This document shows, piece after piece, positions 1-64,000 of a DNA stretch of 64,000 nt (positions are counted from its first letter, which is position 1; each line of letters begins with the position of its first letter). Position numbers and translations under genes: made by a program. The notes beneath the pieces were generated by a model. That model searched no databases. It saw nothing but the letters and a program-made list of their open reading frames with translations, and was not told where the DNA came from. The DNA lies in contig JAQWRY010000047.1 in NCBI GenBank assembly GCA_029243485.1, positions 1 to 64,000 of the forward strand, in the 5' to 3' direction. Source of the DNA: Candidatus Binatia bacterium. GTDB taxonomy: Bacteria; Desulfobacterota; Binatia; UBA12015.

Positions 1-56
1 AGCTCGTCGATCGCGTATCGGTCGGACCGCCCAGCGACCCGCGGAGGAGGAGAACC

Positions 57-1181
57 ATGTCCGAAAAGGATGACGAGAAGTTCGACGAGTTCCTGAAGAT
101 TCGCAAGCCGGGGGCCCACCTCGAGGAAGAGGTCGTGGAGGACGAGTTCGTCAGTCAGCTCGGGGTCGATCTGAACAACTACCCCAAGTTTCCTCGCGTC
201 GACGACGACGTCACGTACCCGAAGACGAACCTGGACATCCGCGACGACGTCGACACCGACTCGGGGGCCGAACTTCCGGACTACGCCGGGCCGTACAAGG
301 CGGACCTTCGCTTCACCGACTTCTCGAAGGAGGCACTGGCGTCGAGGTTCCTACCGTGGAGCGAGGCGTACATGGTGCTCTGCGTCGACGGCTGGGCGGA
401 CGAGGTCGCGAAGCGATACGGGGCCGAGACGATGGCCGAGATCGAGTGGGAGGCATGGACCTCGCAGGTGTTCCCTGAGATCGAGCGGATGACGAAGGAG
501 TTCCTGCCGCCCGGAACGGTCTACAACGATCCCAACCTGGGCGTCCCGGAAGGGGCGCGGCCGACGACGCGCGTCCGGTATACGGGATTGTTCACGCCCG
601 ATCCGAGTACGAACGATTGCTCCAAGCCCGAGTTGGTCCGATGGTTCCTCGGAAGCCACGAGTACTTGCTGCAGTGCATCGAGGCGTGGGCCACCCAGAT
701 CACCGTTCGCTACGGCCTCGACGAGATGTTCGCGATTCAGTGGGCGCTCTGGGGCGAGTCCGTCCTGCCGGGCGTGAAGAAGCTGAAGGAGAGTTACCTG
801 GGCATCACGGGCAACACCGTCGCCGACTGGATGAAGGATCTGCAACTCGATGCGACCGCTCTGCCGGGGAAGGCGTTCGATCTCACCTTCGACATGCCCG
901 AACCCGACGTGGGCACCATGCAGTTCAACCGCTGCGTGGCCGTCGACCAATGGGAGTCCATGGGGCGACCCGACATCTTGGAGAAGAACTGCCACTCGAC
1001 GTGCCCGAAGTCGATGATCGTGACGACCAAGATGTACAACCCGAACATGAAGGTCGACATCCTCGCCATCCCGCCTCGCAAGGATCCCGGCGACGTCTGC
1101 TGCAAGTGGCAATTCAGCATGCGAACGCCGGACGATCCGGAATACGTACCGACCGATCCGGCCAAGAAGCAGACGAAGTAG
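57..1181 (+). CDS. Hypothetical protein with a tandem helical repeat
   Basis: A 374-residue soluble protein without a signal peptide. The start follows a very strong ribosome site, GGAGGAGGAG, at 42-51. Residues about 92-150 and 191-249 are two copies of the same helical unit: each has a W or F-L-x-S-x-E-Y pattern, then W-A, then R-Y-G, then a Trp pair and a basic helix ending in Y/F-L. The C-terminal quarter is different and has Cys315, Cys319 and a Cys-Cys pair near 351. The repeat resembles the DUF6125 / L-2-amino-thiazoline-4-carboxylate hydrolase-like families, but I cannot confirm this. The first 90 residues are acidic and probably disordered. It ends 18 bp from the convergent gene that stops at 1200. 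No function is assigned. Confidence 0.75.
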   Translation: MSEKDDEKFDEFLKIRKPGAHLEEEVVEDEFVSQLGVDLNNYPKFPRVDDDVTYPKTNLDIRDDVDTDSGAELPDYAGPYKADLRFTDFSKEALASRFLPWSEAYMVLCVDGWADEVAKRYGAETMAEIEWEAWTSQVFPEIERMTKEFLPPGTVYNDPNLGVPEGARPTTRVRYTGLFTPDPSTNDCSKPELVRWFLGSHEYLLQCIEAWATQITVRYGLDEMFAIQWALWGESVLPGVKKLKESYLGITGNTVADWMKDLQLDATALPGKAFDLTFDMPEPDVGTMQFNRCVAVDQWESMGRPDILEKNCHSTCPKSMIVTTKMYNPNMKVDILAIPPRKDPGDVCCKWQFSMRTPDDPEYVPTDPAKKQTK

Positions 1182-1199
1182 GACGCGGAGTCCGCGCCG

Positions 1200-1811
1200 T
1201 CACTTCCTTTCGAGGGGAACCGGCATCACCGGGGACATGGCAGGATCGAGATCTGGGTCGAGTTCGAGGCCGAAGCTGTTGAACGCCATCGCGAGGCACG
1301 TGTAGCTGCCGACGACGAATACGAGTTCCATGAGTTGCGCCGGCTTCAGCTCTTCGGCCAGGCGAGCCCAGGTGCTGTCGTCGATGCAGTGGTGGTCCAT
1401 CAGCTGATCGGTCGCGGCCATGAGGTCCGTTTCGAAGGACGTCCACGACGGGGCGGGCTCACCGCGGGAAATCGCCTCGATCTCTTCGTCGGTGATTCCG
1501 AGGGGCTTTCCGACGCGGACGTGCTGCAACCACTCGTAGTTGGCGCGGGCGCGCCAGGCGACGCGGAGGATCATGAGCTCGCGGTGTCGCGGGTCGAGGG
1601 TGGGCGCGCCCAGGAGCACGCTGTTGTAGCGGAGCCAAGGCCCGGTGAGGGCCGGATTGTGCATCAGCGTGGCGAGCACGTTCGGAATTCGGGGGGCGTC
1701 TGGGTTTTCGGACAGAAAGACGTCGGCGGCACCCGGCATGCCGTCGCGAAGCGCGGCGCGCGCGTCGTCGTTCCACTCTTCCACGGGAAGGGGTTCCAAT
1801 CTCGGCTTCAT
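1200..1811 (-). CDS. Carboxymuconolactone decarboxylase (AhpD-like) family protein
   Basis: A 203-residue all-helical protein of the CMD/AhpD-like superfamily. The central segment 'YEWLQHVRVG' is the family's E-W-x-x-H motif (general acid/base His), and the helix 'RHRELMILRVAW' precedes it. The CxxC pair of peroxidase-type AhpD is absent, so a gamma-lactone decarboxylase or isomerase-like role fits better than a redox role. A longer in-frame opening extends upstream, but the ATG at 1811 is preceded by GGAGG and overlaps the stop of the CoA ligase by ATGA, so that start was chosen. It is translationally coupled to the ligase; the two form a two-gene operon. The substrate is unknown. Confidence 0.85.
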   Translation of the reverse strand: MKPRLEPLPVEEWNDDARAALRDGMPGAADVFLSENPDAPRIPNVLATLMHNPALTGPWLRYNSVLLGAPTLDPRHRELMILRVAWRARANYEWLQHVRVGKPLGITDEEIEAISRGEPAPSWTSFETDLMAATDQLMDHHCIDDSTWARLAEELKPAQLMELVFVVGSYTCLAMAFNSFGLELDPDLDPAMSPVMPVPLERK

Positions 1812-3415
1812 CGTTCCTCCGTGCCTCGGTCGGGCCGGCCCGCCGCAGCGGCGCGGGCTCGCAGGATCTCTTTTTCGATCTTCCCGGTCGCGTTCGTCGG
1901 AAGATCGTCGACGATCTCGACCGCGCGGGGGACTTTGTAGTTCGCCATCTCGTCGCGCGCCCACGCGATGAGAGTCTCCGGCTTCAGATCGGAATCGGGC
2001 GTGGTGACGACGAAGGCCATGCCGACCTCTCCGAGTCGTTCGTCCGGCATGCCCACGACGGCCGCGCGCGCGACGGCGGGGTGGCCGAGCAACAGGTTCT
2101 CGATCTCGGCGGGATATGCGTTGAAGCCGCCCACGATGAACATGTCTTTGATCCGCCCGACGATGCGCAGGTTCCCCTCTTCGTCGAGGACGCCGAGATC
2201 GCCGGTGTGGAGCCAGCCCTCGGGGTCGACCGCACGCTTCGTTTCCTCGGGGTCGTCGAGGTAGCCGCGCGTCACGCTGTAGCCCCGAACGAGCACCTCA
2301 CCGGCCTCGCCCATTGGTTGGGGTTCGCCCGCGTCGTTCGCGATGGTCACTTCGAGGCCGGGGCGGGCGCGTCCGACGGTCGTGGCGACGGTCGCGGGAT
2401 CGTCGTCGGTCGACGTGCCGCTCACGGTGCCTGCTTCGCTCAAGCCGTAGCCCGTGATGATCGTGCGGAACGGCAACTCTTCCCGTATCCGGCGGATGAG
2501 CTCGACGGGAATGTCGGCGGCACCGGTGACGGCGACCCGAAGCGAGCGTAGGTCGAAGCGGTCGCGTTCGCTGTGGTCGAGGAACGACTGATACAACGTC
2601 GGAGGCCCGGGGAGGACCGTCACGGACTCGGTGGCGACGGTCTCGAGAACGTCGTCCACGTCGAACACCGCCTTCGGCAGGATCGTCGCGCCGGCCATGA
2701 GTGAGGCGAGGCAGCCGGCTTTGTAGCCGAACATGTGGAAGAAGGGATTCACGATCAGGTAGCGGTCGCCGGTCACCAGGCCGGCCATGTCGCACCAGTC
2801 GGAGAACTGCCGAAGCGTCTGCGCGTGCGTCATGAGTACGCCCTTGGGCGCGCCAGTGGTGCCGGACGTGAACAGAACGTCGCAGATGTCGTTGGCCGTC
2901 GTTTTGCCAATGCGGGCATCGACGCCGTCATCGCTCAGCGCATCCCCGAGGTGCCGGAACGAGTCGAACGAGTGGTCGGCGTCCGAGGCGTCGTCGAAGC
3001 CGACCACCATGCGGAGATTCGGGAGCAGAGGGCGGAGCTCGGAAACCGTCGCGGCGTAGTTCGTTCCGAGGAACTCGCCGGCCGTGAACACGACGCGAGC
3101 CCCACTGCGCTCGAGGACGTGCCGGACTTCGCTGCCCTTGAAGCGTGTGTTCACCGGCACGACGGCGGCGCCGGAACCGAGGATGCCTAGAGCGGCGACC
3201 AGCCACTCGTATCGGTTGGGTGCCCAGATCGCGACGCGATCGCCGCGCTCGATTCCGGAGGTGGCGAGTGCGGCCGTCACTCGCCGGAAATCGCCGGCCA
3301 ACTCGATGAAGCTCACGCGGCGCGGGCCGTCGACCACGGCTTCGGCGTCGCCGAAACGGGTCGCCGCGTCGATGGCCATCTCGGGGATGGTCGACCACAG
3401 CAGGTCGCCTCTCAT
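1808..3415 (-). CDS. Acyl-CoA synthetase (AMP-dependent ligase, FadD3/FadD17-like)
   Basis: A 535-residue adenylate-forming enzyme that would activate a carboxylic acid to its CoA thioester with ATP. It has the P-loop 'FTSGTTGAPKG', the 'YGLSEAG' version of the A5 motif, 'GWLHTGDLG', the hinge 'GRIKDMFIVGGFNAYP' and the C-terminal catalytic Lys in 'NATGKIEKEI'. Length is normal. The ATG at 3415 gives the usual short N-terminus before the first helix; the 25 extra upstream codons look like non-coding leader. It is divergent from the acyl-CoA dehydrogenase at 3478, and the shared 62-bp head carries an operator-like element (3475-3487). The genomic setting with paired FadE subunits suggests a cyclic or side-chain acid as substrate (inference). 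Confidence 0.9.
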   Translation of the reverse strand: MRGDLLWSTIPEMAIDAATRFGDAEAVVDGPRRVSFIELAGDFRRVTAALATSGIERGDRVAIWAPNRYEWLVAALGILGSGAAVVPVNTRFKGSEVRHVLERSGARVVFTAGEFLGTNYAATVSELRPLLPNLRMVVGFDDASDADHSFDSFRHLGDALSDDGVDARIGKTTANDICDVLFTSGTTGAPKGVLMTHAQTLRQFSDWCDMAGLVTGDRYLIVNPFFHMFGYKAGCLASLMAGATILPKAVFDVDDVLETVATESVTVLPGPPTLYQSFLDHSERDRFDLRSLRVAVTGAADIPVELIRRIREELPFRTIITGYGLSEAGTVSGTSTDDDPATVATTVGRARPGLEVTIANDAGEPQPMGEAGEVLVRGYSVTRGYLDDPEETKRAVDPEGWLHTGDLGVLDEEGNLRIVGRIKDMFIVGGFNAYPAEIENLLLGHPAVARAAVVGMPDERLGEVGMAFVVTTPDSDLKPETLIAWARDEMANYKVPRAVEIVDDLPTNATGKIEKEILRARAAAAGRPDRGTEER

Positions 3416-3474
3416 TTTTTCAAAGCCTCGTCGTTTTCGCTGGTGCCGTGCGGAGAATGGCGTTACATCACAAG

Positions 3475-3487
3475 AGAATGCCTTTAT
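3475..3487. promoter_or_regulatory. Operator-like element AGAATGCCTTTAT
   Basis: AGAA-N5-TTAT, a degenerate copy of the AGAA-N5-TTCT element seen at other operon heads in this window. It lies between the divergent CoA ligase (start 3415) and acyl-CoA dehydrogenase (start about 3478). Read on the minus strand it becomes GATAAAGGCATTCT, nearly the same as the element before the TonB receptor at 34792, and its CATTCT could serve as a -10 box for the ligase. It overlaps the proposed dehydrogenase start, so that start or this site may be wrong. Confidence 0.4.
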
Positions 3488-4665
3488 CAAATTCGAGCAT
3501 CCTCGATTCTCGCGAGGTCGAGGGCATCGCGGAGTACCGAAGCCAACTCCACGCTTGGCTCGACGCTCATGCCGACGAGCTCGAACCGCGGTATGCGCCG
3601 CCGGCGACGCTCGACGACCAGATCGCTCAGATGCAGCGCGTAAAGTCGATCCTGTTCGAGGCGGGCTGGATGCGATTCGGCTGGCCGGAGCGGGTGGGCG
3701 GGTGGGGCGGCGCGCCGGTGCTCCGAACCGAGCTGGGCGCGGCCATCTCGGAGCGGGACCTGGTGAATCCGGGGCTCTTCTCCCTGGTCGAGGTGCTCGC
3801 GCCGACCCTCATCGACTTCGCGTCCCCCGAGCTCGCGGCCGAGGTCGTGCCGCGGCTGCTCGCGGGCACGGAGATGTGGTGTCAGGGCTTCTCGGAGCCG
3901 AACAGTGGGAGTGATCTCGCGTCGCTCGGCTGCCGGGCGACACCGGACGGCGACGCGGAGACGGCTTCGCGCTGGGTGATCAACGGCCAAAAGGTCTGGA
4001 CGAGTCTCGCGCAGTACTCGGAACGATGCGTTCTGCTCACGCGGACCGGCCCGGGTGACTCGCGCCACCGGGGCATCACCGCGTTCTTCGTCGATATGAA
4101 TACGCCGGGCATTACCGTGAGGCCGCTCGAGATGATCAACGGCATGCACGAGTTCGCAGAGGTCTTCTTCGACGACGTCGCGGTTCCCGCGGGCCGGATG
4201 CTCGGACCTCTGAATGGCGGTTGGGGCGTCGCGATGAGCATCCTGCCCTACGAGCGCTCCTCGTGCTTCTGGCAGCGGATCGCGTACCTGTATGCGCGGC
4301 TTCAGAAGCTGCTCGACGTCGCTCCCGACGACGATCGTACCGCCGAGGTGGTCGGCGAGGTTTTCGTGCAGCTCCACGCGCTTCGCGCTCGCTCGCGCGC
4401 TACCCAGCGCCGCCTCGCGGCCGGAGAGACGCTGGGCGCCGAGACGTCGATCGAGAAGGTGCTCTTGTCGACGGTCGAGCAGGCGTTGTACGACGCTGCC
4501 CGCCGGCTCCTTCCCGGTGTGCTCGAGATGGACGACGGCGCGGCGGCCGAGGAGTGGCGGACCGAATACCTGTACTCGCGCGCGGCCACGATCTACGGGG
4601 GGACCGCCGAAGTGCAGCGGGGGATCATTGCGCGTCGCCTTCTCGACCTCGGGAGTGATCAGTGA
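3478..4665 (+). CDS. Acyl-CoA dehydrogenase, FadE26/FadE28-like subunit
   Basis: A 395-residue FAD-dependent acyl-CoA dehydrogenase with the flavin-binding stretch 'WCQGFSEPNSGSDLAS', the 'VINGQKVWTS' strand and the C-terminal 'ATIYGGTAEVQRGIIARR'. The usual catalytic Glu of the YEGT motif is replaced by Gly. The alternative base in the loop 'LPYERSS', as in isovaleryl-CoA-type and FadE26-type enzymes, may supply it (inference). Starts at GTG 3448 and ATG 3457 are also possible; ATG 3478 gives the family's usual N-terminus. Its stop overlaps the GTG of the next dehydrogenase, and the two probably form an alpha2beta2 enzyme of the kind used for sterol side chains in actinobacteria. Confidence 0.88.
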   Translation: MPLSNSSILDSREVEGIAEYRSQLHAWLDAHADELEPRYAPPATLDDQIAQMQRVKSILFEAGWMRFGWPERVGGWGGAPVLRTELGAAISERDLVNPGLFSLVEVLAPTLIDFASPELAAEVVPRLLAGTEMWCQGFSEPNSGSDLASLGCRATPDGDAETASRWVINGQKVWTSLAQYSERCVLLTRTGPGDSRHRGITAFFVDMNTPGITVRPLEMINGMHEFAEVFFDDVAVPAGRMLGPLNGGWGVAMSILPYERSSCFWQRIAYLYARLQKLLDVAPDDDRTAEVVGEVFVQLHALRARSRATQRRLAAGETLGAETSIEKVLLSTVEQALYDAARRLLPGVLEMDDGAAAEEWRTEYLYSRAATIYGGTAEVQRGIIARRLLDLGSDQ

Positions 4666-5639
4666 TTGCTGCCGCGGAGCGAGCGATGCTCGAAGACAGC
4701 GTGCGCACCGCCCTGACCCGCGCGCGCGAACGCGCGAAAGGGAGCGGCGTGATCGACGCGGCCCTCGCGGAGCTCGGCTGGCTCGAGCTGCTCCGCGCAG
4801 AGCCGAGCGACGCTGTCGACATCGTCTTCCGCGCGCTCGGTACCGCCGATGCGACGGCGACCGCGCTCGACGACGTGGTCGTCTCGGCGCTCGGTGAGAC
4901 GCCTCGCTCCGACCTGGCCGTGCTGCTCCCGGGGTTTGGTGCTTCCGACCCGCCGGGTCGCCGCACGGGGGAACGGGTTCAGGCGGCCGGCGTCGCCACC
5001 GCACGCGCGGACGGGGCGCAGGAGATGCTGGTGGTTTGTCGGACGGACGGGGCGCCGTGTCTCGCCACCGTCCCGATTGCGGCCACGCAGGTGCGCGCGG
5101 TCCGCGGCATCGATCCCGACGGAGAGCTCCGGACCGTCTCGCTCGAGGCGGACGTAGGCACGGCGATCCCGCTCGACCCCGCCGCATGGGAGTCCGCCCT
5201 GGCGCTCGGCCGACGGGCGGTGGCGCAGCAGACGGCCGGCGCCTGCCGGGAGATGCTCGAGTTCGCGCGCAGTCACGCCTTGGAGCGAGTGCAATTCGGC
5301 AATCCCATCGCTCGGTTCCAGGCGGTGCGTACCCGGCTCGCCGACGCGCTGGTCGCGGTCGAAGCACTCGACGCGAGCCTTGCCGTGGCATCGGAAGAGC
5401 CGGGGGCCGAAACAGCGGCGCTCGCCAAGGCCGTGGCGGGGCGGACGGCGCGTACCGTGGCGAAGCACGCTCAGCAGGTCCTCGCCGGGATCGGCTTCAC
5501 GACGGAGCACGCGTTCCACCGGTACCTCAAGCGCACCATGGCGCTCGAAGGTCTTTTCGGTTCCGCGGACGGCATCGTCCTCGCGTTTGGTCGCCATCTG
5601 CTTGCAACCCGAAGCGTTCCGAGGCTCATCGAGTTGTAA
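4662..5639 (+). CDS. Acyl-CoA dehydrogenase, short FadE27/FadE29-like partner subunit
   Basis: A 325-residue shortened acyl-CoA dehydrogenase. The N-terminal and middle domains are degenerate, while the C-terminal helical domain is well kept: 'FARSHALERVQFGNPIARFQAVRTRLAD' and 'QVLAGIGFTTEHAFHRYLKR'. Such short subunits bind FAD at the interface of heteromeric alpha2beta2 dehydrogenases and lack the catalytic base. Translation starts at a GTG that overlaps the previous stop (GTGA), so one-to-one production with the upstream subunit is likely. It is followed after about 25 bp by the flavin reductase. The pairing is inferred from gene order and shape. Confidence 0.85.
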   Translation: MIAAAERAMLEDSVRTALTRARERAKGSGVIDAALAELGWLELLRAEPSDAVDIVFRALGTADATATALDDVVVSALGETPRSDLAVLLPGFGASDPPGRRTGERVQAAGVATARADGAQEMLVVCRTDGAPCLATVPIAATQVRAVRGIDPDGELRTVSLEADVGTAIPLDPAAWESALALGRRAVAQQTAGACREMLEFARSHALERVQFGNPIARFQAVRTRLADALVAVEALDASLAVASEEPGAETAALAKAVAGRTARTVAKHAQQVLAGIGFTTEHAFHRYLKRTMALEGLFGSADGIVLAFGRHLLATRSVPRLIEL

Positions 5640-5664
5640 TGGCCCGGCGATGGACACTCGGTCG

Positions 5665-6681
5665 ATGAACCAGGCCCGCGATTATCAACCGCTCGCTGTG
5701 CTCGAGGTCATCGAGGAGACCGCCGACACGAGGTCGTTCGTCCTCGAGATTCCAAGCGCGCTCCAGGAAGCGTTCGCATACGTCGCCGGGCAGTTCTGTA
5801 CGTTTCGAGCCACGATCGACGGCGAGGAGGTCGTGCGCTGCTACTCGATGTCCAGCTCGCCGGACACCGACGAGCGCTTCATGGCTACGGTGAAGCGCGT
5901 TCCGGACGGGAAGATGTCGAACTGGATGATCGACTCGCTTGCCGCCGGCGACACGCTCGACGTGATGCGTCCGGCGGGGTTGTTCGTACTGCGGGAGACG
6001 GAGGCTCCGATCGTCGCGTTCGCGGGGGGGAGTGGAATCACGCCGATCCTCTCGATCGTGAAGAGCGCTCTCGCCACGTCGAAGCGCGAGATCGCACTCG
6101 TGTATGCCAACCGCGACGCAGACAGCATCATCTTTCGAGACGAACTCGAGCGCCTCCGCGCATCGTCCCAGGGGCGGCTCTCGGTGCATCATCACCTCGA
6201 CGCGGAGCGCGGGTTCCTCGATGCTGCGGCCTGCGCCTCGCTCATCGGAGAGCGGACGGGCCGTGATTTCTACGTCTGCGGTCCGGGTCCCTACATGGAG
6301 GTCGTCGAAGCAGGCCTCGACGATCTGGGGATCGCGCGAACCGAGCTCTTCATCGAGCGCTTCGTCGTGCCCGACGAGACACACGACCTCGACGAGGGCT
6401 CGGCCACCGAATCGGTCACGATCAAGATCGAAGGCGGCGAGCGCACGGTCTCGTACCGATCTGGGGACACGATCCTCGAGGCCGCCCGCCGCGGAGGACT
6501 TGGCCCCCCCTCGTCGTGCCTGTCCGGGAACTGCGCGACCTGCATGGCCCACCTCGAGAAGGGAACTGCGACGATGCGGATGAACAACGCCCTCTCTGCG
6601 GACGAGGTGGACGACGGCTGGGTGCTGACGTGCCAGGCGGTCCCGTCGAGCCGCGAGGTGGTCGTCGACTACGACGCTTGA
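5665..6681 (+). CDS. Oxygenase reductase: FAD/NAD(P)H domain plus C-terminal 2Fe-2S ferredoxin (KshB/PaaE type)
   Basis: A 338-residue electron-transfer protein. Domain order is a flavin-binding barrel with 'RCYSMSSSP' (R-x-Y-S), an NAD(P)-binding domain with 'AGGSGITPILSIVK', then a plant-type 2Fe-2S domain with 'CLSGNCATCMAHL' and a last Cys in 'VLTCQA'. This order is that of KshB (3-ketosteroid 9alpha-hydroxylase reductase) and PaaE. It sits directly before the Rieske oxygenase at 6693 and is the only obvious electron donor for oxygenases in the window. The start could also be ATG 5650; no strong ribosome site separates them. It may now serve the second Rieske enzyme at 28242, since the adjacent one is interrupted. 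Confidence 0.9.
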   Translation: MNQARDYQPLAVLEVIEETADTRSFVLEIPSALQEAFAYVAGQFCTFRATIDGEEVVRCYSMSSSPDTDERFMATVKRVPDGKMSNWMIDSLAAGDTLDVMRPAGLFVLRETEAPIVAFAGGSGITPILSIVKSALATSKREIALVYANRDADSIIFRDELERLRASSQGRLSVHHHLDAERGFLDAAACASLIGERTGRDFYVCGPGPYMEVVEAGLDDLGIARTELFIERFVVPDETHDLDEGSATESVTIKIEGGERTVSYRSGDTILEAARRGGLGPPSSCLSGNCATCMAHLEKGTATMRMNNALSADEVDDGWVLTCQAVPSSREVVVDYDA

Positions 6682-6692
6682 GGGAGTGATCG

Positions 6693-7955
6693 GTGGCCAA
6701 GCGCGAGAAGCCGGCACACGGGAAATGGACGGAGCTCTACCCCGAGCTCGGCACGGGCTTCGTGTCGTTCGAGGATTCGGTCTCGCCAGAGTTCTACGGG
6801 CTCGAGCGCGAGGCGATCTTCAAGCGAGCGTGGCTCAACGTGGGGCGCGTCGAGCAGTTGCCGAAGCGCGGCAGCTACTTCACGAAAGAGATCTCGATCG
6901 CCAAGTCCTCCGTCGTGGTCGTGCGCGGGGCGGGGGGTGAGGTGCGCGCGTTTCACAACGTTTGCCGACATCGCGGCAACAAGCTGGTTTGGCAGGGCAC
7001 GCCACGCGAGGAGACGTGTGGCGTCGCTCGCCAGTTCGTCTGCAATTACCACGGCTGGCGCTACGGCCTCGACGGCACGTGCAACTACGTCCACCAAGAA
7101 GATCAGTTCTTCGACCTCGATAGGACCGAGCTGGGACTCGTCGCCGTGCCTTGCGAGACCTGGGCCGGTTTCATCTTCGTGAACTTGGACCGCTCGCCGC
7201 GGCAGACCCTGAAGGAGTTTTTGGGGCCGATGGTGGGTGCCCTCGAGAGCTACCCGTTCGACCGAATGACCGAGCGCTATTCGTTCCGAGCGGAGAACGA
7301 CAGCAACTGAAAGATCTTCATGGATGCGTTCCAGGAGTACTACCACGTGCCTCCGTTGCACACGCAGCAACTCGGGCCCGGTCGGTTGCAGAATCCCGAG
7401 GCCGAGTTCGAGGCGGCGTACTACCAGATCGACGGCCCGCATCGCGTGGTGAGTACGAGCGGCGCCCACAAACACGAGATGCCGGCGAAGTATCTGTATC
7501 CGACCGAGGTTCTGAGCCGCAGTGGGAACACCGGTCCGTGGGACGCACCCGACCTCGGCTCGGACCTGCCCGGCGTGAACCCGGGAGGGGTCGACGGCTG
7601 GGGTATCGACAACTTCCAGATCTTCCCGAACTTGGAGATCCTCGTCTACGAGCGGGGTTGGTATCTCACCTACCGCTTCTGGCCGACGTCGCATGACACG
7701 CACGTGTTCGAGGCAGACCTGTGCTTCGTTCCCGCTCGCAGTGCGCGCGCGCGCGTCGCGCAGGAGTATGCGGCCGTGCTGCTCAAGGAGTACGCGCTCC
7801 AGGACGCTGGAACCCTCGACGGAACGCAGATGGGACTCGAGTCGGGTGCGTGCAGCGAGTTCCCGCTCAGTGACCAGGAGATCCTGGTTCGGCACTTCCA
7901 CAAGACGGTCGGCAGCTGGGTCGAAGCGTACCAGCGCGAGCGGGCGGAGCGATGA
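6693..7955 (+). pseudogene. Rieske-type ring-hydroxylating oxygenase alpha subunit, interrupted by in-frame TGA
   Basis: Full-length (421 codons) Rieske non-haem iron oxygenase in one reading frame except for a TGA at 7308-7310. The N-terminal half has the Rieske cluster ligands 'CRHRG' and 'CNYHGW'. The catalytic half has the mononuclear iron motif, which reads N-stop-K-I-F-M-D-A-F-Q-E-Y-Y-H-V-P-P-L-H; the stop replaces the near-invariant Trp of 'NWK'. One G to A change (TGG to TGA) explains it. The reading frame and protein features on both sides are otherwise sound, so this is a recent nonsense mutation, a consensus error or read-through. The start is GTG 6693. It is coupled by ATGA to the small protein at 7952 and follows its likely reductase. 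Confidence 0.85.
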
Positions 7956-8296
7956 AGCCACTGGCCGAAACGCTCCTTCCGCCGCAGTTCGCTGCACTCG
8001 AGCCTTATGCCGGCACCTGGTGCCTGGCAACGGAGCCCGAGCGCTGGCGACAGCGGCAGCGCAGTTCCATGGAGGAGATGCAGAAGTTCTACGATGCGTT
8101 CCTTCCTCGGGTCGAGCAGGCGATCGCCCATTGCGACGCGTTTCCGCTCGAGGAGATGCCCGCCGATGCAGACCGACTGCTTCGGCTGGTGTACTCGCTA
8201 CTGCTGGTGTCGTTCGCGGTCGAGGTCTGGCGGCAACCCGACGTCCTTCATTGTGGGCCGGCGCGAATCGACCGAGTCGTGGACCCCGCTGACTGA
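7952..8296 (+). CDS. Small conserved-looking helical protein coupled to the Rieske gene
   Basis: A 114-residue protein whose ATG overlaps the Rieske stop (ATGA). It is predicted to be mostly helical with Trp-rich and acidic segments ('YAGTWCLATEPERW', 'FYDAFLPRVEQAIAHCDAFPLEEMP') and a hydrophobic helix 'LLRLVYSLLLVSFAVEVWRQP'. It has no signal peptide and no metal motif that I recognise. Tight coupling suggests an accessory or assembly partner of the Rieske enzyme. It is not a standard NTF2-like beta subunit. No family is assigned. Confidence 0.65.
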   Translation: MKPLAETLLPPQFAALEPYAGTWCLATEPERWRQRQRSSMEEMQKFYDAFLPRVEQAIAHCDAFPLEEMPADADRLLRLVYSLLLVSFAVEVWRQPDVLHCGPARIDRVVDPAD

Positions 8297-8341
8297 ACTG
8301 GATCGAATGTACGGAACAAACATGGATGGAAGGAGCGAGCG

Positions 8342-9082
8342 ATGTCTCTGAACGGGAAGGTGGCCGTCGTGACCGGCGGCGGAAGCGGCATTGGCAGGGC
8401 GTGCAGCCTGCAACTGGCGAGGGATGGTGCCGGTGTAGCCGTGTGGGATCTGAACCCCGACGGTGCCGGCGAGACGGTCGCGGCGATCGAGAAGGCGGGG
8501 GGGCGTGCACTCGCCTGCGTCGGTGACGCGGCCGATGCGACGCAGATCGCCGAGTCGGTGGCACGCACGCGCTCCGAACTTGGTCCGGTGACGATCCTCG
8601 TGAACAACGCCGGGATCACCGCGTTTTGCGGCTTCCGGAACATTGACGAGGAGGCGTGGGACCGCATGATGCGGATCAACTTGAAGGGGCCGTTCTTGTG
8701 CACGCAGGCGGTCATCGGCGACATGCTCGACGCCGGCTGGGGGCGCGTCATCAACATCTCCTCCTCCTCCGCCCAGACCGGCGCGCCGGCCATGGGCCAC
8801 TACGCCGCCTCGAAGGGTGGTGTGATCGGCTTCACGAAGGCCCTCGCGATGGAGTACGCCGCGACCGGCATCACGGTGAACAACATCCCGCCCGGCTTCG
8901 TCGACACGCCGATGTTGCGTAGTTCGCCGGTCGACGTCGACGCCGCGGCTGCGGTCGCACCGATGAAGCGCGCAGGGCAGCCCGAGGACATCGCCACCGC
9001 GTGCGCCTACCTCGCGTCGGAAGCCGCCGGCTACGTGACGGGCCAGACCTTGAGCGTGAACGGTGGGCGCTATCTCGTCTGA
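8342..9082 (+). CDS. Short-chain dehydrogenase/reductase (SDR, classical)
   Basis: A 246-residue NAD(P)-dependent alcohol/ketone oxidoreductase. It has the cofactor loop 'TGGGSGIG' (11-18), Asp36 that favours NAD, 'NNAG' (88-91), the catalytic Ser near 141, Tyr154 and Lys158 in 'YAASK', and the C-terminal 'GQTLSVNGG'. A ribosome site GGAG precedes the ATG. It is a close paralogue of the SDR at 27044: both share the pattern S-S-S-A-Q-x-G-A-P-x-M-x-H-Y-A-A-S-K-G-G-V, so the two may act on similar substrates in different operons. It lies 45 bp after the small protein. Confidence 0.92.
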   Translation: MSLNGKVAVVTGGGSGIGRACSLQLARDGAGVAVWDLNPDGAGETVAAIEKAGGRALACVGDAADATQIAESVARTRSELGPVTILVNNAGITAFCGFRNIDEEAWDRMMRINLKGPFLCTQAVIGDMLDAGWGRVINISSSSAQTGAPAMGHYAASKGGVIGFTKALAMEYAATGITVNNIPPGFVDTPMLRSSPVDVDAAAAVAPMKRAGQPEDIATACAYLASEAAGYVTGQTLSVNGGRYLV

Positions 9083-9102
9083 TCGCAGAGGGCGGAAATC
9101 TG

Positions 9103-9121
9103 ATTCTCTCGAGGGGAGAAT
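9103..9121. promoter_or_regulatory. Inverted repeat ATTCTC-N7-GAGAAT upstream of the TetR gene
   Basis: Perfect 6-bp arms at 9103-9108 and 9116-9121 around a 7-bp centre. The GAGAAT arm followed by TGGC resembles the GAGAATGCC core of elements found before other operons in the island, but here the half-sites point the other way. It lies 80 bp before the TetR start and just upstream of a possible -35 box, as expected for an autoregulatory site. It could also be a hairpin ending the upstream operon. Confidence 0.4.
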
Positions 9122-9125
9122 TGGC

Positions 9126-9154
9126 TTGCGATCCCGACCCGAATGGTCCATATT
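9126..9154 (+). promoter_or_regulatory. Possible sigma70-type promoter for the TetR operon
   Basis: TTGCGA (9126-9131) and CATATT (9149-9154) are separated by 17 bp, 48 bp before the TetR start codon. The match is moderate, and this is the only reasonable pair in the 120-bp gap after the SDR at 8342. Confidence 0.3.
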
Positions 9155-9202
9155 GCTCGCGATGAACGGCCATCGGATCCGACACCGCAGTAGGTGGTGG
9201 AG

Positions 9203-9871
9203 ATGAAGCGCTCGGAAGGCGATCCCCAACCTGCTTGGCGTCAGCGCGCCGTCGTTCGCGGCCTGAGCGCTGCTCGTTCGCGCGCCGAGCAGCGTGTCCA
9301 GAAGTACATGGACGCGGCGTTCGAGCTGATGGACGAGAAGGGCACGAGCGACTTTACGATCCAGGAGGTCATCGACCGCTCGAAACAATCGCTGCGCGGA
9401 TTCTATCAGTACTTCGATGGGAAGGACGAGCTGCTGCTCGCGCTCTTCGAAGAGAGCATGCGCGAGGCGGTGACGGACATCGAAAAGGCACTCAAGCCGA
9501 AGGACGAGCCGGTCGAGCGGCTACGCGCCTTCACGATCCGTCTTCATGAGTGGTGTGATCCCGTCGAGTCCCCGAGGAAGCGGGGGAAGCACAATCGCGT
9601 TCCCACCTCGGAGTTCGCGCTGCAATTCGCGGGCAAGGACCCGGAGAGAGTTCGAGAGGCGATGGCGCCGATCTTCCGGATGCTGGTTGAGCTCATCGAG
9701 GCTGCAGTCGCCGCGAAGGCCATCAAGGTGGCAGATGCGCGGCGCGCGGCCACGCTCGTCCAGCAAACGGTGATGTGCGGTTGGCTCTCGAATCGCCTCG
9801 TTCGAAGTCCAGGAGACCGGATCACGGCCGACGAGGCCTGGCAGTTTTGTCTGCGCGGCCTCTCTGGCTGA
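9203..9871 (+). CDS. TetR/AcrR-family transcriptional regulator
   Basis: A 222-residue regulator. After an N-terminal arm ('AWRQRAVVRGLSAARSRAEQR') comes the TetR HTH: 'FELMDEKGTSDFTIQEVIDRS' and 'SLRGFYQYFDGKDELLLAL'. The C-terminal ligand domain is all helical. ATG 9203 with GGTGGTGGAG before it is preferred over GTG 9194. It is clearly a paralogue of the TetR at 46856, sharing the W-x-Q arm and HTH layout. The inverted repeat at 9103-9121 is a candidate autoregulatory site. Such regulators usually repress nearby catabolic genes until an acyl-CoA or pathway intermediate binds. Confidence 0.9.
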   Translation: MKRSEGDPQPAWRQRAVVRGLSAARSRAEQRVQKYMDAAFELMDEKGTSDFTIQEVIDRSKQSLRGFYQYFDGKDELLLALFEESMREAVTDIEKALKPKDEPVERLRAFTIRLHEWCDPVESPRKRGKHNRVPTSEFALQFAGKDPERVREAMAPIFRMLVELIEAAVAAKAIKVADARRAATLVQQTVMCGWLSNRLVRSPGDRITADEAWQFCLRGLSG

Positions 9872-9902
9872 CGCCTGCGACAGTCGGGGAGTGGGAGAGC
9901 GA

Positions 9903-10337
9903 ATGGCGAACGAGACGCACCAGCAGGATGCGGACCTGGTCGAGCTGCATGCGTTGTGCGCCCGGTACATGGCGTACACGAGCCAGTTCGTTCAGGATCG
10001 CTGGCTCGACGTGTTCACGGAAGACGTGGAGTACAACGCCTTCGGCACGCCGTACACACTCGAGCGCTTCCCGGAATTGCTCGCCGCGGCGCCGCGCGGT
10101 CAGTTCATCGGCAACATGCCCGTCGTCGAGTTCGATGGCGATCGAGCGACGGGCATGCAGCACTTCGTCTTCATCGACCAGCGCACCCACGACATGCGCC
10201 TCGGTTGGTACAAGGATGAGTACGTTCGAACGACGGATGGATGGCGCATTCGGCGGCGCGCCACGACGTTCATGCGCAAGAGCGGCAGTTTCGATTCGGG
10301 GAGGCAGCACGATCCGCTCTCAGACGAAGCGGGTTGA
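9903..10337 (+). CDS. NTF2-like (SnoaL-type) protein
   Basis: A 144-residue protein of the cone-shaped NTF2-like fold: an N-terminal helix pair 'LHALCARYMAYTSQFVQDRWLDVFTEDVEY', then strands with 'GDRATGMQHFVFIDQ' and 'RLGWYKDEYVRTTDGWRIRRRATTFM'. Members include isomerases, dehydratases and small subunits of ring-hydroxylating oxygenases. It lies 31 bp after TetR and just before the TonB receptor. A second NTF2-like protein at 27847 is coupled to a Rieske gene, so this one may also be an oxygenase-associated or isomerase protein (inference). Confidence 0.8.
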   Translation: MANETHQQDADLVELHALCARYMAYTSQFVQDRWLDVFTEDVEYNAFGTPYTLERFPELLAAAPRGQFIGNMPVVEFDGDRATGMQHFVFIDQRTHDMRLGWYKDEYVRTTDGWRIRRRATTFMRKSGSFDSGRQHDPLSDEAG

Positions 10338-10365
10338 CGACTTCGACACGACCTAGGGGGAGCTC

Positions 10366-12681
10366 ATGTTTCGACACACCATCTTGTTGGCCGTACTCGG
10401 CGCAGGGCTGGTATTTGCGGACCTCGCACCCGCACAGGATCTACCTCCCGGAGGAGAGGAGTTGCCGGACAAGGGCCGTAGTCTCTCGAAGATCGAGGAG
10501 ATCGTCGTTCAAGCGCGAAAGCGTACGGAATTCATCGAAGATACGCCGATCTCGGTCACGGCGATCAGCGAGTACACGATGGACGAGATCGGGGCGTTCC
10601 GCATCGACGATGTGACGCAGTTGGTCCCGAACCTCACGATGATCACCGGGCGTAACGACGCGGAGGCCGCCATCTTCATCCGTGGCGTCGGTACGAGCTC
10701 GACGGAGATCGCGTTCGACCCCGGCGTCGGCGTCTACGTCGACGGGGTGTTCCTACCTCGCGCCTTCGGCACGATTGTCAACATCGTCGACATCCAGCAG
10801 ATCGAAGTTCTGCGTGGCCCGCAGGGGACGCTGTTCGGCAAGAACACGATCGGCGGCGCCATCAACATCACGACCATCAAGCCGCAGATGAACGAGTTCG
10901 AAGGCACGGCCGCGGTGTGGGCGGGTAATCTCAGTACGGCGAACACGCGGGCGACCCTGAACATTCCCATCATCGAGGACCAGTTGGCTATGCGAGTCGC
11001 GTTCGGATCCACGTACGACACGGGCTACGCCACGAACACGTATCTCAATCGCGATGCCTCCAACTCGGGTTCGCTGACGTTCCTGGGTTCGCTGCGCTAT
11101 CAGCCGATCGAGAACCTGACGGTCGACGTCAGTGGGTCGTGGGCCAAGAACCACAGCAACGGTCTCGCTGGAGAGTGTCTTGTCATCCGGCCGTCTCCCC
11201 TTGCTGGCGAGAACCTGCAGAAGGCGTGTGGAGAGACCACGCCGCGCGAGATGACCGCGGATTTCCCGGGTCTCGCGGACGTCGAGAGCTACGGTGCGTG
11301 GGGCAATATTCAGTACGATGTCGGGCCGGTGGGTGTGCTGGACGACCTCCTCGTAAAATCGATCACGTCCTGGCGGGAGCAGATCCCACGCATTGGGGAC
11401 GACCTGGATCAGACCCTCGTTCCGCGCGTGTCCTTCGCGCACATGGGAGGCAGCCCCCAGAACGGCGAGCCGAATTTTCAGCGCCAGATTCAACAGGAGT
11501 TTCAGGTCAACGGATCGGCTTGGGACGAGCGCATCAACGTCGTGACCGGCGCGTTCCTGTTCTGGGAGTGGGCCGACGACCACACGTCGACGACTTCGGA
11601 GCTGCCGTCGCCCTTCCCGAGCAACATCTCCGGCAACGATACGTCGACCGACAACTTTACCTGGGCGCTCTTCGGACAGGCTTCCGTCGACGTGACGGAC
11701 TGGCTGAGTCTCACGGGTGGCATTCGCTACACGCAGGACGAAAAGAACGTTCACAAGGTCGGCTTCGACTTCCTCGACGATTCCGGCCACCAGATCGAGT
11801 ACACGGTGGACGACAAGAACGGCACGACGTTCGATGCGTGGACGCCGATGGGGAGCATCGCGGCCACGCTGCCCGACGACTGGATCGACGATACGCCCAT
11901 CGATCACCTGATGGGCTACTTCACGTACAGCCGCGGCTTCAAGGGCGGTGGGTTCAACGCGACGCTCTCCGGGGCGAGCGAGGAGTTCCAGCCGGAGTTT
12001 CTCGATTCGTTCGAGATCGGACTCAAGACCATCATGTTCGATCAGCGTTTGGTCCTGAATGTGTCGCCGTTCTACGGCAAGTACGACGACCTCCAGGTGA
12101 CGACGTTCGTGGCCGACCCGGTCGATCCGCTGATCGTCAATCGGGTGACGCTGAACGCGGCGAAGGCGACCACGAAGGGGATCGAGGCCGAGCTCACTGC
12201 GATCCCGATCGACGGGCTTCTGCTGCGGGCAACGGGAGGCGTTCTCGATGCGACCTACGACGAGTTCACCGGCGTGAATTCGGCGGATAGCCAGCCGATC
12301 AACCGCGAGGGTGAGCACTTCAACAACGTGCCGGAGTACCAGGCCTACCTTTCTGCGCAGTACGCGATTCCGCTGACGTCGCCCGGGCCCGCGTGGCTCG
12401 AAGGGGCCGTCACGCCGCGGGTGTCTTGGGCCTATCGCAGCAGTGTGAGTTACGCCGGTCCGGAGCTTCCGGAGGCCACGCAGGGTGGGTTCGGCCTCCT
12501 CGACGCGCGGCTCTCGTACGAGTTCCTCGATGGCCGCGCGCTGGTCGCGCTATGGGGCAAGAACCTCACGGACGAGGAGTACTTCATCAATACGAACGCC
12601 CTCGTGCCGATCTTCGGATTCTTGACGCGATTCTATGGGGCACCCCGAACGTACGGCGGGGAGCTCCGATACAGGTTCTGA
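10366..12681 (+). CDS. TonB-dependent outer-membrane receptor
   Basis: A 771-residue receptor with a signal peptide cut after 'LAPA', a TonB-box-like 'IEEIVVQARKR', the plug domain ('TPISVTAISEYTMDEIGAFRIDDVTQLVPNL', 'LRGPQGTLFGKNTIGGAINI') and a beta-barrel ending in 'LRYRF' with the C-terminal aromatic. The class with E-E-I-V-V-x-A-R-K-R is common next to lipid and aromatic catabolic genes in sphingomonads, so uptake of a hydrophobic substrate is more likely than of iron. GGGGGAG precedes the ATG. It is the last gene of the 3478-12681 block and has a paralogue at 34792. Confidence 0.93.
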   Translation: MFRHTILLAVLGAGLVFADLAPAQDLPPGGEELPDKGRSLSKIEEIVVQARKRTEFIEDTPISVTAISEYTMDEIGAFRIDDVTQLVPNLTMITGRNDAEAAIFIRGVGTSSTEIAFDPGVGVYVDGVFLPRAFGTIVNIVDIQQIEVLRGPQGTLFGKNTIGGAINITTIKPQMNEFEGTAAVWAGNLSTANTRATLNIPIIEDQLAMRVAFGSTYDTGYATNTYLNRDASNSGSLTFLGSLRYQPIENLTVDVSGSWAKNHSNGLAGECLVIRPSPLAGENLQKACGETTPREMTADFPGLADVESYGAWGNIQYDVGPVGVLDDLLVKSITSWREQIPRIGDDLDQTLVPRVSFAHMGGSPQNGEPNFQRQIQQEFQVNGSAWDERINVVTGAFLFWEWADDHTSTTSELPSPFPSNISGNDTSTDNFTWALFGQASVDVTDWLSLTGGIRYTQDEKNVHKVGFDFLDDSGHQIEYTVDDKNGTTFDAWTPMGSIAATLPDDWIDDTPIDHLMGYFTYSRGFKGGGFNATLSGASEEFQPEFLDSFEIGLKTIMFDQRLVLNVSPFYGKYDDLQVTTFVADPVDPLIVNRVTLNAAKATTKGIEAELTAIPIDGLLLRATGGVLDATYDEFTGVNSADSQPINREGEHFNNVPEYQAYLSAQYAIPLTSPGPAWLEGAVTPRVSWAYRSSVSYAGPELPEATQGGFGLLDARLSYEFLDGRALVALWGKNLTDEEYFINTNALVPIFGFLTRFYGAPRTYGGELRYRF

Positions 12682-12688
12682 CATGAGC

Positions 12689-12739
12689 CGGTCTGCAAGA
12701 GCGAGCCGCCTTCTGGTTGCGCCCCGTTCTTGCAGGCCG
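12689..12739 (+). terminator. Long inverted repeat after the TonB receptor
   Basis: Arms CGGTCTGCAAGA (12689-12700) and TCTTGCAGGCCG (12728-12739) match in 11 of 12 pairs around a 27-nt loop, 7 bp after the receptor stop. There is no T-run, so it may be a 3'-end stabiliser or factor-assisted terminator. The rest of the 300-bp gap to 12983 holds no open frame with coding character, only the operator-like site near its end. Confidence 0.4.
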
Positions 12740-12945
12740 CTCTGCTCGGTTGCGTCACCGGCCCGGGAGGACGGCCGCACGACGGCGGCCGCGCACGTTT
12801 GTCAGCCCGCGCTAGGAAGCGCCGTTCCCCTTCACGGGCAGGCTCGAGAAGGTGACGTTCGACCTGCTCCTAGGGGAACCTCGTTTGGAGGGGCTCGCCA
12901 AAACGTGCTAGCCCTCTTGGTGAAAGTGTCATTATCGTTTCAAAA

Positions 12946-12958
12946 GAAGTGCATTCTC
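12946..12958. promoter_or_regulatory. Operator-like element AGAAGTGCATTCT
   Basis: A perfect AGAA-N5-TTCT interrupted palindrome, 24 bp before the LLM oxidoreductase start. The right half with the preceding base (CATTCT) sits where a -10 box would give a very short leader, but no good -35 is seen upstream. It is one of the two best copies of the island's recurrent element. Confidence 0.45.
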
Positions 12959-12982
12959 GCAGGGTTCTGAAGGGGGTTCTCG

Positions 12983-13936
12983 ATGCGAGTCGGGGTCATG
13001 ATGGGTCCGGAGCGGGGCCGCTACGCGAGGAAGGTCGAGCGTCTCCGGGCCGACGCCCAGTGGGCCGAGGAGGCGGGTCTCTCCTCGGCGTGGATTCCGC
13101 AGATCCCCGACGACTTCGACGCGCTGACCGCTGTGGCCGTGGCGGGTGCCGCGACGTCCCGCATCGAGATCGGTACGGCGGTCGTGCCCGTGCAACCCCG
13201 TCATCCGGTGGCGCTGGCGCATCAGGCTCTTTCGGTCCAGGCCATCTGTGAGGGCCGTCTCGCGTTGGGCCTCGGTGTTTCTCACCACTGGATCATCGAA
13301 GACATGCTCGGACTCACGTACGACCGGCCGGTTGCGCGCCTTCGTGCGTACCTCGACGTGCTGGACCAGGCGCTTGCGGGCCCGACCACGGTGAAGGTCG
13401 AGAACGACTTCTTCAAGATCGACCAACCCCTCGACGTCACCGACGTCGGACCGACGCCGGTACTGATCGCGGCACTCGCTCCCAGGATGCTGCGGCTCGC
13501 CGGCGAGCGCGCGGACGGAACGATTCTTTGGATGGCCGACGAACGGGCGATCGGAGATCACGTGGCGCCTTCGATCGGCAAAGCGGCCGAGGCGGCAGGC
13601 CGGCCCGCGCCGCGCATCGTGGCGGGCATCCCGATGTGCGTGTGCGCCGACAGCGAGGTCGATGCCGCGGTCGAGCGCACGAATCGTATCCTCTCCGAGG
13701 CCGAGGTGTCGCCGAACTACCAAAAGCTGCTCGAACGCGGAGACGCCCGTCAGGTGGGCGACATTCTCGCGGCCGGGAGTGAGGCGAGCATCGAGAAACG
13801 GCTCGGCTCGTTCGCCGACGCCGGCGTGACCGACATCTCCATTCGGGTCGTGCCGATCGGGAGTGGCCGGGAAGAACTCATCGCCTCCGTCGGGCGTACG
13901 CGCCAGTATCTCGCGTCTCTCGGCGGAGCGTTCTGA
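12983..13936 (+). CDS. F420-dependent LLM-class oxidoreductase
   Basis: A 317-residue TIM-barrel protein of the luciferase-like group that uses coenzyme F420 in mycobacteria (TIGR03564-like). Family features are the N-terminal 'MRVGVMMGPERG', 'AEEAGLSSAWIPQI', 'IEIGTAVVPVQPRHPVALAHQALSVQ', 'RLALGLGVSHHWIIEDMLG' and the C-terminal Ser/Asp-rich barrel closure. Such enzymes oxidise or reduce alcohols, ketones or enones with F420 or FMN. It heads a four-gene operon with two amidohydrolases and an SDR. GAAGGGGG precedes the ATG. Whether F420 or FMN is used cannot be read from the sequence. Confidence 0.85.
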   Translation: MRVGVMMGPERGRYARKVERLRADAQWAEEAGLSSAWIPQIPDDFDALTAVAVAGAATSRIEIGTAVVPVQPRHPVALAHQALSVQAICEGRLALGLGVSHHWIIEDMLGLTYDRPVARLRAYLDVLDQALAGPTTVKVENDFFKIDQPLDVTDVGPTPVLIAALAPRMLRLAGERADGTILWMADERAIGDHVAPSIGKAAEAAGRPAPRIVAGIPMCVCADSEVDAAVERTNRILSEAEVSPNYQKLLERGDARQVGDILAAGSEASIEKRLGSFADAGVTDISIRVVPIGSGREELIASVGRTRQYLASLGGAF

Positions 13937-13949
13937 AGAAGGATCAGGC

Positions 13950-15182
13950 ATGTCTGAGCCCAAGATCACCGTGCTTCACGCCGCTGGCGTCCTCGACGTC
14001 GACAGTGGCGCCGTCCTCGAGTCGGGCTACGTCCGCGTGGAAGGAAACCGCATCACGGCGGTAACGGCTGATGCGAGCGTGGCCGGCAACGCGAACGAGG
14101 TGATCGAGCTACCCGACCTGACTCTTCTTCCGGGGCTGATGGACATGGAGGTCGATCTGGTCTTGGGCGGCCCGGGCGCCGGGCTTTCGGATCCGGTGCG
14201 CGTCGATCCGATCAAGATGGCCCTGCGTGCGGTCGCCAACGGCCGCCGGACGCTACGGGCGGGCTTTACCACGGTCCGGAACCTCGGGTTGTTCGTGAAG
14301 AGTGGGGGGTATCTGATCGACGTCGCACTCTCGGAGGCCATCGATGCCGGTTGGGTCGACGGGCCTCGCATCGTGCCGGCAGGCCACGCGATCGTGCCGA
14401 CCGGCGGGCACCTCGATCCGAGCGCGCAGTCGGGTGTGGCGCCGCACATCATGCCGCTCTCGGTCGAGGAGGGCATCGCCGACGGCATCGATCAGGTGCG
14501 GCGCGCGGTTCGTTACCAGATCAAGCACGGCGCAAAGCTCATCAAGTGCTGCGCGTCGGGCGGGGTGATGACGGCGACGGGCCCGCCGGGAGCGCAGCAG
14601 TATTCGGCCGAAGAGCTTGCGGCCATCGCCGACGAGGCACATCGCCGCGGTCTCAAGGTGGCGACCCACTGCCACGGCGACACTGCCGTCGGCGCGGCTC
14701 TCGATGCCGGCATCGACTGCATCGAGCACGGCTTCATGATCGGCGACGAGACGATTCAGCGGATGGTCGACACGGGTACGTTTCTCGTGAGCACCAATGC
14801 TCTGACCGAGAACTGGGACGTCACCCAGCATCCTCCCGCGCTCCAGGCGAAGGCGGCCGAGGTCTTTCCGCGAGCGAAGGAGTCGCTCTCGAAGGCAATC
14901 GCGGCCGGCGTCAAGATCGCGTGCGGGAGCGACGCGCCAGCGATCTGGCACGGGCGGAACGCGGAGGAGGTCGTGGTGCTGGTGAAGCGCGGCATGACTC
15001 CGATCCAGGCGATCCGCGCGGCGACCACGGTCGCCGCGGAACTCATCGACGCTCCGGAGCTGGGGCGTATCGCCGAGGGCAAGCTTGCCGACATCATCGG
15101 CGTGCCTGGCGATCCTCTCACCGACATCACGGTCACGCAGGCCGTCAAGTTCGTGATGAAGGACGGCAAGGTCTACGCGTGA
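13950..15182 (+). CDS. Amidohydrolase-superfamily protein with altered HxH metal motif
   Basis: A 410-residue imidazolonepropionase/prolidase-like amidohydrolase. Strand 1, which normally ends in D-M-H-V-H-L, reads 'GLMDMEVDL' (residues 63-70), so both metal-binding His are replaced (Glu67, Asp69). The other metal-site residues remain: the Lys of 'KLIKCCASGG', His in 'VATHCHGDTAV' and 'CIEHGFMI', and Asp in 'ACGSDAP'. The composite beta-sandwich at both ends is intact ('LADIIGVPGDPL'). It may be an acidic-ligand variant or an enzyme with changed chemistry. It starts 13 bp after the LLM gene with GAAGGA as the ribosome site. The longer upstream opening overlaps the LLM gene and is not used. 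Confidence 0.85.
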   Translation: MSEPKITVLHAAGVLDVDSGAVLESGYVRVEGNRITAVTADASVAGNANEVIELPDLTLLPGLMDMEVDLVLGGPGAGLSDPVRVDPIKMALRAVANGRRTLRAGFTTVRNLGLFVKSGGYLIDVALSEAIDAGWVDGPRIVPAGHAIVPTGGHLDPSAQSGVAPHIMPLSVEEGIADGIDQVRRAVRYQIKHGAKLIKCCASGGVMTATGPPGAQQYSAEELAAIADEAHRRGLKVATHCHGDTAVGAALDAGIDCIEHGFMIGDETIQRMVDTGTFLVSTNALTENWDVTQHPPALQAKAAEVFPRAKESLSKAIAAGVKIACGSDAPAIWHGRNAEEVVVLVKRGMTPIQAIRAATTVAAELIDAPELGRIAEGKLADIIGVPGDPLTDITVTQAVKFVMKDGKVYA

Positions 15183-15252
15183 GCCTGTTGCACGCATCGA
15201 GGACGAACGACGGACATGCATCTGCGCCGCGCGTCCAGAACGGAGGAACGAA

Positions 15253-16590
15253 ATGGGCATGAAAATGGAAGACATGATCCTCGTTAGTGTTGATGATCAC
15301 GTCTGCGAGCCACCGGACATGTTCGAGAATCACGTGCCCGAGGAATGGAAGGACCGGGCGCCGCGGATGCAGCGCAAGGCGGACGGGGCCGACGTCTGGG
15401 TCTTCGACGGGGATCAGATCCCCAACGTCGGACTGAACGCGGTCGCCGGACGCCCACCCGAGGAATACGGCATGGAGCCGACGGCACTCGCCCAACTTCG
15501 GAAGGGCTGCTTCGACATCGATGCGCGCATCGGCGACATGAACGCGAACGGGGTGCTGGGCTCGCTCTGCTTCCCGTCGGTCCCGGGCTTTTGCGGGGAG
15601 CTGTTTGCGAGGCGAGTGAGGGACAAGAACGAACACGAGCTCGCGCGGGTGATGCTGCAAGCGTACAACGACTGGCACATCGACGAGTGGTGCGCCAAAT
15701 ATCCCGGACGGTTCATTCCCCTTGCGCTCCCGACAATGTGGGATCCGGAGCTGATGGCCGACGAAGTGCGTCGCGTCGCGAAAAAGGGATGTCACGCGAT
15801 GACGTTCCCGGACGTGCCCACGGGCCATGGGTACCCCTCGATCCACAGCGAGCACTGGGATCCGTTCTGGAAGGCGTGTCAGGACGAAGGGACCGTCGTG
15901 TGCATTCACATCGGCTCGGGCACAGGCATGAGCCTGCAGGACACGATTGCCCCGATCGAAGTCATGATCTCGAGCACCCCGATCACGCTCTACAATTGTG
16001 CGGTCGAGCTCGTGTACAGCCGAGCGTTCCGGAACTTTCCGGGCCTACAGGTTGCACTGTCCGAAGGGGGTACCGGCTGGATCGCGTACTGCCTCGAGCG
16101 CATGGACTACGTGCACGAGCATCACAATCCGTGGACGCACCACACCTTCGCCGGAGGCAAGAAGCCGAGCGATGTCTTCCGCGAGCACGTCATCACGTGC
16201 TTCATCGACGACGCGGCGGGCATTGCGACGCGCGACCGGATCGGCATCGACACGATGACGTGGGAGTGCGACTACCCGCATTCCGACACCACATGGCCCC
16301 AGTCGCCCGAGAAACTGTGGAAGTTAGTCGAGGGGCTGCCTGACCAGGACATCGACAAGATCACCCATGGGAACGCGATGCGCCATTTTCAATACGACCC
16401 GTTCCGACACATTCCGCGTGAGCAGTGCACGGTAGGTGCGCTCCGAGCCCGGGCGAAGGACGTTGATCTGACGCCGATCGGAGGGAAGGGTGGCAAGGCG
16501 CCTTCCGACTACGAGCACGGCTACGCGACGGTCGGCGACATCATCAACCAGATGGCAGGTGCGTTCGCGACGCCATTCGCCGACGACTGA
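15253..16590 (+). CDS. Metal-dependent amidohydrolase (Amidohydro_2 type)
   Basis: A 445-residue TIM-barrel hydrolase of the PF04909 type. The N-terminal 'VSVDDHVCEPPDMFENH' supplies the first metal ligand, and 'WECDYPHSDTTWPQS' near the C-terminus carries the conserved metal-binding Asp. Other conserved pieces are 'GSLCFPSVPGFCG', 'YNDWHIDEWC' and 'SEGGTGWIAYCLERMDYV'. Relatives include decarboxylases and lactone or hydratase-type hydrolases. The ATG follows GGAGG by six bases. It is the third gene of the 12983-17379 operon; an active relative lies at 32551 and a relic at 21568. Confidence 0.9.
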   Translation: MGMKMEDMILVSVDDHVCEPPDMFENHVPEEWKDRAPRMQRKADGADVWVFDGDQIPNVGLNAVAGRPPEEYGMEPTALAQLRKGCFDIDARIGDMNANGVLGSLCFPSVPGFCGELFARRVRDKNEHELARVMLQAYNDWHIDEWCAKYPGRFIPLALPTMWDPELMADEVRRVAKKGCHAMTFPDVPTGHGYPSIHSEHWDPFWKACQDEGTVVCIHIGSGTGMSLQDTIAPIEVMISSTPITLYNCAVELVYSRAFRNFPGLQVALSEGGTGWIAYCLERMDYVHEHHNPWTHHTFAGGKKPSDVFREHVITCFIDDAAGIATRDRIGIDTMTWECDYPHSDTTWPQSPEKLWKLVEGLPDQDIDKITHGNAMRHFQYDPFRHIPREQCTVGALRARAKDVDLTPIGGKGGKAPSDYEHGYATVGDIINQMAGAFATPFADD

Positions 16591-16611
16591 TTTAGATTCA
16601 AGGAGACAGAA

Positions 16612-17379
16612 ATGAGAGTTGAAGGAGCACGAGCGATCGTGGTGGGTGGCGCTTCGGGCATGGCCCGGGCCACGGCCGAGGACCTGAAGGCGGGTGGCGC
16701 GCGCGTAGCGATCTTCGATTTGCCGACGTCGAAGGGAGAAGAGGTCGCCGGGGAGATCGGCGGAGACACTGTGTTCCTTCCGGTTGACATCACCGACGAG
16801 AACGCGACCGAGGCGGCGATCGATCAGGTGGTCGAGAAGTTCGGGGGGCTCGAGATCGGCGTGAACGTGGCGGGTGGCGGCATCGCCAAGCGCACATTGA
16901 CGAAGAGTGGGCCGCACCCGCTCGACGACTTCCGCAAGGTGATCGATTTGAACCTGATCGGGACGTTCAACCTGGTGCGGCTGCAGGCGGATCGCATGAG
17001 CCGCAACGAGCCGAACGAGGACGGCGAGCGCGGCGTCATCATCAATACGGCGTCGATCGCGGCGTTCGAAGGTCAGATCGGTCAGGTTGCGTACACGGCC
17101 GCGAAGGCGGGCGTCGCCGGCATGTCGCTCACCGTGGCGCGCGATCTCGGTGGCCTCGGTATCCGCTGCATGGCGATCGCCCCGAGTCTCTTTCTGACCG
17201 GCCTCACGGCGATGGTCCCGGAGGAAATGGCAGCGGGGCTCACCGCAGGCGCGGCCTTCCCCAAGCGAATGGGGAAGCCGGACGAATACGCCCGTCTCGC
17301 CCGCGCGATCATCGAGACGCCCATGCTGAATGGCTCGACGATTCGCCTGGACGCCGGGCAGAGGTTCCAGCCGCGGTAA
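16612..17379 (+). CDS. SDR, 17beta-hydroxysteroid dehydrogenase type 10-like
   Basis: A 255-residue SDR. The cofactor loop is 'VGGASGMARA', followed by Asp36 (NAD). Instead of NNAG it has 'NVAGGG', typical of the HSD10/3-hydroxyacyl-CoA dehydrogenase type 2 group, as are 'TASIAAFEGQIGQVAYTAAK' (Ser148, Tyr161, Lys165), 'AFPKRMGKPDEYA' and the ending 'MLNGSTIRLDAGQRFQPR'. Enzymes of this group oxidise 2-methyl-3-hydroxyacyl-CoA and steroid alcohols, which fits branched side-chain degradation. AAGGAGACAG precedes the ATG. It closes its operon and faces the epoxide hydrolase across 62 bp. Confidence 0.92.
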   Translation: MRVEGARAIVVGGASGMARATAEDLKAGGARVAIFDLPTSKGEEVAGEIGGDTVFLPVDITDENATEAAIDQVVEKFGGLEIGVNVAGGGIAKRTLTKSGPHPLDDFRKVIDLNLIGTFNLVRLQADRMSRNEPNEDGERGVIINTASIAAFEGQIGQVAYTAAKAGVAGMSLTVARDLGGLGIRCMAIAPSLFLTGLTAMVPEEMAAGLTAGAAFPKRMGKPDEYARLARAIIETPMLNGSTIRLDAGQRFQPR

Positions 17380-17441
17380 CTCCGGTCGGTGTAGCCGTTT
17401 CGATGTTCTGGCGGACGCTGTCCGGCGACGCGGCTCGACAC

Positions 17442-18620
17442 TCAGGTGGCAGTAGGGGCGGGTGTGCGAAAGCGACGGAAGAACGTACGGATGTCGTTGA
17501 GCAGGAGCTCCGGCTGCTCCAACGCCGGGAAGTGGCCGCCCCGTGGCATGTCGGTCCAGTGGACGACGTTGAACGCGGTTTCGCACCAGGGGCGCGGCGC
17601 CGCCAGGATCTCCTTGGGGAAGCACGCGTGTCCGACCGGTGTCTCGAGACGCGGCTGCGGTGCGAGAGCACCGGAGCGCATCGCCTCGTAGTAGAACCGG
17701 GCCGACGACGCGCCCGTATTGGTGATCCAGTAGATCATGACGTTCGTGAGCAGGTCGTCGCGGGAGACGACGTTCTCGATGCTGCCGTCGCAGTCGGTCC
17801 AGCTGCGGAACTTCTCGGCGATCCAGCCGAGTTGGGCTACGGGCGAATCCGCGAGTCCGAGTCCGAGTGTCTCCGGCTTCGTGGACTGGATGTTCGCGTA
17901 CCCCGACTCCCCGCCGCTGTAGGCTTGGAAGCGCTCCCACTTCTCGCGTTCCGAAGCGGGCAGCTCGCTGAGCTTCGCGACGGCTTCTTTCGAGGGCGGC
18001 ATGGCGAACAGCAGGTTGAGATGAATCGCGAAGCAGTGATCCGGATCCTCGCGCGCGAGCCAGTGGCTCACGAACCAACCCCAGTCACCGCCCTGTGCGC
18101 CGTAGTGGTCGTAGCCGAGTCGGGCCATCAGCTCGGCCCAGGCGCGGCCGGTGCGCTTCGGTTCCCAGCCCTTTGCGTCGTTGGGCTGAGAGAAGGCGTA
18201 GCCGGGCAGAGAGGGGACGACGACGTGAAACGCGTCCCGCGGGTCCCCGCCGTGCGCGGCGGGGTCGGTCAGGGGGCCGATCAGATTCAGAAACTCCACG
18301 ACTGACCCCGGCCATCCGTGCGTGAGGATCAAGGGCGTCGCGTCCGGGACGACGGACGGCACGTGGTAGAAGTGGATGTTCTGCCCGTCGATCTCCGTGC
18401 GGTACTGAGGCCACGAGTTGAGGCGCGCTTCGTGCGTGCGCCAGTCGTACGCGTCGAGCCAATGCTGCGCCAAGTCGCGGAGGTACGTCTGCTCGATGCC
18501 GTACGCCCAGGTGGGATCTTCGAGCGCCGCGGGCCAGCGTGTGTTGCGGAGGCGCGCGCGTAGGTCGTCGAGCACGGCGTCGTCGACGCGGACCTCGAAG
18601 GGGTCGATCGGTTTCGTCAT
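17442..18620 (-). CDS. Epoxide hydrolase (microsomal-type alpha/beta hydrolase)
   Basis: A 392-residue enzyme with the N-terminal EHN domain ('DPFEVRVDDAVLDDLRARLRNTRWP') and an alpha/beta hydrolase core. The oxyanion segment is 'HGWPGS', the nucleophile is Asp in 'GGDWG' and the base is His in 'RGGHFPALEQPE'. It would open an epoxide to a diol, presumably one made by a P450 of the island. The ATG at 18620 overlaps the MFS stop (ATGA). An apparent 798-residue open frame that runs through both genes is an artefact of a read-through second frame. It forms an operon with the transporter. Confidence 0.92.
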   Translation of the reverse strand: MTKPIDPFEVRVDDAVLDDLRARLRNTRWPAALEDPTWAYGIEQTYLRDLAQHWLDAYDWRTHEARLNSWPQYRTEIDGQNIHFYHVPSVVPDATPLILTHGWPGSVVEFLNLIGPLTDPAAHGGDPRDAFHVVVPSLPGYAFSQPNDAKGWEPKRTGRAWAELMARLGYDHYGAQGGDWGWFVSHWLAREDPDHCFAIHLNLLFAMPPSKEAVAKLSELPASEREKWERFQAYSGGESGYANIQSTKPETLGLGLADSPVAQLGWIAEKFRSWTDCDGSIENVVSRDDLLTNVMIYWITNTGASSARFYYEAMRSGALAPQPRLETPVGHACFPKEILAAPRPWCETAFNVVHWTDMPRGGHFPALEQPELLLNDIRTFFRRFRTPAPTAT

Positions 18621-19912
18621 TGGGCTGCCGCTCCTTCGATGTCGGCGCGAACGCTGCGCGCAGCGATCAGAGAATGCACCATGCCCCAGATGTTCAACAG
18701 CGACACGAACAACAGGGAGTAGCGAATCGCCTCGTCGCCGAAGCGCGGAGCGAGCGCGTCGTTGAGGATGCCGACCACCGTGGGCCCGAGGCCCAGGCCG
18801 ATCAGGTTCAACGCAAAGAGGAGTACGGCGGACGCCGTCGCGCGCATGCGGAGGGGGGCGAGGGCTTGCACGAGCGCGTACGTGGGCGCTGCGAAACTCG
18901 CGCCGAAGAAGACCGAGGCGGCGTAGAAGGGCATGCCGAACGCGAAGCTGGGTGCGAGGAGCGTCACCGCGATGAACGGGACGCTCACCGCGCTGCCGAT
19001 TGCCGGGATCCAGACGAGCCAGCGGACGTCCCGCCGCAGAAGTCGGTCGCAGAGAGTTCCGGCGAGGTAGGTTCCGGCCGCGCCCACGAACCCGAGAACC
19101 ATGCCGAGGGTGAGACCGATCTCCGCGTACCCGACACCGAAGACGCGGATGAGGAACGTCGGCATCCATGCGATGGTCCCGTAGTTGGGCATGGCGTAGA
19201 GGCCGGCCGCGATCGCGATGTGGATGTAGGTTCGGAGGCCACCGAGCAAGCGAAGGCTCTCGCCGAGACTCGGGGCCTCCTCGGCTGCGTCGCGTCCCTC
19301 CGAGAGGCCGCGCGGCGGCTCGGTGATGAAGGCGGCAACCAGCAAGGCCACCAACAACCCCGGCAACCCGACGACGAGAAAGGCCACCCGCCAGCCAAAC
19401 GTCTGCTGGAGCCATCCGCCGAGCACGAGTCCGACGAGGATCCCGCCGTTCGCCCCCGTGTTGTAGATGGCGATCGCGCGGGTCCGTTGCTCGGGTGGAA
19501 AGTAATCGGAGATGAGAGAGTGCGCAGCCGGCGTGGCCGAGGCTTCGCCGACGCCGACCGCGATGCGGGCGAGCGCGAGCTGGCTGAAGCTCTGCACGAA
19601 TCCGGACGCCGCGGTGGCGAGACTCCAGAACGCGACGCCGATGGACATCACGACGCGTCGCGATCTGCGGTCCGCGAGTCGTGCGATCGGGATTCCGGCG
19701 ACCGTATAGAACACCGCGAATGCGAACCCGGTGAGAAAGCCCATCGCCGTGTCGCTCACTCCGAGTTCCTGCTTGATCGGCTCGAGGAGGATGGAGAGGA
19801 TGTTCCGGTCGACGAAGTTGAAGACGTAGACGATCCACAGGATCAGGAGCACGCGGCGCCCCGCGGAGGAGGTCGTGGGCGCGGCTGCGGCTTCGTTGCG
19901 GTTCAAGGACAC
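18617..19912 (-). CDS. MFS transporter (Spinster-like)
   Basis: A 431-residue inner-membrane carrier with about 12 predicted helices. The N-terminal 'VLLILWIVYVFNFVDRNILSILLEPIKQELG' and the loop 'RLADRRSRR' are the MFS motif A region; 'FVDRNILS' is typical of the Spinster-like group that carries lipids or organic anions. The GTG at 19912 was chosen because the upstream extension is hydrophilic, Arg-rich and overlaps the divergent VOC gene's region. It ends in ATGA overlap with the epoxide hydrolase, suggesting that it moves that enzyme's substrate or product. Confidence 0.88.
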   Translation of the reverse strand: MSLNRNEAAAAPTTSSAGRRVLLILWIVYVFNFVDRNILSILLEPIKQELGVSDTAMGFLTGFAFAVFYTVAGIPIARLADRRSRRVVMSIGVAFWSLATAASGFVQSFSQLALARIAVGVGEASATPAAHSLISDYFPPEQRTRAIAIYNTGANGGILVGLVLGGWLQQTFGWRVAFLVVGLPGLLVALLVAAFITEPPRGLSEGRDAAEEAPSLGESLRLLGGLRTYIHIAIAAGLYAMPNYGTIAWMPTFLIRVFGVGYAEIGLTLGMVLGFVGAAGTYLAGTLCDRLLRRDVRWLVWIPAIGSAVSVPFIAVTLLAPSFAFGMPFYAASVFFGASFAAPTYALVQALAPLRMRATASAVLLFALNLIGLGLGPTVVGILNDALAPRFGDEAIRYSLLFVSLLNIWGMVHSLIAARSVRADIEGAAAQ

Positions 19913-20006
19913 GGGCTCACCGCGACCGTTGCGGAAAACGGCGCACGAGGAAAGCGAACGGGCCGGGTCGTCGAGATGCCCGCCGCACACGTGGTAGCGT
20001 CGGCCC

Positions 20007-20486
20007 ATGGCGATTCGACGACTCACGCACATGGGAATCTGCGTTTCGGACCTCGAGCGCTCGCTGCTCTTCTATCGCGACGTGCTCGGGTGCCAGGAGG
20101 TCGGGCGCCTCGATCTGAAGGGCGAGCCCACCGCCACGTTGAACGGGATGTCCGACGTGGACGTGCGCACGATCTACCTGGAGCGAGATGGATGGCGCCT
20201 CGAGCTGATCGAGTTCATCGTGCCGGAGCCGGTCGGCTCCAGGGAGGCGAGGCCGATGAACCAGCTTGGCCTCACCCACGTGGCGTTCCGCGTGGACGAC
20301 CTCGATGACGCGTGCGCCAAGATCGAAGCCGCCGGCGGGAGCCTGCTCGCCGGGACCCGCCTCGATCTCCCGGGGCCCACGCGCGTAATCATGGCTCTCG
20401 ACCCCGACGGCGTGCGGCTCGAGCTTCTGGAGAAGTCGGGTGATCCTGATTCTCTTCCCGGTGGTGGTGGCGTCACTCGAACATGA
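20007..20486 (+). CDS. VOC/glyoxalase-fold protein
   Basis: A 159-residue vicinal-oxygen-chelate protein with the two beta-alpha-beta-beta-beta units visible: 'LTHMGICVSDLERSLLFYRDVLGCQEV' with 'WRLELIEF', and 'LTHVAFRVDDLDDACAKIEAAGG' with 'DPDGVRLELLE'. Metal ligands are probably His8, Glu in 'LELIE', His near 91 and the last Glu. The fold covers epimerases, dioxygenases and glyoxalases. Similar single-VOC proteins include methylmalonyl-CoA epimerase. It is divergent from the MFS gene (94-bp gap) and overlaps the alcohol dehydrogenase end by 14 bp. Confidence 0.82.
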   Translation: MAIRRLTHMGICVSDLERSLLFYRDVLGCQEVGRLDLKGEPTATLNGMSDVDVRTIYLERDGWRLELIEFIVPEPVGSREARPMNQLGLTHVAFRVDDLDDACAKIEAAGGSLLAGTRLDLPGPTRVIMALDPDGVRLELLEKSGDPDSLPGGGGVTRT

Positions 20487-21549
20487 TCACGTTGCGGGCG
20501 GCGGAACCCTCGCGCATCTCGTCGAAGCAGACGTTGATCTCCTCGAGGGGACGGCGCGCTGAAATGATCTCGTCGAGCAGGAGCTGCCCGTTCAGGTAGA
20601 GATCCACGAATCGCGGCATGGCGATGCGGAATCCAACGGAGCCCATCGTGGAGCCGATGAGCTGTTTTTCGTTCATGACGACGTCGAAGCCGGGGAGGGC
20701 GAGAGGCTCGCGCTCGGTGATGACACCGACGAGGACCGCTGTTCCTCCCCGCTTGGCCATGTCGTACGCCTGGCGGGCGGTAGCGTTCGTACCGACCGCT
20801 TCGAAGCTGTAATCCACGCCCCCGCCCGTGAGTTCTTTCACCTGCTTCGCGGCCTTGCCTTCCGAGGCGTTTACGCCATCGGTCGCGCCAATCTTCTTGG
20901 CGAGATCGAGCTTCCACTCCTGTGTGTCGATCGCGATGATCCGCGTGGCGCCGGCGATACGGCACCCTTGGATGATGCTGAGACCGACGCCGCCGCAACC
21001 CACGACGGCGCACGTGGAGCCTGCTTCGATACGTGCTCGGTAGAGTGCCGCCCCGAGTCCGGTCGTCACGCCGCAGCCGATGAGGGCCGCGCAGTCGAGA
21101 GGCATCTCTTCGCGGATCTTCACGAGCGAGTTCTCCGGCACGAGCATCTGCTCGGCGAAGGACGAGAGCTGCGCCATCTGCGCCACCGGCGTCCCGTCGA
21201 GAGAGAGTCGCGACGGTTCTCCATCCTGTCGATCGAACATGAGGCCGCCGCAGAGGTGCGTTCGGCCACTCGTGCAAAAGTCGCAGATCCCGCAGAAGAT
21301 CGAGAGGCACGCGATGACCCGATCACCGGGCTTTACGTACGTGACGTCATCACCCACCTGCTCGACGATGCCCGCGGGTTCGTGCCCGGGGACGATGGGC
21401 CCGCGTCGACGCCGGATGAGGTGCAAGTCACTGTGACACACGCCCGACGCCACGGTGCGGAGCAAGACCTCGCGGGGGCCCGGCTTGTCGATCTGGATGT
21501 TCGTGATGTCGAGGGGCTGATCCGGTTCGTTGAGTACTGCGGCTTTCAC
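20473..21549 (-). CDS. Zinc-dependent alcohol dehydrogenase
   Basis: A 358-residue medium-chain dehydrogenase. Catalytic zinc ligands are Cys in 'GVCHSD' and His-Glu in 'GHEPAG'. The structural zinc site 'CGICDFCTSGRTHLC' is complete, and the NAD-binding fold is 'GCGGVGLSIIQG' followed by Asp. It oxidises an alcohol to an aldehyde or ketone with NAD. It is the last gene of a minus-strand group with an aldehyde dehydrogenase, so alcohol to acid conversion by this operon is likely. It is 18 bp after the amidohydrolase remnant. Confidence 0.92.
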   Translation of the reverse strand: MKAAVLNEPDQPLDITNIQIDKPGPREVLLRTVASGVCHSDLHLIRRRRGPIVPGHEPAGIVEQVGDDVTYVKPGDRVIACLSIFCGICDFCTSGRTHLCGGLMFDRQDGEPSRLSLDGTPVAQMAQLSSFAEQMLVPENSLVKIREEMPLDCAALIGCGVTTGLGAALYRARIEAGSTCAVVGCGGVGLSIIQGCRIAGATRIIAIDTQEWKLDLAKKIGATDGVNASEGKAAKQVKELTGGGVDYSFEAVGTNATARQAYDMAKRGGTAVLVGVITEREPLALPGFDVVMNEKQLIGSTMGSVGFRIAMPRFVDLYLNGQLLLDEIISARRPLEEINVCFDEMREGSAARNVIMFE

Positions 21550-21567
21550 CGTGTCTCCTCCATCTTC

Positions 21568-21779
21568 CTAGGCGAAGCCGTAGAGCCGCGCGCAGTTGCT
21601 GGCCGTGATTTTCCTGCGGTCCGCCTCCGGTAGAGCGCCCAGGGCCTCCTCGATGGCCCGCAGAGAGTTCGGGAACGTGCTGTCCGTATGCGGGTAGTCT
21701 GACGCCCACATACACGAGTCGGCACCGCCGCCATGTCGAGGTGATCGTCGCAGGAGTAGATGCGGGTCCCGGAATCCAT
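21568..21779 (-). pseudogene. Amidohydrolase remnant with a large internal deletion
   Basis: The first 20 codons read 'MDSGTRIYSCDDHLDMAAVP', the typical N-terminus of Amidohydro_2 proteins. Immediately after, in another frame, come 'DSCMWASDYPHTDSTFPNS' and a normal C-terminal tail 'RAIEEALGALPEADRRKITASNCARLYGFA' followed by TAG. The middle, some 300 residues in relatives, is missing, and the junction shifts the frame. The two ends fit the intact enzymes at 15253 and 32551. The relic sits in the operon between the diiron protein and the alcohol dehydrogenase, so loss was by deletion in place. Confidence 0.85.
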
Positions 21780-21810
21780 GCGTCTCCTCGCCCGAGACTG
21801 CGCCTCGCCG

Positions 21811-22593
21811 TCAGGCCACGCTGCGCCGGAGCGCGCCGGGTTCGTCCAGCCACCGATTCAGCGCCTCGGTGCGAGCGTTCCGGCCAATGAGAACGTGCTC
21901 GATCGCGCGCCGGATGCGGCGCTGCTGCCCCGCCGTGATCGCGACCTGGCGAAGCAGGAAGTCCGCCTGCCGCCCGTGGTCTTCTTCCGCGTAGGCGTGG
22001 ACCTTGAAGTTCTCGACTTCGAGGCCGTAGTGCTCCCGCATCCCCTCGTACATCATCTTCGCGTAGTTCGTGGACGCAGCGAACCGCTCACCGGCCCAGC
22101 CGAACGCCGCGAGACCCTCCTCGTAGCTCCGACGCATGTAGTAGAGGCTCGTGAAGACCGAGCCGATGGTTTCCGGCATGGGGCGGTAGTTCATGAGATC
22201 GTCGTCCGAGATGCCGAGCATCCGTGCCCACTCGACCTTCATGTCGACGTGGTTGGCGTCGCCCGCGAAGCCGAGCTCGTCGGCCACGTTCTGCGACCAA
22301 TGCAGAAAGTGCTCGCTCGATCCCAGCGTGAGCGCATCGACGTCCGGCGCGCTGGCGACGAGCGACGCGAACTCGGACGTGTACCACTTTCCGAGGAAGT
22401 AGTATTCCTTGCAGAAGCGCTTGAGGAGGTCCTCCGAGAGCGTGCCGTCGGCGACGCGTGGCCACACCGCGTTCTTGGCTGTCGCGACCTCGGCTTGGAG
22501 TGCTCCCAGACTCGCCATGTACTCGTCGACGGGTAGGGCGCCGGTGTGTTCTGCTCCGGCGCCGCGGACGTCTTTGAATTCTCTCTGGCTCAC
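21811..22593 (-). CDS. Haem-oxygenase-fold diiron protein (HDO/TenA/PqqC-like)
   Basis: A 260-residue all-helical protein. Residues that could bind two irons in the HDO pattern are Glu106 ('NVADELG'), His115 ('ANHVDM'), Glu170 ('AGERFAAS'), His199, Glu203 or Asp205, and His206 in 'HAYAEEDHGRQAD'. Family members oxidise small amines, fatty acids or amino acids (for example UndA-like and iron-containing redox enzymes) or act as thiaminases. It is coupled to the aldehyde dehydrogenase gene (17-bp gap) and precedes an alcohol dehydrogenase, so an oxidative cleavage that yields an aldehyde is plausible. Exact chemistry is unknown. Confidence 0.8.
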   Translation of the reverse strand: MSQREFKDVRGAGAEHTGALPVDEYMASLGALQAEVATAKNAVWPRVADGTLSEDLLKRFCKEYYFLGKWYTSEFASLVASAPDVDALTLGSSEHFLHWSQNVADELGFAGDANHVDMKVEWARMLGISDDDLMNYRPMPETIGSVFTSLYYMRRSYEEGLAAFGWAGERFAASTNYAKMMYEGMREHYGLEVENFKVHAYAEEDHGRQADFLLRQVAITAGQQRRIRRAIEHVLIGRNARTEALNRWLDEPGALRRSVA

Positions 22594-22610
22594 CTTGGCC
22601 TCCGTTTCGA

Positions 22611-24095
22611 TCAGGACTCCGCCTTGGCGGGCTCGTCGAAGATCATCGTCTTCGCTTCCAAGAAGGGGTGCAGCCCCTCGGTGCCGCCTTCGCGGCCAAT
22701 GCCGGACTGCTTGAAGCCGCCGAACGAGATGCTGAAGTCCGTCTTGAAGGCGTTGTGCCCCACGGTTCCCGCGCGGATCCGCCGACCGACGGCGTACGCG
22801 CGCTCGGGGTCGTTCGTGAACACGGACGAATTGAGTCCGTAATTCGTGTCGTTCGCGATCTCGATCGCGTGCTCTTCGCTTTCCGCCGGAATGACGGTGA
22901 GCACCGGTCCGAAGATCTCTTCGCGCGCGACCGTCGAGTCGTTGTCGGCGCCGGCGAATACCGTCGGTTCGACGTAGTAGCCGCGGTCGAGGTGCGCGGG
23001 GCGAGCACCCCCGGTTGCGATGCGTACGCCTTCCTCACGCCCTTTGGCGATGTACCCCTCGACGGTGTCGCGTTGACGCGCCATCGCAAGGGGGCCGACC
23101 CGGGAAGACTCGTCGAACGGATCCCCGACCTTCATCCTGCCGAGCCGGGCGGCCAGGGCGTCGACGAAGTCGTCGTGGCGCTCCTTGCTGACGATGAGCC
23201 GGGTGAGCGAGGAGCAGACCTGGCCATTCATCATGAGGGCACTCTGTGCGAGCGACTTCGCGGCGGTGTCGAGGTCGTAGTCGTCCAGAATGATTGCAGG
23301 CGACTTGCCGCCCAGTTCGAGCGTGCAGCGGGCGATGCGCTCGCCGCAGATCGACGCGATGCGGCGACCGGCCGCCGTCGATCCGGTGAAGCTGATCTTG
23401 TCGACCCCGGGGTTCGTGACCAGCCGTTCCGAAACCTCCCGCTCGGCGGTGAGGACGTTGTAGACGCCGTCGGGCAGACCGATTTCCTCACAAATCTCTG
23501 CGAGGAGGTAGGGCGCGGAGGGCGCTTCCGGGGAGCCCTTCACGATGACTGTGCAGCCGGAGATGAGTGCGGCAGCCGTCTTCTGCGCGACCAGAGAGTT
23601 CGGAGCATTCCAAGGAATGATTGCGCCGACGACGCCGACGGGCTCCCGTACGAGGAGCGATCGCTTTCCGTCCTGCGAGACGTGCGGTTCGGTCCACGGG
23701 AACGTTTCCGCGAACCCGGCGTGGACGCGGAAGGTGTTGGGTGGACCGTGCTTGACCGCGCGCTGGGCGAGGGTGTGTAGAACCCCGGACTCGCGTGTCC
23801 ACGTCTGTGCGAACGCATCGACCTTCGTCGCCCACGCGGTCGCGATCTTTTCCAGCCACTCCGCGCGCTCTGCGTGGGTCATCCGCGGCCACGGGCCATC
23901 GTCGAATGCCTCGCGCGCCGCCCTGACCGCGCGGTCGACGTCATCGACCTGCGCTTCTGCGACGGAAAGGAAGACCTCTTCGGTCGCGCTGTCGCGGACG
24001 TCGATGCGCGCGGTGGAAGACGGCTCGACCCACCGTCCCCCGATGAAGAAACGGTCGGGATGTCGAAGGTATGCCTGGCCGGCGCCGCTGGGCAT
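22611..24095 (-). CDS. Aldehyde dehydrogenase (NAD(P)-dependent)
   Basis: A 494-residue ALDH. It has 'VIPWNAPNSLVAQKTAAALISGC', the cofactor loop 'FTGSTAAGRRI', the general base Glu in 'LELGGKSPAI', the catalytic Cys in 'NGQVCSSLTR' and 'EEIFGPVLTV'. The ATG at 24095 follows AAAAGGAG; 58 extra upstream codons that stay open run over the promoter region and are excluded. It heads the minus-strand operon ending with the zinc alcohol dehydrogenase and is divergent from the lipoprotein hydrolase at 24209, with the operator-like site at 24158 between them. Confidence 0.94.
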   Translation of the reverse strand: MPSGAGQAYLRHPDRFFIGGRWVEPSSTARIDVRDSATEEVFLSVAEAQVDDVDRAVRAAREAFDDGPWPRMTHAERAEWLEKIATAWATKVDAFAQTWTRESGVLHTLAQRAVKHGPPNTFRVHAGFAETFPWTEPHVSQDGKRSLLVREPVGVVGAIIPWNAPNSLVAQKTAAALISGCTVIVKGSPEAPSAPYLLAEICEEIGLPDGVYNVLTAEREVSERLVTNPGVDKISFTGSTAAGRRIASICGERIARCTLELGGKSPAIILDDYDLDTAAKSLAQSALMMNGQVCSSLTRLIVSKERHDDFVDALAARLGRMKVGDPFDESSRVGPLAMARQRDTVEGYIAKGREEGVRIATGGARPAHLDRGYYVEPTVFAGADNDSTVAREEIFGPVLTVIPAESEEHAIEIANDTNYGLNSSVFTNDPERAYAVGRRIRAGTVGHNAFKTDFSISFGGFKQSGIGREGGTEGLHPFLEAKTMIFDEPAKAES

Positions 24096-24140
24096 CGGTT
24101 CTCCTTTTGCACCGTGAGAACGGTGAATCGCGATGAGAGG

Positions 24141-24170
24141 TTGACCCTCGAAAAGGGAGAAGCGTATTCT
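24141..24170 (+). promoter_or_regulatory. Sigma70-type promoter of the lipoprotein-P450-SDR operon
   Basis: TTGACC (24141-24146) and TATTCT (24165-24170) with an 18-bp spacer. The expected start of transcription leaves a leader of about 30 nt containing GGAGG at 24199-24203, just before the GTG at 24209. The -10 box lies inside the operator-like element 24158-24170. Confidence 0.6.
24158..24170. promoter_or_regulatory. Operator-like element AGAAGCGTATTCT
   Basis: A perfect AGAA-N5-TTCT palindrome in the head shared by the aldehyde dehydrogenase (-) and lipoprotein (+) operons. It covers the -10 box of the plus-strand promoter, the position expected for a repressor. Confidence 0.5.
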
Positions 24171-24208
24171 ACCCTTCGCGCGCATGTCAACTTGGAATGG
24201 AGGACGCA

Positions 24209-25705
24209 GTGATCGTGGCGGGTGAGAACGATGAAGGTTTCCGAGGCATTTCACGAGCAGCGATCGCATGTGTTGTGGTTCTCGCGTTCGGCTGTGGGGA
24301 CGGGGCGACCGGAGGAAGCGGGGACGTGAACGAACCGACCGGCCCGGTGGCGGACGTATCGGAGGAGCTGACCGGCGGAAGCGGTCTCTTCCTGGGCTCG
24401 CCGGACGGGTTTGCGCGGCCGGAAGGCTACATCGATCAGGAGTTCGTCGCGTCGGGCACGGCCACGGCGTACGAGCCGGCCGAGCCGCTCACCAATGACG
24501 GTCGATGGACCTTCGAACCGAGCACGAGCGCGAGCTACCGCACGCGCATCTTGGTGCGCCGCCCGTCCCGGGCCAGCGACGCGAGCGGCGTGGTCGTCCT
24601 CGAATGGCTGAACGTGAGCGGGGGCGCCGACGCCAACCCGGAATACTTCACCCTTCAAGAGGAGATCGTGCGCCGTCGTCACACATGGGTCGGCGTATCG
24701 GCCCAACTCATCGGTGTGGAGGGCGGTCCTGTCCTCGTGACCACGCCAACCGGCGAAGGGGTCGCTGGCGTGGGCATCAAGCATCTCGACCCGGCTCGGT
24801 ACGGGACGCTGGACCATCCAGGCGACGGATACTCCTTCGACATCTTCTCTCAGGTGGCGCGTGCGGTGGGGCAGGGGGGCTCGCTTCTCGGCGGGGTGAC
24901 GCCCGAGATCCTTATCGCCTCTGGGGAATCGCAATCGGCCATCGCGCTCACGACCTACTACAACGGGGTGCAGCCGCTCAGCCGCGTGTTCGACGGGTTC
25001 TACGTGCACAGTCGTGGCGGCGCGAGCCTGCCGCTGGTCGGGCCCGGTGAGTTCGCGGATCTCGCCGGCTCCATCGGGAGCTCCGTTCGGCCGGTCTTTC
25101 GCGACGATCTCGACGCTCCCGTCCTCGACATCCAGGCCGAGGGCGATGTGGCAGGGCTTCTGAACTCGAGCGCCGCTCGCCAGCCGGACAACGACGGCTT
25201 CCGGCTTTGGGAGGTCGCCGGTACGGCGCATGCCGACGCGCGGCTGGTCGGAGATCTGGTGAATCACGTCGATTGCGGTGTCGGGGTCAACGACGGCCCG
25301 TTCCACGTCGTGGCCAAGGCGGCGCTTCGGGGTCTCGAAACCTGGCTACGAACCGGGGCGCAGCCGCCGACGGTGCCGCGCCTCGAGCTCGTGGACAGTG
25401 CCGCACCGCAGATTCTCCGCGACGGCGACGGCATCGGCCTCGGCGGGATTCGGACTCCACCGGTCGATGTGCCCGTGGACGCACTCTCGGGAGACCCGGG
25501 ACCGAGCGCCGACGTCATCTGTTTGCTCCTGGGGTCGACGACGCCGCTCTCCGACGCCCGGCTCGCGGAGCTTTATTCGACGCGCGCCGACTACGTGCAG
25601 AAGTACGCCTCGGCTACCGACCGGGCCATCGACGCGGGGTTCGTTCTCGAAGAAGACCGCGATGCGATGCTCGCCTACGCCCAACCGTCCCGGATCGCCC
25701 CTTGA
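24209..25705 (+). CDS. Lipoprotein alpha/beta hydrolase-domain protein (PF20091-like)
   Basis: A 498-residue secreted hydrolase. The GTG at 24209 lies five bases after GGAGG and is preferred to ATG 24197. The N-terminus 'AAIACVVVLAFGCGDG' is a lipoprotein-type signal with Cys about 27. The mature part follows the alpha/beta hydrolase-10 pattern: 'YRTRILVRRP', 'VVLEWLNVSGG', 'WVGVSAQ', 'HPGDGYSFDIFSQ', the nucleophile elbow 'ASGESQSA' and His in 'VAGTAHAD'. Enzymes of this type act on esters of hydrophobic acids. It heads an operon with a P450 and an SDR, so it may release the substrate at the membrane (inference). Confidence 0.85.
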   Translation: MIVAGENDEGFRGISRAAIACVVVLAFGCGDGATGGSGDVNEPTGPVADVSEELTGGSGLFLGSPDGFARPEGYIDQEFVASGTATAYEPAEPLTNDGRWTFEPSTSASYRTRILVRRPSRASDASGVVVLEWLNVSGGADANPEYFTLQEEIVRRRHTWVGVSAQLIGVEGGPVLVTTPTGEGVAGVGIKHLDPARYGTLDHPGDGYSFDIFSQVARAVGQGGSLLGGVTPEILIASGESQSAIALTTYYNGVQPLSRVFDGFYVHSRGGASLPLVGPGEFADLAGSIGSSVRPVFRDDLDAPVLDIQAEGDVAGLLNSSAARQPDNDGFRLWEVAGTAHADARLVGDLVNHVDCGVGVNDGPFHVVAKAALRGLETWLRTGAQPPTVPRLELVDSAAPQILRDGDGIGLGGIRTPPVDVPVDALSGDPGPSADVICLLLGSTTPLSDARLAELYSTRADYVQKYASATDRAIDAGFVLEEDRDAMLAYAQPSRIAP

Positions 25706-25760
25706 TGTCGTCCGCGTGCGAAGCCGTGCGGCCCCGCTCGAACCACCGAAGGAGACTCGT

Positions 25761-27047
25761 GTGAAGGACTGGAAGACGATCGATTTCTTCAGCGACGAGT
25801 CGCTCCTCGAGGACCCGTATCCGTACTTCGAGGAACTGCGATCGGAGTGCCCCGTGCTCCGATTGCCGCATCTGGGTGTCGTCGCGGTCACGGGTTACGA
25901 CGAGGCGAGCGACGTCTACCGGCGCTCCGACGAGTTCTCGTCGTGCAACGCGGTCGTCGGCCCGTTCGCGACCTTCCCGGTACCGCTCGAGGGCGACGAC
26001 GTCGGCGACGTCATCGATCGCTACCGCGACCAGCTGCCGATGCACGAGCACATGGTCACGATGGATCCCCCGGCGCACACCCGGGAGCGGGCCCTTTTGA
26101 TGAAGCTCCTCACCCCGAGGAGGCTCAAGGACAATGAGGAGTTCATGGCCGGCCTTGCCGAACGCCAGCTCGACGAGCTTCTACCGGCAGGTCGATGCGA
26201 GTTCATCAGCGCGTACGCGCAGCCGTTCGCGATGCTCGTCGTCGCGGACGTGCTCGGCGTGCCGGAATCCGACCACGCTCGATTTCGCGAAGGGTTCGGG
26301 CTTTCCGGACCACCAGGAGAGCTCGGCGAAACGGATCGGCAGGAGGGAGAGCTCAACCCGCTCGCTTGGCTCGACGAGTGTTTTAGCGACTACATTGAGG
26401 ATCGCCGGCGTTCACCGCGGAAGGATATCCTGACCGACTTGGCGTTGGCGACCTATCCGGGGGGAGAGACCCCCGAGGTCATCTCGGTCGTGCGCAGCGC
26501 GACCTTCCTCTTCGCCGCCGGCCAGGAGACGACGGCCCGTCTTCTCGCCACCGCGCTCCGTCATCTCGGCGAACACCCCGAGCTGCAGGACGAGCTGCGC
26601 GAGCACAAGGATCGGATCCCGAACTTCATCGAAGAGGCACTCCGGATGGAGAGCCCGGTGAAGACGGATTTCCGGCTCGCACGCCGCACGACGACCATCG
26701 GAGATGTCGACGTGCCCGCCGGTACGCCTGTGATGTTGCTGAACGGCGCTGCCAACCGCGACCCGCGTCGCTTCGAGTGTCCGCACGAGTTTCGGACCGA
26801 CCGCCCGAACGCCGGAGCGCACATCGCGTTCGGTCGCGGAGTACACTCTTGCCCGGGCGGCCCTCTGGCCCGCGCCGAAGCGCGGGTGAGCCTGGAGCGC
26901 ATCCTCGACCGCATGCGCGACATCCGACTCTCCGAGGAGCACCACGGACCGCCCGGCGCGCGTCGCTTCACGTACGAGCCAACCTGGATTCTGCGCGGGC
27001 TCACGAAGGTGCACCTCGAGTTCACGCCGGTCGAGGTCGGTCGATGA
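25761..27047 (+). CDS. Cytochrome P450
   Basis: A 428-residue soluble bacterial P450. The I-helix is 'AAGQETTARLL', the K-helix E-x-x-R is in 'EEALRMESP' and the haem loop 'FGRGVHSCPGG' has Cys364 as the thiolate ligand. The GTG at 25761 follows AAGGAG; the in-frame opening upstream overlaps the lipoprotein gene. No ferredoxin gene is adjacent, so electrons must come from elsewhere. It overlaps the SDR at 27044 by ATGA, suggesting hydroxylation followed by oxidation of the new alcohol. Confidence 0.93.
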   Translation: MKDWKTIDFFSDESLLEDPYPYFEELRSECPVLRLPHLGVVAVTGYDEASDVYRRSDEFSSCNAVVGPFATFPVPLEGDDVGDVIDRYRDQLPMHEHMVTMDPPAHTRERALLMKLLTPRRLKDNEEFMAGLAERQLDELLPAGRCEFISAYAQPFAMLVVADVLGVPESDHARFREGFGLSGPPGELGETDRQEGELNPLAWLDECFSDYIEDRRRSPRKDILTDLALATYPGGETPEVISVVRSATFLFAAGQETTARLLATALRHLGEHPELQDELREHKDRIPNFIEEALRMESPVKTDFRLARRTTTIGDVDVPAGTPVMLLNGAANRDPRRFECPHEFRTDRPNAGAHIAFGRGVHSCPGGPLARAEARVSLERILDRMRDIRLSEEHHGPPGARRFTYEPTWILRGLTKVHLEFTPVEVGR

Positions 27048-27787
27048 GCCGCGTCGCGGTCGTAACCGGGGGCGCCTCCGGCATTGGGCTCGGTGTCTGT
27101 CAGCAACTCGCCGCTGATGGTCATCTCGTCGCCGTGCTCGACCGAAACGGAGCTGCGGCCGAGGCGGCGGCCGACGAGTTACGTGGGGGAGGCGCGAGGG
27201 CGATTGCCCTCGAGATCGATGTGACCGACCGCGTTTCCGTCCTCGAGGGCTTTGCGAAGGCCCGGAGCGAGCTCGGGCCCGTGGCGATTCTCGTCACGAG
27301 TGCCGGCGTCGAGTCGTTTGATGCGTTGCTCGAGATCACGCCCGAAAAGTGGGACCAGATCCTCGGGGTCAACCTGACCGGTACGTTCCACTGCGTGCAG
27401 GCTGCGGTGCCCGACATGATTGACGCGAAGTGGGGGCGGATTGTCACGATTGCATCATCGAGCGCGCAATCGGGTGCTCCCAACATGGCTCACTACGCGG
27501 CATCGAAGGGCGGCGTCCTTTCCCTGACCAAGGCCCTCGCGGTGGAACTGGCGCGCAGCGGGATCACCGCCAACGCCATCACCCCGAGCCTCGTCGATAC
27601 GCCCATGGCGCGTGCCGCCGAAGCGGCCGGCGATTTCCCGGGGGTCGACATCGTGGGGCCCATGGTTCCGCTCGGGCGAGCGGGTACTCCCGAAGACATC
27701 GCCGCCGCGTGCAGCTTCCTTTGCGCCGAGAGTGGCAGCTACATCACGGGCCAGGTAATCGGTGTCAACGGCGGCATGTACATCTGA
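27044..27787 (+). CDS. Short-chain dehydrogenase/reductase (SDR)
   Basis: A 247-residue SDR with 'TGGASGIG', Asp33 for NAD, 'ASSSAQSGAPNMAHYAASK' (Tyr151, Lys155) and 'GQVIGVNGG'. The usual NNAG is 'VTSAG'. It is a close paralogue of the SDR at 8342 across the active-site region. Its ATG overlaps the P450 stop, so the two proteins are made together; it probably oxidises the P450 product. It ends 59 bp before the convergent NTF2-like gene. Confidence 0.92.
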   Translation: MSRVAVVTGGASGIGLGVCQQLAADGHLVAVLDRNGAAAEAAADELRGGGARAIALEIDVTDRVSVLEGFAKARSELGPVAILVTSAGVESFDALLEITPEKWDQILGVNLTGTFHCVQAAVPDMIDAKWGRIVTIASSSAQSGAPNMAHYAASKGGVLSLTKALAVELARSGITANAITPSLVDTPMARAAEAAGDFPGVDIVGPMVPLGRAGTPEDIAAACSFLCAESGSYITGQVIGVNGGMYI

Positions 27788-27846
27788 GCGCGCGCACTCG
27801 TCATCGGGGCCGACCACAGGGGCCGTCACAGGGAAGGGAGTCGCGG

Positions 27847-28245
27847 CTAATCGAGGAACTCAGCCGCGCGGTGGCGGAACTGCCACGTCCCGTTCTCGTA
27901 GCGGAGGGTGTCGCGGTAGCGGCCGACGACCTGGATCGCCCAGCCGGACTTCCCCTTGAGGAGGAGAACCACGTCGCTCGACGCCGTGGCCTCGTGGTCG
28001 TCCCAGTCGGTGACGAGGGTGTTTACGACGAGGTGTCGCTGGGGGCGTCGCGGCTTCCACTTGGCGTAGGCTTGGTGGAGGGCTTCATGTCCCTGATGGC
28101 TTCCCAGTCCGGGAATGTCGCAGCTCCCGTCGGCGCGGAACGTGGCCACGACGTCTTCGGTGCGGCCATCGTCCAGGGCCTGGGTGTAGGCGGCGATCGT
28201 CGCCCGGACACCTTCCACGACTTCGGCGTAGGACGCGGTGCTCAT
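27847..28245 (-). CDS. NTF2-like (SnoaL_4-type) protein coupled to a Rieske oxygenase
   Basis: A 132-residue NTF2-like protein: helix 'VVEGVRATIAAYTQALDDGRTEDVVATFRADGSCDIPG', then 'GHEALHQAYAKW', and strands 'RHLVVNTLVTDWDDHEATASSDVVLLL' and 'WQFRHRAAEF'. Its ATG overlaps the Rieske stop (ATGA). NTF2-like folds form the beta subunits of ring-hydroxylating dioxygenases, so it may be a structural partner of the 28242 enzyme; an isomerase or dehydratase role is the alternative. The start at 28245 excludes a long false upstream extension. Confidence 0.85.
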   Translation of the reverse strand: MSTASYAEVVEGVRATIAAYTQALDDGRTEDVVATFRADGSCDIPGLGSHQGHEALHQAYAKWKPRRPQRHLVVNTLVTDWDDHEATASSDVVLLLKGKSGWAIQVVGRYRDTLRYENGTWQFRHRAAEFLD

Positions 28246-29618
28246 TTCGCTCCTTCTTCGAACGCGATCTCCACGATCGGCCGCTCGAGCGGGTTTACGT
28301 TGACCTCGCGGAGTGCCGGAAGCAGGCTTTCGTGAGGAAGCCCTGCGAGGAAGCCGTCGATCATCCGGTGCACGTTCGAGATGTGCCCTTCGGCCTTCTC
28401 CGATAGGCGCATGTACTCGAACCCCTTTGCGTGAAGGCCACGCTGCTGCCGCGGCAAGTTCGAGAAGTCTTCGGTTGGGATCGGCGGGGTTCGTGGGTCG
28501 TCGCACTCCCATGGCTCGGGCGGGGACGGTCGCTCCGGAGCTTGGTCGTCGGGAAAGCGCGTGAGCGACCAGACCTCCATGAGCGTTTCTTCCGGACCCA
28601 ACGGGCGGAACCGGTACGAGGAGGCGCTGCTGTACATCGGCAGTACGAACCAGTGTGGGAAGCAGTAGCCCATCGGCTCGTTGAGGCCGTGAGCCTCGAG
28701 GTCGTTCAGGTCCGGCATGTCGGAGCCTCGGTCTCGGTGCCAGCGCACGACCGCGTCGTTCAGCGTGCGGTGCCAGGTGGGGATTGCCACGGCCGGGTCG
28801 GCGGGCAACTCGAGGCCTTGGAGGCCTTCCGCGATGCGAACGTCGTTCGCGTGGACCATGCCGGCCATGCCTTCGCTCATGACGCGCAGGTAGTGGAGTT
28901 CGGCCTCGACGAAGGCGCGCGGGTCGAACGTTCCCGCTCTCGGGGGGAATCGTCCCGGAATGACGAGGCGGGGGTGGGTCGTGACGACGTGGTACTGCTC
29001 TTGGAACGCTTCCTGCGCGAGCTTCCAGTTCACCGGAAGTCGGAAGGAGGACCACCACTCGGTGCGCATCGACTCGACCTTCCACGCATCCAGAATGGTC
29101 GCCGCCGGCTCGATGCACTGTCGAAGCGGCGGAGCGTCGTCGTCGAGATTGATCCACGCACACCCGCCCCACGGCTCGCAGCGCACGGGCACGAGGTCGA
29201 GATCTCCCGGCCGCAGGTTGTGCTCCGCGAAGGTCCGCGACTGCGTGACGCGCGTGTTCTTACCGTCGGCGCCGTAGCACCACCCGTGGAACGGGCAGGT
29301 GAACCCGTGCTCACAGTTCCCGCGCCCCTCGGCGAATCGAACGCCGCGATGCCGGCAGGCATTCTGGAAGGCCCGGACGCCCATGTCGTCGGTGCGCATG
29401 ACGATGATCGACTGATCGAGGATTTCGTACTCGGCGAAATCGTGGGGCTCCGGGATCTCTTCGAGTCGGCACGCCATCTGCCAAACGCGAGGCCAGAGTC
29501 GCTCGTTCTCCATGGCGTAGAACCCGGGGTCGAAGTAGCGCTCCTTGGGGACCCGGTCCGGGTACTCCATCGGGTGCGGTACCGGGAGCGCCTTCCACTT
29601 CTGATCCCCGATCGTCAT
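28242..29618 (-). CDS. Rieske non-haem iron oxygenase, alpha subunit
   Basis: A 458-residue oxygenase. The Rieske cluster is bound by 'CRHRG' and 'CPFHGW'. The iron site is 'NWKLAQEAFQEQYHVVTTHP' with two His; a later Asp completes the facial triad. Unlike the enzyme at 6693, its NWK Trp is present and the frame is intact. It would add one or two oxygen atoms to a ring or methyl group. It lies between the Baeyer-Villiger monooxygenase and the NTF2-like protein in a four-gene operon. No reductase is nearby; the one at 5665 is the best candidate in the window. Confidence 0.92.
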   Translation of the reverse strand: MTIGDQKWKALPVPHPMEYPDRVPKERYFDPGFYAMENERLWPRVWQMACRLEEIPEPHDFAEYEILDQSIIVMRTDDMGVRAFQNACRHRGVRFAEGRGNCEHGFTCPFHGWCYGADGKNTRVTQSRTFAEHNLRPGDLDLVPVRCEPWGGCAWINLDDDAPPLRQCIEPAATILDAWKVESMRTEWWSSFRLPVNWKLAQEAFQEQYHVVTTHPRLVIPGRFPPRAGTFDPRAFVEAELHYLRVMSEGMAGMVHANDVRIAEGLQGLELPADPAVAIPTWHRTLNDAVVRWHRDRGSDMPDLNDLEAHGLNEPMGYCFPHWFVLPMYSSASSYRFRPLGPEETLMEVWSLTRFPDDQAPERPSPPEPWECDDPRTPPIPTEDFSNLPRQQRGLHAKGFEYMRLSEKAEGHISNVHRMIDGFLAGLPHESLLPALREVNVNPLERPIVEIAFEEGAK

Positions 29619-29624
29619 GCCGGT

Positions 29625-31283
29625 CTACCTCTTGGTTCCCGCGAGGGCGGGTGATCGTGACAGCCGAAACGCGGCGTAGTCCTTCTCGACGACGTCGGCG
29701 ATGATCGAGAACAGCTTTGGCCTCCCGCCCGAGTTGAGGAGGTACTTTCGCGGCTTGCCGGGGATGTTCGAGCCGAAGAAGTAGCTGTTCTCCCCGAACG
29801 AGGACTTCGCAGCACCTCGGTCGACCATGCTCGTCCAGCGGTCTTGCGAAATCGGCTCGGCCTCGACGACGTCGTAGCCCTTGTCGCGTGCATGAATGAG
29901 GGTCTCGGTCACGAAATCCACCTGATCGCCGTTGTACCGCGGATTGTTGCCCGCTGCTGCGTGCGGCCCTCCGGGGAAGAACAGGTTGGGAAAGCCTGTC
30001 GTTTGGACGCCCAGGAAGGTCTTCGGGCCGTCCGCCCACGCCTCGACGAGCGCGAGGCCGTCCTTGCCGCGAAGTCCCATGCGCGAGAGCGCGCCCGTTC
30101 CAAAGTCGAAGCCCGTCGCCCATACGACGAGATCGATCTCGCGCGCGCCGTCGCGGGTTTCGACACCGGTCGGGGTCATTCTCGTGATCGGGGTCTCCCC
30201 GAGGTCGACCAGCGATACGTTCGGACCGTTGAAGGTCTCGTAGTAGCCCGACACGAAGGGCGGGCGCTTCTCGCCGAACCCATGATCGTTGGGGATCAGT
30301 CGGTCCGCCGTCTCTGGATCCTTCACGGCATCTCGAATCTTCGTAGCCAAGAACGCACACCACTCCGCGTTCGCGTCCTCGTTGAACAGCAGGTCGATGT
30401 AGTTGCTGGTCAGCTTGGTGAACCCGGGGCTATTCCACATCGCTTCGAAGAAGGCGAGGCGCTCCTCTTTCGAATCATCGAAGGCGCCGCGATCACACGC
30501 GGGGTGATGGAAGCCATGGATGGATGTGTTGAGCGTCTCGCGCAGCGATTCGAACTCGACCCGTAGGCGTTCTTGTTCTTCTCGTGTGATCGGCGCGTTG
30601 TTGAGCGGGGTGCACCAGTTGGCGGTGCGCTGATACACCGTCAATGACGCGACCTTGCCGGCGATCTCCGGGATGATTTGCACTCCACTCGAACCAGTGC
30701 CGATGACCGCAACGTGCTTGCCGGCGAAGTCGACCGGCGCCGCCGGCCAGCGCCCCGTGTGGTACGACTCGCCACGGAACTCTTTTCGGCCGGGAACCTC
30801 GGGGAAGTACGGCACGGAGAGAACGCCGGTGGCGGCGATCAGGAACCGTGCGCGAAGCTCGGTGCCGTCGTCGCTTCGCACGAGCCACGTTCCCGACGAC
30901 TCTTGGAACGAGGCCGCGGTGACCCGCGTGCCAAAGCGCATGAGTCGTCGAAGGTCGAACCGGTCCACTACGTGATTCAGGTAGCGCTCGGTTTCCGGCT
31001 GGCCGGCGAAGTGCTCCTGCCATTCCCAATCCTCGAAGAGCTCCTTCGAGAAAAGATACCCGTAGGAGTAGCTCTCCGAGTCGAATCGGGCGCCGGGGTA
31101 GCGATTCCAGAACCACGTGCCGCCGACGCCGTCGCCCGCTTCCAGGAGCCGCGCCGAGAACCCCGCTTCACGCGCACGGTACAGCTGGTAGATCCCGGTG
31201 ATGCCGGCGCCGACCACCAGAACCTCGGCATCGACTGCGGTGGAGTCCGACGTCTGCTCGTCCATGGGTTCGTTGCTGGGCAT
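29625..31283 (-). CDS. Baeyer-Villiger-type flavin monooxygenase
   Basis: A 552-residue FAD/NADPH monooxygenase. It has the FAD loop 'VVGAGITG', the Baeyer-Villiger fingerprint 'FRGESYHTGRWP' (169-180) and the NADP loop 'VIGTGSSG', as well as 'ATGFDFGTG' near the C-terminus. Such enzymes turn ketones into esters or lactones and often open rings when followed by a hydrolase. Here a cyclase-type hydrolase is 20 bp upstream. The start ATG 31283 could be replaced by ATG 31265; neither has a clear ribosome site. Confidence 0.93.
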   Translation of the reverse strand: MPSNEPMDEQTSDSTAVDAEVLVVGAGITGIYQLYRAREAGFSARLLEAGDGVGGTWFWNRYPGARFDSESYSYGYLFSKELFEDWEWQEHFAGQPETERYLNHVVDRFDLRRLMRFGTRVTAASFQESSGTWLVRSDDGTELRARFLIAATGVLSVPYFPEVPGRKEFRGESYHTGRWPAAPVDFAGKHVAVIGTGSSGVQIIPEIAGKVASLTVYQRTANWCTPLNNAPITREEQERLRVEFESLRETLNTSIHGFHHPACDRGAFDDSKEERLAFFEAMWNSPGFTKLTSNYIDLLFNEDANAEWCAFLATKIRDAVKDPETADRLIPNDHGFGEKRPPFVSGYYETFNGPNVSLVDLGETPITRMTPTGVETRDGAREIDLVVWATGFDFGTGALSRMGLRGKDGLALVEAWADGPKTFLGVQTTGFPNLFFPGGPHAAAGNNPRYNGDQVDFVTETLIHARDKGYDVVEAEPISQDRWTSMVDRGAAKSSFGENSYFFGSNIPGKPRKYLLNSGGRPKLFSIIADVVEKDYAAFRLSRSPALAGTKR

Positions 31284-31303
31284 CGGTCGTTGCGATTCCG
31301 GAA

Positions 31304-32359
31304 TCAGACGGTTGCGATCGGGGTCGTGGGCGACCCGACGGCGCCGGGCAAGCGTAGAGGCGGCGCCGTGAGGAGGAAGCGGCTTCGTCCGTGTTCGCGC
31401 AACCAGGACGCGAGCTCGTGTAGGTACCACATCTCGCCGAGCGGGACGCCGAGCTTGAACAGGCAGAGGTGGTGGAGCGGGAGAAACGAATGCCGCTCCG
31501 GGTTGCGAGACTTCCCGAGCAGGCCTTCGACCGCATAGTTGTCCGCCACGAGGGCGGAGATCTGCGAGTCGGCAACCCACTCGAGCAGAGCCTCGTCGCG
31601 TGCGTCGAGATAGCTGCACATCATGTGGATCTTCACGGGATCCGGATTCCGGTTCCACTCGAGGACCTTCGTCGCGAACCCAGTGTGGAGCAGCAGCATG
31701 TCTCCCGGTTCGACGACGACGTTGTCGGCGGCCATGATCTCCTTCAGCGTCTTCAAGTCGACCCCGCGCCACTCGTGGCCGAGGTGGTGTGCCACGTCGA
31801 CGAGGACCCCTCGGCCCTGCACGCCGTGGAAGGCCATGTGCTCCAGGCCGAGGTGGCGTGCGAAGCAGGCATGCTCGCCGCCATCTCCGGACGCGTCTCG
31901 CTTCGGGCCGACGAGATCCGCGCCCGCGCGATATCCGTTGTAGTAGACCGATTCCTCGACACCGTCGCCGTTGGCATCGAACTCTGCGCCGACGTGGGCA
32001 AGGGAGTCCCACTGGGTCGAGTACTGGAGCGACAGTGTCACGACATCGTCGGCCCAGACGTCGATGTGGCGGTCGTCGCCCTCGTCCATGTCCTTCATGC
32101 GGACGTTGTAGAACTGTTCGGGGGCTCCCTTCATGTCTTCGGTTGGTGCGAGCCGGGGCGGGTGACGCCGCTGGTTCAGCGCGGTGCCTCCCGGGAAGTC
32201 GAGGGGCAGGCTCAGCGAGAAGCTGATGCCGGCTTCGATCTCGCGGGCGCCTTCGAGGATCTTCTCTGGGGTCAGCAGGTTGATGCGGCCGAGCTCGTCG
32301 TCGTCGCCAAAGTCGCCCCAGGTCGAGCCGGGGGGGCGTTGCTTCCACCGCTTCGTCAC
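31304..32359 (-). CDS. Cyclase-family (kynurenine formamidase-like) metal hydrolase
   Basis: A 351-residue protein of the PF04199 cyclase family. It shows 'WGDFGDDDELGRINLLTPEKI' typical of the long branch of the family, 'SLSLPLDFPGG', 'QWDSLAHVGAEFD' in place of the short-branch HxGTHxDxPxH motif, 'GVLVDVAHHLGHEW' and 'GDMLLLHTGFA'. The GTG at 32359 follows GGAGGAAAAC. Members hydrolyse amides, lactones or ring ketones. Heading the operon before the Baeyer-Villiger enzyme, it may hydrolyse the lactone that enzyme forms (inference). It is divergent from the amidohydrolase at 32551. Confidence 0.87.
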   Translation of the reverse strand: MTKRWKQRPPGSTWGDFGDDDELGRINLLTPEKILEGAREIEAGISFSLSLPLDFPGGTALNQRRHPPRLAPTEDMKGAPEQFYNVRMKDMDEGDDRHIDVWADDVVTLSLQYSTQWDSLAHVGAEFDANGDGVEESVYYNGYRAGADLVGPKRDASGDGGEHACFARHLGLEHMAFHGVQGRGVLVDVAHHLGHEWRGVDLKTLKEIMAADNVVVEPGDMLLLHTGFATKVLEWNRNPDPVKIHMMCSYLDARDEALLEWVADSQISALVADNYAVEGLLGKSRNPERHSFLPLHHLCLFKLGVPLGEMWYLHELASWLREHGRSRFLLTAPPLRLPGAVGSPTTPIATV

Positions 32360-32406
32360 AGTTTTCCTCCCTCGTAGCCGGCTGGATAGGGCCGTTCCCG
32401 GAATCG

Positions 32407-32419
32407 GAAATGGCATACT
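32407..32419. promoter_or_regulatory. Weak operator-like element (GAAATGGCATACT)
   Basis: Read on the minus strand this is AGTATGCCATTTC, matching the TGCC core and flanks of the element at 3475 (AGAATGCCTTTAT). It lies in the 191-bp head between the divergent cyclase (start 32359) and amidohydrolase (start 32551). The palindrome is imperfect, so this is one of the weaker copies. Confidence 0.3.
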
Positions 32420-32437
32420 CCTATATCGTGAGTGAGC

Positions 32438-32467
32438 TTTACATCGATTGGGGCACGGGTCTATACT
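32438..32467 (+). promoter_or_regulatory. Sigma70-type promoter of the amidohydrolase-SDR operon
   Basis: TTTACA (32438-32443) and TATACT (32462-32467) with an 18-bp spacer, the same spacing as the promoters at 24141 and 34742. It predicts a leader of about 75 nt before the ATG at 32551. Confidence 0.55.
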
Positions 32468-32550
32468 TGGATCGAACGCTCCGGAAGCCAAGCCTCCGCA
32501 GCGGTATTCCGAGCCTCATACGCCAATTCAATCAGAAGGGTGGCAACGCG

Positions 32551-33795
32551 ATGATCGGTGAGAACTTCGTCTGCTCCGCAGATGGGCACATTCTCGAGCC
32601 CAACGATCTGTTCTCGACTCGACTCCCCAAGCACCTGCGCGACAAGGCGGTGTGGGAGGAGGACTTCGAGATCGAACCGCTCGCCGAGGGTGGGGTTCGA
32701 GATTTCCGACGCCTTCACACGCCGGGTTTCGAAGGCTGGACGGTGTCGCGCTATCGGCATTACGACGGCTCGGCAAATACCGGTGATCCGGATCGAATCA
32801 TCGAGGATCTGGACCACGACGGCATCGATACGCAGGTGATGCACCCGAACCTATCCCTGTTTGGGCTCTACTCGGACCACCATGAGCTCTCGATGGCCCA
32901 CGCGCGCGTCTACAACGACTACCTCATCGAGAGATTCACGCCGTACTTCGGCCGGATCGCACCGACCGCGCCCATCCCGATGAGTGACGTCGACGATGCG
33001 GTCGCTGAGATCGAGCGCGTTGCCGCCGCGGGGTTCCGCGGCGTTCTGCTGCCGGCCATCGCGCCGAAGCCGTACTTCTCTCCCGAGTACGATCGCGTGT
33101 GGGCCGCGACGCAGGCGGCAGGCATGCACGTCTTCATGCACTGCGCGACCGGCGGGGTGAAGATCGACGACCCGGAATCCACGACGCTCAAGACCGTCAT
33201 GGGCGTCGCGGCCGAGGTGAACGAGCCGATGACGGGCAGAGTGGCCGCGCGGCGGATGCAGACGCAGTGCCTCTACGGGCCGATGGCCCCGCAGAAGATC
33301 ATGATCGATCTGATCGGCGCCGGCGTTCCCGAGCGCTTCCCGGGCCTGCACTTCGCCATGATCGAGTTCGATGCCTACTGGCTCGTGTCGCTGGTGGGGG
33401 CCATGGACAAGGCGTGGACCGCGAGCATCGGGCAGGATCTCGACTGGTGGCTCGGCTACTGGGATTCGAAGCGTGCCGACGACGACCAGCCCCACATGGC
33501 GCGTATCCTCCGCGTTGGCGAGAAGTGGCCTTGGCCGCTCCGTCCGAGCGAGTATGTGCGGCGCCAGTTCCACGTCTCCTTCCAGGACGATCCGGTCGCC
33601 GTCGCCGCTCGTCACATCACGGGGCTGTCGACCGTGATTTGGGGCGCGGACTATCCGCATGCGGAAGGCACGTTCCGGGGGAGCAAAGCGCTGGTGAGAA
33701 GCATGTTCGCTGAGGTCCCCCAGAACGAGCAGGCCGCGATGCTGGGGGGCACTCTCGCAGGCCTGATGGGCTTCGCGGGCCCGTCGGCCGCGTGA
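32551..33795 (+). CDS. Metal-dependent amidohydrolase (Amidohydro_2 type)
   Basis: A 414-residue TIM-barrel hydrolase. The N-terminal 'VCSADGHILEPNDLF' and the C-terminal 'VIWGADYPHAEGTFRGS' are the metal-ligand regions of PF04909 proteins; 'HPNLSLFG', 'YNDYLIERF' and 'FMHCATGGVK' lie between. The start at 32551 (after AGAAGGGTGG) excludes 47 upstream codons that cross the promoter. It is related to the amidohydrolase at 15253 but not close to it. It is followed 28 bp later by an SDR. Confidence 0.88.
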   Translation: MIGENFVCSADGHILEPNDLFSTRLPKHLRDKAVWEEDFEIEPLAEGGVRDFRRLHTPGFEGWTVSRYRHYDGSANTGDPDRIIEDLDHDGIDTQVMHPNLSLFGLYSDHHELSMAHARVYNDYLIERFTPYFGRIAPTAPIPMSDVDDAVAEIERVAAAGFRGVLLPAIAPKPYFSPEYDRVWAATQAAGMHVFMHCATGGVKIDDPESTTLKTVMGVAAEVNEPMTGRVAARRMQTQCLYGPMAPQKIMIDLIGAGVPERFPGLHFAMIEFDAYWLVSLVGAMDKAWTASIGQDLDWWLGYWDSKRADDDQPHMARILRVGEKWPWPLRPSEYVRRQFHVSFQDDPVAVAARHITGLSTVIWGADYPHAEGTFRGSKALVRSMFAEVPQNEQAAMLGGTLAGLMGFAGPSAA

Positions 33796-33823
33796 CGCCC
33801 GTGGCGGCGCGGGGACGTCGGCC

Positions 33824-34726
33824 ATGAAGGAACTCGGGTTCGAAGGTCGCGTTGCCGTCGTCAGCGGGGCGGGGCGCGGGATCGGCCGAGCGTACGCGAA
33901 ACTGCTCGGGGCGCGCAGCGCTCGCGTCGTCGTGAATGATCTTGGTGGATCGATCCGTGGGGAGGGGACGGCTTCGGAACCGGCCTCGTCCGTCGCCGCC
34001 GAGATCATCGCGAGTGGCGGGGAGGCGATCGCGGACCACAGCGACGTTTCCACGCAGGTAGGTGCCGAAGCGCTCGTCGATGCGGCCGTCGGACAGTTCG
34101 GTCGCATCGACATCGTTCTCAACAACGCGGGGATCGTACGGTGGGCCGGATTCCCGGAAGCGGATGCCGACAACCTCGAGCGGCATCTCGCGGTCCACGT
34201 CGGCGGTTCGTTCCACACGGCGCGCGCCGCCTGGCCGCATATGGCCGAACAAAGTTACGGCCGCATCATCATGACGACGTCGTCCGGATTGTTCGGGCTT
34301 CCGAACAATCTCTCCTACGCAACGGCCAAAGCGGGGGTCGTCGGACTCACGCGGAGTCTCGCGACTGCGGGCGGCGCGCACGGCATCAAGATCAACGCCA
34401 TCGCTCCGGCGGCGATGACTCGCATGGCCGGCCGCGCGAAGGACGAGGCTGAGGATGCCGGCGAGATGTCGCCCGACCTCGTTGCCCCGATGGCGGCGTT
34501 CCTCGCCCACGAGACATGCCCGGTGAACGGCGAGATCTACGCCGCGGGGGCAGGGCGCTTCGCGCGGATCTTCATCGCACAAGCGGCGGGTTACGTTGCC
34601 GAGAGTTCCGGGCCGACGATCGAAGACGTGGCGCAGAACTGGGCGGCGATCAACGACGCCGCGGCCTCCGCGATCCCCGCCAGTCTCCAGGATTGGTCGA
34701 CGTTCTTCCTGGCGCACCTCCGCTGA
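33824..34726 (+). CDS. SDR with C-terminal extension (MFE-2 hydroxyacyl-CoA dehydrogenase-like)
   Basis: A 300-residue SDR, longer than classical ones. It has 'SGAGRGIGRA', 'VVVNDLGGSIRGEG' (the D-L-G-G motif of peroxisomal multifunctional enzyme 2 dehydrogenases), 'NNAGI', and the catalytic 'TSSGLFGLPNNLSYATAK' with Tyr and Lys. The D-L-G-G motif and length suggest (3R)-hydroxyacyl-CoA as substrate, a beta-oxidation step. It closes the operon begun at 32551. The next operon's promoter starts 16 bp after its stop. Confidence 0.9.
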   Translation: MKELGFEGRVAVVSGAGRGIGRAYAKLLGARSARVVVNDLGGSIRGEGTASEPASSVAAEIIASGGEAIADHSDVSTQVGAEALVDAAVGQFGRIDIVLNNAGIVRWAGFPEADADNLERHLAVHVGGSFHTARAAWPHMAEQSYGRIIMTTSSGLFGLPNNLSYATAKAGVVGLTRSLATAGGAHGIKINAIAPAAMTRMAGRAKDEAEDAGEMSPDLVAPMAAFLAHETCPVNGEIYAAGAGRFARIFIAQAAGYVAESSGPTIEDVAQNWAAINDAAASAIPASLQDWSTFFLAHLR

Positions 34727-34741
34727 TCCGTGTGGGAAATG

Positions 34742-34771
34742 TTGACTACCTTTTTGATAAAGGCAAATTCT
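34742..34771 (+). promoter_or_regulatory. Sigma70-type promoter before the second TonB receptor
   Basis: TTGACT (34742-34747) and AATTCT (34766-34771), spacer 18 bp. The -10 ends only 20 bp before the ATG at 34792, so the leader would be about 14 nt and has no recognisable ribosome site. Confidence 0.6.
34757..34771. promoter_or_regulatory. Operator-like element ATAAAGGCAAATTCT
   Basis: On the minus strand AGAATTTGCCTTTAT, the same as the element at 3475 except for two extra central bases. It overlaps the -10 box of the TonB-receptor promoter, as the copy at 24158 does for its own promoter. Confidence 0.4.
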
Positions 34772-34791
34772 ACCCCGCCTACCCAACAGTG

Positions 34792-37254
34792 ATGCGGACT
34801 CGAATTGCCCTGGCGCCGACGCGCAGCTGGATCTGGTGGTTCGTCATGGTGACGATCCTCTTCGTCGCCTCTGCGAGTAGCGCTTCGGCCGAGCCCACGG
34901 GTGGTCCCGAAGCACCCGCCGAGTACCAGCGCGGGGTGGACGGGCAGGACGGCCCGAGCGGGACGACCGACGAGATCGACGCAGCCGAGGCTCAGGCGCA
35001 GCAAGCAGCGGAGGGCCGCGCCAGCGGGCTCAGCCGCCGGACGGCCGCGCACGTCGAGGAGATCGTCGTGAGCGCGCGGAAGCGCCAGGAAGCGCTCGAG
35101 GACACGCCGGTTGCGGTCACGGCGCTCGGTGCGGAAGCTCTTCGCGAATCCAGTGTGCAACGGATCGACCAAGTGGGGGAACTCGTTCCCAACTTGAATG
35201 TGTCGACGGAGCGCCAGGGGAACATTGCACTGTTCAGCATCCGCGGTGTCGGCACGGGGAGCGCCGACATCCAGTTCGATCCGGGTGTGGCGCTCTATCT
35301 CGACGGCGTGTTCTTTCCGCGCGCGCCGGGTTCGCTGCTGAACATCGTCGACGTGCAGCAGATGGAAGTACTTCGCGGGCCGCAGGGCACCCTCTTCGGC
35401 AAGAATAGCGTCGGCGGTGCGATCAACATCACGACCGTAAAGCCGCAGCCCGAAATGCAGGGCTTTGCCATGCTCCGCCCCGGAAACTGGAACGGGTTCG
35501 ATTCCCAGATCATGCTCAATGTCCCGATCGTCGAGGACGTGCTCCTGAGCCGCGTCGCGTTCTTCACTTCGCGTCGCGATGGCTACGTCTACAACACCTT
35601 CCGGGACGAGTATGCGAGCGACGCGAACGAGCTGGCCTTCCTAGGCAGCTTGCGTCTCCTTGCCACCGACGAGCTGACGTTCGATGTCTCGGGAACGTGG
35701 AGTCGATCGAGCACCAAGGGGCTCGGCGGGCAGTGCATCGTAGTGCGCGAGGACGGCCCCGTCGCACCGTTGACGCCGCAACTGTTTCCCGCGTGTCGCG
35801 AGACGACCTTGTTCACCTGGTCGTCGGACTCCGCTGGCATCTCCGACATCGAGAGCGCTGGGACATGGGGGGTGATGAACTACGATATTGGCGACGCCTG
35901 GGTCTTGGAGGACCTGGCGGTCAAGGCGCTGGGCTCGTGGCAACACCAGACGACGCGCCTGCGCTTCGATGTCGACGGAACGTACCCGCACCAAGCGGTG
36001 CTCTCGACGGCGGGCGGCTCGTTCCTCGATGGCGCTCCGGGGCCGGCGGAGCAGACGCAGGGCGAGTTGCAGATCAACGGAGGGGCGCTCGACGGCCGCC
36101 TCGTCTTCGTCACCGGGTTCTTCGCGCAGTGGGAGAATGCGGAAGACAACCGAACCACGTCGGTGGGCTCTCCGCTCGAGACCGCGTCGACGACGGCCAA
36201 CGGCAACATCAAGAACTGGACATGGGCTCCCTACCTGCAGGCCACGGGCGAACTGACCGAGTGGCTGAGCCTCACGGCTGGAGTCCGCTACACCGAGGAC
36301 CACAAGGAGCTCACGCTCACCCAGACGCAGCCCTTCACTGGCGACATTCTTTTCCCCACCACGACGGGGGCGAAGCTCTTCACGAAGTGGACGCCGATGG
36401 CGAGCCTCGCCTCGACGCTGCCGGTCGATCTCTTGCCCGCTTGGGCCGATCACTTCATGGGCTACTTCACGTACTCTGAGGGCTTCAAAGGCGGCGGCTT
36501 CAACGCGCTTCCGGGTGCGCAGGGGAGTGCGGAAGACGCGTCGCTCGCCGCGCCGTTCGGTCCGGAGACGCTGGACAGTTACGAGGTCGGCTTCAAGACG
36601 ATTCTGTTCGAGAGCCGGCTCAGCTTCAACGCGGCGTTCTTCTACGCGATCTATGACGACATCCAGAAGATCTCGATCCAGACCGAGGGCACGGGTGATC
36701 AGATCGCCGTGCAGCGCATCACCGAGAACGCAGCGAAGGCGACGACGAAGGGCTTCGAACTCGAGATGATGGCACTCCCGATCGACGGGCTGCGGATCAC
36801 GGGCAATATCGGCGTCACCGACGCGACCTACGACGAGTTCGCGAACGCGATCAGCGACTTCGACAACGAATTGATCGACCGCTCAGGCGAGGGCTTCAAC
36901 AACGTGCCCGAGTTCACGAGCTTCCTTGCCATACAGTACTCCCTTCCCATCGAGGGCGACGCGCAGATCCTGCAAGGATGGCTGACTCCGCGCCTCGAGT
37001 GGTACTACCAGAGCGAGGTCCACCTGAACGGCCCGGAGATCGGGGCGTCGGTGCAGCACGGCTACAATCGCTTGAACGCCCGGCTCTCGTACGACTTCTG
37101 GGATGATCGTGCGCAGGTCGCCCTCTGGGGCAAGAACCTGGCCGATGAGGAGTACATCGTCTTCTCGACACCAACCGTCTCGACGTTCGGAACCGTGGTG
37201 AACTATACCGGGCTCCCGCGCACATGGGGCGCCGAGATTGCGTACCGGTTTTGA
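34792..37254 (+). CDS. TonB-dependent outer-membrane receptor
   Basis: An 820-residue receptor. After a basic N-terminus the signal peptide is 'WIWWFVMVTILFVASASSASA'. An unusual 60-residue acidic, Gln/Ala/Gly-rich linker follows before the TonB-box-like 'VEEIVVSARKR', the plug ('TPVAVTALGAEALRESSVQRIDQVGELVPNL', 'LRGPQGTLFGKNSVGGAINI') and the barrel ending in 'IAYRF'. It is paralogous to the receptor at 10366. It heads an operon with a P450, a haem/copper lipoprotein, a hydrolase and a fused acyl-CoA dehydrogenase, so it probably imports that operon's substrate. Two bases separate its stop from the P450 start. Confidence 0.93.
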   Translation: MRTRIALAPTRSWIWWFVMVTILFVASASSASAEPTGGPEAPAEYQRGVDGQDGPSGTTDEIDAAEAQAQQAAEGRASGLSRRTAAHVEEIVVSARKRQEALEDTPVAVTALGAEALRESSVQRIDQVGELVPNLNVSTERQGNIALFSIRGVGTGSADIQFDPGVALYLDGVFFPRAPGSLLNIVDVQQMEVLRGPQGTLFGKNSVGGAINITTVKPQPEMQGFAMLRPGNWNGFDSQIMLNVPIVEDVLLSRVAFFTSRRDGYVYNTFRDEYASDANELAFLGSLRLLATDELTFDVSGTWSRSSTKGLGGQCIVVREDGPVAPLTPQLFPACRETTLFTWSSDSAGISDIESAGTWGVMNYDIGDAWVLEDLAVKALGSWQHQTTRLRFDVDGTYPHQAVLSTAGGSFLDGAPGPAEQTQGELQINGGALDGRLVFVTGFFAQWENAEDNRTTSVGSPLETASTTANGNIKNWTWAPYLQATGELTEWLSLTAGVRYTEDHKELTLTQTQPFTGDILFPTTTGAKLFTKWTPMASLASTLPVDLLPAWADHFMGYFTYSEGFKGGGFNALPGAQGSAEDASLAAPFGPETLDSYEVGFKTILFESRLSFNAAFFYAIYDDIQKISIQTEGTGDQIAVQRITENAAKATTKGFELEMMALPIDGLRITGNIGVTDATYDEFANAISDFDNELIDRSGEGFNNVPEFTSFLAIQYSLPIEGDAQILQGWLTPRLEWYYQSEVHLNGPEIGASVQHGYNRLNARLSYDFWDDRAQVALWGKNLADEEYIVFSTPTVSTFGTVVNYTGLPRTWGAEIAYRF

Positions 37255-37256
37255 CG

Positions 37257-38453
37257 ATGGCAAGCCCGGGCGACGTCTACTTCGACCCGTACGACGTCGA
37301 GATCAACGCCGATCCCTATCCGACGTTCCAGCGTCTGCGTGAGGAGGCGCCTCTCTACCACAACGACAAGCACGGCTTCTTCGCGCTGAGCCGGTTCGAG
37401 GACGTTCAGTCGGCGTTGGCGGATCACGAGACCTACATCTCGGGGCGGGGCGCGATCGTCGAGTTCATTCAAGCGAACGTTCCCGTGCCGCCGGGCGTCA
37501 TCATCTTCGAGGATCCGCCCATCCACACGGTCCACCGCGGGTTGCTGTCGCGGGTGTTCACTCCGAGAAAGATGAACGCTCTCGAGGGAAAGGTCCGCGA
37601 GTTCTGCGCGCGGAGTCTCGACCCGCTGGTCGGAACCGGGGGCTTCGACTTCATCGCAGATCTGGGCGCTCAGATGCCGATGCGGGTCATCGGCATGCTG
37701 CTCGGGATTCCGGAGTCCGATCAGGAGGCGGTGCGCGATCGCGCGGACAGCAGCCTCCGCACCAAGCCGGGCGAGCCCATGAAGTACGAAGACAAAGGAC
37801 TCCCTACGGGCGAGGAGTTTGGCGAGTACATCGACTGGCGCGCCGATCACCCCTCGGACGACTTGATGACCGAGCTTCTGACCGCCGAGTTCGAGGACGA
37901 GACGGGCACGACCCGTCGGCTTCGTCGAGAGGAAATCCTCACCTACGTGAACGTCGTTGCGGGTGCGGGGAACGAGACGACGACGCGCCTGATTGGGTGG
38001 GCGGGGAAGGTGTTGGCCGATCATCCCGACCAACGCAGGGAGCTCGTCCGGGATCCTTCTCTCATTCCGAACGCCATCGAAGAGCTGCTCCGCTACGAGC
38101 CCCCCGCGCCGCACGTGGCGCGGTGCCTCAGTCGAGACGTCGAGCACCATGGCCAGGCGGTGCCGGCGGGCAGCATCGTGGTGCTTCTGGTGGGTGCCGC
38201 GAATCGCGACGAGCGACGCTTTCCGGACGGGGACCGGTTCGACATTCACCGCGAAGTCGGACAACACCTGGCGCTTGGCTACGGCATCCACTTCTGCCTC
38301 GGCGCGGCGCTCGCTCGGGTCGAGGGGCGCGTGGCGCTCGAAGAAGTCCTGAAGCGCTTTCCCGAATGGGAAGTCGATCGGGAGCACGCCAAGCTGTCTC
38401 CCACCTCGACGGTGCGGGGATGGCAAACCCTGCCCGTGTTTACGCAGGCCTGA
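37257..38453 (+). CDS. Cytochrome P450
   Basis: A 398-residue soluble P450 with I-helix 'VVAGAGNETTTRL', K-helix E-x-x-R in 'IEELLRYEPPA', and haem loop 'LGYGIHFCLGAALARVE' with Cys347. It is distantly similar in layout to bacterial CYPs that hydroxylate terpenes and steroids. The ATG is two bases after the TonB-receptor stop. No ferredoxin or reductase is next to it. The next gene is a lipoprotein with its own haem c and copper sites, which would work outside the cytoplasm, so the two do not form a simple redox chain. Confidence 0.94.
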   Translation: MASPGDVYFDPYDVEINADPYPTFQRLREEAPLYHNDKHGFFALSRFEDVQSALADHETYISGRGAIVEFIQANVPVPPGVIIFEDPPIHTVHRGLLSRVFTPRKMNALEGKVREFCARSLDPLVGTGGFDFIADLGAQMPMRVIGMLLGIPESDQEAVRDRADSSLRTKPGEPMKYEDKGLPTGEEFGEYIDWRADHPSDDLMTELLTAEFEDETGTTRRLRREEILTYVNVVAGAGNETTTRLIGWAGKVLADHPDQRRELVRDPSLIPNAIEELLRYEPPAPHVARCLSRDVEHHGQAVPAGSIVVLLVGAANRDERRFPDGDRFDIHREVGQHLALGYGIHFCLGAALARVEGRVALEEVLKRFPEWEVDREHAKLSPTSTVRGWQTLPVFTQA

Positions 38454-38466
38454 AGGAGAACAGACG

Positions 38467-40203
38467 ATGATCGATTCGATGAAGCAGAGGGCCGTCCTCA
38501 TCCTGCCCCTGGTACTTGCCTGCGGCCTCGCTCTCGGGTGTGGGTCGGAGTCGACGCCTGGGACGACCACGTCGCCACCTTCAGAAACGCCGCCGGACCC
38601 GGTTCCAGAGCCGGAGCCAGAGCCGGACGACTGCGACGCGTCCTTCGACGGCGCCTACGACGCGATCCAGAGCCTCGTCTTCGAACGCCGCGGGTGTACG
38701 ACCGACGTTTGTCACGGGAGCAGCGCCTCGGGCGGGCTCGATCTGCGTGCCGACGTGTCCTACGACAGCCTGGTGCGCGCCGATTCCGTCGGAAGTGAGT
38801 TTCGTCGCGTCGAGCCGACGAAGGTGAACGAGAGCTATCTCTTCCACAAGCTCGCGGCCGCGACTGATCCGTCGTTCCTGACGGTCGGAATCGCCGGGAG
38901 CGCGATGCCGCTCTCGGGTACGGCCCTGACTCCCGACGAGCTCGAGGCGATCCGTCTGTGGATCGAAGGGGCTGCACCCCGTGAAGGCTCGCTCGGTGAC
39001 GAGTTCGGTGGCAATCGGATCGCCGACCTGCTGGGCGCCTGCCTGCCGGACCCCGATCCGGTGCAGATTCAGCCGCTGGAGGTGCCCGCGCGCGACGAGG
39101 GCGTGCAGTTGGCGATGCCGCCGCACGCGATTTCGGCGGCGAGCGAGTTCGAGATCTGCTTCGCGGAGTACCTCGATCTACGGGACCAGATCCCCGAGCG
39201 CTTCCTGACGCCGGACGGCAACGCCTTCTACGCGAACGGCCAGAAGCTGCTGGCCGATCCGAATACCCATCACCTGACGCTCAGCTACTCGGGCTTCGGA
39301 GCAGAAGCGGTGGACGCTCCCGAGTTCGGACGATGGGAGTGCGCGGATGGGCCGCGTCTGGGCGAGGAGTGCGATCCGCTCGACCGAGAGTCGTGCGCGG
39401 GCGCGCAGTGCCGGTCCGCGATCAGCAACAGCGTCGCGTGCATCGGATTCGGTCCACCCGGTGGGGCAAACGGCGCGTCGCCGGCGGGCCGGGTGAGCAC
39501 CTCGAATGGGCTAGGCGGCTTCTTTGCCGAATTCCCGTCTCATGGGATCTTCTATTGGAACTCCCACGCCTTCAATCTCACGCCAACGGACCTGCTGCAC
39601 CACCACTACACCAACGTTTACTTCACGGACGACCTACGGTTCCATGACGTCGTCTGGCAGAACACGTCCGGCCTCACCATCGCAGCCGGCACGCCGCCCT
39701 TCACGAAGGCCGAGTACTGTAGGGAGCACGTTCTCCCCAAGGGCACTCTCCTTCTCAGCCTGACGTCGCACACCCACAAGCGCGGCGAGCGGTTCACGAT
39801 CGACCTGAAGAGCACGGGAGAGCGCCTGTACGACAACCCGTTCTGGGACGATCCCGTTTGGGACTACTACGATCCGCCTCTCGAGTTCGATGCGGACGAT
39901 CCGGATGAGCGGACGCTCGTGTACTGCGCCGTGTACAACAACGGTGTTGCGTCAGATGGGTCACCCGATCCGGCTTCCGTGACACGGAAGTCGTTCAAGC
40001 CCGATCGCTCAGACTGTCGTCCCGTTGCCTGCGCGGAGGGGATGATTGGCGAGCCGTGCACCGGGCCCAATGATCATGCGACGTGCGACACGTCGCCCGG
40101 TGCGGGAGATGGTCTGTGTGACGCGTGTCCGATCACGTCGGGGCTGACGAGCGACGACGAGATGTTCATCATCATCGGGTCGACACTGGAGGTCGTGGAG
40201 TAG
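38467..40203 (+). CDS. Lipoprotein with haem c domain and type II copper monooxygenase-like domain
   Basis: A 578-residue exported protein. Lipobox 'LALGC' puts the lipid on Cys25, followed by a Pro/Glu-rich linker. Residues 60-170 look like a c-type cytochrome with an unusual C-x4-C-H motif (Cys77, Cys82, His83), a possible distal Met147 in 'SAMPL' and the closing 'EAIRLWIEGAA'. The rest has the copper ligands of peptidylglycine/dopamine-type monooxygenases: His268-His269, a later His (367 or 378-380), 'SHTHKRG' (His435, His437) and a Met in 'DDEMF' (566). Many Cys may form disulfides. It could hydroxylate a substrate in the periplasm using electrons passed through the haem (inference). Strong AAGGAG precedes the ATG. 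Confidence 0.82.
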   Translation: MIDSMKQRAVLILPLVLACGLALGCGSESTPGTTTSPPSETPPDPVPEPEPEPDDCDASFDGAYDAIQSLVFERRGCTTDVCHGSSASGGLDLRADVSYDSLVRADSVGSEFRRVEPTKVNESYLFHKLAAATDPSFLTVGIAGSAMPLSGTALTPDELEAIRLWIEGAAPREGSLGDEFGGNRIADLLGACLPDPDPVQIQPLEVPARDEGVQLAMPPHAISAASEFEICFAEYLDLRDQIPERFLTPDGNAFYANGQKLLADPNTHHLTLSYSGFGAEAVDAPEFGRWECADGPRLGEECDPLDRESCAGAQCRSAISNSVACIGFGPPGGANGASPAGRVSTSNGLGGFFAEFPSHGIFYWNSHAFNLTPTDLLHHHYTNVYFTDDLRFHDVVWQNTSGLTIAAGTPPFTKAEYCREHVLPKGTLLLSLTSHTHKRGERFTIDLKSTGERLYDNPFWDDPVWDYYDPPLEFDADDPDERTLVYCAVYNNGVASDGSPDPASVTRKSFKPDRSDCRPVACAEGMIGEPCTGPNDHATCDTSPGAGDGLCDACPITSGLTSDDEMFIIIGSTLEVVE

Positions 40204-40209
40204 CGCCCC

Positions 40210-41373
40210 GTGCTCCGTGTCCTCGGTCTTCTGACCGGCGCTCTTGCTCTCGGGCTTGCGGTGGCCTTCCTGGTCATGGGTCCCGAGCCTCCGCCCGATG
40301 GGAGCGAGAGCGCAGAGCGCCTGGCTCCCGGCCCGTTCCGGGTTGGGAGCAGCGACCACGTGTTCGTCGACGAGGCGCGGCCGACTGCGGCGAACGGCGA
40401 CTTCGCCGGCGCGCCGAACCGCACGCTCGAGGCGACGCTCTGGTACCCGGAGGACGCCACCGGGCCGCACGCCCTCCTGGTTTACAGCCACGGCTTCATG
40501 TCGTGGCGGACGGAGCACGCGGCGCTTGCCGAGCTCGCCGCGAGCCATGGATACGTCGTGGTCTCCGTCGACTTTCCGCTCACGAATCTCAGCGCTCCGG
40601 GTGGGCCGAATGCGACGGACGTCGTGAACCAGCCCGGAGATCTGTCGTTCGTGATCGACGAGATGCTCGGATGGGGCCCGGGCGAGCGCCCCTTCGAGGG
40701 GGGCATCGATCCGGAGCGGATCGGCACGCTCGGTGTGTCGCTCGGTGGTCTCACGACGATCCTCGTCACGTATCACCCGCGGCTTCGTGATCCTCGGATC
40801 CGGGCGTCCCTTTCGATCGCCGGTCTCGCTTCGTTCTTCGACGAGCGGTTCTTCGCCCATGCGGATCCCCCGTTCCTGATGCTCGCTGGGACGGCGGACG
40901 CTCTCGTGCCCTACGAGACCAACGCCGAACCGATCCCGCGCTTGGTTTCCAATGCTGCATTGCTCTCGGTCGGAAACGGAACGCACACCGGATTCGTGGC
41001 CGCGTCCGATCGCTTCCCCAACCGATTGATCCCTCAGCCCGATGCGATGGGTTGTTTCATGCTTCGCCGGAACCTCGACCCGGAGGCCGAGCCACCGGAG
41101 GGCTACTTCGCGAGCCTCGGCGACCCCGAGGACGGAGTGATATCTGGTTCGCGACCGCCCCCGTGCGCAAGCGGGTTGCCGGACGCCCCGCTCGCGCCCG
41201 GCCGCCAGCTCATGATCACCCGTCTCGCTGCTCTCGCATTCTTTGGAAGTCACTTCGCGTCGGATGCCGAAGAGCGCGCGGCCCACGGCCGGTACCTTCG
41301 CGACGGCCTGGCGAACGACTTTCCCGAAACGAGATACGAGGGTCAGGAGCGGGACCGGTCGGCCGCGCGGTAG
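40210..41373 (+). CDS. Exported or membrane-anchored alpha/beta hydrolase
   Basis: A 387-residue hydrolase with an uncleaved or cleaved hydrophobic N-terminus 'LRVLGLLTGALALGLAVAFLVMG'. The core shows 'LLVYSHGFMSWR' (oxyanion region), nucleophile elbow 'GVSLGG', Asp in 'LAGTADALVP' and His in 'GNGTHTGF', a pattern of platelet-activating-factor acetylhydrolase and dienelactone-type esterases. The start is GTG 40210, six bases after the copper lipoprotein's stop. With two exported enzymes in a row, part of this operon's chemistry probably happens outside the inner membrane. Confidence 0.85.
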   Translation: MLRVLGLLTGALALGLAVAFLVMGPEPPPDGSESAERLAPGPFRVGSSDHVFVDEARPTAANGDFAGAPNRTLEATLWYPEDATGPHALLVYSHGFMSWRTEHAALAELAASHGYVVVSVDFPLTNLSAPGGPNATDVVNQPGDLSFVIDEMLGWGPGERPFEGGIDPERIGTLGVSLGGLTTILVTYHPRLRDPRIRASLSIAGLASFFDERFFAHADPPFLMLAGTADALVPYETNAEPIPRLVSNAALLSVGNGTHTGFVAASDRFPNRLIPQPDAMGCFMLRRNLDPEAEPPEGYFASLGDPEDGVISGSRPPPCASGLPDAPLAPGRQLMITRLAALAFFGSHFASDAEERAAHGRYLRDGLANDFPETRYEGQERDRSAAR

Positions 41374-41409
41374 TGGCCCGAGCCGTATTCGCGTATCCCG
41401 AGACCTGAC

Positions 41410-43620
41410 ATGAATCTCGCATTTACCCAGGAGCAGGATCTGCTCCGCGATACCCTTGCCGATCTCTTCGCGGCCGAGTCGAGTTCGGAGCGCATCCGCC
41501 GCGCAGAGGAGGCCGGCTTCGATCCCGAGCTCTGGCGACGTCTGGCGGAGACCGGCGCGTTCGGGATTCGTGTGCCGGAGGCCAAGGGCGGGAGCGCGTT
41601 GGGGGTCCTCGAGGCGACGATTCTTCTCTACGAGGCCGGGCGCCGGCTCGCGACCGGTCCGGTCGCGGAGAGCGTGGTGGCGTGTCGGCTTCTCTCCGAG
41701 TTCGGCCCCCCGCAGCTTCTCGCCGCGGCGTTGTCGGGCGAGGCGGTCGTGTCGCTCGCGCTCCGTCCGTTGGCGGACGGGGACGACCTCGTTCTGGCGG
41801 GAGGCACGCACGCCACGGCGGCCGTCGCGCGTCGCGGAAGTGAGATTGTTCTCGTCCGCCGCCCGCCGGCCGCGACCCAGGCTCGTAACCTGGGCGCCCC
41901 CGGACTCGGGCGTTGGCCCGGAGGGGAGGGCCGAGAGGTCGAGGTGCTGGCGACAGGCGAACGGGCGACGGTTGCATTCGCCGCGGCGCTCGAAGAATGG
42001 AAGCTGCTCACTGCGTCCTACGTGACGGGCATGGGGCGCGAGGCACTGCAGATCGCCGCGGCGTACGCGACCGAACGCATCCAGTTCGATCGGCCGATCG
42101 GCACGTTCCAGGCGGTCGCTCACCCGCTCGCGGACGCCGTCGCGGACGTGGAGGCGGCTCGTCTCCTCGTGCACGAGGCACTGTGGGCGATCGACCGCGG
42201 GCGGCCAGAGGCGGCGGCGTTGGTTTCGATGGCCTTCGCCTGGGCCTGCACTTCAGCGACGGGCGCGGCGCGACGTGGTGTGCAGACGCACGGAGGATAC
42301 GGACTCTCCCTCGAGTACGATCCCCAACTCTACTACCGGCGGGTGAAGGCGGTCCCGTTGTTGGCGGGCGACCCCAACGACGAGTTGCTCCGGGCGGCCG
42401 ACCGGTTGTGGAACGGCGAGCGCGTCTCGCTGCCCGACGTGGGCGAGGTGCCCTTCGACTTCGAGCTCGGGGAGCAGGCCGAGATCTTTCGAGCGGAGGT
42501 GCGGCGGTTCTTCGACGAGAACTTGACGGACGAGTTGCGCGCGCACGCGCACTTTTCGTGGGGCGGCCATGACGCCGCGTTCAATCGAAAGCTCGCGGCG
42601 GCCGGTCTCGCGTTCCCGTCCTGGCCTCGAGAGTACGGCGGCCAGGAGCGTGGAGTCTACGAGCAGATGGCGCTCGAGGAGGAGTTTTTCCGCGCGGGTT
42701 GGACGCGGCACGCCTTGGGTACGACTCGGATGGTGGGCGCGACGCTCATGCAGTACGCGACCGACGAGCTGAAACAGGAAGTGCTGCCGCGCATCGTCTC
42801 AGGCGATGCGGTGACGTCCCTGGGATACACGGAGCCCGCATCCGGCTCGGACGTCGCTGCGGCGCAGACCCGCGCCGTGCGCGAGGGCGACGATTGGGTG
42901 ATCAACGGACAGAAGATGTTCACGAGCGGAGCCGACGTCGCCCAGTACGTGTTCCTCCTCACGCGCACGGACCCGGAGGCAAAGAAGCACCGGGGTCTGA
43001 CGATGTTCTTGGTGCCGCTGGACGCTCCGGGCATCGAGATTCAGGCCGTCCATACCGTGGGCGACGAGCGGACGAACATCACCTATTACGCGGACGTGCG
43101 TGTCCCCGACCGCTATCGTATCGGTGACGTGAACGGTGGCTGGGGCGTGCTCAGTTACGCGCTCGAACTCGAGCATGGGGGTAGTTACCCCGACCACCAC
43201 GTCGACCTCATCGACGGGGCCGCGCGATGGGCCCGCGCGGCACGCCGGGGCGGACGGCCGGCGATCGAAGACGCTCGTGTGAAGGAGCGGCTCGCGCGCG
43301 CGGCCACGCACTTCGAGGCGGCGCGCGTTCTGGCGCGCCAGTCGATGTTCGTCGCGGCCGAAGGTCTCCCCGCTCGTGGGCAGGGCCCGATGTCGAAGTT
43401 GTTCCAGACGGAGATTCTCGTCGAGGACGCGCAGGATCTTCTCGACCTCGCAGCGCCGGAGTCGTTGTTCGCCCGGGGAGACCCGGGCGCGGTGTCGGAA
43501 GGCGAATTCGAGTCGTGCTACCGATTCTGTCCCGCGGCCACGATCTACGCGGGAACGAGCGAGATCATGCGAAGCATCATCGCGCAGGTGGCGCTCGGGA
43601 TGCCCCGCAGTCGCAGTTGA
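41410..43620 (+). CDS. Fused double acyl-CoA dehydrogenase (FadE34-like)
   Basis: A 736-residue protein made of two acyl-CoA dehydrogenase units. Residues 1-350 are a degenerate unit with 'GREALQIAAAYATERIQFDRPIGTFQAVAH' and 'TGAARRGVQTHGGYG'. Residues 355-736 have the full FAD site ('SLGYTEPASGSDVAA', 'VINGQKMFTSGAD') and 'ATIYAGTSEIMRSIIAQ'. The YEGT Glu is Ala, as in sterol side-chain enzymes that use another base. The layout and length are those of FadE34 (Rv3573c) of mycobacteria, a fused heteromer acting on steroid side-chain CoA esters. It mirrors in one chain what 3478 and 4662 encode as two. It is last in its operon. Confidence 0.9.
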   Translation: MNLAFTQEQDLLRDTLADLFAAESSSERIRRAEEAGFDPELWRRLAETGAFGIRVPEAKGGSALGVLEATILLYEAGRRLATGPVAESVVACRLLSEFGPPQLLAAALSGEAVVSLALRPLADGDDLVLAGGTHATAAVARRGSEIVLVRRPPAATQARNLGAPGLGRWPGGEGREVEVLATGERATVAFAAALEEWKLLTASYVTGMGREALQIAAAYATERIQFDRPIGTFQAVAHPLADAVADVEAARLLVHEALWAIDRGRPEAAALVSMAFAWACTSATGAARRGVQTHGGYGLSLEYDPQLYYRRVKAVPLLAGDPNDELLRAADRLWNGERVSLPDVGEVPFDFELGEQAEIFRAEVRRFFDENLTDELRAHAHFSWGGHDAAFNRKLAAAGLAFPSWPREYGGQERGVYEQMALEEEFFRAGWTRHALGTTRMVGATLMQYATDELKQEVLPRIVSGDAVTSLGYTEPASGSDVAAAQTRAVREGDDWVINGQKMFTSGADVAQYVFLLTRTDPEAKKHRGLTMFLVPLDAPGIEIQAVHTVGDERTNITYYADVRVPDRYRIGDVNGGWGVLSYALELEHGGSYPDHHVDLIDGAARWARAARRGGRPAIEDARVKERLARAATHFEAARVLARQSMFVAAEGLPARGQGPMSKLFQTEILVEDAQDLLDLAAPESLFARGDPGAVSEGEFESCYRFCPAATIYAGTSEIMRSIIAQVALGMPRSRS

Positions 43621-43642
43621 TCTCGTTCGATACGTCGGGGGC

Positions 43643-45973
43643 TCAGTCGCGCGACGACCGGATTGCGGAGAGGACGCGCGGCGGTGACATGGGCAGCTCG
43701 GCGAGCCGGACGCCCACGGCTCGGTGGATCGCGTTCGCGATCGCGCCGGGCGGTGGCACGATCGGCACCTCTCCGACGCCGCGCACTCCCAACGGATGGG
43801 CGGGGTTCGGGATCTCGAGGATTACGGCGTCGATCATCGGGAGGTCGTTCGCGATCGGCATGCGGTAGTCGAGGAAGCCGTCGTTCTGGAGCTTGCCGTC
43901 CTCGTCGCAGACGTACTCTTCGTTCAAGGCCCAGCCGATGCCCTGAACCGTACCGCCTTGCAACTGGCCTTCGACGTACGCGGGGTGGATCGCCTTGCCG
44001 GCATCCTGCAGTACGGTTGCGCGGACGACATCGACGCGGCCGGTCTCGACGTCCACCTCGACGTCCGCGATCAGCCCCGCGACCGAACCTCCGACGACCT
44101 TGCTCGCGTTGATCGAGGCCCGACCGACGATCGGTCCGCCCGTGCGGCCGGCCTTCGCGGTGATCTCGCCGAAGGTCTTTCGGGCTCCCTCGGGCCCGAC
44201 GACCGCGTCTCCCTCGAGCCCGACCTCGTCCACCGGGACGCGCCACGAACGTGCGGCATGCTCGCACAGCTGGCGCTTGACGTCCTGGGCGGCCTCGTAC
44301 ACGGCGAGGCCAGTCGCCAGAGTGACGCGGCTGCCGCCGGTTCCGTCGGTGAACCCGATCGAGTCGGTGTCGGCGACGTGCGGCCGTACCTGCTCGATCG
44401 CCAGCCCGAGCTCTTCGGCCGCGACCATCGCGCACGCCGTGCGTGTGCCGCCGATGTCAGGGGAGCCCGTGACGACGTTGGCCGTGCCATCGGGGTTCAG
44501 GTTGATCGTTGCGCTCGACTGCATGCCGCCGTTGAACCAGAAGCCGCAGGCGAACCCGCGACCGCGCCGCTTCGCGCTGGTTGCGCCGGTCTCGGGTTCG
44601 CCCAGAGGGTCGGTCCAATGCGGGTGGGCCTTGGCCGCTTCCAGCAATTCGACGAGGCCGAGTCGCTTGAACTTCGGGCCGGCGGGTTGCGGAGAGCCTT
44701 CGCGGGAGGCGTTGCGAAGCCGAAAATCGATTGGATCCATCCCGATCTCGCCTGCGAGCTCGTCGACGACCGACTCGACGGCGAACGCCGCATTCGTGGC
44801 GCCGGGAGCGCGGTAGGCCGAGACCTTCGGGCGATTGACGACCACGTCGCGCCCCTCGATGCGGAGCGCTTCCATGTCGTACGGCGAGAGGCAGGCCATC
44901 GCGCCCGGTCCTACGGGCGAACCGGAGAACGCGCCGGCCTCGTAAGCGAACCAACAGTCGGCCGCGGTGATGCGCCCCTCACGCGTCGCCCCCATCTTGA
45001 TGCGGATGTGCGATCCCGACGTCGGTCCGGACGCCTGCAGCACCTCGGCTCGGCTCATCACCATCTTGACCGGACGAGCGGACTTCTTCGCCAGGAGGAT
45101 CGCGATGGGCTCCAGGTAGACCGTCGTCTTTCCGCCGAAGCCCCCGCCGATCTCGGTTGGGAACACGCGAATCTTCGACAGCGGCATGTCCAGGATCCGG
45201 GCCGACAGGCCCCGGACGTCGAACGGTCCCTGAGTCGAGCACCAGACGGTGACTTGTTCGTCGGCGTCGACCTTGGCGACCGCGTTGGGTGGCTCGATGT
45301 AGCCCTAGTGCACCGCGGACGTGCGGAACTCTCGCTCGACGATCACGTCGGCGGCCTCGAACCCCGCAGCGACGTCTCCCCGCCCGAACTCGAAGATGGT
45401 CGCGACGTTGCTCGGTTCATCCTCTGCCTTGGGGGCGTCCGGGCGCATGTCGCGCGTACGCATGTCGGGATGGAGGATCGGCGCGCCGGGTGCGGTCGCG
45501 GCGGCGAGATCGATCGCTGGGGGCAGGGTCTCGTACTCGACGTCGATCAAGCCGACGGCTTGCTCCGCCACGTGTGGGCTGGTCGCCGCCACGGCGGCGA
45601 TCGCGTGCCCGTAGAACAGCGCTTTGGTCTTGGCGAGGACACTGTCGCTCAAATCTTTGAAGCTGAGCGGCATCTCGCCGACCTGCTCGAAGCCGGGAGC
45701 GATCTCCGGCATGTCGGCGCCCGTGATGACCGCCTTCACGCCTGGCAAGGCCTCTGCACGAGACGTGTCGATGCTTCGAATGTGCGCGTGGGCGTGCGGG
45801 CTCCGAAGCACCTTGCCGTGGAGCATTCCGGGGAGCTGGATGTCCGCCCCGTATCGCGCTCGGCCTGTCACCTTGTCGATGCCGTCGTGACGCACCGGGG
45901 TCGTGCCAATGATCCGGAAGCTTCGTTCTTCGGTCAGGCCATCCGGCCTGGCGGGCGGCTCGGTTCGCTCCAT
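43643..45973 (-). pseudogene. Molybdenum hydroxylase large subunit (xanthine dehydrogenase family), interrupted by in-frame TAG
   Basis: A 777-codon frame from ATG 45973 to TGA 43643-43645 broken only by TAG at 45305-45307 (codon 223). Before the stop: 'GKVTGRARYGADIQLPGMLHGKVLRSPHAHA'. After it: 'GYIEPPNAVAKVDAD', 'GGGFGGKTTVYLEPIA' and the active-site Glu loop 'GVRGVGEVPIVPPPGA'. Relatives read H-Q-G-Y-I-E-P, so TAG replaces CAG by one C to T change. All other motifs look healthy. Genes for the usual FAD and 2Fe-2S subunits are not in the window. It follows the SDR at 45989 by 15 bp. Read-through or a base-calling error are alternatives to a true pseudogene. Confidence 0.87.
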
Positions 45974-45988
45974 GGCGTTGCCCCGAGG

Positions 45989-46822
45989 CTACTCGGTCGT
46001 TCGGTTGAGGAGGATGTCGGCGATCCACTTTCCGTCCGGGAACGATCCTGTCGTCGACGAGCTGAGCCATCCGGCGTCCGAGAGGAGTGTGATGCCGGTG
46101 ATCGCCGCGGCGGCATCGCTACACAGGAAGAGGACCGGGTTCGCCTGCTCCATCGGGGTGAACGGTTCGAGGCCCACCTCCTCGCGGTAGTCGGCTGCGA
46201 AGCCGAGCCACATGTCCTTGTTCGCTTGGGCCAAGGGGGTGTCTGTCGGCCCTGGGCACACCGCGTTGATTCGGATGCCTTCCTTGAGAAGCTCGAATGA
46301 GGAACGTGCGACATAGGCGCAGACCGCTTGTTTCGTCGTGAGGTAGTCGCTCTTCTCGTGGTCTTCGAACCACTTGGCGGCGGCGTCGAAGTCCGGGATG
46401 TCCAACACCTCCGAGAGTTCCTCGAGGTTGGTTTCCCACCCGAGGCCGGCTGACGACGAGATGAGGCAGATGGCGCTCCCGCGCGGGAGCATCGCTTTGG
46501 ACCGCAGGCGGTCTATCAAGTGCCGGTGTCCGACGAAGTTGATTCGCTCGATCCCCGGTGTCCCGTCGGCGACGCCGGCGCAGGAGAAGAGGGCGTCGAC
46601 CCGCCCGCCGCATTCGTCCACGGCCGCGTCGATCGAGGCGCGATCGGCCAGGTTCAGCTGAATCTTGCCGACGCCGTCGAGCGGGATGTCGGCGAAATCC
46701 ATCACGACCACCTCAGCACCGGCGTCCTTCGCCAGCGCGGCGGCCGCGGCGCCCATTCCCGTGGCGCCTCCCACGACCAACACTCGCTTGCCATCGTATC
46801 GGAACTTGTCGAACAGGTTCAC
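45989..46822 (-). CDS. SDR, 3alpha-hydroxysteroid dehydrogenase/carbonyl reductase-like
   Basis: A 277-residue SDR. The cofactor loop 'VVGGATGMGAA' is followed by Asp42. 'LFSCAGVAD', 'RINFVGHRHLIDRL' and the long insertion between 'ISSSAGLGW' and the catalytic 'YLTTKQAV' are features of the Comamonas 3alpha-HSD/carbonyl reductase group. That group reduces or oxidises 3-keto/3alpha-hydroxy steroids but also acts on smaller carbonyls. It lies between the TetR gene (34 bp) and the molybdenum hydroxylase in one minus-strand operon. Confidence 0.9.
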   Translation of the reverse strand: MNLFDKFRYDGKRVLVVGGATGMGAAAAALAKDAGAEVVVMDFADIPLDGVGKIQLNLADRASIDAAVDECGGRVDALFSCAGVADGTPGIERINFVGHRHLIDRLRSKAMLPRGSAICLISSSAGLGWETNLEELSEVLDIPDFDAAAKWFEDHEKSDYLTTKQAVCAYVARSSFELLKEGIRINAVCPGPTDTPLAQANKDMWLGFAADYREEVGLEPFTPMEQANPVLFLCSDAAAAITGITLLSDAGWLSSSTTGSFPDGKWIADILLNRTTE

Positions 46823-46855
46823 GTCGTCCTTCTCCTGCGTCGGTGGGTCGGACGA

Positions 46856-47596
46856 TCAGTCCGTCTTGGTGGAGGGTCGTCGGCTGCGCGGAACGGTCTT
46901 CTTTGCGTTCTCGGTATCGAACCCCATGCCGGCTGCGCAGTACTGCCAGATCGTTTGGGCTGGGAGGTCCGCTGCGCCGGCCGCGCCGAACAAGCGGCTG
47001 TGGACAGCCGTACGCACGAGGTAGTGCGTCAATCGTGCCGCGGCTGGGGGTGTGAGGCCGCGCCGTAAAGGCTGGACGGCAGCTGCGTCTCGGACCAACT
47101 CCGTCAGTAGGTCGAACTGAGGCTTCATCGCTAGTTCGAGGTCGTCGGGTCGGCTCTCGGCGAGCCTGTTCTGGTAGCTTGCAAGGGTTCTCGCGACGGG
47201 TTTCGTCGTTCCGGTCGAGAGCCCGACGAGGCCCTCGATGAAGGCGCGGAGCCGCCGCAGCGGGGCCTTGTGTTTCGCGACGAGTTCTTCGAGCCGCGGC
47301 ACGGCTTCCCGCGCGACCACAGTCTCGGAGACCGCCAAGAGCAGGTCTTCTTTGCTGGCGAAGTACTTGTAGAAGGTTCGGATCGACATCCCGGAGCGCT
47401 CGACCACGTCTTGGACTGTGAAGTCGGTCGTTCCCTGTTCTCGCATCAGGTCTGTCGCGGCAGCGACGAACCGGTCGCTTCGCTCGTGCGCGCGGGCGCG
47501 CGCGGCCCGCAGCGAGCGATCCACGCTCTGCTGTTGCCACGCAGGGACCGACTCGTCGTCGAGATCCGTTGCCTTCGTCGCGCGTTTCGCTGTCAT
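46856..47596 (-). CDS. TetR/AcrR-family transcriptional regulator
   Basis: A 246-residue TetR protein. An N-terminal arm 'AWQQQSVDRSLRAARARAHER' precedes the HTH 'DLMREQGTTDFTVQDVVERSGMSIRTFYKYFASKEDLLLAV'. Arm and HTH closely follow those of the TetR at 9203, so the two are paralogues and may bind related DNA. The ATG at 47596 (after GAGGGAC) is preferred to the upstream 47635. It is divergent from the TauD-like gene, with the operator-like site 47657-47669 between them, the usual arrangement for autoregulation and control of the neighbour. Confidence 0.9.
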   Translation of the reverse strand: MTAKRATKATDLDDESVPAWQQQSVDRSLRAARARAHERSDRFVAAATDLMREQGTTDFTVQDVVERSGMSIRTFYKYFASKEDLLLAVSETVVAREAVPRLEELVAKHKAPLRRLRAFIEGLVGLSTGTTKPVARTLASYQNRLAESRPDDLELAMKPQFDLLTELVRDAAAVQPLRRGLTPPAAARLTHYLVRTAVHSRLFGAAGAADLPAQTIWQYCAAGMGFDTENAKKTVPRSRRPSTKTD

Positions 47597-47656
47597 CGTC
47601 GTCCCTCGCCCGCTGCGTCTCTTCCGGTCGGCCACCCCGGGGTTCGACCCGGAATG

Positions 47657-47669
47657 AGAACGCCATTGT
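47657..47669. promoter_or_regulatory. Operator-like element AGAACGCCATTGT
   Basis: AGAA-N5-TTGT in the head shared by the TetR (-) and TauD-like (+) genes. It overlaps TACAAT on the minus strand (47670-47665), a good -10 box for the TetR gene, so binding would block it. Confidence 0.4.
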
Positions 47670-47743
47670 ACCTAGAGAGCAGTGGTGATACTACGTTCCT
47701 TTACCGGAAAAGGCCATCCTTCGCAGGCGTAGGAGACCAGCCG

Positions 47744-48628
47744 ATGAGTGAGTCCTTTGTTCCTTTGACGGCCCGCATTGGCGCCAAGGCAATCGTGTCG
47801 CGAGAGCGGGTGCTCGACCCCTCCTTTGCCAACGAGTGCCTCGGTGCACTCGAGCGCTACGGGGTTCTTGTTTTCCCACAGATTGGGTTCGATGACGAGG
47901 AGCAGGTCACCTTCACCCGAAACCTCGGCGATGTGATCCCCCAAGGGCGTCCGCGTCCCGATGGCACGCAGGAGGTGGTGTTCAAGATCACTCTCGACCC
48001 GCGGGAGAACCCTTCGGCGGAATACCTGAAGGCTACCGTAGATTGGCACATAGACGGTCTCTTCGAGGATGGTCCGCCGCCGCGGGCGACGATGCTCTCG
48101 GGACGTCGCCTCTCGGCGACCGGTGGTCAGACCGAGTTCTGCAACACCTACGCCGCCTACGAGGACCTGCCCGCGGAGCAACGTGGTCAGTATGAATCGT
48201 TGCGGGTCGTGCATAGCCTCGAGGCGTCCAACCGCGTGACGAACCCGAATCCGACCCCGGAGCAGGAGGCGAGTTGGCGCAAAGCGGAGGAGTTCCGAGC
48301 GAGCGCCGGTCGGATCGGAGAGAAGGAGCATCCGCTCGTCTGGCGACACCGAAGCGGGCGCAGCTCCCTCGTGCTTGGCATGACGGTCGACCACGTTTCC
48401 GATCTGAAGGGGGCGGAGGGCGGAGCCCTCGTGGAGAAGCTGACCAGCCACGCGACCCGGAGCGAGAACGTCTACCGGCACGAGTGGGACGTTGGTGATC
48501 TCCTCATTTGGGACAACTGTGGCGTCATGCATCGCGCCGTCCCGTATCCAGCCGACTCCGGGAGGATGATGCATCGGACCGTTCTGGTCGGAACCGAGAC
48601 CATCGCCGGGGTCGACGCGGGCGGTTGA
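47744..48628 (+). CDS. TauD/TfdA-family Fe(II)/2-oxoglutarate dioxygenase
   Basis: A 294-residue oxygenase. The iron triad is His102 and Asp104 in 'WHIDGLF' and His263 in 'CGVMHRAVPY'; an Arg in 'SGRMMHRTVL' (278) would hold 2-oxoglutarate. Such enzymes hydroxylate, cleave ethers or remove sulfate from alkyl esters. The start at 47744 removes a false upstream part antisense to TetR. It heads the five-gene operon ending at 53102 and lies opposite the TetR gene, so it is the likeliest direct target of that regulator. Confidence 0.92.
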   Translation: MSESFVPLTARIGAKAIVSRERVLDPSFANECLGALERYGVLVFPQIGFDDEEQVTFTRNLGDVIPQGRPRPDGTQEVVFKITLDPRENPSAEYLKATVDWHIDGLFEDGPPPRATMLSGRRLSATGGQTEFCNTYAAYEDLPAEQRGQYESLRVVHSLEASNRVTNPNPTPEQEASWRKAEEFRASAGRIGEKEHPLVWRHRSGRSSLVLGMTVDHVSDLKGAEGGALVEKLTSHATRSENVYRHEWDVGDLLIWDNCGVMHRAVPYPADSGRMMHRTVLVGTETIAGVDAGG

Positions 48629-48631
48629 GCC

Positions 48632-49426
48632 ATGGGCGACGAGCTTTTGGGGAAGGTCGCGATCGTCACGGGTGGATCGAGCGGCATCGGTCGCGCGACT
48701 GCGGAACTCTTCGTGGAGGAGGGGGCAAAGGTGGTCGTCGCGGACGTGGACGTCCAGCAGGGTGAGCGCGTCGTGGCCGGGCTCGGTGACGCCGCCGTCT
48801 TCCAGCGGACCGACGTGAGCGACGCGGACGACGTTCGGGCGCTCGTCGACTTCGCCGTCGGCAGGTTTGGTGGGTTGAACGTCATGTTCAACAACGCCGG
48901 CGTCTCGGGGGCCAAGCCCACCGCTTTCCTCGACGACGACCTGCAGGACTTCGAGCACGTGATCGGGGTGAACCTCCTCGGCGTCATGGTGGGCAGCCAG
49001 GCGGCCGCGCAGCACATGGCGCAGAACGGTGGCGGATCCATCATCAACACCGCGTCGATCGCGGCGCTCATGGCCGGGGGCGCATTCTTGACCTACCGCG
49101 CCTCGAAGGCTGCCGTCATCCACTTCAGTCGCTCGATCGCCGTCGAGTTGGGCGAGCATGGGATCCGCGTGAACTGCATCGCACCTGGCCACATCCCCAC
49201 GGGCATGACCTCGTACGACATGAACGTGGTCATCGAGTTGACGCAGCCCGTGCAGAAGCAGGGGACGGCGCGCGACGTGGCGCAGGCCGCGCTGTACCTG
49301 GCGAGCGAGCGGGCCGCGCTCGTCACCGGGATGGTCCTGCCAGTTGACGGCGGAACGAACGTGGGTGCGCCGCCGGGCCCTTTCCGTGAGCTCGCGGCCG
49401 CACGGATGAAGGCGCGAGCGCGGTGA
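48632..49426 (+). CDS. Short-chain dehydrogenase/reductase (SDR)
   Basis: A 264-residue SDR with 'TGGSSGIG', Asp36 or Asp38 (NAD type), 'NNAGVSG', the active site 'NTASIAALMAGGAFLTYRASK' and 'GMVLPVDGG'. The C-terminal tail 'PGPFRELAAARMKARAR' is basic and extra. Three bases separate it from the TauD-like stop, so it may act on the alcohol made there. Substrate unknown. Confidence 0.92.
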   Translation: MGDELLGKVAIVTGGSSGIGRATAELFVEEGAKVVVADVDVQQGERVVAGLGDAAVFQRTDVSDADDVRALVDFAVGRFGGLNVMFNNAGVSGAKPTAFLDDDLQDFEHVIGVNLLGVMVGSQAAAQHMAQNGGGSIINTASIAALMAGGAFLTYRASKAAVIHFSRSIAVELGEHGIRVNCIAPGHIPTGMTSYDMNVVIELTQPVQKQGTARDVAQAALYLASERAALVTGMVLPVDGGTNVGAPPGPFRELAAARMKARAR

Positions 49427-49435
49427 GGCGAGCAC

Positions 49436-51091
49436 GTGGCGGCTGAGATCGTCATCCGCGGCGGCACGGTTTTCGACGGGACCGGTGGTCCTGGCCGCGT
49501 AGCCGACGTGGCGATCGACAGAGGCGTGATCCGCGAGATCGGGCCGAAGCTGAGCGGTGCGCGTGAACTCGACGCGTCGGGGTGTGCCGTTGCCCCGGGC
49601 TTCATCGACATCCACACGCACTACGACGCCCAGGTCTTTTGGGATCCGGCCCTCCAGCCGTCTTGCTTTCATGGCGTCACCACCGTGGTTGCCGGGAACT
49701 GCGGCTTCACCATCGCGCCCACCCGCCCCGAACATCACGACGTGATCGTGGGCACACTCGAGAACGTCGAGGACATGGATCCTGCGACGCTGAACGCGGG
49801 CATCGCGTGGGAGTTCGAGACGTTCGCGGAGTACAAGGACCTCGTCCGCCGGCGCGGCACGGTTCTGAACTTCACGACGTACTTCGGGCACTCCGCGCTT
49901 CGACTGTACGTGATGGGCGACGCGGCGTATGAGCGCGCCGCCACCCCGGAGGAGATCGAGCGGATGTGCCGCCTCGTCGGTGAGGCGATCGCCGCGGGTG
50001 CCGCAGGATTCTCGACGAGCTTCTCTTTCGCGCACAGAGGCGTGGACGGGAAGCCCGTTCCGAGCCGGTTCGCCGAGCGCGCCGAGGTCGAGGCGCTGTT
50101 TCTGGCGGCGGGGCGGGCGGGGAAAGGCGTTGTGCTGGCCACGCCGGGCAAGCAGTGCACGTACCCGGATTTCTACGAGCTGCAGGCACGAATCGGTCGT
50201 CCCGTTACCTGGCCGCTGTTCGCTGCGCCGGAGCACAAGCACCACCCGCAGCTCGAGATTCATCGAAACAGCCTTTCCGGAGAGGGCCGCGTGTGGCCGC
50301 AGGTCACCCCGCGGCCGCTCACGATGCAGTTCACGATGGCCGACGCGTACAACCTGAACGTCGGTGCGGTGTTCGGGGCACTTCTGGAGCGGAGTCGGGA
50401 GGAGCGCATCGCCGCCTATCGTGATCCGGAATGGCGGGAGCGAGCCGCGCTGGATCTGGACCAAGCGCAGATGAAGCCCCGATGGGAAACCTTCGAGGTG
50501 TCCGAGTCCGAACGGTTCCCCGACTTGATCGGCCGACGCGTGCTCGAGCTGGCGGACGAGCGTGGTTGCCGCCCGTTCGACGTGATGTGCGAGCTCGCGG
50601 TGGCCGAGGACCTGAAGACGCGGTTCCGCGCCTACATCGCGAACGACGACGTCGAGGCCGTGCGCGACTTGCTCACCGAAGATCGGGTCATCCTCGGCCT
50701 CTCCGATGCCGGGGCGCACGTGGATCAGCTGTGCGACGCGCCACTGTACACGGATTTTCTGAGCAAGTGGGTCCGCGAACGCGAGCTGATGCCGCTCGAG
50801 CGAGCCGTCCGTAAGCTCTCGGGTGAGGCCGCCGACCTGTTTGGGTTCGTGCGACGGGGCTACCTGCGCGAAGGGTACTGGGCGGACGTCTGTGTGTTCG
50901 ACCCAGACACCGTCGACCCCGGGCCGTTGCGGCGTGTTCGCGACTTCCCGGCGGACGGGGAGCGTCTGACGGCCGACGCACCGACAGGTGTCAGGCACGT
51001 GCTGGTGAACGGAACCCCGATCCGTACCGACGAACGACCACACGCGGACGCGCTCGAGCGAAGGCCCGGCGTGTGGCCGGAGATTTCCTGA
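49436..51091 (+). CDS. D-aminoacylase-like amidohydrolase
   Basis: A 551-residue amidohydrolase of the N-acyl-D-amino-acid deacylase group. The start is GTG 49436. 'VIRGGTVFDGTGGPGRVADVAI' is the N-terminal sandwich, 'GFIDIHTHYDAQVFWDP' holds the HxH metal site, and 'SCFHGVTTVVAGNCGFTIAP' carries the Cys ligand typical of the group; 'LSDAGAHVDQLCD' has the catalytic Asp. This is intact, unlike the ExD variant at 13950. It would hydrolyse an amide or cyclic ureide. Its place between two SDRs in a five-gene operon suggests a pathway step, not peptide recycling. Confidence 0.9.
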   Translation: MAAEIVIRGGTVFDGTGGPGRVADVAIDRGVIREIGPKLSGARELDASGCAVAPGFIDIHTHYDAQVFWDPALQPSCFHGVTTVVAGNCGFTIAPTRPEHHDVIVGTLENVEDMDPATLNAGIAWEFETFAEYKDLVRRRGTVLNFTTYFGHSALRLYVMGDAAYERAATPEEIERMCRLVGEAIAAGAAGFSTSFSFAHRGVDGKPVPSRFAERAEVEALFLAAGRAGKGVVLATPGKQCTYPDFYELQARIGRPVTWPLFAAPEHKHHPQLEIHRNSLSGEGRVWPQVTPRPLTMQFTMADAYNLNVGAVFGALLERSREERIAAYRDPEWRERAALDLDQAQMKPRWETFEVSESERFPDLIGRRVLELADERGCRPFDVMCELAVAEDLKTRFRAYIANDDVEAVRDLLTEDRVILGLSDAGAHVDQLCDAPLYTDFLSKWVRERELMPLERAVRKLSGEAADLFGFVRRGYLREGYWADVCVFDPDTVDPGPLRRVRDFPADGERLTADAPTGVRHVLVNGTPIRTDERPHADALERRPGVWPEIS

Positions 51092-51101
51092 AGGAGAATC
51101 G

Positions 51102-51845
51102 ATGGGAACCTTGCAAGGCAAGATCGCCGTCATCACTGGTGCTGGGTCGGGGATGGCCAAGGAGTCGACGAAGATATTCGTCCGGGAGGGCGCACGGGTC
51201 GTCGCAGCCGACATCAGTGGCGCGGAGAAGGAGACGGCGAGCCTGTTCGGTGACGCCGTGCTGCCCGTCCATTGTGACGTGACGAAGGAGGCGGACGTCG
51301 AGGCTCTCATGGCGGCGGCCGTGAAGCAGTTCGGCCGGGTGGATGCGGTCTTGAACGTCGCCGGGATCGGCACGGGTGGTCCTATCACGAAGATCACGAT
51401 GGAGGATTACGACAAGACGATGGACGTCGATGTCCGCGGTGTTCTCCTCGGGATGAAACACGGTATCCGGGCCATGCTCGACACGGGTGGCGGTGTGATC
51501 CTCAACTGGTCGTCGATCGGCGGGCTCAACGGCTCCCCCTTCGGAACGAGCGTCTACTCCGCGGCCAAAGCCGGCGTGATCGCCCTAACCAAGGCGGCCG
51601 CGATAGAGTACGGACGCAAGGGCGTGCGCGCGAACGCGATCTGTCCCGGCTTCATCCAGACGGAGATCATGGGGGCCGCGGGGGCCCAGCGTTTTCCGGA
51701 GATGGAGGAGAAGGCTGCACTGAAGCGCTCGGGGAAACCGTCGGAGGTCGCGGAGGTAGCCGCGTTCCTCGCGTCCGATCGAGCTTCGTACGTGACGGGC
51801 GCAGTGATCCCGGTCGATGGCGGTTGGTCCGCCTGTCTCGCCTGA
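51102..51845 (+). CDS. Short-chain dehydrogenase/reductase (SDR)
   Basis: A 247-residue SDR. 'TGAGSGMAKE' replaces the usual G-x-G tail of the cofactor loop; 'NVAGIGTGG' replaces NNAG. The active site is 'NWSSIGGLNGSPFGTSVYSAAK', and 'VTGAVIPVDGGWSA' closes the fold. AAGGAG is located seven bases before the ATG. It is the fourth gene of the TauD operon, followed by a P450 after 30 bp. Confidence 0.92.
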   Translation: MGTLQGKIAVITGAGSGMAKESTKIFVREGARVVAADISGAEKETASLFGDAVLPVHCDVTKEADVEALMAAAVKQFGRVDAVLNVAGIGTGGPITKITMEDYDKTMDVDVRGVLLGMKHGIRAMLDTGGGVILNWSSIGGLNGSPFGTSVYSAAKAGVIALTKAAAIEYGRKGVRANAICPGFIQTEIMGAAGAQRFPEMEEKAALKRSGKPSEVAEVAAFLASDRASYVTGAVIPVDGGWSACLA

Positions 51846-51875
51846 CACTGCGAGCACTGCACCGCGGAGCCACGA

Positions 51876-53102
51876 ATGCCCCTGGATATTGACCCCCTCG
51901 AGCTCGTTGACCCTCGCCGCTTTGCGCGTCGCGGCTACCCGCACGATGTGTGGACGCGTCTCCGTGCGGAGGGGCCTGTCGCTCGCTTCGAGCCGCGCGA
52001 CCTGGCTCCGTTTTGGGCAATCACGAAACACGCCGACATCGTGGAGATAGCGTCACAGCCGCTTCGGTTCTCGAGCGCGCAGGGGATCATCCTGATGAAA
52101 CCCGATGCACCGAAGATCGCGTCGGAAATGGTCGTGATGCTCGACCCTCCGAGACACGGGCCGATGCGCCGCGTCGCGAGCCGCCGTTTCACGCCGAGAG
52201 CGGTACGCGGGCAGGCTGCGGACATCGAGAGGATCGTCATCGACACGCTCGACGAAGCGGCCACGAACGGCGAGCTGCGCGAGTGCGACTTCGTCGAGAG
52301 GATCGCGGCCCCGCTTCCGATCGCGGTCGTCTCGTGGGTTCTTGGCGTGGCGCGCGAAGACTGGGGCCTACTCTTCCGCTGGACCAACGAGATCATCGGC
52401 AAGGACGACCCGGAGTTCCGCCGCCCCGGCGAGACGCCCGGCCAGGCGATCAAGCGCGCTCGCGGTGAGCTGCACGCGTATCTCGGAGACTTGATCGAGA
52501 GGCGTCGGAACGATCCCCGCGACGATCTCCTGAGTGAGCTCATTCGCGCTCGAATCGACGACCAGCCACTCACCGTGACGCAGCTGCTGTCGTACTGCGA
52601 GCTTCTGGTCGAGGCGGGAAACGAAACGACCCGCAACGCGATCAGTGGGGGATTGCTCGCTTTCTCCGAACACCGAGACCAGTGGGAGAGGCTCCAGAAG
52701 CACCCTGAGCTGTTGCCAGAGGCCGTGGAGGAGATCCTCCGCTGGGTCTCGCCGATCATCCATTTCACCCGAACCGCAACCGAGGACTGCGAGGTGCGTG
52801 GGCGGACGATACGCGAGGGAGATCAGCTAGCGTTGTTCTTCGCGTCTGCAAACCGCGACGAGGAGGTTTTCGAGGACCCCTTCACGTTTCGCGTGGATCG
52901 CAGCCCGAACCAGCACCTCGCGTTCGGTGTCGGTGAGCACTTCTGCCTCGGCGCCCATGTTGCGCGGGTGGAGATCGAGGCTGTGTTCCGCCATCTGATC
53001 CAGCGACTGGAGTCGTTCGAGGTCGCGGGGGCCGTTGAGCGTCTGAGTTCCGCGGTCAATGGCGGCATCAAGCACCTACCGTTGCGCTACCGCCTCACGT
53101 AG
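51876..53102 (+). CDS. Cytochrome P450
   Basis: A 408-residue soluble P450 with 'LVEAGNETTRNAISGG' in the I-helix, E-x-x-R in 'EEILRWVSP', 'HFTRTATEDCEVRG' and the haem loop 'FGVGEHFCLGAHVARVE' (Cys357). These segments are typical of the CYP125/142/124-like branch in mycobacteria, whose members oxidise sterol and methyl-branched chains at the end carbon; that assignment is tentative. It is the last gene of its operon and the last of the catabolic island. Confidence 0.93.
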   Translation: MPLDIDPLELVDPRRFARRGYPHDVWTRLRAEGPVARFEPRDLAPFWAITKHADIVEIASQPLRFSSAQGIILMKPDAPKIASEMVVMLDPPRHGPMRRVASRRFTPRAVRGQAADIERIVIDTLDEAATNGELRECDFVERIAAPLPIAVVSWVLGVAREDWGLLFRWTNEIIGKDDPEFRRPGETPGQAIKRARGELHAYLGDLIERRRNDPRDDLLSELIRARIDDQPLTVTQLLSYCELLVEAGNETTRNAISGGLLAFSEHRDQWERLQKHPELLPEAVEEILRWVSPIIHFTRTATEDCEVRGRTIREGDQLALFFASANRDEEVFEDPFTFRVDRSPNQHLAFGVGEHFCLGAHVARVEIEAVFRHLIQRLESFEVAGAVERLSSAVNGGIKHLPLRYRLT

Positions 53103-53115
53103 CGCCGCCGGCGCT
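53101..53115 (+). terminator. Short perfect hairpin at the P450 stop codon
   Basis: AGCGCC-GCC-GGCGCT begins inside the stop codon of the P450. It is a compact GC hairpin at the end of the operon but lacks a following T-run, so termination is only suggested. Confidence 0.3.
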
Positions 53116-53158
53116 TCAGCGTTGTGAGGGGCGGCCTCGGACCACGGAGGTTCGGATG

Positions 53159-53184
53159 AAAAGCGAGTTCTTTCGCTGAGTCGG
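53159..53184 (+). repeat. Leader repeat, copy 1 (ends TTTCGCTGAGTCGG)
   Basis: The last 16 bases match the copy at 54503-54528 in 14 positions (T-Y-TTTCG-Y-TGAGTCGG). This copy also forms a small hairpin, AGCGA-N6-TCGCT. Both copies lie upstream of unrecognised genes of the accessory patch. Confidence 0.35.
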
Positions 53185-53230
53185 TGGGGAGGCCGGGCGT
53201 GGGATCGTCGCCGTCCAAAGGAGGGCGGAC

Positions 53231-53611
53231 ATGCCGAACTGGGAGCGAGAGGACGTCCTGAGTGAGATTCAGAAGAAGCTGCCGTGGGCCGTGGTACTGG
53301 ACATTTTCTCGGGCGAAGGGTGGTTGGCGATCCCGGCGATGGGGCAGCCTCCCGCAGAGCCGGTCCCGGTCAGGTACTTCGTCAAGGTCGAGCCGTTGCC
53401 GGCGAGACGGAAGCGCCAGTCGCCACAATTGGCTGTGGCGATCGAGGACCCGAATGGCCAGCTGGTCGTCCACGAAGGCTCGAGGATCGCTCTGCTCGGG
53501 TTGATGGATCGTGAAGGGTCCCGGCCTGCGCCGGGGGATGGACGAGCAATCCGAACCGCTCGAGAATCGGGGGGACGCGGGGGCCGGCGCGCTGGTACAA
53601 TCGAAGTATGA
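53231..53611 (+). CDS. Hypothetical protein
   Basis: A 126-residue predicted protein after a good ribosome site (AAAGGAGGGCGG). The first 90 residues look like a folded mixed domain ('EIQKKLPWAVVLDIFSGEGWLAIPAMG', 'YFVKVEPLPARRKRQSPQLAVAIED'). The last 35 are Arg/Gly-rich and low in complexity. Its stop overlaps the ATG of the next gene (ATGA), which supports it as real. No family is recognised. Confidence 0.55.
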   Translation: MPNWEREDVLSEIQKKLPWAVVLDIFSGEGWLAIPAMGQPPAEPVPVRYFVKVEPLPARRKRQSPQLAVAIEDPNGQLVVHEGSRIALLGLMDREGSRPAPGDGRAIRTARESGGRGGRRAGTIEV

Positions 53612-54483
53612 GTCACCGACCCGGCAACGAGGGAAGTCCTAAGGAGGCGGCTGTCCCGGCATCGGGTGTCGACGAAACCGCCGAACCTGTTCTCCCTGTG
53701 TTCGGGTTGGACCTCCCGAGGCTTCCATCGCCTGAGCGGACGCGTGACGAGCAGGAGTTCATGTCCCAGGGGCTGGAGAGCTTTCCACGGAGAGATCCGA
53801 GCTGGGCCGAGATTGGTGAGAAGGCGCGGTCCGTGCTCGAGCTCTTCAGCGATCGTCGGACATTCGAGGAGGCGCCGCTAGATGCTGTGCGCCTCCTTGG
53901 TCTGGCCGCGCTCAGGCCCGGAAGGTTCGAAGACCTGCCTCTCTGGCAGCCGCAACTGGGAAGCGACAGTCTGATGGATCGGATCCTACGGGATCTGTAC
54001 ATGGTCCGCGGCTTAGTCTGGGCGGGCGTCGCGCGATGGCAACAGAAGGCGAAGTGGGACGTCTCTCATGAGGCGCGTCGGGGAGCGTTGGAGCGGTTGC
54101 GGAAGTTCGGCCGTGCGCTCGTGCCCGATACAAGAGGGCGGAGAAAGGAGATCGGTCCGCCGCCGGAGATCCTGCTGCTCGCGTACCGACAGCTGCAGTT
54201 TCGTCTGGCTCTTGCCCGCAGGCTACTTGATGACGGCCGTGGCAAGCGGCGGGTGCCATATCCTAGGATCCAGCAGGTCGCCGAAGAGTGCGGGCTCAAT
54301 GAGGATTGGATCCGGGAATGGTTGTTCTTTTCGGACCGATGGGAGCGCAAACCGCGCACGCTGACCATTGAGGAGATGGCACGGGAACTCCTTCACCGCA
54401 TTTCAGGCATGGAACCCGGCAGTATCGAGACCTCGATCTCCCGCGGGCGTCGCGACGACGGTGGCGGAACGGGAGAGTCCTGA
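53608..54483 (+). CDS. Hypothetical protein with C-terminal HTH-like helices
   Basis: A 291-residue soluble protein. The N-terminal 50 residues are Pro-rich. Then come helices with 'ARSVLELFSDRRTFEEAPLDAVRLLGLAAL', 'LMDRILRDLYMVRGLVWAGVARWQQKAK' and a basic middle part. The C-terminus has 'YPRIQQVAEECGLNEDWIREWLFFSDRW' and 'TLTIEEMARELLHRISGMEPGSIETSISRGRR', which look like two helix-turn-helix units. DNA binding is possible but unproven. It is coupled to the 53231 gene and has no recognised family. Confidence 0.65.
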   Translation: MSHRPGNEGSPKEAAVPASGVDETAEPVLPVFGLDLPRLPSPERTRDEQEFMSQGLESFPRRDPSWAEIGEKARSVLELFSDRRTFEEAPLDAVRLLGLAALRPGRFEDLPLWQPQLGSDSLMDRILRDLYMVRGLVWAGVARWQQKAKWDVSHEARRGALERLRKFGRALVPDTRGRRKEIGPPPEILLLAYRQLQFRLALARRLLDDGRGKRRVPYPRIQQVAEECGLNEDWIREWLFFSDRWERKPRTLTIEEMARELLHRISGMEPGSIETSISRGRRDDGGGTGES

Positions 54484-54502
54484 GGGTCGACGGGACGGAA
54501 TC

Positions 54503-54528
54503 AAAGAACGCGTTTTTCGTTGAGTCGG
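54503..54528 (+). repeat. Leader repeat, copy 2 (ends TTTCGTTGAGTCGG)
   Basis: The second copy of the element at 53159-53184, 90 bp before the start of the 54618 gene. The 5' ten bases differ between copies. Confidence 0.35.
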
Positions 54529-54617
54529 CGCACACGGATCGAGCCGTATCCTGGTCGCTGAACGATCGCGTGCCCGGCGTCTTGCCGGACTGCGACCCAG
54601 CGAAGAGGAACCGAGAC

Positions 54618-55577
54618 ATGGACGACGATCGAAGGCGGGAGGCTAACCGCGCCAACGCGCAGAAGAGCACGGGGCCGCGCACGGTCGCGGGCAAGGCCCG
54701 CTCGGCAAGGAACTCGACGCGACACGGGTTGCTGGCGCAACGCGTGCTTCTAGCCGGGGAGAACGAGAAGGAGCTGAAGGCGCTCCGCGGGGGTATGCGC
54801 AGTAGTCTTCGTCCCATTGGCGAGCTCGAAGAGGAGCTGGTCGAACGTATGATCGCTTCCGTGTGGCGCAAGCGTCGCGGCGAGCGCGTGGAGCTGGGGT
54901 TGTGGGATTGGCGGGGAACGGTCTCGGGCGGTCAGAGCACGCTGGCGAACGTGTTCTTCATGGACTCCCAGCACGATCAGTCCCTGCAGAAGCTGACGCG
55001 TTACATGACGGCCGCGAGTGGAGAGTTCCGTCGCGCCTTTCAGATGCTGAAGGAGGCGCAAGAGGCGCGGAAGGCGCATGGGGAAGAGGAGTGGGTGGAT
55101 GGGGAAGCCAATGAGGTCGAAGTCGGAGAGGCGGGTGAGGACGGGGGCGACGACCAAGACGGCGGCGCGAACGTGAGCGGCGCGTCGCCGCCGGGCCAAA
55201 CCACCGAGGCCCAGGCGACCGAGTTCTCAATGGGGCCGGATTGGGTCACGCGAGCCGAATCCGCCGCGACCAAGCGTGACGTCGCAGCGCGGGACCCACT
55301 TGGCCAGGCGCGACCGGCTGCGCCACCTCAGCGCTGGGAGCAGATGACCGACCCGGAGCGGGCGCTCTTCTCGGCGCGGAACAACGACCAGGTGATGGCC
55401 TTCGACGACATGCTCCAAGAAGCCTTGGGAAACCGGCAGTGGATGGAGCGGTTGGGGGTCCGTGATCTGTTGCGCGTACATGAGAGCTTCAACGCGACCA
55501 TGTGGCAGACGATGCGGTCCATCGACGAGCTTCTCAAGGACGACGAGCCGGCGGCGGAGGCAAGCGACGGGCATTGA
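54618..55577 (+). CDS. Hypothetical protein of the 'NAQKSTGPRT' family
   Basis: A 319-residue protein. Its N-terminus 'ANRANAQKSTGPRTVAGKARSARNSTRHGLLA' is the hallmark of a widespread family of unknown function, often multicopy in planctomycetes, acidobacteria and related soil bacteria. The middle is helical ('LIGELEEELVERMIASVWRKRRGER'-like), then a long acidic Gly/Glu/Asp linker, and a C-terminal helical segment ('ERALFSARNNDQVMAFDDMLQEAL'). ATG 54618 after GAGG is used in place of an upstream one at 54570. The basic N-terminus suggests nucleic-acid contact. Role unknown. Confidence 0.7.
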   Translation: MDDDRRREANRANAQKSTGPRTVAGKARSARNSTRHGLLAQRVLLAGENEKELKALRGGMRSSLRPIGELEEELVERMIASVWRKRRGERVELGLWDWRGTVSGGQSTLANVFFMDSQHDQSLQKLTRYMTAASGEFRRAFQMLKEAQEARKAHGEEEWVDGEANEVEVGEAGEDGGDDQDGGANVSGASPPGQTTEAQATEFSMGPDWVTRAESAATKRDVAARDPLGQARPAAPPQRWEQMTDPERALFSARNNDQVMAFDDMLQEALGNRQWMERLGVRDLLRVHESFNATMWQTMRSIDELLKDDEPAAEASDGH

Positions 55578-55672
55578 ACGGTATTTCGAAACGAACCCAC
55601 TTGATGCATTGCGTCGGGTGCCGCCCGGCCGGGGACACTGACCTCGCCCGCACAGCTGTCGATCGTGGCTAG

Positions 55673-56167
55673 TCATTCCCTTGCTCGCCAGAGCGCCTTG
55701 GGGACCGTTTTGTCCGTGACACCAAGCGAGCGCGCTATGGCCGAATCAGAGAGGCCGAACGTCTTGAGTTGGCCGGCTCGCTCAGCGACGCGCATATACG
55801 GAAAGGGCGAGGACGCGCGGCGCATCGGGAACCGAACGGCCAGGGTCGCGGCCGTTCGAATTGGTTGCGAGCGCGTCCGCCGCAGGAATCGAACTGTCCT
55901 CCGACGACTGAGCCAATCGGGTCCAAACCGCCGTAGAGGAAGAGAGGCTCTTGGTGACGGTCGTGGTGACGGTTGAGAGATGGTTCCTCGTATCTCACCG
56001 TGCCTCATGGAGATGCCGAATCGGAGAAACTCCCGACGCAACACCATGACTCGCAATGCGGCATCCCCGTCCCAGCCTTTCAAGACCGGCGCCCTCAACC
56101 TGACTCGGCCACCCTCTCCGGGGACGTAGCGCAGGGATTCAGCTGACTTTCCTCCTTTGGAGCTCAT
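55673..56167 (-). pseudogene. HTH-containing remnant, possibly the C-terminus of a site-specific recombinase
   Basis: A 164-codon frame. Its N-terminal part 'VRLRAPVLKGWDGDAALRVMVLRREFLRFGISMRHGEIRGTIS' and its C-terminal part 'RVAERAGQLKTFGLSDSAIARSLGVTDKTVPKALWRA' look like coding sequence, and the latter is a resolvase-type HTH. The 50 residues between are Arg/Ser/Pro-rich junk-like sequence, as after insertion or frameshift. The layout resembles the end of large recombinases, but the catalytic domain is absent. It is probably a decayed mobile-element gene; confidence in the family is low. Confidence 0.4.
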
Positions 56168-56485
56168 GCCAGGGCCTGCTTCCTGCAGCCAGTTGCTACC
56201 GCTCCGCTAACGGCCTCCGGCAAGCGGACGCAGGTCACGGAGCAGTGCAGGGCTCGCGCGAGGCGCCAAGCCGTAGGGGAGGCGAACATGCGTGCTGTCA
56301 TGGCGGCGGGCTCGCTCGGGGGCACCAGCTCGGCAACTGGCTACGTCGAGCGAGCCCGCGATGAGTTGGCGGGGTCGAACACGTGGTGGCATCTGTAATA
56401 GTCTCTGTAATAGATGCGGCCGGCTGGCGTGGTGTATGCCCGGGTATAGGAGGATACGGCGCGAGTATGGAGCGCTTTTTCTTGT
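56168..56485. other. Gene-free stretch before the tRNA with a short direct repeat
   Basis: No frame with coding character is seen. TCTGTAATAG occurs twice at 56392-56401 and 56404-56413, 72 bp before the tRNA. The region upstream (55578-55672) is also empty. No attachment-site copy of the tRNA 3' end was found in the window. Confidence 0.5.
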
Positions 56486-56571
56486 GCCGGGGTGGCGAAA
56501 TAGGCAGACGCAGGGGACTTAAAATCCCCTGGGGGGTAACCCCCGTGCGGGTTCAAGTCCCGCCCCCGGCA
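56486..56571 (+). tRNA. tRNA-Leu (anticodon UAA)
   Basis: An 86-nt cloverleaf. The acceptor arms GCCGGGG (56486-56492) and CCCCGGC (56564-56570) pair fully, with A as discriminator. The anticodon stem GGGGA/TCCCC encloses CTTAAAA, giving anticodon TAA. A long variable arm GGGGGG-TAA-CCCCC is typical of class II tRNAs, and the T arm holds GGTTCAAGTCC. CCA is not encoded. It separates the accessory patch from the envelope genes. Confidence 0.95.
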
Positions 56572-56585
56572 CTCTTCATTCGCAC

Positions 56586-57335
56586 TCAGGACGTCTGCGC
56601 CGCTGCCTTCGCAGCCGTGCCGCGGTTGCGAGACGTTTCGAACCGCCCGCGCGTTCGACGGGCGAGATCGTCTGGGGTCTCGTCTGCGTCGGCTTCGATC
56701 GCCTCGAGTACACGGACCCGGATCTCGTGCGCCCCGTGGACCACGACGGTGCCCGGCCGCCACGCCTCGCCGGTTCCCTCCAGTACGACCGGGATCAGCG
56801 GGACGCGTGCTCGCGAGGCCAGAACGAACGCTCCGGGTTTGAACTCGCCCAGGTGGTCCGGGCACAGACGGCCCTCGGGGAAGATCGCCACGGGGGTTCC
56901 TTCCGCGAGCGCCTCCTCGGCGGTTTCGAGGGCTCGGTGTCCGGTCTCGCGGTCGCCGGGCTTCACGGGGATGTGGCGGCAGGCCCGGAACAGCCAGCCG
57001 GCCAGCGGGATCCGAAACATCCACGTCTCAGCGAGAAAGCGCACCGGCGCTCGGAGAAGCAGTAGGGCGAGGACGTCGAGCCCAGACTCGTGATTCGCAA
57101 CCAATACGTACGGACCCGTGTTCGGAAGGTGCTGGATCCCGTTGAGCGTGAAACGATACAGCGGAGTAAGGCGGGCGTAGAACGAGACCCACTGCGCTGT
57201 GAATCGGCGGAACCGATCGCCAGACGGATCCGTGCGGTTCAAGATGGGGCGCAGTACGAACATCGCCGGGAAAAGCGGCAAGACGATGACCGAGAGCAGA
57301 ACCCAAGCGTACGCGGTGCGAAGAGCAGACGACAA
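56586..57335 (-). CDS. plsC: 1-acyl-sn-glycerol-3-phosphate acyltransferase (PlsC family)
   Basis: About 249 residues. An N-terminal hydrophobic segment 'AWVLLSVIVLPLFPAMFVL' anchors it in the inner membrane. Motif I is 'NHESGLD' (H-x4-D), motif III is 'FPEGR' and 'VPLIPVVLEG' is motif IV. It would acylate lysophosphatidate to phosphatidate, or a related acceptor. The N-terminus is uncertain: the frame stays open far upstream, but that part runs against the signal peptide of the divergent START-like gene. A TTG at 57335 is a guess at the start. It sits 15 bp after the tRNA. Confidence 0.82.
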   Translation of the reverse strand: MSSALRTAYAWVLLSVIVLPLFPAMFVLRPILNRTDPSGDRFRRFTAQWVSFYARLTPLYRFTLNGIQHLPNTGPYVLVANHESGLDVLALLLLRAPVRFLAETWMFRIPLAGWLFRACRHIPVKPGDRETGHRALETAEEALAEGTPVAIFPEGRLCPDHLGEFKPGAFVLASRARVPLIPVVLEGTGEAWRPGTVVVHGAHEIRVRVLEAIEADADETPDDLARRTRGRFETSRNRGTAAKAAAQTS

Positions 57336-57972
57336 GGCATCGCCGTACCACAGGTGTGATCGATCTAGCTCACGATTTTTCGCAGTACTCCTCGGCGCAG
57401 GCCTCTTGCTCTTGGCGGGAACCGCGTCGTCCGCGGAAGAGCCGCCGCTCTTCGTCGAGGTCATCGGGAAGATTGATGCGCCGCTGGCCGCCGTGCGGAA
57501 GACGCTCCTCGATCTCGACGGGTTCGGGGCCTGGTTCCCGTCGACCGACGAATGGCGGGTTCTGGCGCGAACGCAGGAATCCGCCACGGTGCACGGCCGC
57601 CTCGGCCTCCCGTGGCCCGTCGACGATCGGGACTACGTCGCGCGGTACTCATGGGCGGACACCGAAGACCGCGGCTTCGTGCTCGAAGCCGTGGCGGTCG
57701 TGGATGCGGCCCCGAAGCCGGCCGACGGCGTCGTCCGCGTCGAAGAGATGCACACGACGTGGAATCTCGAACCGCTCGGAACCGAGACCGCAGTGCGCTA
57801 CGTCTACGCGGGCTCCCTCGGTGGTCGGCTTCCTGATTGGGTCGCTCGTATCGGATGGGAGATGCAGACCGGAATCCTGATGGACGCGCTCGCAGAAGAG
57901 GTAGAACGGCGGACGGCTTTGAAGAAATCCGAAGCTACGACGAACAGGAGCCCGCCACGTCCGCCCCGTTGA
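57286..57972 (+). CDS. Secreted START/SRPBCC-like protein
   Basis: About 228 residues. A signal peptide 'FFAVLLGAGLLLLAGTASSA' precedes a domain with the SRPBCC layout: 'LFVEVIGKIDAPLAAVRKTLLDLDGFGAWFPSTDEWRVL', 'WPVDDRDYVARYSWA', 'WNLEPLGTETAVRYVYAGSLGG' and a last long helix. START-like domains bind lipids or hydrophobic ligands. ATG 57286 gives an unusually long stretch before the signal and overlaps the divergent plsC by 50 bp, so one of the two starts is probably wrong. It is coupled to the glycosyltransferase gene by TTGA. Confidence 0.75.
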   Translation: MTESRTQAYAVRRADDKASPYHRCDRSSSRFFAVLLGAGLLLLAGTASSAEEPPLFVEVIGKIDAPLAAVRKTLLDLDGFGAWFPSTDEWRVLARTQESATVHGRLGLPWPVDDRDYVARYSWADTEDRGFVLEAVAVVDAAPKPADGVVRVEEMHTTWNLEPLGTETAVRYVYAGSLGGRLPDWVARIGWEMQTGILMDALAEEVERRTALKKSEATTNRSPPRPPR

Positions 57973-60527
57973 CCCCGCCGACCGAGGGCCCGCAGTCCAG
58001 CGCTTCGCCGTCGGTATCCGAGCGCGTGCACGTCGACGGGAAGTTCTTCCGGGTGGGCGATGAGCGCCTCTACGTTCGCGGCGTCACGTACGGCCCGTTT
58101 CGTCCTACGGACGACAGCGAGCCGTTCCCGACGCGGGACCAGGTCGCGCGAGACTTCGAACTCATTGGGCGGCTCGGCGCCAACACCGTGAGGACCTTCA
58201 CGCCGCCGCCGCTGTGGCTTCTCGATCAAGCCGCGAAGAGCGGTCTCCGGGTGATCGCCGGCATCCCGTGGTCGCAGCATGTGTGCTTTCTCGAACAGGG
58301 CGGCCCCGCCCGAGACGCGCGCGATCGTGTTGCCCGGGTCGCTGCGGTGCAGGGACGTCACCCGGCCGTTCTCGCGCTCCTCCTGGGAAACGAAACGCCG
58401 GCCGACATCGTTCGCTGGGAAGGGCCGGCGCGCGTCGAGCGGTTCCTGCGAGAACTCGCGGAGGCCGCGCGAGAGCGCGCGCCCGAGACTCTCCTGAGCT
58501 ACGCGAACTTCCCTCCGACCGAATATCTCGATCTCGGCTTCTTCGATTTCCTGTCGTTCAACGTCTACCTCCACCGTGAAGCCGACCTGCGGCGCTACCT
58601 CGCGCGCTTGCAGAATCTCGCGGAGGAGCGGCCGCTCGTGCTGACCGAACTCGGTCGCGATTCCCTGCGCGACGGAGAAGTCGTTCAGGCAGAGACGCTG
58701 TCGTGGCAGCTCGACGCCGTCTTCGATGGCGGGGCGGCGGGAGCGGTCGTGTTCTCGTTCACCGACGACTGGTTCGCCATCGACCGGGACGACCCGAACG
58801 GAGGCGTTTCCGTCGACGACTGGGCATTCGGCGTCGTGGACTCACAACGGACGCCCAAACCGGCCTTTGAGGCCGTTCGAGGTCGGTTCGAGGCACCCCT
58901 CCCGACGATCGCCGCCGACGCGCCGTTGGTCTCCGTCGTGGTCTGTGCCTACGACGAGGAGCGCACGCTCGGCGCGTGTCTCGCGGCTCTGGAGAAGCTC
59001 GACTACCCGCGGTTCGAGGTCGTGGTCGTAGACGATGGGTCGACGGATCGAACCGCACAGATCGCCGACTCCCACGCCGGGTCGACCATTCGGGTGGTCC
59101 ACCAGGAGAATCGAGGCCTCGGCGCCGCACGCAATCGCGGCATCGCCGAGGCGCGCGGGGAGGTCATCGCCTTCACCGATGCGGATTGCGTCGTCGACGC
59201 GGCGTGGCTTGGGTACCTCGTCGGAAAGCTCCGGGACGGCTTCGTTGCCGTCGGCGGCCCCAACCTGTCTCCACCGGAAACGGCGCTCGTGCCCTCGGTC
59301 GTGGCGGTGGCACCGGGCGGACCCACGCATGTCCTCCTCGACGACGACGTCGCCGAACACGTACCGGGCTGCAACATGGCGTTCGAGAAGACCGCGCTCG
59401 AACGCATAGGCGGCTTTCGCGAGGCCTATCGGGTAGCGGGCGACGACGTCGACGTCTGTTGGCGCTTGCAGGATGCCGGCGAGCGGATCGGGTTCAGCCC
59501 CGCGGCGGTGGTCTGGCACTTCCGCCGGCACACGGCACGGGCGTACCTCCGTCAGCAGATGGGCTATGGGCGAGCGGAGGCCCGTCTCTACTTCGACCAT
59601 CCACTGCGGTTCAACGCACTCGGGCAATCCCGCTGGCTCGGTCGGATCTACGGTGGGCTCTTCGCCTCTCTGTTCTCGAACGCGCCGCGGATCTACCACG
59701 GCGTCTTCGGCGAGGGCCTGTTCCAGACGCTGTACGAGCAGCCGGGATCCGCTGCACGCCAACTCCCGCTCACTCTCGAGTGGAACGTGGTCGCGATTCT
59801 CATTCTCATCACCGGCGCATTGTCCGGGGACTTCCTGTTGCTGTCGGCTCTGCCGCTGTGTGTGTCCGTGGGTTCCGCGATCGCAGCTGCGGCGCGCGCG
59901 CCTCTGGCTCCACCGTTCTGCGGAGGGCGGGGCAGAGCCGTGCTCGCCGCGCTCGTCTATCTCGGTCCACTCGTCCGGAGCTTCGAGCGCACCCGTGCAC
60001 GCGTCCGCGGAACCGCCACCGGGCCGCGTGCCCCCTGGCCGCGTGTCGCGCCCGTGCGTGCCTCCGTGAGCCTGCCGCGGGCAGAAGTGCGACTCGCGTA
60101 CTGGAGCACGAGTGGAACGAGCAAGGACTCCTTCCTGGGGGCGCTGATGGGGTTCCTCGAGCGACGCCAATGCCGCGTTACGGTCGACTCGGGTTGGAAC
60201 GCCTGGGACCTCGAGATCTCCCGGGGCCCGTGGACGCAGGCGCAGCTGCAAGTCGCCATCGAGGATCACGGGGGTCCGAGGCGGCTGCTTCGCGTGCGGG
60301 CCTCTCTCCAACCGGCGCGGATCGGGCTCGCCGCGATCGTCGTGTGCATTGGAGCGGCGGGGCTCGGGGCCGCCTTCGGTGTTCCTGGATTCACGCGGAT
60401 CGGTGCGGTCTTCGGCGTTGTGGCGGCGGTCGTGGTCGTGGTGCAGAACGTGAAGCTCGGCCGCGTCGTCACCTCGGTGGTGCACGCGGTCGCGTCGGAG
60501 CTCGAGCTGTCGGAGGCGAAGCCGTGA
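57969..60527 (+). CDS. Glycoside hydrolase-glycosyltransferase (GT2) membrane fusion protein
   Basis: About 852 residues from a TTG that overlaps the previous stop; an upstream ATG in the same frame (57837) or GTG 58026 are alternatives. Residues 20-310 are a (beta/alpha)8 glycosidase-like domain with both expected Glu: 'LLGNE' (142) and 'VLTELG' (227). Residues 320-600 are a GT2 domain with 'DDGSTDRT' (355), 'FTDADC' (404) and 'GDDVDVCWRLQDAG'. Hydrophobic helices follow ('VVAILILITGALSGDFLLLSALPLCVSVG'), then a C-terminal soluble domain and two more helices. It could make and trim a surface glycan. It is coupled to the ABC exporter by GTGA. Confidence 0.85.
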   Translation: MTPPTEGPQSSASPSVSERVHVDGKFFRVGDERLYVRGVTYGPFRPTDDSEPFPTRDQVARDFELIGRLGANTVRTFTPPPLWLLDQAAKSGLRVIAGIPWSQHVCFLEQGGPARDARDRVARVAAVQGRHPAVLALLLGNETPADIVRWEGPARVERFLRELAEAARERAPETLLSYANFPPTEYLDLGFFDFLSFNVYLHREADLRRYLARLQNLAEERPLVLTELGRDSLRDGEVVQAETLSWQLDAVFDGGAAGAVVFSFTDDWFAIDRDDPNGGVSVDDWAFGVVDSQRTPKPAFEAVRGRFEAPLPTIAADAPLVSVVVCAYDEERTLGACLAALEKLDYPRFEVVVVDDGSTDRTAQIADSHAGSTIRVVHQENRGLGAARNRGIAEARGEVIAFTDADCVVDAAWLGYLVGKLRDGFVAVGGPNLSPPETALVPSVVAVAPGGPTHVLLDDDVAEHVPGCNMAFEKTALERIGGFREAYRVAGDDVDVCWRLQDAGERIGFSPAAVVWHFRRHTARAYLRQQMGYGRAEARLYFDHPLRFNALGQSRWLGRIYGGLFASLFSNAPRIYHGVFGEGLFQTLYEQPGSAARQLPLTLEWNVVAILILITGALSGDFLLLSALPLCVSVGSAIAAAARAPLAPPFCGGRGRAVLAALVYLGPLVRSFERTRARVRGTATGPRAPWPRVAPVRASVSLPRAEVRLAYWSTSGTSKDSFLGALMGFLERRQCRVTVDSGWNAWDLEISRGPWTQAQLQVAIEDHGGPRRLLRVRASLQPARIGLAAIVVCIGAAGLGAAFGVPGFTRIGAVFGVVAAVVVVVQNVKLGRVVTSVVHAVASELELSEAKP

Positions 60528-62305
60528 AGCCAATGTTCGGCCGAGTTCGAAGGCGCCTGCGGCCCCATGCGGGCCCGATCGCCGTCGGCATCGGCCTCGC
60601 GACGGCGACCAGTCTCGCCGAACTCGCCAAGCCCTGGCCGATCAAGATCGTGGTGGACCAGGTCCTTGGCGATGCGCCGGGCTCGAGGGGCGACTTCCTC
60701 GCCGATTTCTCAGCGTCGCAGCTGCTGACGGGGGCGGCCGTCGGGCTCGTGCTGCTCTCTGCGCTTCTGGGTGCACTGGCACTGGCTTCGAATCGGCTCA
60801 CGATCGATGTCGGCCAGCGCATGGTGCAGGACCTCCGCGAGGATCTCTTCGCGCATCTCGAACGGCTCTCAGTGCGGTTTCACGATCGCCGCTCGAGCGG
60901 TGAGCTGGTCTATCGTCTCGCCGCCGACACGATGGCACTTCAGACACTGGCGATGAACGCGGTGTTTCCTACGCTCTCGGCGGTTCTCTTCCTCGTCGGG
61001 ATGATCGTGGTGATGTTGCGGATGAACGTCGAGCTCACGCTGCTCGCGCTCGCAGTGACGCCGTTCATCGCGCTTTCCGTCAGGCGGCTGGGCCGGCGGG
61101 TAGAGCAGGTCGCCGCGGAGGCGCGAGTTCGAGAGAGCGACTTCTACGCGGCGGCGGAAGCGAGCATGTCGGCGATCCGGGTCACACAGGCCTTCCGGGG
61201 CGAGGCCGTCGAAGCCGAACGATTCGGCCGGGCCAGCCGTGCGAGTCTCGAGAGGCATCTCGATCTCTACACGACCCAGACGGCGTACTCGTTCGCCGTG
61301 AGCGTCCTGGGCGCGGTAGGAAGCGCCGCCGTTCTGTGGCTGGGCGCGCGTCTCGTTCTCGCTGGGGAACTCTCGGTCGGCGACCTTCTCGTGTTTCTTG
61401 CGTACCTCGCGAGCTTCTACGCACCGATTTCTACGCTGAGTCACACCTTTGGGCTCGTGCAGGAGGCCCGCGTCGGACTCGCGCGGGTGTTCGAGTTGCT
61501 CGACGTCGAGCCCGAACCCACCGGCGGGGAGGAGGTTCTTTCGCTCTCCTCGGTGGAAGGGGCGTTCTCGGTCGAGGGCGTCGACTTCGCGTACGAGGCC
61601 GGCACACAAGTGCTCCACCGGGTCTCTCTCGAGGTGCGCGCGGGCGAAAAGCTCGCGCTGGTCGGCCCGAGCGGTTCCGGAAAGACGACCCTCGCACTGC
61701 TGCTGATGCGCTTCCTCGATCCGGACGAGGGCTTTGTTCGACTCGACGGTGTAGACCTGCGCCGGCTGTCGCTCGACTCGCTCCGAAGCGTCTTCGGCGT
61801 GGTCCTCCAACCGCCGCTCGTGTTGCCCGGAACCGTCCGGGAGAACGTCGCGTACGGCCGGGAGGGCGCGACTGACGAGGACGTCGAACGGGCGCTGCGT
61901 GTCGCCCAGTTTTGGGACGTCGTCGATGCGTTGCCACACGGAATCGAGACGTCTCTGGAGATCGCCGGCGCTCGTCTCTCGCAGGGAGAACGGCAACGGC
62001 TCACGGTCGCCCGGGCGCTCGTCGGCAACGCACCAGTGCTGCTCTTCGATGAGCCAACGGCGTCTCTCGATGTCGTGACGGAGCGGCGCTTGCTCGCGGC
62101 GCTCGAGCGGGAGCGGGGAAAGCGCACCTGCATCCTCATCGCCCACGGTCCCGCGGCCCTTGCTTGGGCAGACCGGGTTGCGGTCCTGCGCGACGGCCGG
62201 ATCGTCGCCGTCGGCACACCCGCGGAACTGCGGGATCGAGCCGAACTGCGCGACGCCAATGCTTCCGAGCGCCGAACGCCCGAGGGGTCCGCTGGTGAGC
62301 AGTGA
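60524..62305 (+). CDS. ABC exporter, fused permease-ATPase
   Basis: A 593-residue half-transporter. The transmembrane domain (about residues 1-310) includes 'LTGAAVGLVLLSALLGALALASNRL' and 'LSAVLFLVGMIVVML'. The ATPase has Walker A 'GPSGSGKTT', a Q-loop region 'VLQPPLVLPGTVREN', signature 'LSQGERQRL' (variant of LSGGQ), Walker B 'VLLFDEPTASLD' and H-loop 'LIAHGPAALAWADR'. It works as a dimer in the inner membrane. The GTG start overlaps the glycosyltransferase stop, and its own end overlaps the next gene, so it probably exports the product of the flanking glycosyltransferases. Confidence 0.93.
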   Translation: MKPMFGRVRRRLRPHAGPIAVGIGLATATSLAELAKPWPIKIVVDQVLGDAPGSRGDFLADFSASQLLTGAAVGLVLLSALLGALALASNRLTIDVGQRMVQDLREDLFAHLERLSVRFHDRRSSGELVYRLAADTMALQTLAMNAVFPTLSAVLFLVGMIVVMLRMNVELTLLALAVTPFIALSVRRLGRRVEQVAAEARVRESDFYAAAEASMSAIRVTQAFRGEAVEAERFGRASRASLERHLDLYTTQTAYSFAVSVLGAVGSAAVLWLGARLVLAGELSVGDLLVFLAYLASFYAPISTLSHTFGLVQEARVGLARVFELLDVEPEPTGGEEVLSLSSVEGAFSVEGVDFAYEAGTQVLHRVSLEVRAGEKLALVGPSGSGKTTLALLLMRFLDPDEGFVRLDGVDLRRLSLDSLRSVFGVVLQPPLVLPGTVRENVAYGREGATDEDVERALRVAQFWDVVDALPHGIETSLEIAGARLSQGERQRLTVARALVGNAPVLLFDEPTASLDVVTERRLLAALERERGKRTCILIAHGPAALAWADRVAVLRDGRIVAVGTPAELRDRAELRDANASERRTPEGSAGEQ

Positions 62306-63461
62306 TCGGATTCTCGTGCTGGGCCTGATGGGGCGGTTCCCCATGGCGGGGATTGGTTGGCAGGCGCTGCACTACCTGATCGGCCTCCAACGGCTCGGGT
62401 ACGACGTGTACTACGCCGAGGACTCCGGCGCGCCACCCTACGATCCAGAAGCCGTCGGCATCGGCACGGACGCCGAGCGCAACGTGCGGTTCGTACGAAC
62501 GGTGATGCAGCGAACGGCGCAGCCGGATCACTGGATGTACTGGGACAGTATCGAGAATCGTCACCATGGCCTGGGCGCGGAGGCTCTCCATGAGCTCTAC
62601 GCCACGAGCGACCAGATCTGGAATCTGTCCGGCGCGACCCGACTGCGCGAGGAACATCGGGCCGCGGGAGCGCGGGTGTACCTCCAAACGGACCCCGGCC
62701 CGGAACAAGTCGGGCTGGCTGCGAACGATCCCGAAGTTGTCGCGCAGATCGACGCCCACGACGTTCTGTTCACATACGGAGAGAACCTGACGCGCTCCGG
62801 GGCCAGGATCCCGACCTCGGGACGAACGTGGCACCCGACCCGACCTCCGGTCCTCCTCGACGAGTGGGAGGCTGACGCCCCGGACGGCACCGCTCCGTTC
62901 TCGACGATCGGCTCCTGGCGAACCGAGGGGAAGGACGTGTCGTGGGACGGACACGAGCACAGGTGGTCGAAGCACGAGAGCTTCCTGGAACTGCTCGAAG
63001 CGCCGCGAACCGCCGGCGTCGAAGTCGACGCGGCGCTCGCGCCACCCCCCGATGTGGCGGCGCGGATGATACGCGCAGGTTGGTCGCTGCGCGATCCGTA
63101 CGAGGTCTCCGCGGACCTCGAGGCGTACCGGCGCTTCGTGCACGCATCGTGCGGGGAGTTCACGGCGGCAAAGGACGTCTACGTTCGTTCTCGCTCCGGT
63201 TGGTTCAGCGATCGTAGCGCGTGCTACCTGGCGAGCTCTCGCCCAGTGGTGACCCAGGACACCGGAGTCGAGGATGTCCTGCCGGTAGGAGAGGGGGTGG
63301 TCGTCTATGACGGCCCTGATGGGGCGACCGAGGCCCTGCGAGACGTGCACGGCGCGCTCCCGGCCCATGCCACGGCGGCGCGTGGGCTCGCCGAGGCCTA
63401 CTTCGACGCGGCCCGCGTACTTCCACGGATGCTGGACGTGATTGCGGCTAGTCGTCCTTGA
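62295..63461 (+). CDS. Glycosyltransferase (GT-B, GT4-like)
   Basis: A 388-residue predicted cytoplasmic transferase. It begins 'RILVLGLMGRFPMAGIGWQALHYLIGLQRLGYDVYYAED', the N-terminal Rossmann unit with an acceptor loop, and ends with 'ASCGEFTAAKDVYVRSRSGWFSDRSACYLASSRPVVTQDTGVEDVLPVGEGVVVY', the donor-binding half including the E-x7-E-like region. The start GTG 62295 lies inside the ABC gene (11-bp overlap) after GAGGGG. It closes the envelope operon and overlaps the convergent acyl-CoA dehydrogenase by 14 bp. Confidence 0.82.
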   Translation: MSSDRILVLGLMGRFPMAGIGWQALHYLIGLQRLGYDVYYAEDSGAPPYDPEAVGIGTDAERNVRFVRTVMQRTAQPDHWMYWDSIENRHHGLGAEALHELYATSDQIWNLSGATRLREEHRAAGARVYLQTDPGPEQVGLAANDPEVVAQIDAHDVLFTYGENLTRSGARIPTSGRTWHPTRPPVLLDEWEADAPDGTAPFSTIGSWRTEGKDVSWDGHEHRWSKHESFLELLEAPRTAGVEVDAALAPPPDVAARMIRAGWSLRDPYEVSADLEAYRRFVHASCGEFTAAKDVYVRSRSGWFSDRSACYLASSRPVVTQDTGVEDVLPVGEGVVVYDGPDGATEALRDVHGALPAHATAARGLAEAYFDAARVLPRMLDVIAASRP

Positions 63462-64000
63462 CGTGCGCGGGGCGCTTATATCCGGCGCGCTTCAGGAGCC
63501 CCTTTGCGATGACGAGCCGTTGGATCTCGTTTGTGCCTTCGCCGATGATCATGAGCGGCGCATCGCGGTAATATCGTTCGACGTTGAACTCCTGGCTGTA
63601 GCCGTAGCCACCGTGGATCCGCATCGCTTCGAGGGCGACCTCCTGACAGATTTCCGACGCGAAGAGCTTCGCCATGCCCGCTTCGATGTCAGTGCGTTCG
63701 CCCCGATCCTTCTTCGCCGCGGCGTTCCGCACGAGCAGTCGTGCGGCCTCGATCTTCGTCGCCATGTCGGCGAGCTTCAGCTGAATCGCCTGGTGCTCGC
63801 AGATCGGCTTGCCGAACGTCTCACGCTCTTGCGAGTACTTGAGCGCGTCATCGAACGCGGCCTGCGCGACACCTACGGCGCGAGCCGCGATGTTCACGCG
63901 CCCGACCTCGAGCCCTGCCATGATGTACTTGAAGCCCTTGCCCTCACTCCCGACGATGTTCGCCACGGGTACGGGGAAGTCCTCGAAAGCGACCTCGGAC
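63448..64000 (-). CDS. Acyl-CoA dehydrogenase, C-terminal part (truncated by window edge)
   Basis: The last 184 codons of a canonical acyl-CoA dehydrogenase; the frame is open to the window end. It reads 'FPVPVANIVGSEGKGFKYIMAGLEVGRVNIAARAVG', 'YSQERETFGKPICEHQAIQ' and the catalytic 'IIGEGTNEIQRLVIAKGLL', with the base Glu of E-G-T kept, unlike the three FadE-like proteins of the catabolic island. It is therefore more likely an ordinary short- or branched-chain enzyme. Confidence 0.92.
   Translation of the reverse strand, partial: SEVAFEDFPVPVANIVGSEGKGFKYIMAGLEVGRVNIAARAVGVAQAAFDDALKYSQERETFGKPICEHQAIQLKLADMATKIEAARLLVRNAAAKKDRGERTDIEAGMAKLFASEICQEVALEAMRIHGGYGYSQEFNVERYYRDAPLMIIGEGTNEIQRLVIAKGLLKRAGYKRPAHVKDD

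Follow-up and report, generated by a model that had tools for sequence, protein, structure and literature searches.

The window, a stretch of 64,000 nucleotides from a Candidatus Binatia bacterium, carries on its forward strand the gene P0001, whose reading frame (38467-40203) runs through 578 amino acids with no internal stops. It is preceded by the ribosome site AAGGAG, located 8 bases 5' of the ATG and graded good, and 13 bases separate the ATG from the stop codon of a cytochrome P450 gene. P0001 is part of a tight same-strand run comprising genes for an amidohydrolase, a short-chain dehydrogenase, a TonB receptor, the P450, P0001 itself, an alpha/beta hydrolase and a double acyl-CoA dehydrogenase. 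The operon with a TonB receptor and a P450 that the earlier note had described is indeed there, both genes lying directly 5' of P0001 and pointing in the same direction. The features of the operon and of P0001 are as follows.

32410-33795 (+): Amidohydro_2 protein, from domain search
33824-34726 (+): short-chain dehydrogenase, from domain search
34792-37254 (+): TonB-dependent receptor, from domain search; start approximate, set by eye at an ATG ahead of a signal-like stretch (the mechanical ORF begins at 34516)
37224-38453 (+): cytochrome P450, from ORF list and domain search
38467-40203 (+): P0001, predicted haem-c / PHM-like copper monooxygenase lipoprotein, 578 aa, from ORF list, translation and relatives
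38467-38541 (+): predicted signal peptide to lipidation Cys25 (ALGC, Gly at +2), by eye
38632-38991 (+): haem-c-like domain, residues 56-175, from AF2 model and structural matches
38695-38715 (+): predicted CX4CH haem attachment motif C77-TTDV-C82-H83
38905-38907 (+): M147, predicted distal haem ligand (97/97)
39067-40200 (+): PHM-like two-domain copper core, residues 201-578, from AlphaFold2 model, Foldseek and VIA-align
39268-39273 (+): H268-H269, predicted CuH ligands (98/98), aligned to the HH of Pfam-recognised relatives that themselves align to PHM
39565-39567 (+): H367, predicted third CuH ligand (98/98), aligned to the QTH of the relatives
39769-39777 (+): H435-x-H437, predicted CuM ligands (98/98), aligned to the HxH of the relatives
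39994-40134 (+): Cys-rich insertion in the CuM domain, limits approximate, from a 58-residue gap in the global profile alignment with the Pfam-recognised relatives
40162-40164 (+): M566, predicted CuM Met ligand (97/97), paired with the L054 Met by global hhalign alone
40210-41373 (+): alpha/beta hydrolase (PETase-like model), from ORF list and domain search
41410-43620 (+): double acyl-CoA dehydrogenase, from ORF list and domain search

Near this operon are genes for a Rieske oxygenase (28242-29618, -), a TauD-type dioxygenase (47270-48628, +), a second P450 (51876-53102, +) and a molybdenum hydroxylase of the xanthine dehydrogenase type, found in two adjoining ORFs (43643-45187 and 45305-45973, both -) that are possibly a split or broken large subunit. 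The wider surroundings also hold more dehydrogenases. Because Rieske, TauD-type, molybdenum hydroxylase, dehydrogenase and P450 genes are all present, we regard the region as oxygenase-rich and catabolic.

P0001 was described in the earlier note as a lipoprotein, and its N-terminus looks like a lipoprotein-type signal. The lipobox predicted by eye, ALGC at residue 25, is an imperfect one, and 86 of 98 distinct relatives share its Cys. A home-made rule recognizes a lipobox-like site in 66 of 97 family rows; several of the remaining rows appear by eye to have ordinary signal peptides, and some others have long N-terminal extensions.

Searches of P0001 against Pfam and NCBIfam gave no matches, including at the cut-offs of the copper monooxygenase models PF01082 and PF03712, which we take as a limit of detection and not as a biochemical trait. 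Three paralogues and one piece show sub-threshold PF03712 matches in their copper region, and among the 25 members of our family alignment (A1) three do so. That alignment comprises 25 of the 26 extracted sequences, without the fragment L023; the pieces L015, L017-L020 and L032-L034 were not extracted. Neither P0001 nor the family profile found anything useful among PDB sequences; a glucoamylase match of P0001 (E 0.14) was rejected, as it looks like low complexity. Among the titles listed in a targeted literature search, none names the family or a haem-PHM fusion, which does not prove that no such paper exists. Membrane copper monooxygenases are treated in parts of the Binatota paper (PMC8262859), and the P0001 family was not seen in those parts.

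With a 25-sequence family alignment as input, AlphaFold2 produced a model of P0001 with pLDDT 82.1 and pTM 0.73, and its best 30 Foldseek matches in the PDB are PHM or DBH throughout (E 1.2e-8 to 3.9e-6). VIA-align superimposes the model on PHM (6ala) with Z 15.6 over 254 residues at 3.4 A and 12% identity, and on DBH (4zel) with Z 15.5 and 268 residues aligned; several of its rows pair model residues 201-578 with PHM 45-326. The last PHM row has Z 12.0 and the best row that is neither PHM nor DBH has 8.3, and because of this drop the lower matches, to viral scaffold and capsid proteins and to PNGase F, were set aside. The comparison with PHM proposed in the earlier note thus came out in favor of the two-copper fold: the model matches PHM and DBH at the level of the fold, and the ligands align with those of PHM-like relatives. 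Over residues 201-578, P0001 shares with PHM (6ala, 1sdw and others) the same two-domain fold and the same order of HH, H, HxH and M. Unlike PHM, it has a Cys-rich insertion, lacks the residues that hold the peptide carboxylate, carries an added haem domain and is a predicted bacterial lipoprotein. DBH has the same copper core and, like P0001, an extra N-terminal domain; this is a DOMON beta-sandwich, whose class serves elsewhere to bind haem or sugar (PMC4846438), and not a cytochrome c domain as predicted for P0001.

Most rows of the family alignment are only 33-51% identical to P0001, and residue invariance is therefore a sharper test than the fold alone. We counted it over 101 family sequences, reduced to 98 distinct ones by removing three identical rows; these copies were taken mostly from the strongest, full-length matches, so that weak or decaying copies are under-sampled. 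Cells are missing for L023, which is cut at the 5' end, and L148, cut at the 3' end. H268, H269, H367, H435 and H437 are invariant in all 98, and M566 in the 97 sequences that reach its position. The residues listed in the earlier note (H268-H269, H435-x-H437 and M566) are thus in place, in the PHM order and invariant, and the third histidine that it had left unnamed is H367. P0001 has 15 His residues, of which six predicted ligands are the only ones kept in at least 97 sequences, the other nine being kept in 1-40 of 98. Of its six Met residues, M147 and M566 alone are invariant, the next best being kept in 76 of 98. Judged from the alignment, the invariance of these predicted ligands is far above chance. 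The protein also contains 20 Cys residues, of which 18 are conserved in 92 or more of the 98 sequences.

A further line of evidence comes from proteins of the same class that Pfam does recognize as Cu2_monoox. A profile of 13 of them (alignment A2, from 13 of 21 loci) finds PHM in the PDB with an E value of about 5e-14, and hhalign pairs it with the P0001 family at 99.9% (E 3.4e-37) across both the haem and the copper parts. The HH, H and HxH ligands are aligned, H and HxH again in a later alignment. To pair M566 with the L054 Met, hhalign has to be forced into global mode, across the 58-residue Cys-rich insertion; the local alignment ends short of it, and with -mact 0 the alignment extends further and still leaves M566 unpaired. 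In the structural alignment the last pair is 578/326, from which M566 would project to PHM 314 if no gap intervenes. Taken together, the modelled fold and the predicted ligands make P0001 a well-supported member of the PHM/DBH superfamily.

Among the Pfam-recognised proteins, those with Cu2_monoox_C (PF03712) in L035, L036, L043, L045, L046, L048 and L050 show the same order as P0001, a CX4CH domain followed by the copper core. They differ from P0001 in passing the Pfam cut-off, in mostly having His for the CuM Met and in lacking the Cys-rich insertion. An in-frame CXnCH was found in 7 of the 21 loci, each time as CX4CH, and some of the others are cut loci; the source genome itself encodes two Pfam-recognised Cu2_monoox proteins, both with the CX4CH domain. 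Since the pairing of haem and PHM-like parts also occurs in these relatives, the P0001 family is no category of its own; it is a distinct, expanded, haem-fused variant of the PHM/DBH superfamily. With respect to the CuM Met, it is replaced by His (EHC for EMC) in 16 of the 21 loci (L035, L041-L043, L045-L052 and L055-L058) and kept in four (L036, L044 and L054/L059, the last two being the same gene); L053 has neither motif.

The haem-c-like domain with CX4CH and Met147 that the earlier note had suggested is confirmed in its residues (C77-x4-C82-H83 and M147), with moderate evidence for the domain as such. C77, C82, H83 and M147 are each invariant in the 97 family sequences that reach there, and CX4CH occurs in 96 of these 97, the single exception being the paralogue L013 with CX2CH. 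Modelled alone from 85 rows, residues 56-175 give pLDDT 90.9 and pTM 0.84; the alignment used (A3) holds 85 of 96 rows, ten having been left out for long inserts or extensions and one as a close duplicate. Foldseek returned no matches for this model at E <= 0.001, the best being hydrazine synthase, itself a carrier of c-type haems, at E 0.038. Of its 13 rows, 11 belong to c-type cytochromes or to haem enzymes that include domains of this sort. VIA-align scores FoxE at Z 8.1 (95 residues) and hydrazine synthase at Z 8.0 (100 residues), both at 25% identity; it re-scored only the few chains from Foldseek, and according to the tool's own note a Z of about 8 may mean merely a common arrangement.

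Support from Pfam for the haem domain, as far as profile matches tell, is borderline. The haem region of P0001 alone matches no model up to E 1, and family members give sub-threshold cytochrome matches. Paralogue L013 lies at the PSCyt1 (PF07635) cut-off of 22 bits, scoring 22.9 with in-frame neighbouring matches and 20.1 alone, and the haem part of the relative L035 matches the dihaem cytochrome model TIGR03806 with E 6e-5, far below its cut-off. With PSCyt1 and related monohaem c domains the family shares CXnCH, Met-Pro and a conserved Trp-Ile helix near the end; in contrast to PSCyt1, its motif is almost always CX4CH and not CX2CH, and P0001 itself has no PSCyt1 match. The source genome has three matches to the cytochrome c assembly model PF01578 above the cut-off, so covalent haem is possible. 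The CX4CH domain of P0001 is likely to bind haem. Two other arrangements were seen at the N-terminus. The divergent paralogues L014 and L016 have a DUF4215-like stretch (sub-threshold) ahead of the haem domain, and in five of seven gammaproteobacterial copies (L025-L029) a second, N-terminal haem domain with CXXCH precedes the CX4CH domain.

The earlier note had called for a family search for the same domain pair, and this revealed that the pair is typical of a large family and not of P0001 alone. The source genome encodes 15 near-full-length copies including P0001, the other 14 being 36-75% identical to it. There are pieces of further copies besides (C62:59565-60305, C28:222419-223359 and C73:30413-31222), some with stops or split matches, which look like decaying paralogues. 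All 14 searched genomes of the same taxonomic family have matches at E <= 1e-20, with 5-29 in each including pieces. Of 145 genomes sampled from the class, 43 have matches at E <= 1e-30, and of 198 sampled from the phylum 4 have matches, all four from the source class; copy numbers per genome in these two samples are lower bounds, as at most nine and six candidates, respectively, were scored. The named relatives are from MAGs labelled 'Deltaproteobacteria', from a Candidatus Binatia MAG and from Gammaproteobacteria, Halieaceae and Spongiibacteraceae among them. The marine isolate HTCC2148 has a copy (L030), and a genome of the same taxonomic family as the source encodes a protein identical to one in a named Candidatus Binatia record, in keeping with a class that is probably Binatia.

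In a tree of 96 rows, built by a quick method with a midpoint root and containing 18 open forks and one very long row (L013), P0001 clusters with L021, L022, L002 and L003. All seven gammaproteobacterial copies fall into a single clade (support 100) that is nested among the copies of the source class, which suggests transfer to Gammaproteobacteria. In a subgroup belonging to other families of the class (L140-L147 and L149-L153), 224-241 residues separate HxH from Met, compared with 128 in P0001, and several members of this subgroup have, by eye, ordinary signal peptides and no lipobox.

No conserved operon was found across the copies with genes called by a crude rule, and the partners vary even among the closest copies. 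Neighbour counts were taken at 14 loci in this genome, treating the tandem pair on C65 as one, omitting the pieces on C28, C62 and C73 and assuming uniform density. A TonB neighbour is mildly enriched, with 5 of 14 loci where 1.4 are expected (P 0.009). A P450 neighbour occurs at 3 of 14 where 1.3 are expected (P 0.14), which is not significant, and it is no general feature of the family. The test used 39 TonB plug matches and 37 of 38 P450 matches, the remaining one being the second half of a gene that was already in the count. Other genes next to copies encode acyl-CoA and short-chain dehydrogenases, and both of the neighbour proteins that were tested are TetR-type regulators. Such multiplied copies near TonB, acyl-CoA, dehydrogenase and sometimes P450 genes would fit different hydroxylases for different catabolic clusters.

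As for the substrate, Arg240, Asn316 and Tyr318 of PHM hold the peptide carboxylate. Their places in P0001, aligned by offset from the ligands, are taken by T433, I568 and I570, and across the family Arg is found in 0 of 98 sequences, Asn in 2 of 97 and Tyr in 0 of 97. With these residues replaced, P0001 is unlikely to be an amidating enzyme, and thus PHM proper, and its pocket is likely hydrophobic; for the same reason the substrate would be a hydrophobic small molecule and not a peptide. From the pocket residues, the export signal and the neighbours of the copies, we read P0001 as a periplasmic hydroxylase of imported hydrophobic compounds. More fully, it would be a copper monooxygenase that is lipid-anchored, faces the periplasm, contains a haem c of its own and acts on hydrophobic substrates, a reading to which we give a probability of about 0.58. 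Copper would be bound at both sites, CuH (H268, H269, H367) and CuM (H435, H437, M566), and O2 would be activated at CuM as in PHM. Two electrons per turnover would pass singly from the haem to CuH and on to CuM, the haem, for which the donor may be periplasmic or quinol-linked, being the obvious electron entry to the copper core. Cellobiose dehydrogenase (CDH) and lytic polysaccharide monooxygenases (LPMOs) are separate proteins. They offer a working analogy only, in that CDH is a haem-bearing partner that reduces LPMOs (PMC5987398); unlike P0001, they have unrelated folds and polysaccharide substrates.

The route of the electrons is where the strongest competing explanation lies. The fold and metals could be the same and the reductant of the copper a small molecule, for instance ascorbate, or another protein, leaving the haem for docking, sensing or some other role. 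Ascorbate is the electron source of DBH, with two molecules used per turnover (PMC4846438), and 6 of the 13 A2 relatives have the copper core with no in-frame CXnCH motif, so that some members of the wider superfamily do without the haem. In the P0001 family, however, invariance extends equally to the haem and the copper ligands, which suggests that haem and copper work together, and we regard this explanation as unlikely. It is quite improbable that P0001 is no hydroxylase at all and instead a lipoprotein that binds or transfers copper, or an oxidase without oxygen insertion. The family has no known activity and has lost the peptide-site residues of PHM, but both copper sites, the CuM Met included, are fixed wherever the sequence reaches, and genes of oxidative catabolism are found close to P0001 and several other copies. 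That the CX4CH segment holds no haem and its Cys pair forms a disulfide in a Cys-rich protein is very improbable: the atypical spacing, the many conserved Cys residues and the weak database and fold matches of the domain would allow it, but the plain CX2CH of L013 at the PSCyt1 cut-off, the invariant H83 and M147, the predominance of c-type haem proteins among the Foldseek rows and the CX4CH haems of cytochrome c3 (PMC10454114) all argue against it.

A monooxygenase reduced through its own haem thus remains our preferred reading of P0001, and it assigns a likely function to proteins that are nameless in Pfam and NCBIfam. The familiar settings of PHM-type enzymes are ascorbate chemistry and the chemistry of animal hormones and transmitters. 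Tentatively, and with somewhat less than even odds, bacteria of this class and, through transfer, some Gammaproteobacteria may have self-contained haem-copper hydroxylases in which a fused c-type haem replaces ascorbate; the 5-29 copies per genome in one taxonomic family would then be a periplasmic counterpart of a P450 repertoire, each with a different hydrophobic substrate. A large bacterial family with both copper sites and a haem, which escapes the domain databases, would open to testing the idea that a protein-borne haem can drive the two-copper mechanism. It would also open the question of O2-dependent chemistry outside the inner membrane in mostly uncultured bacteria.
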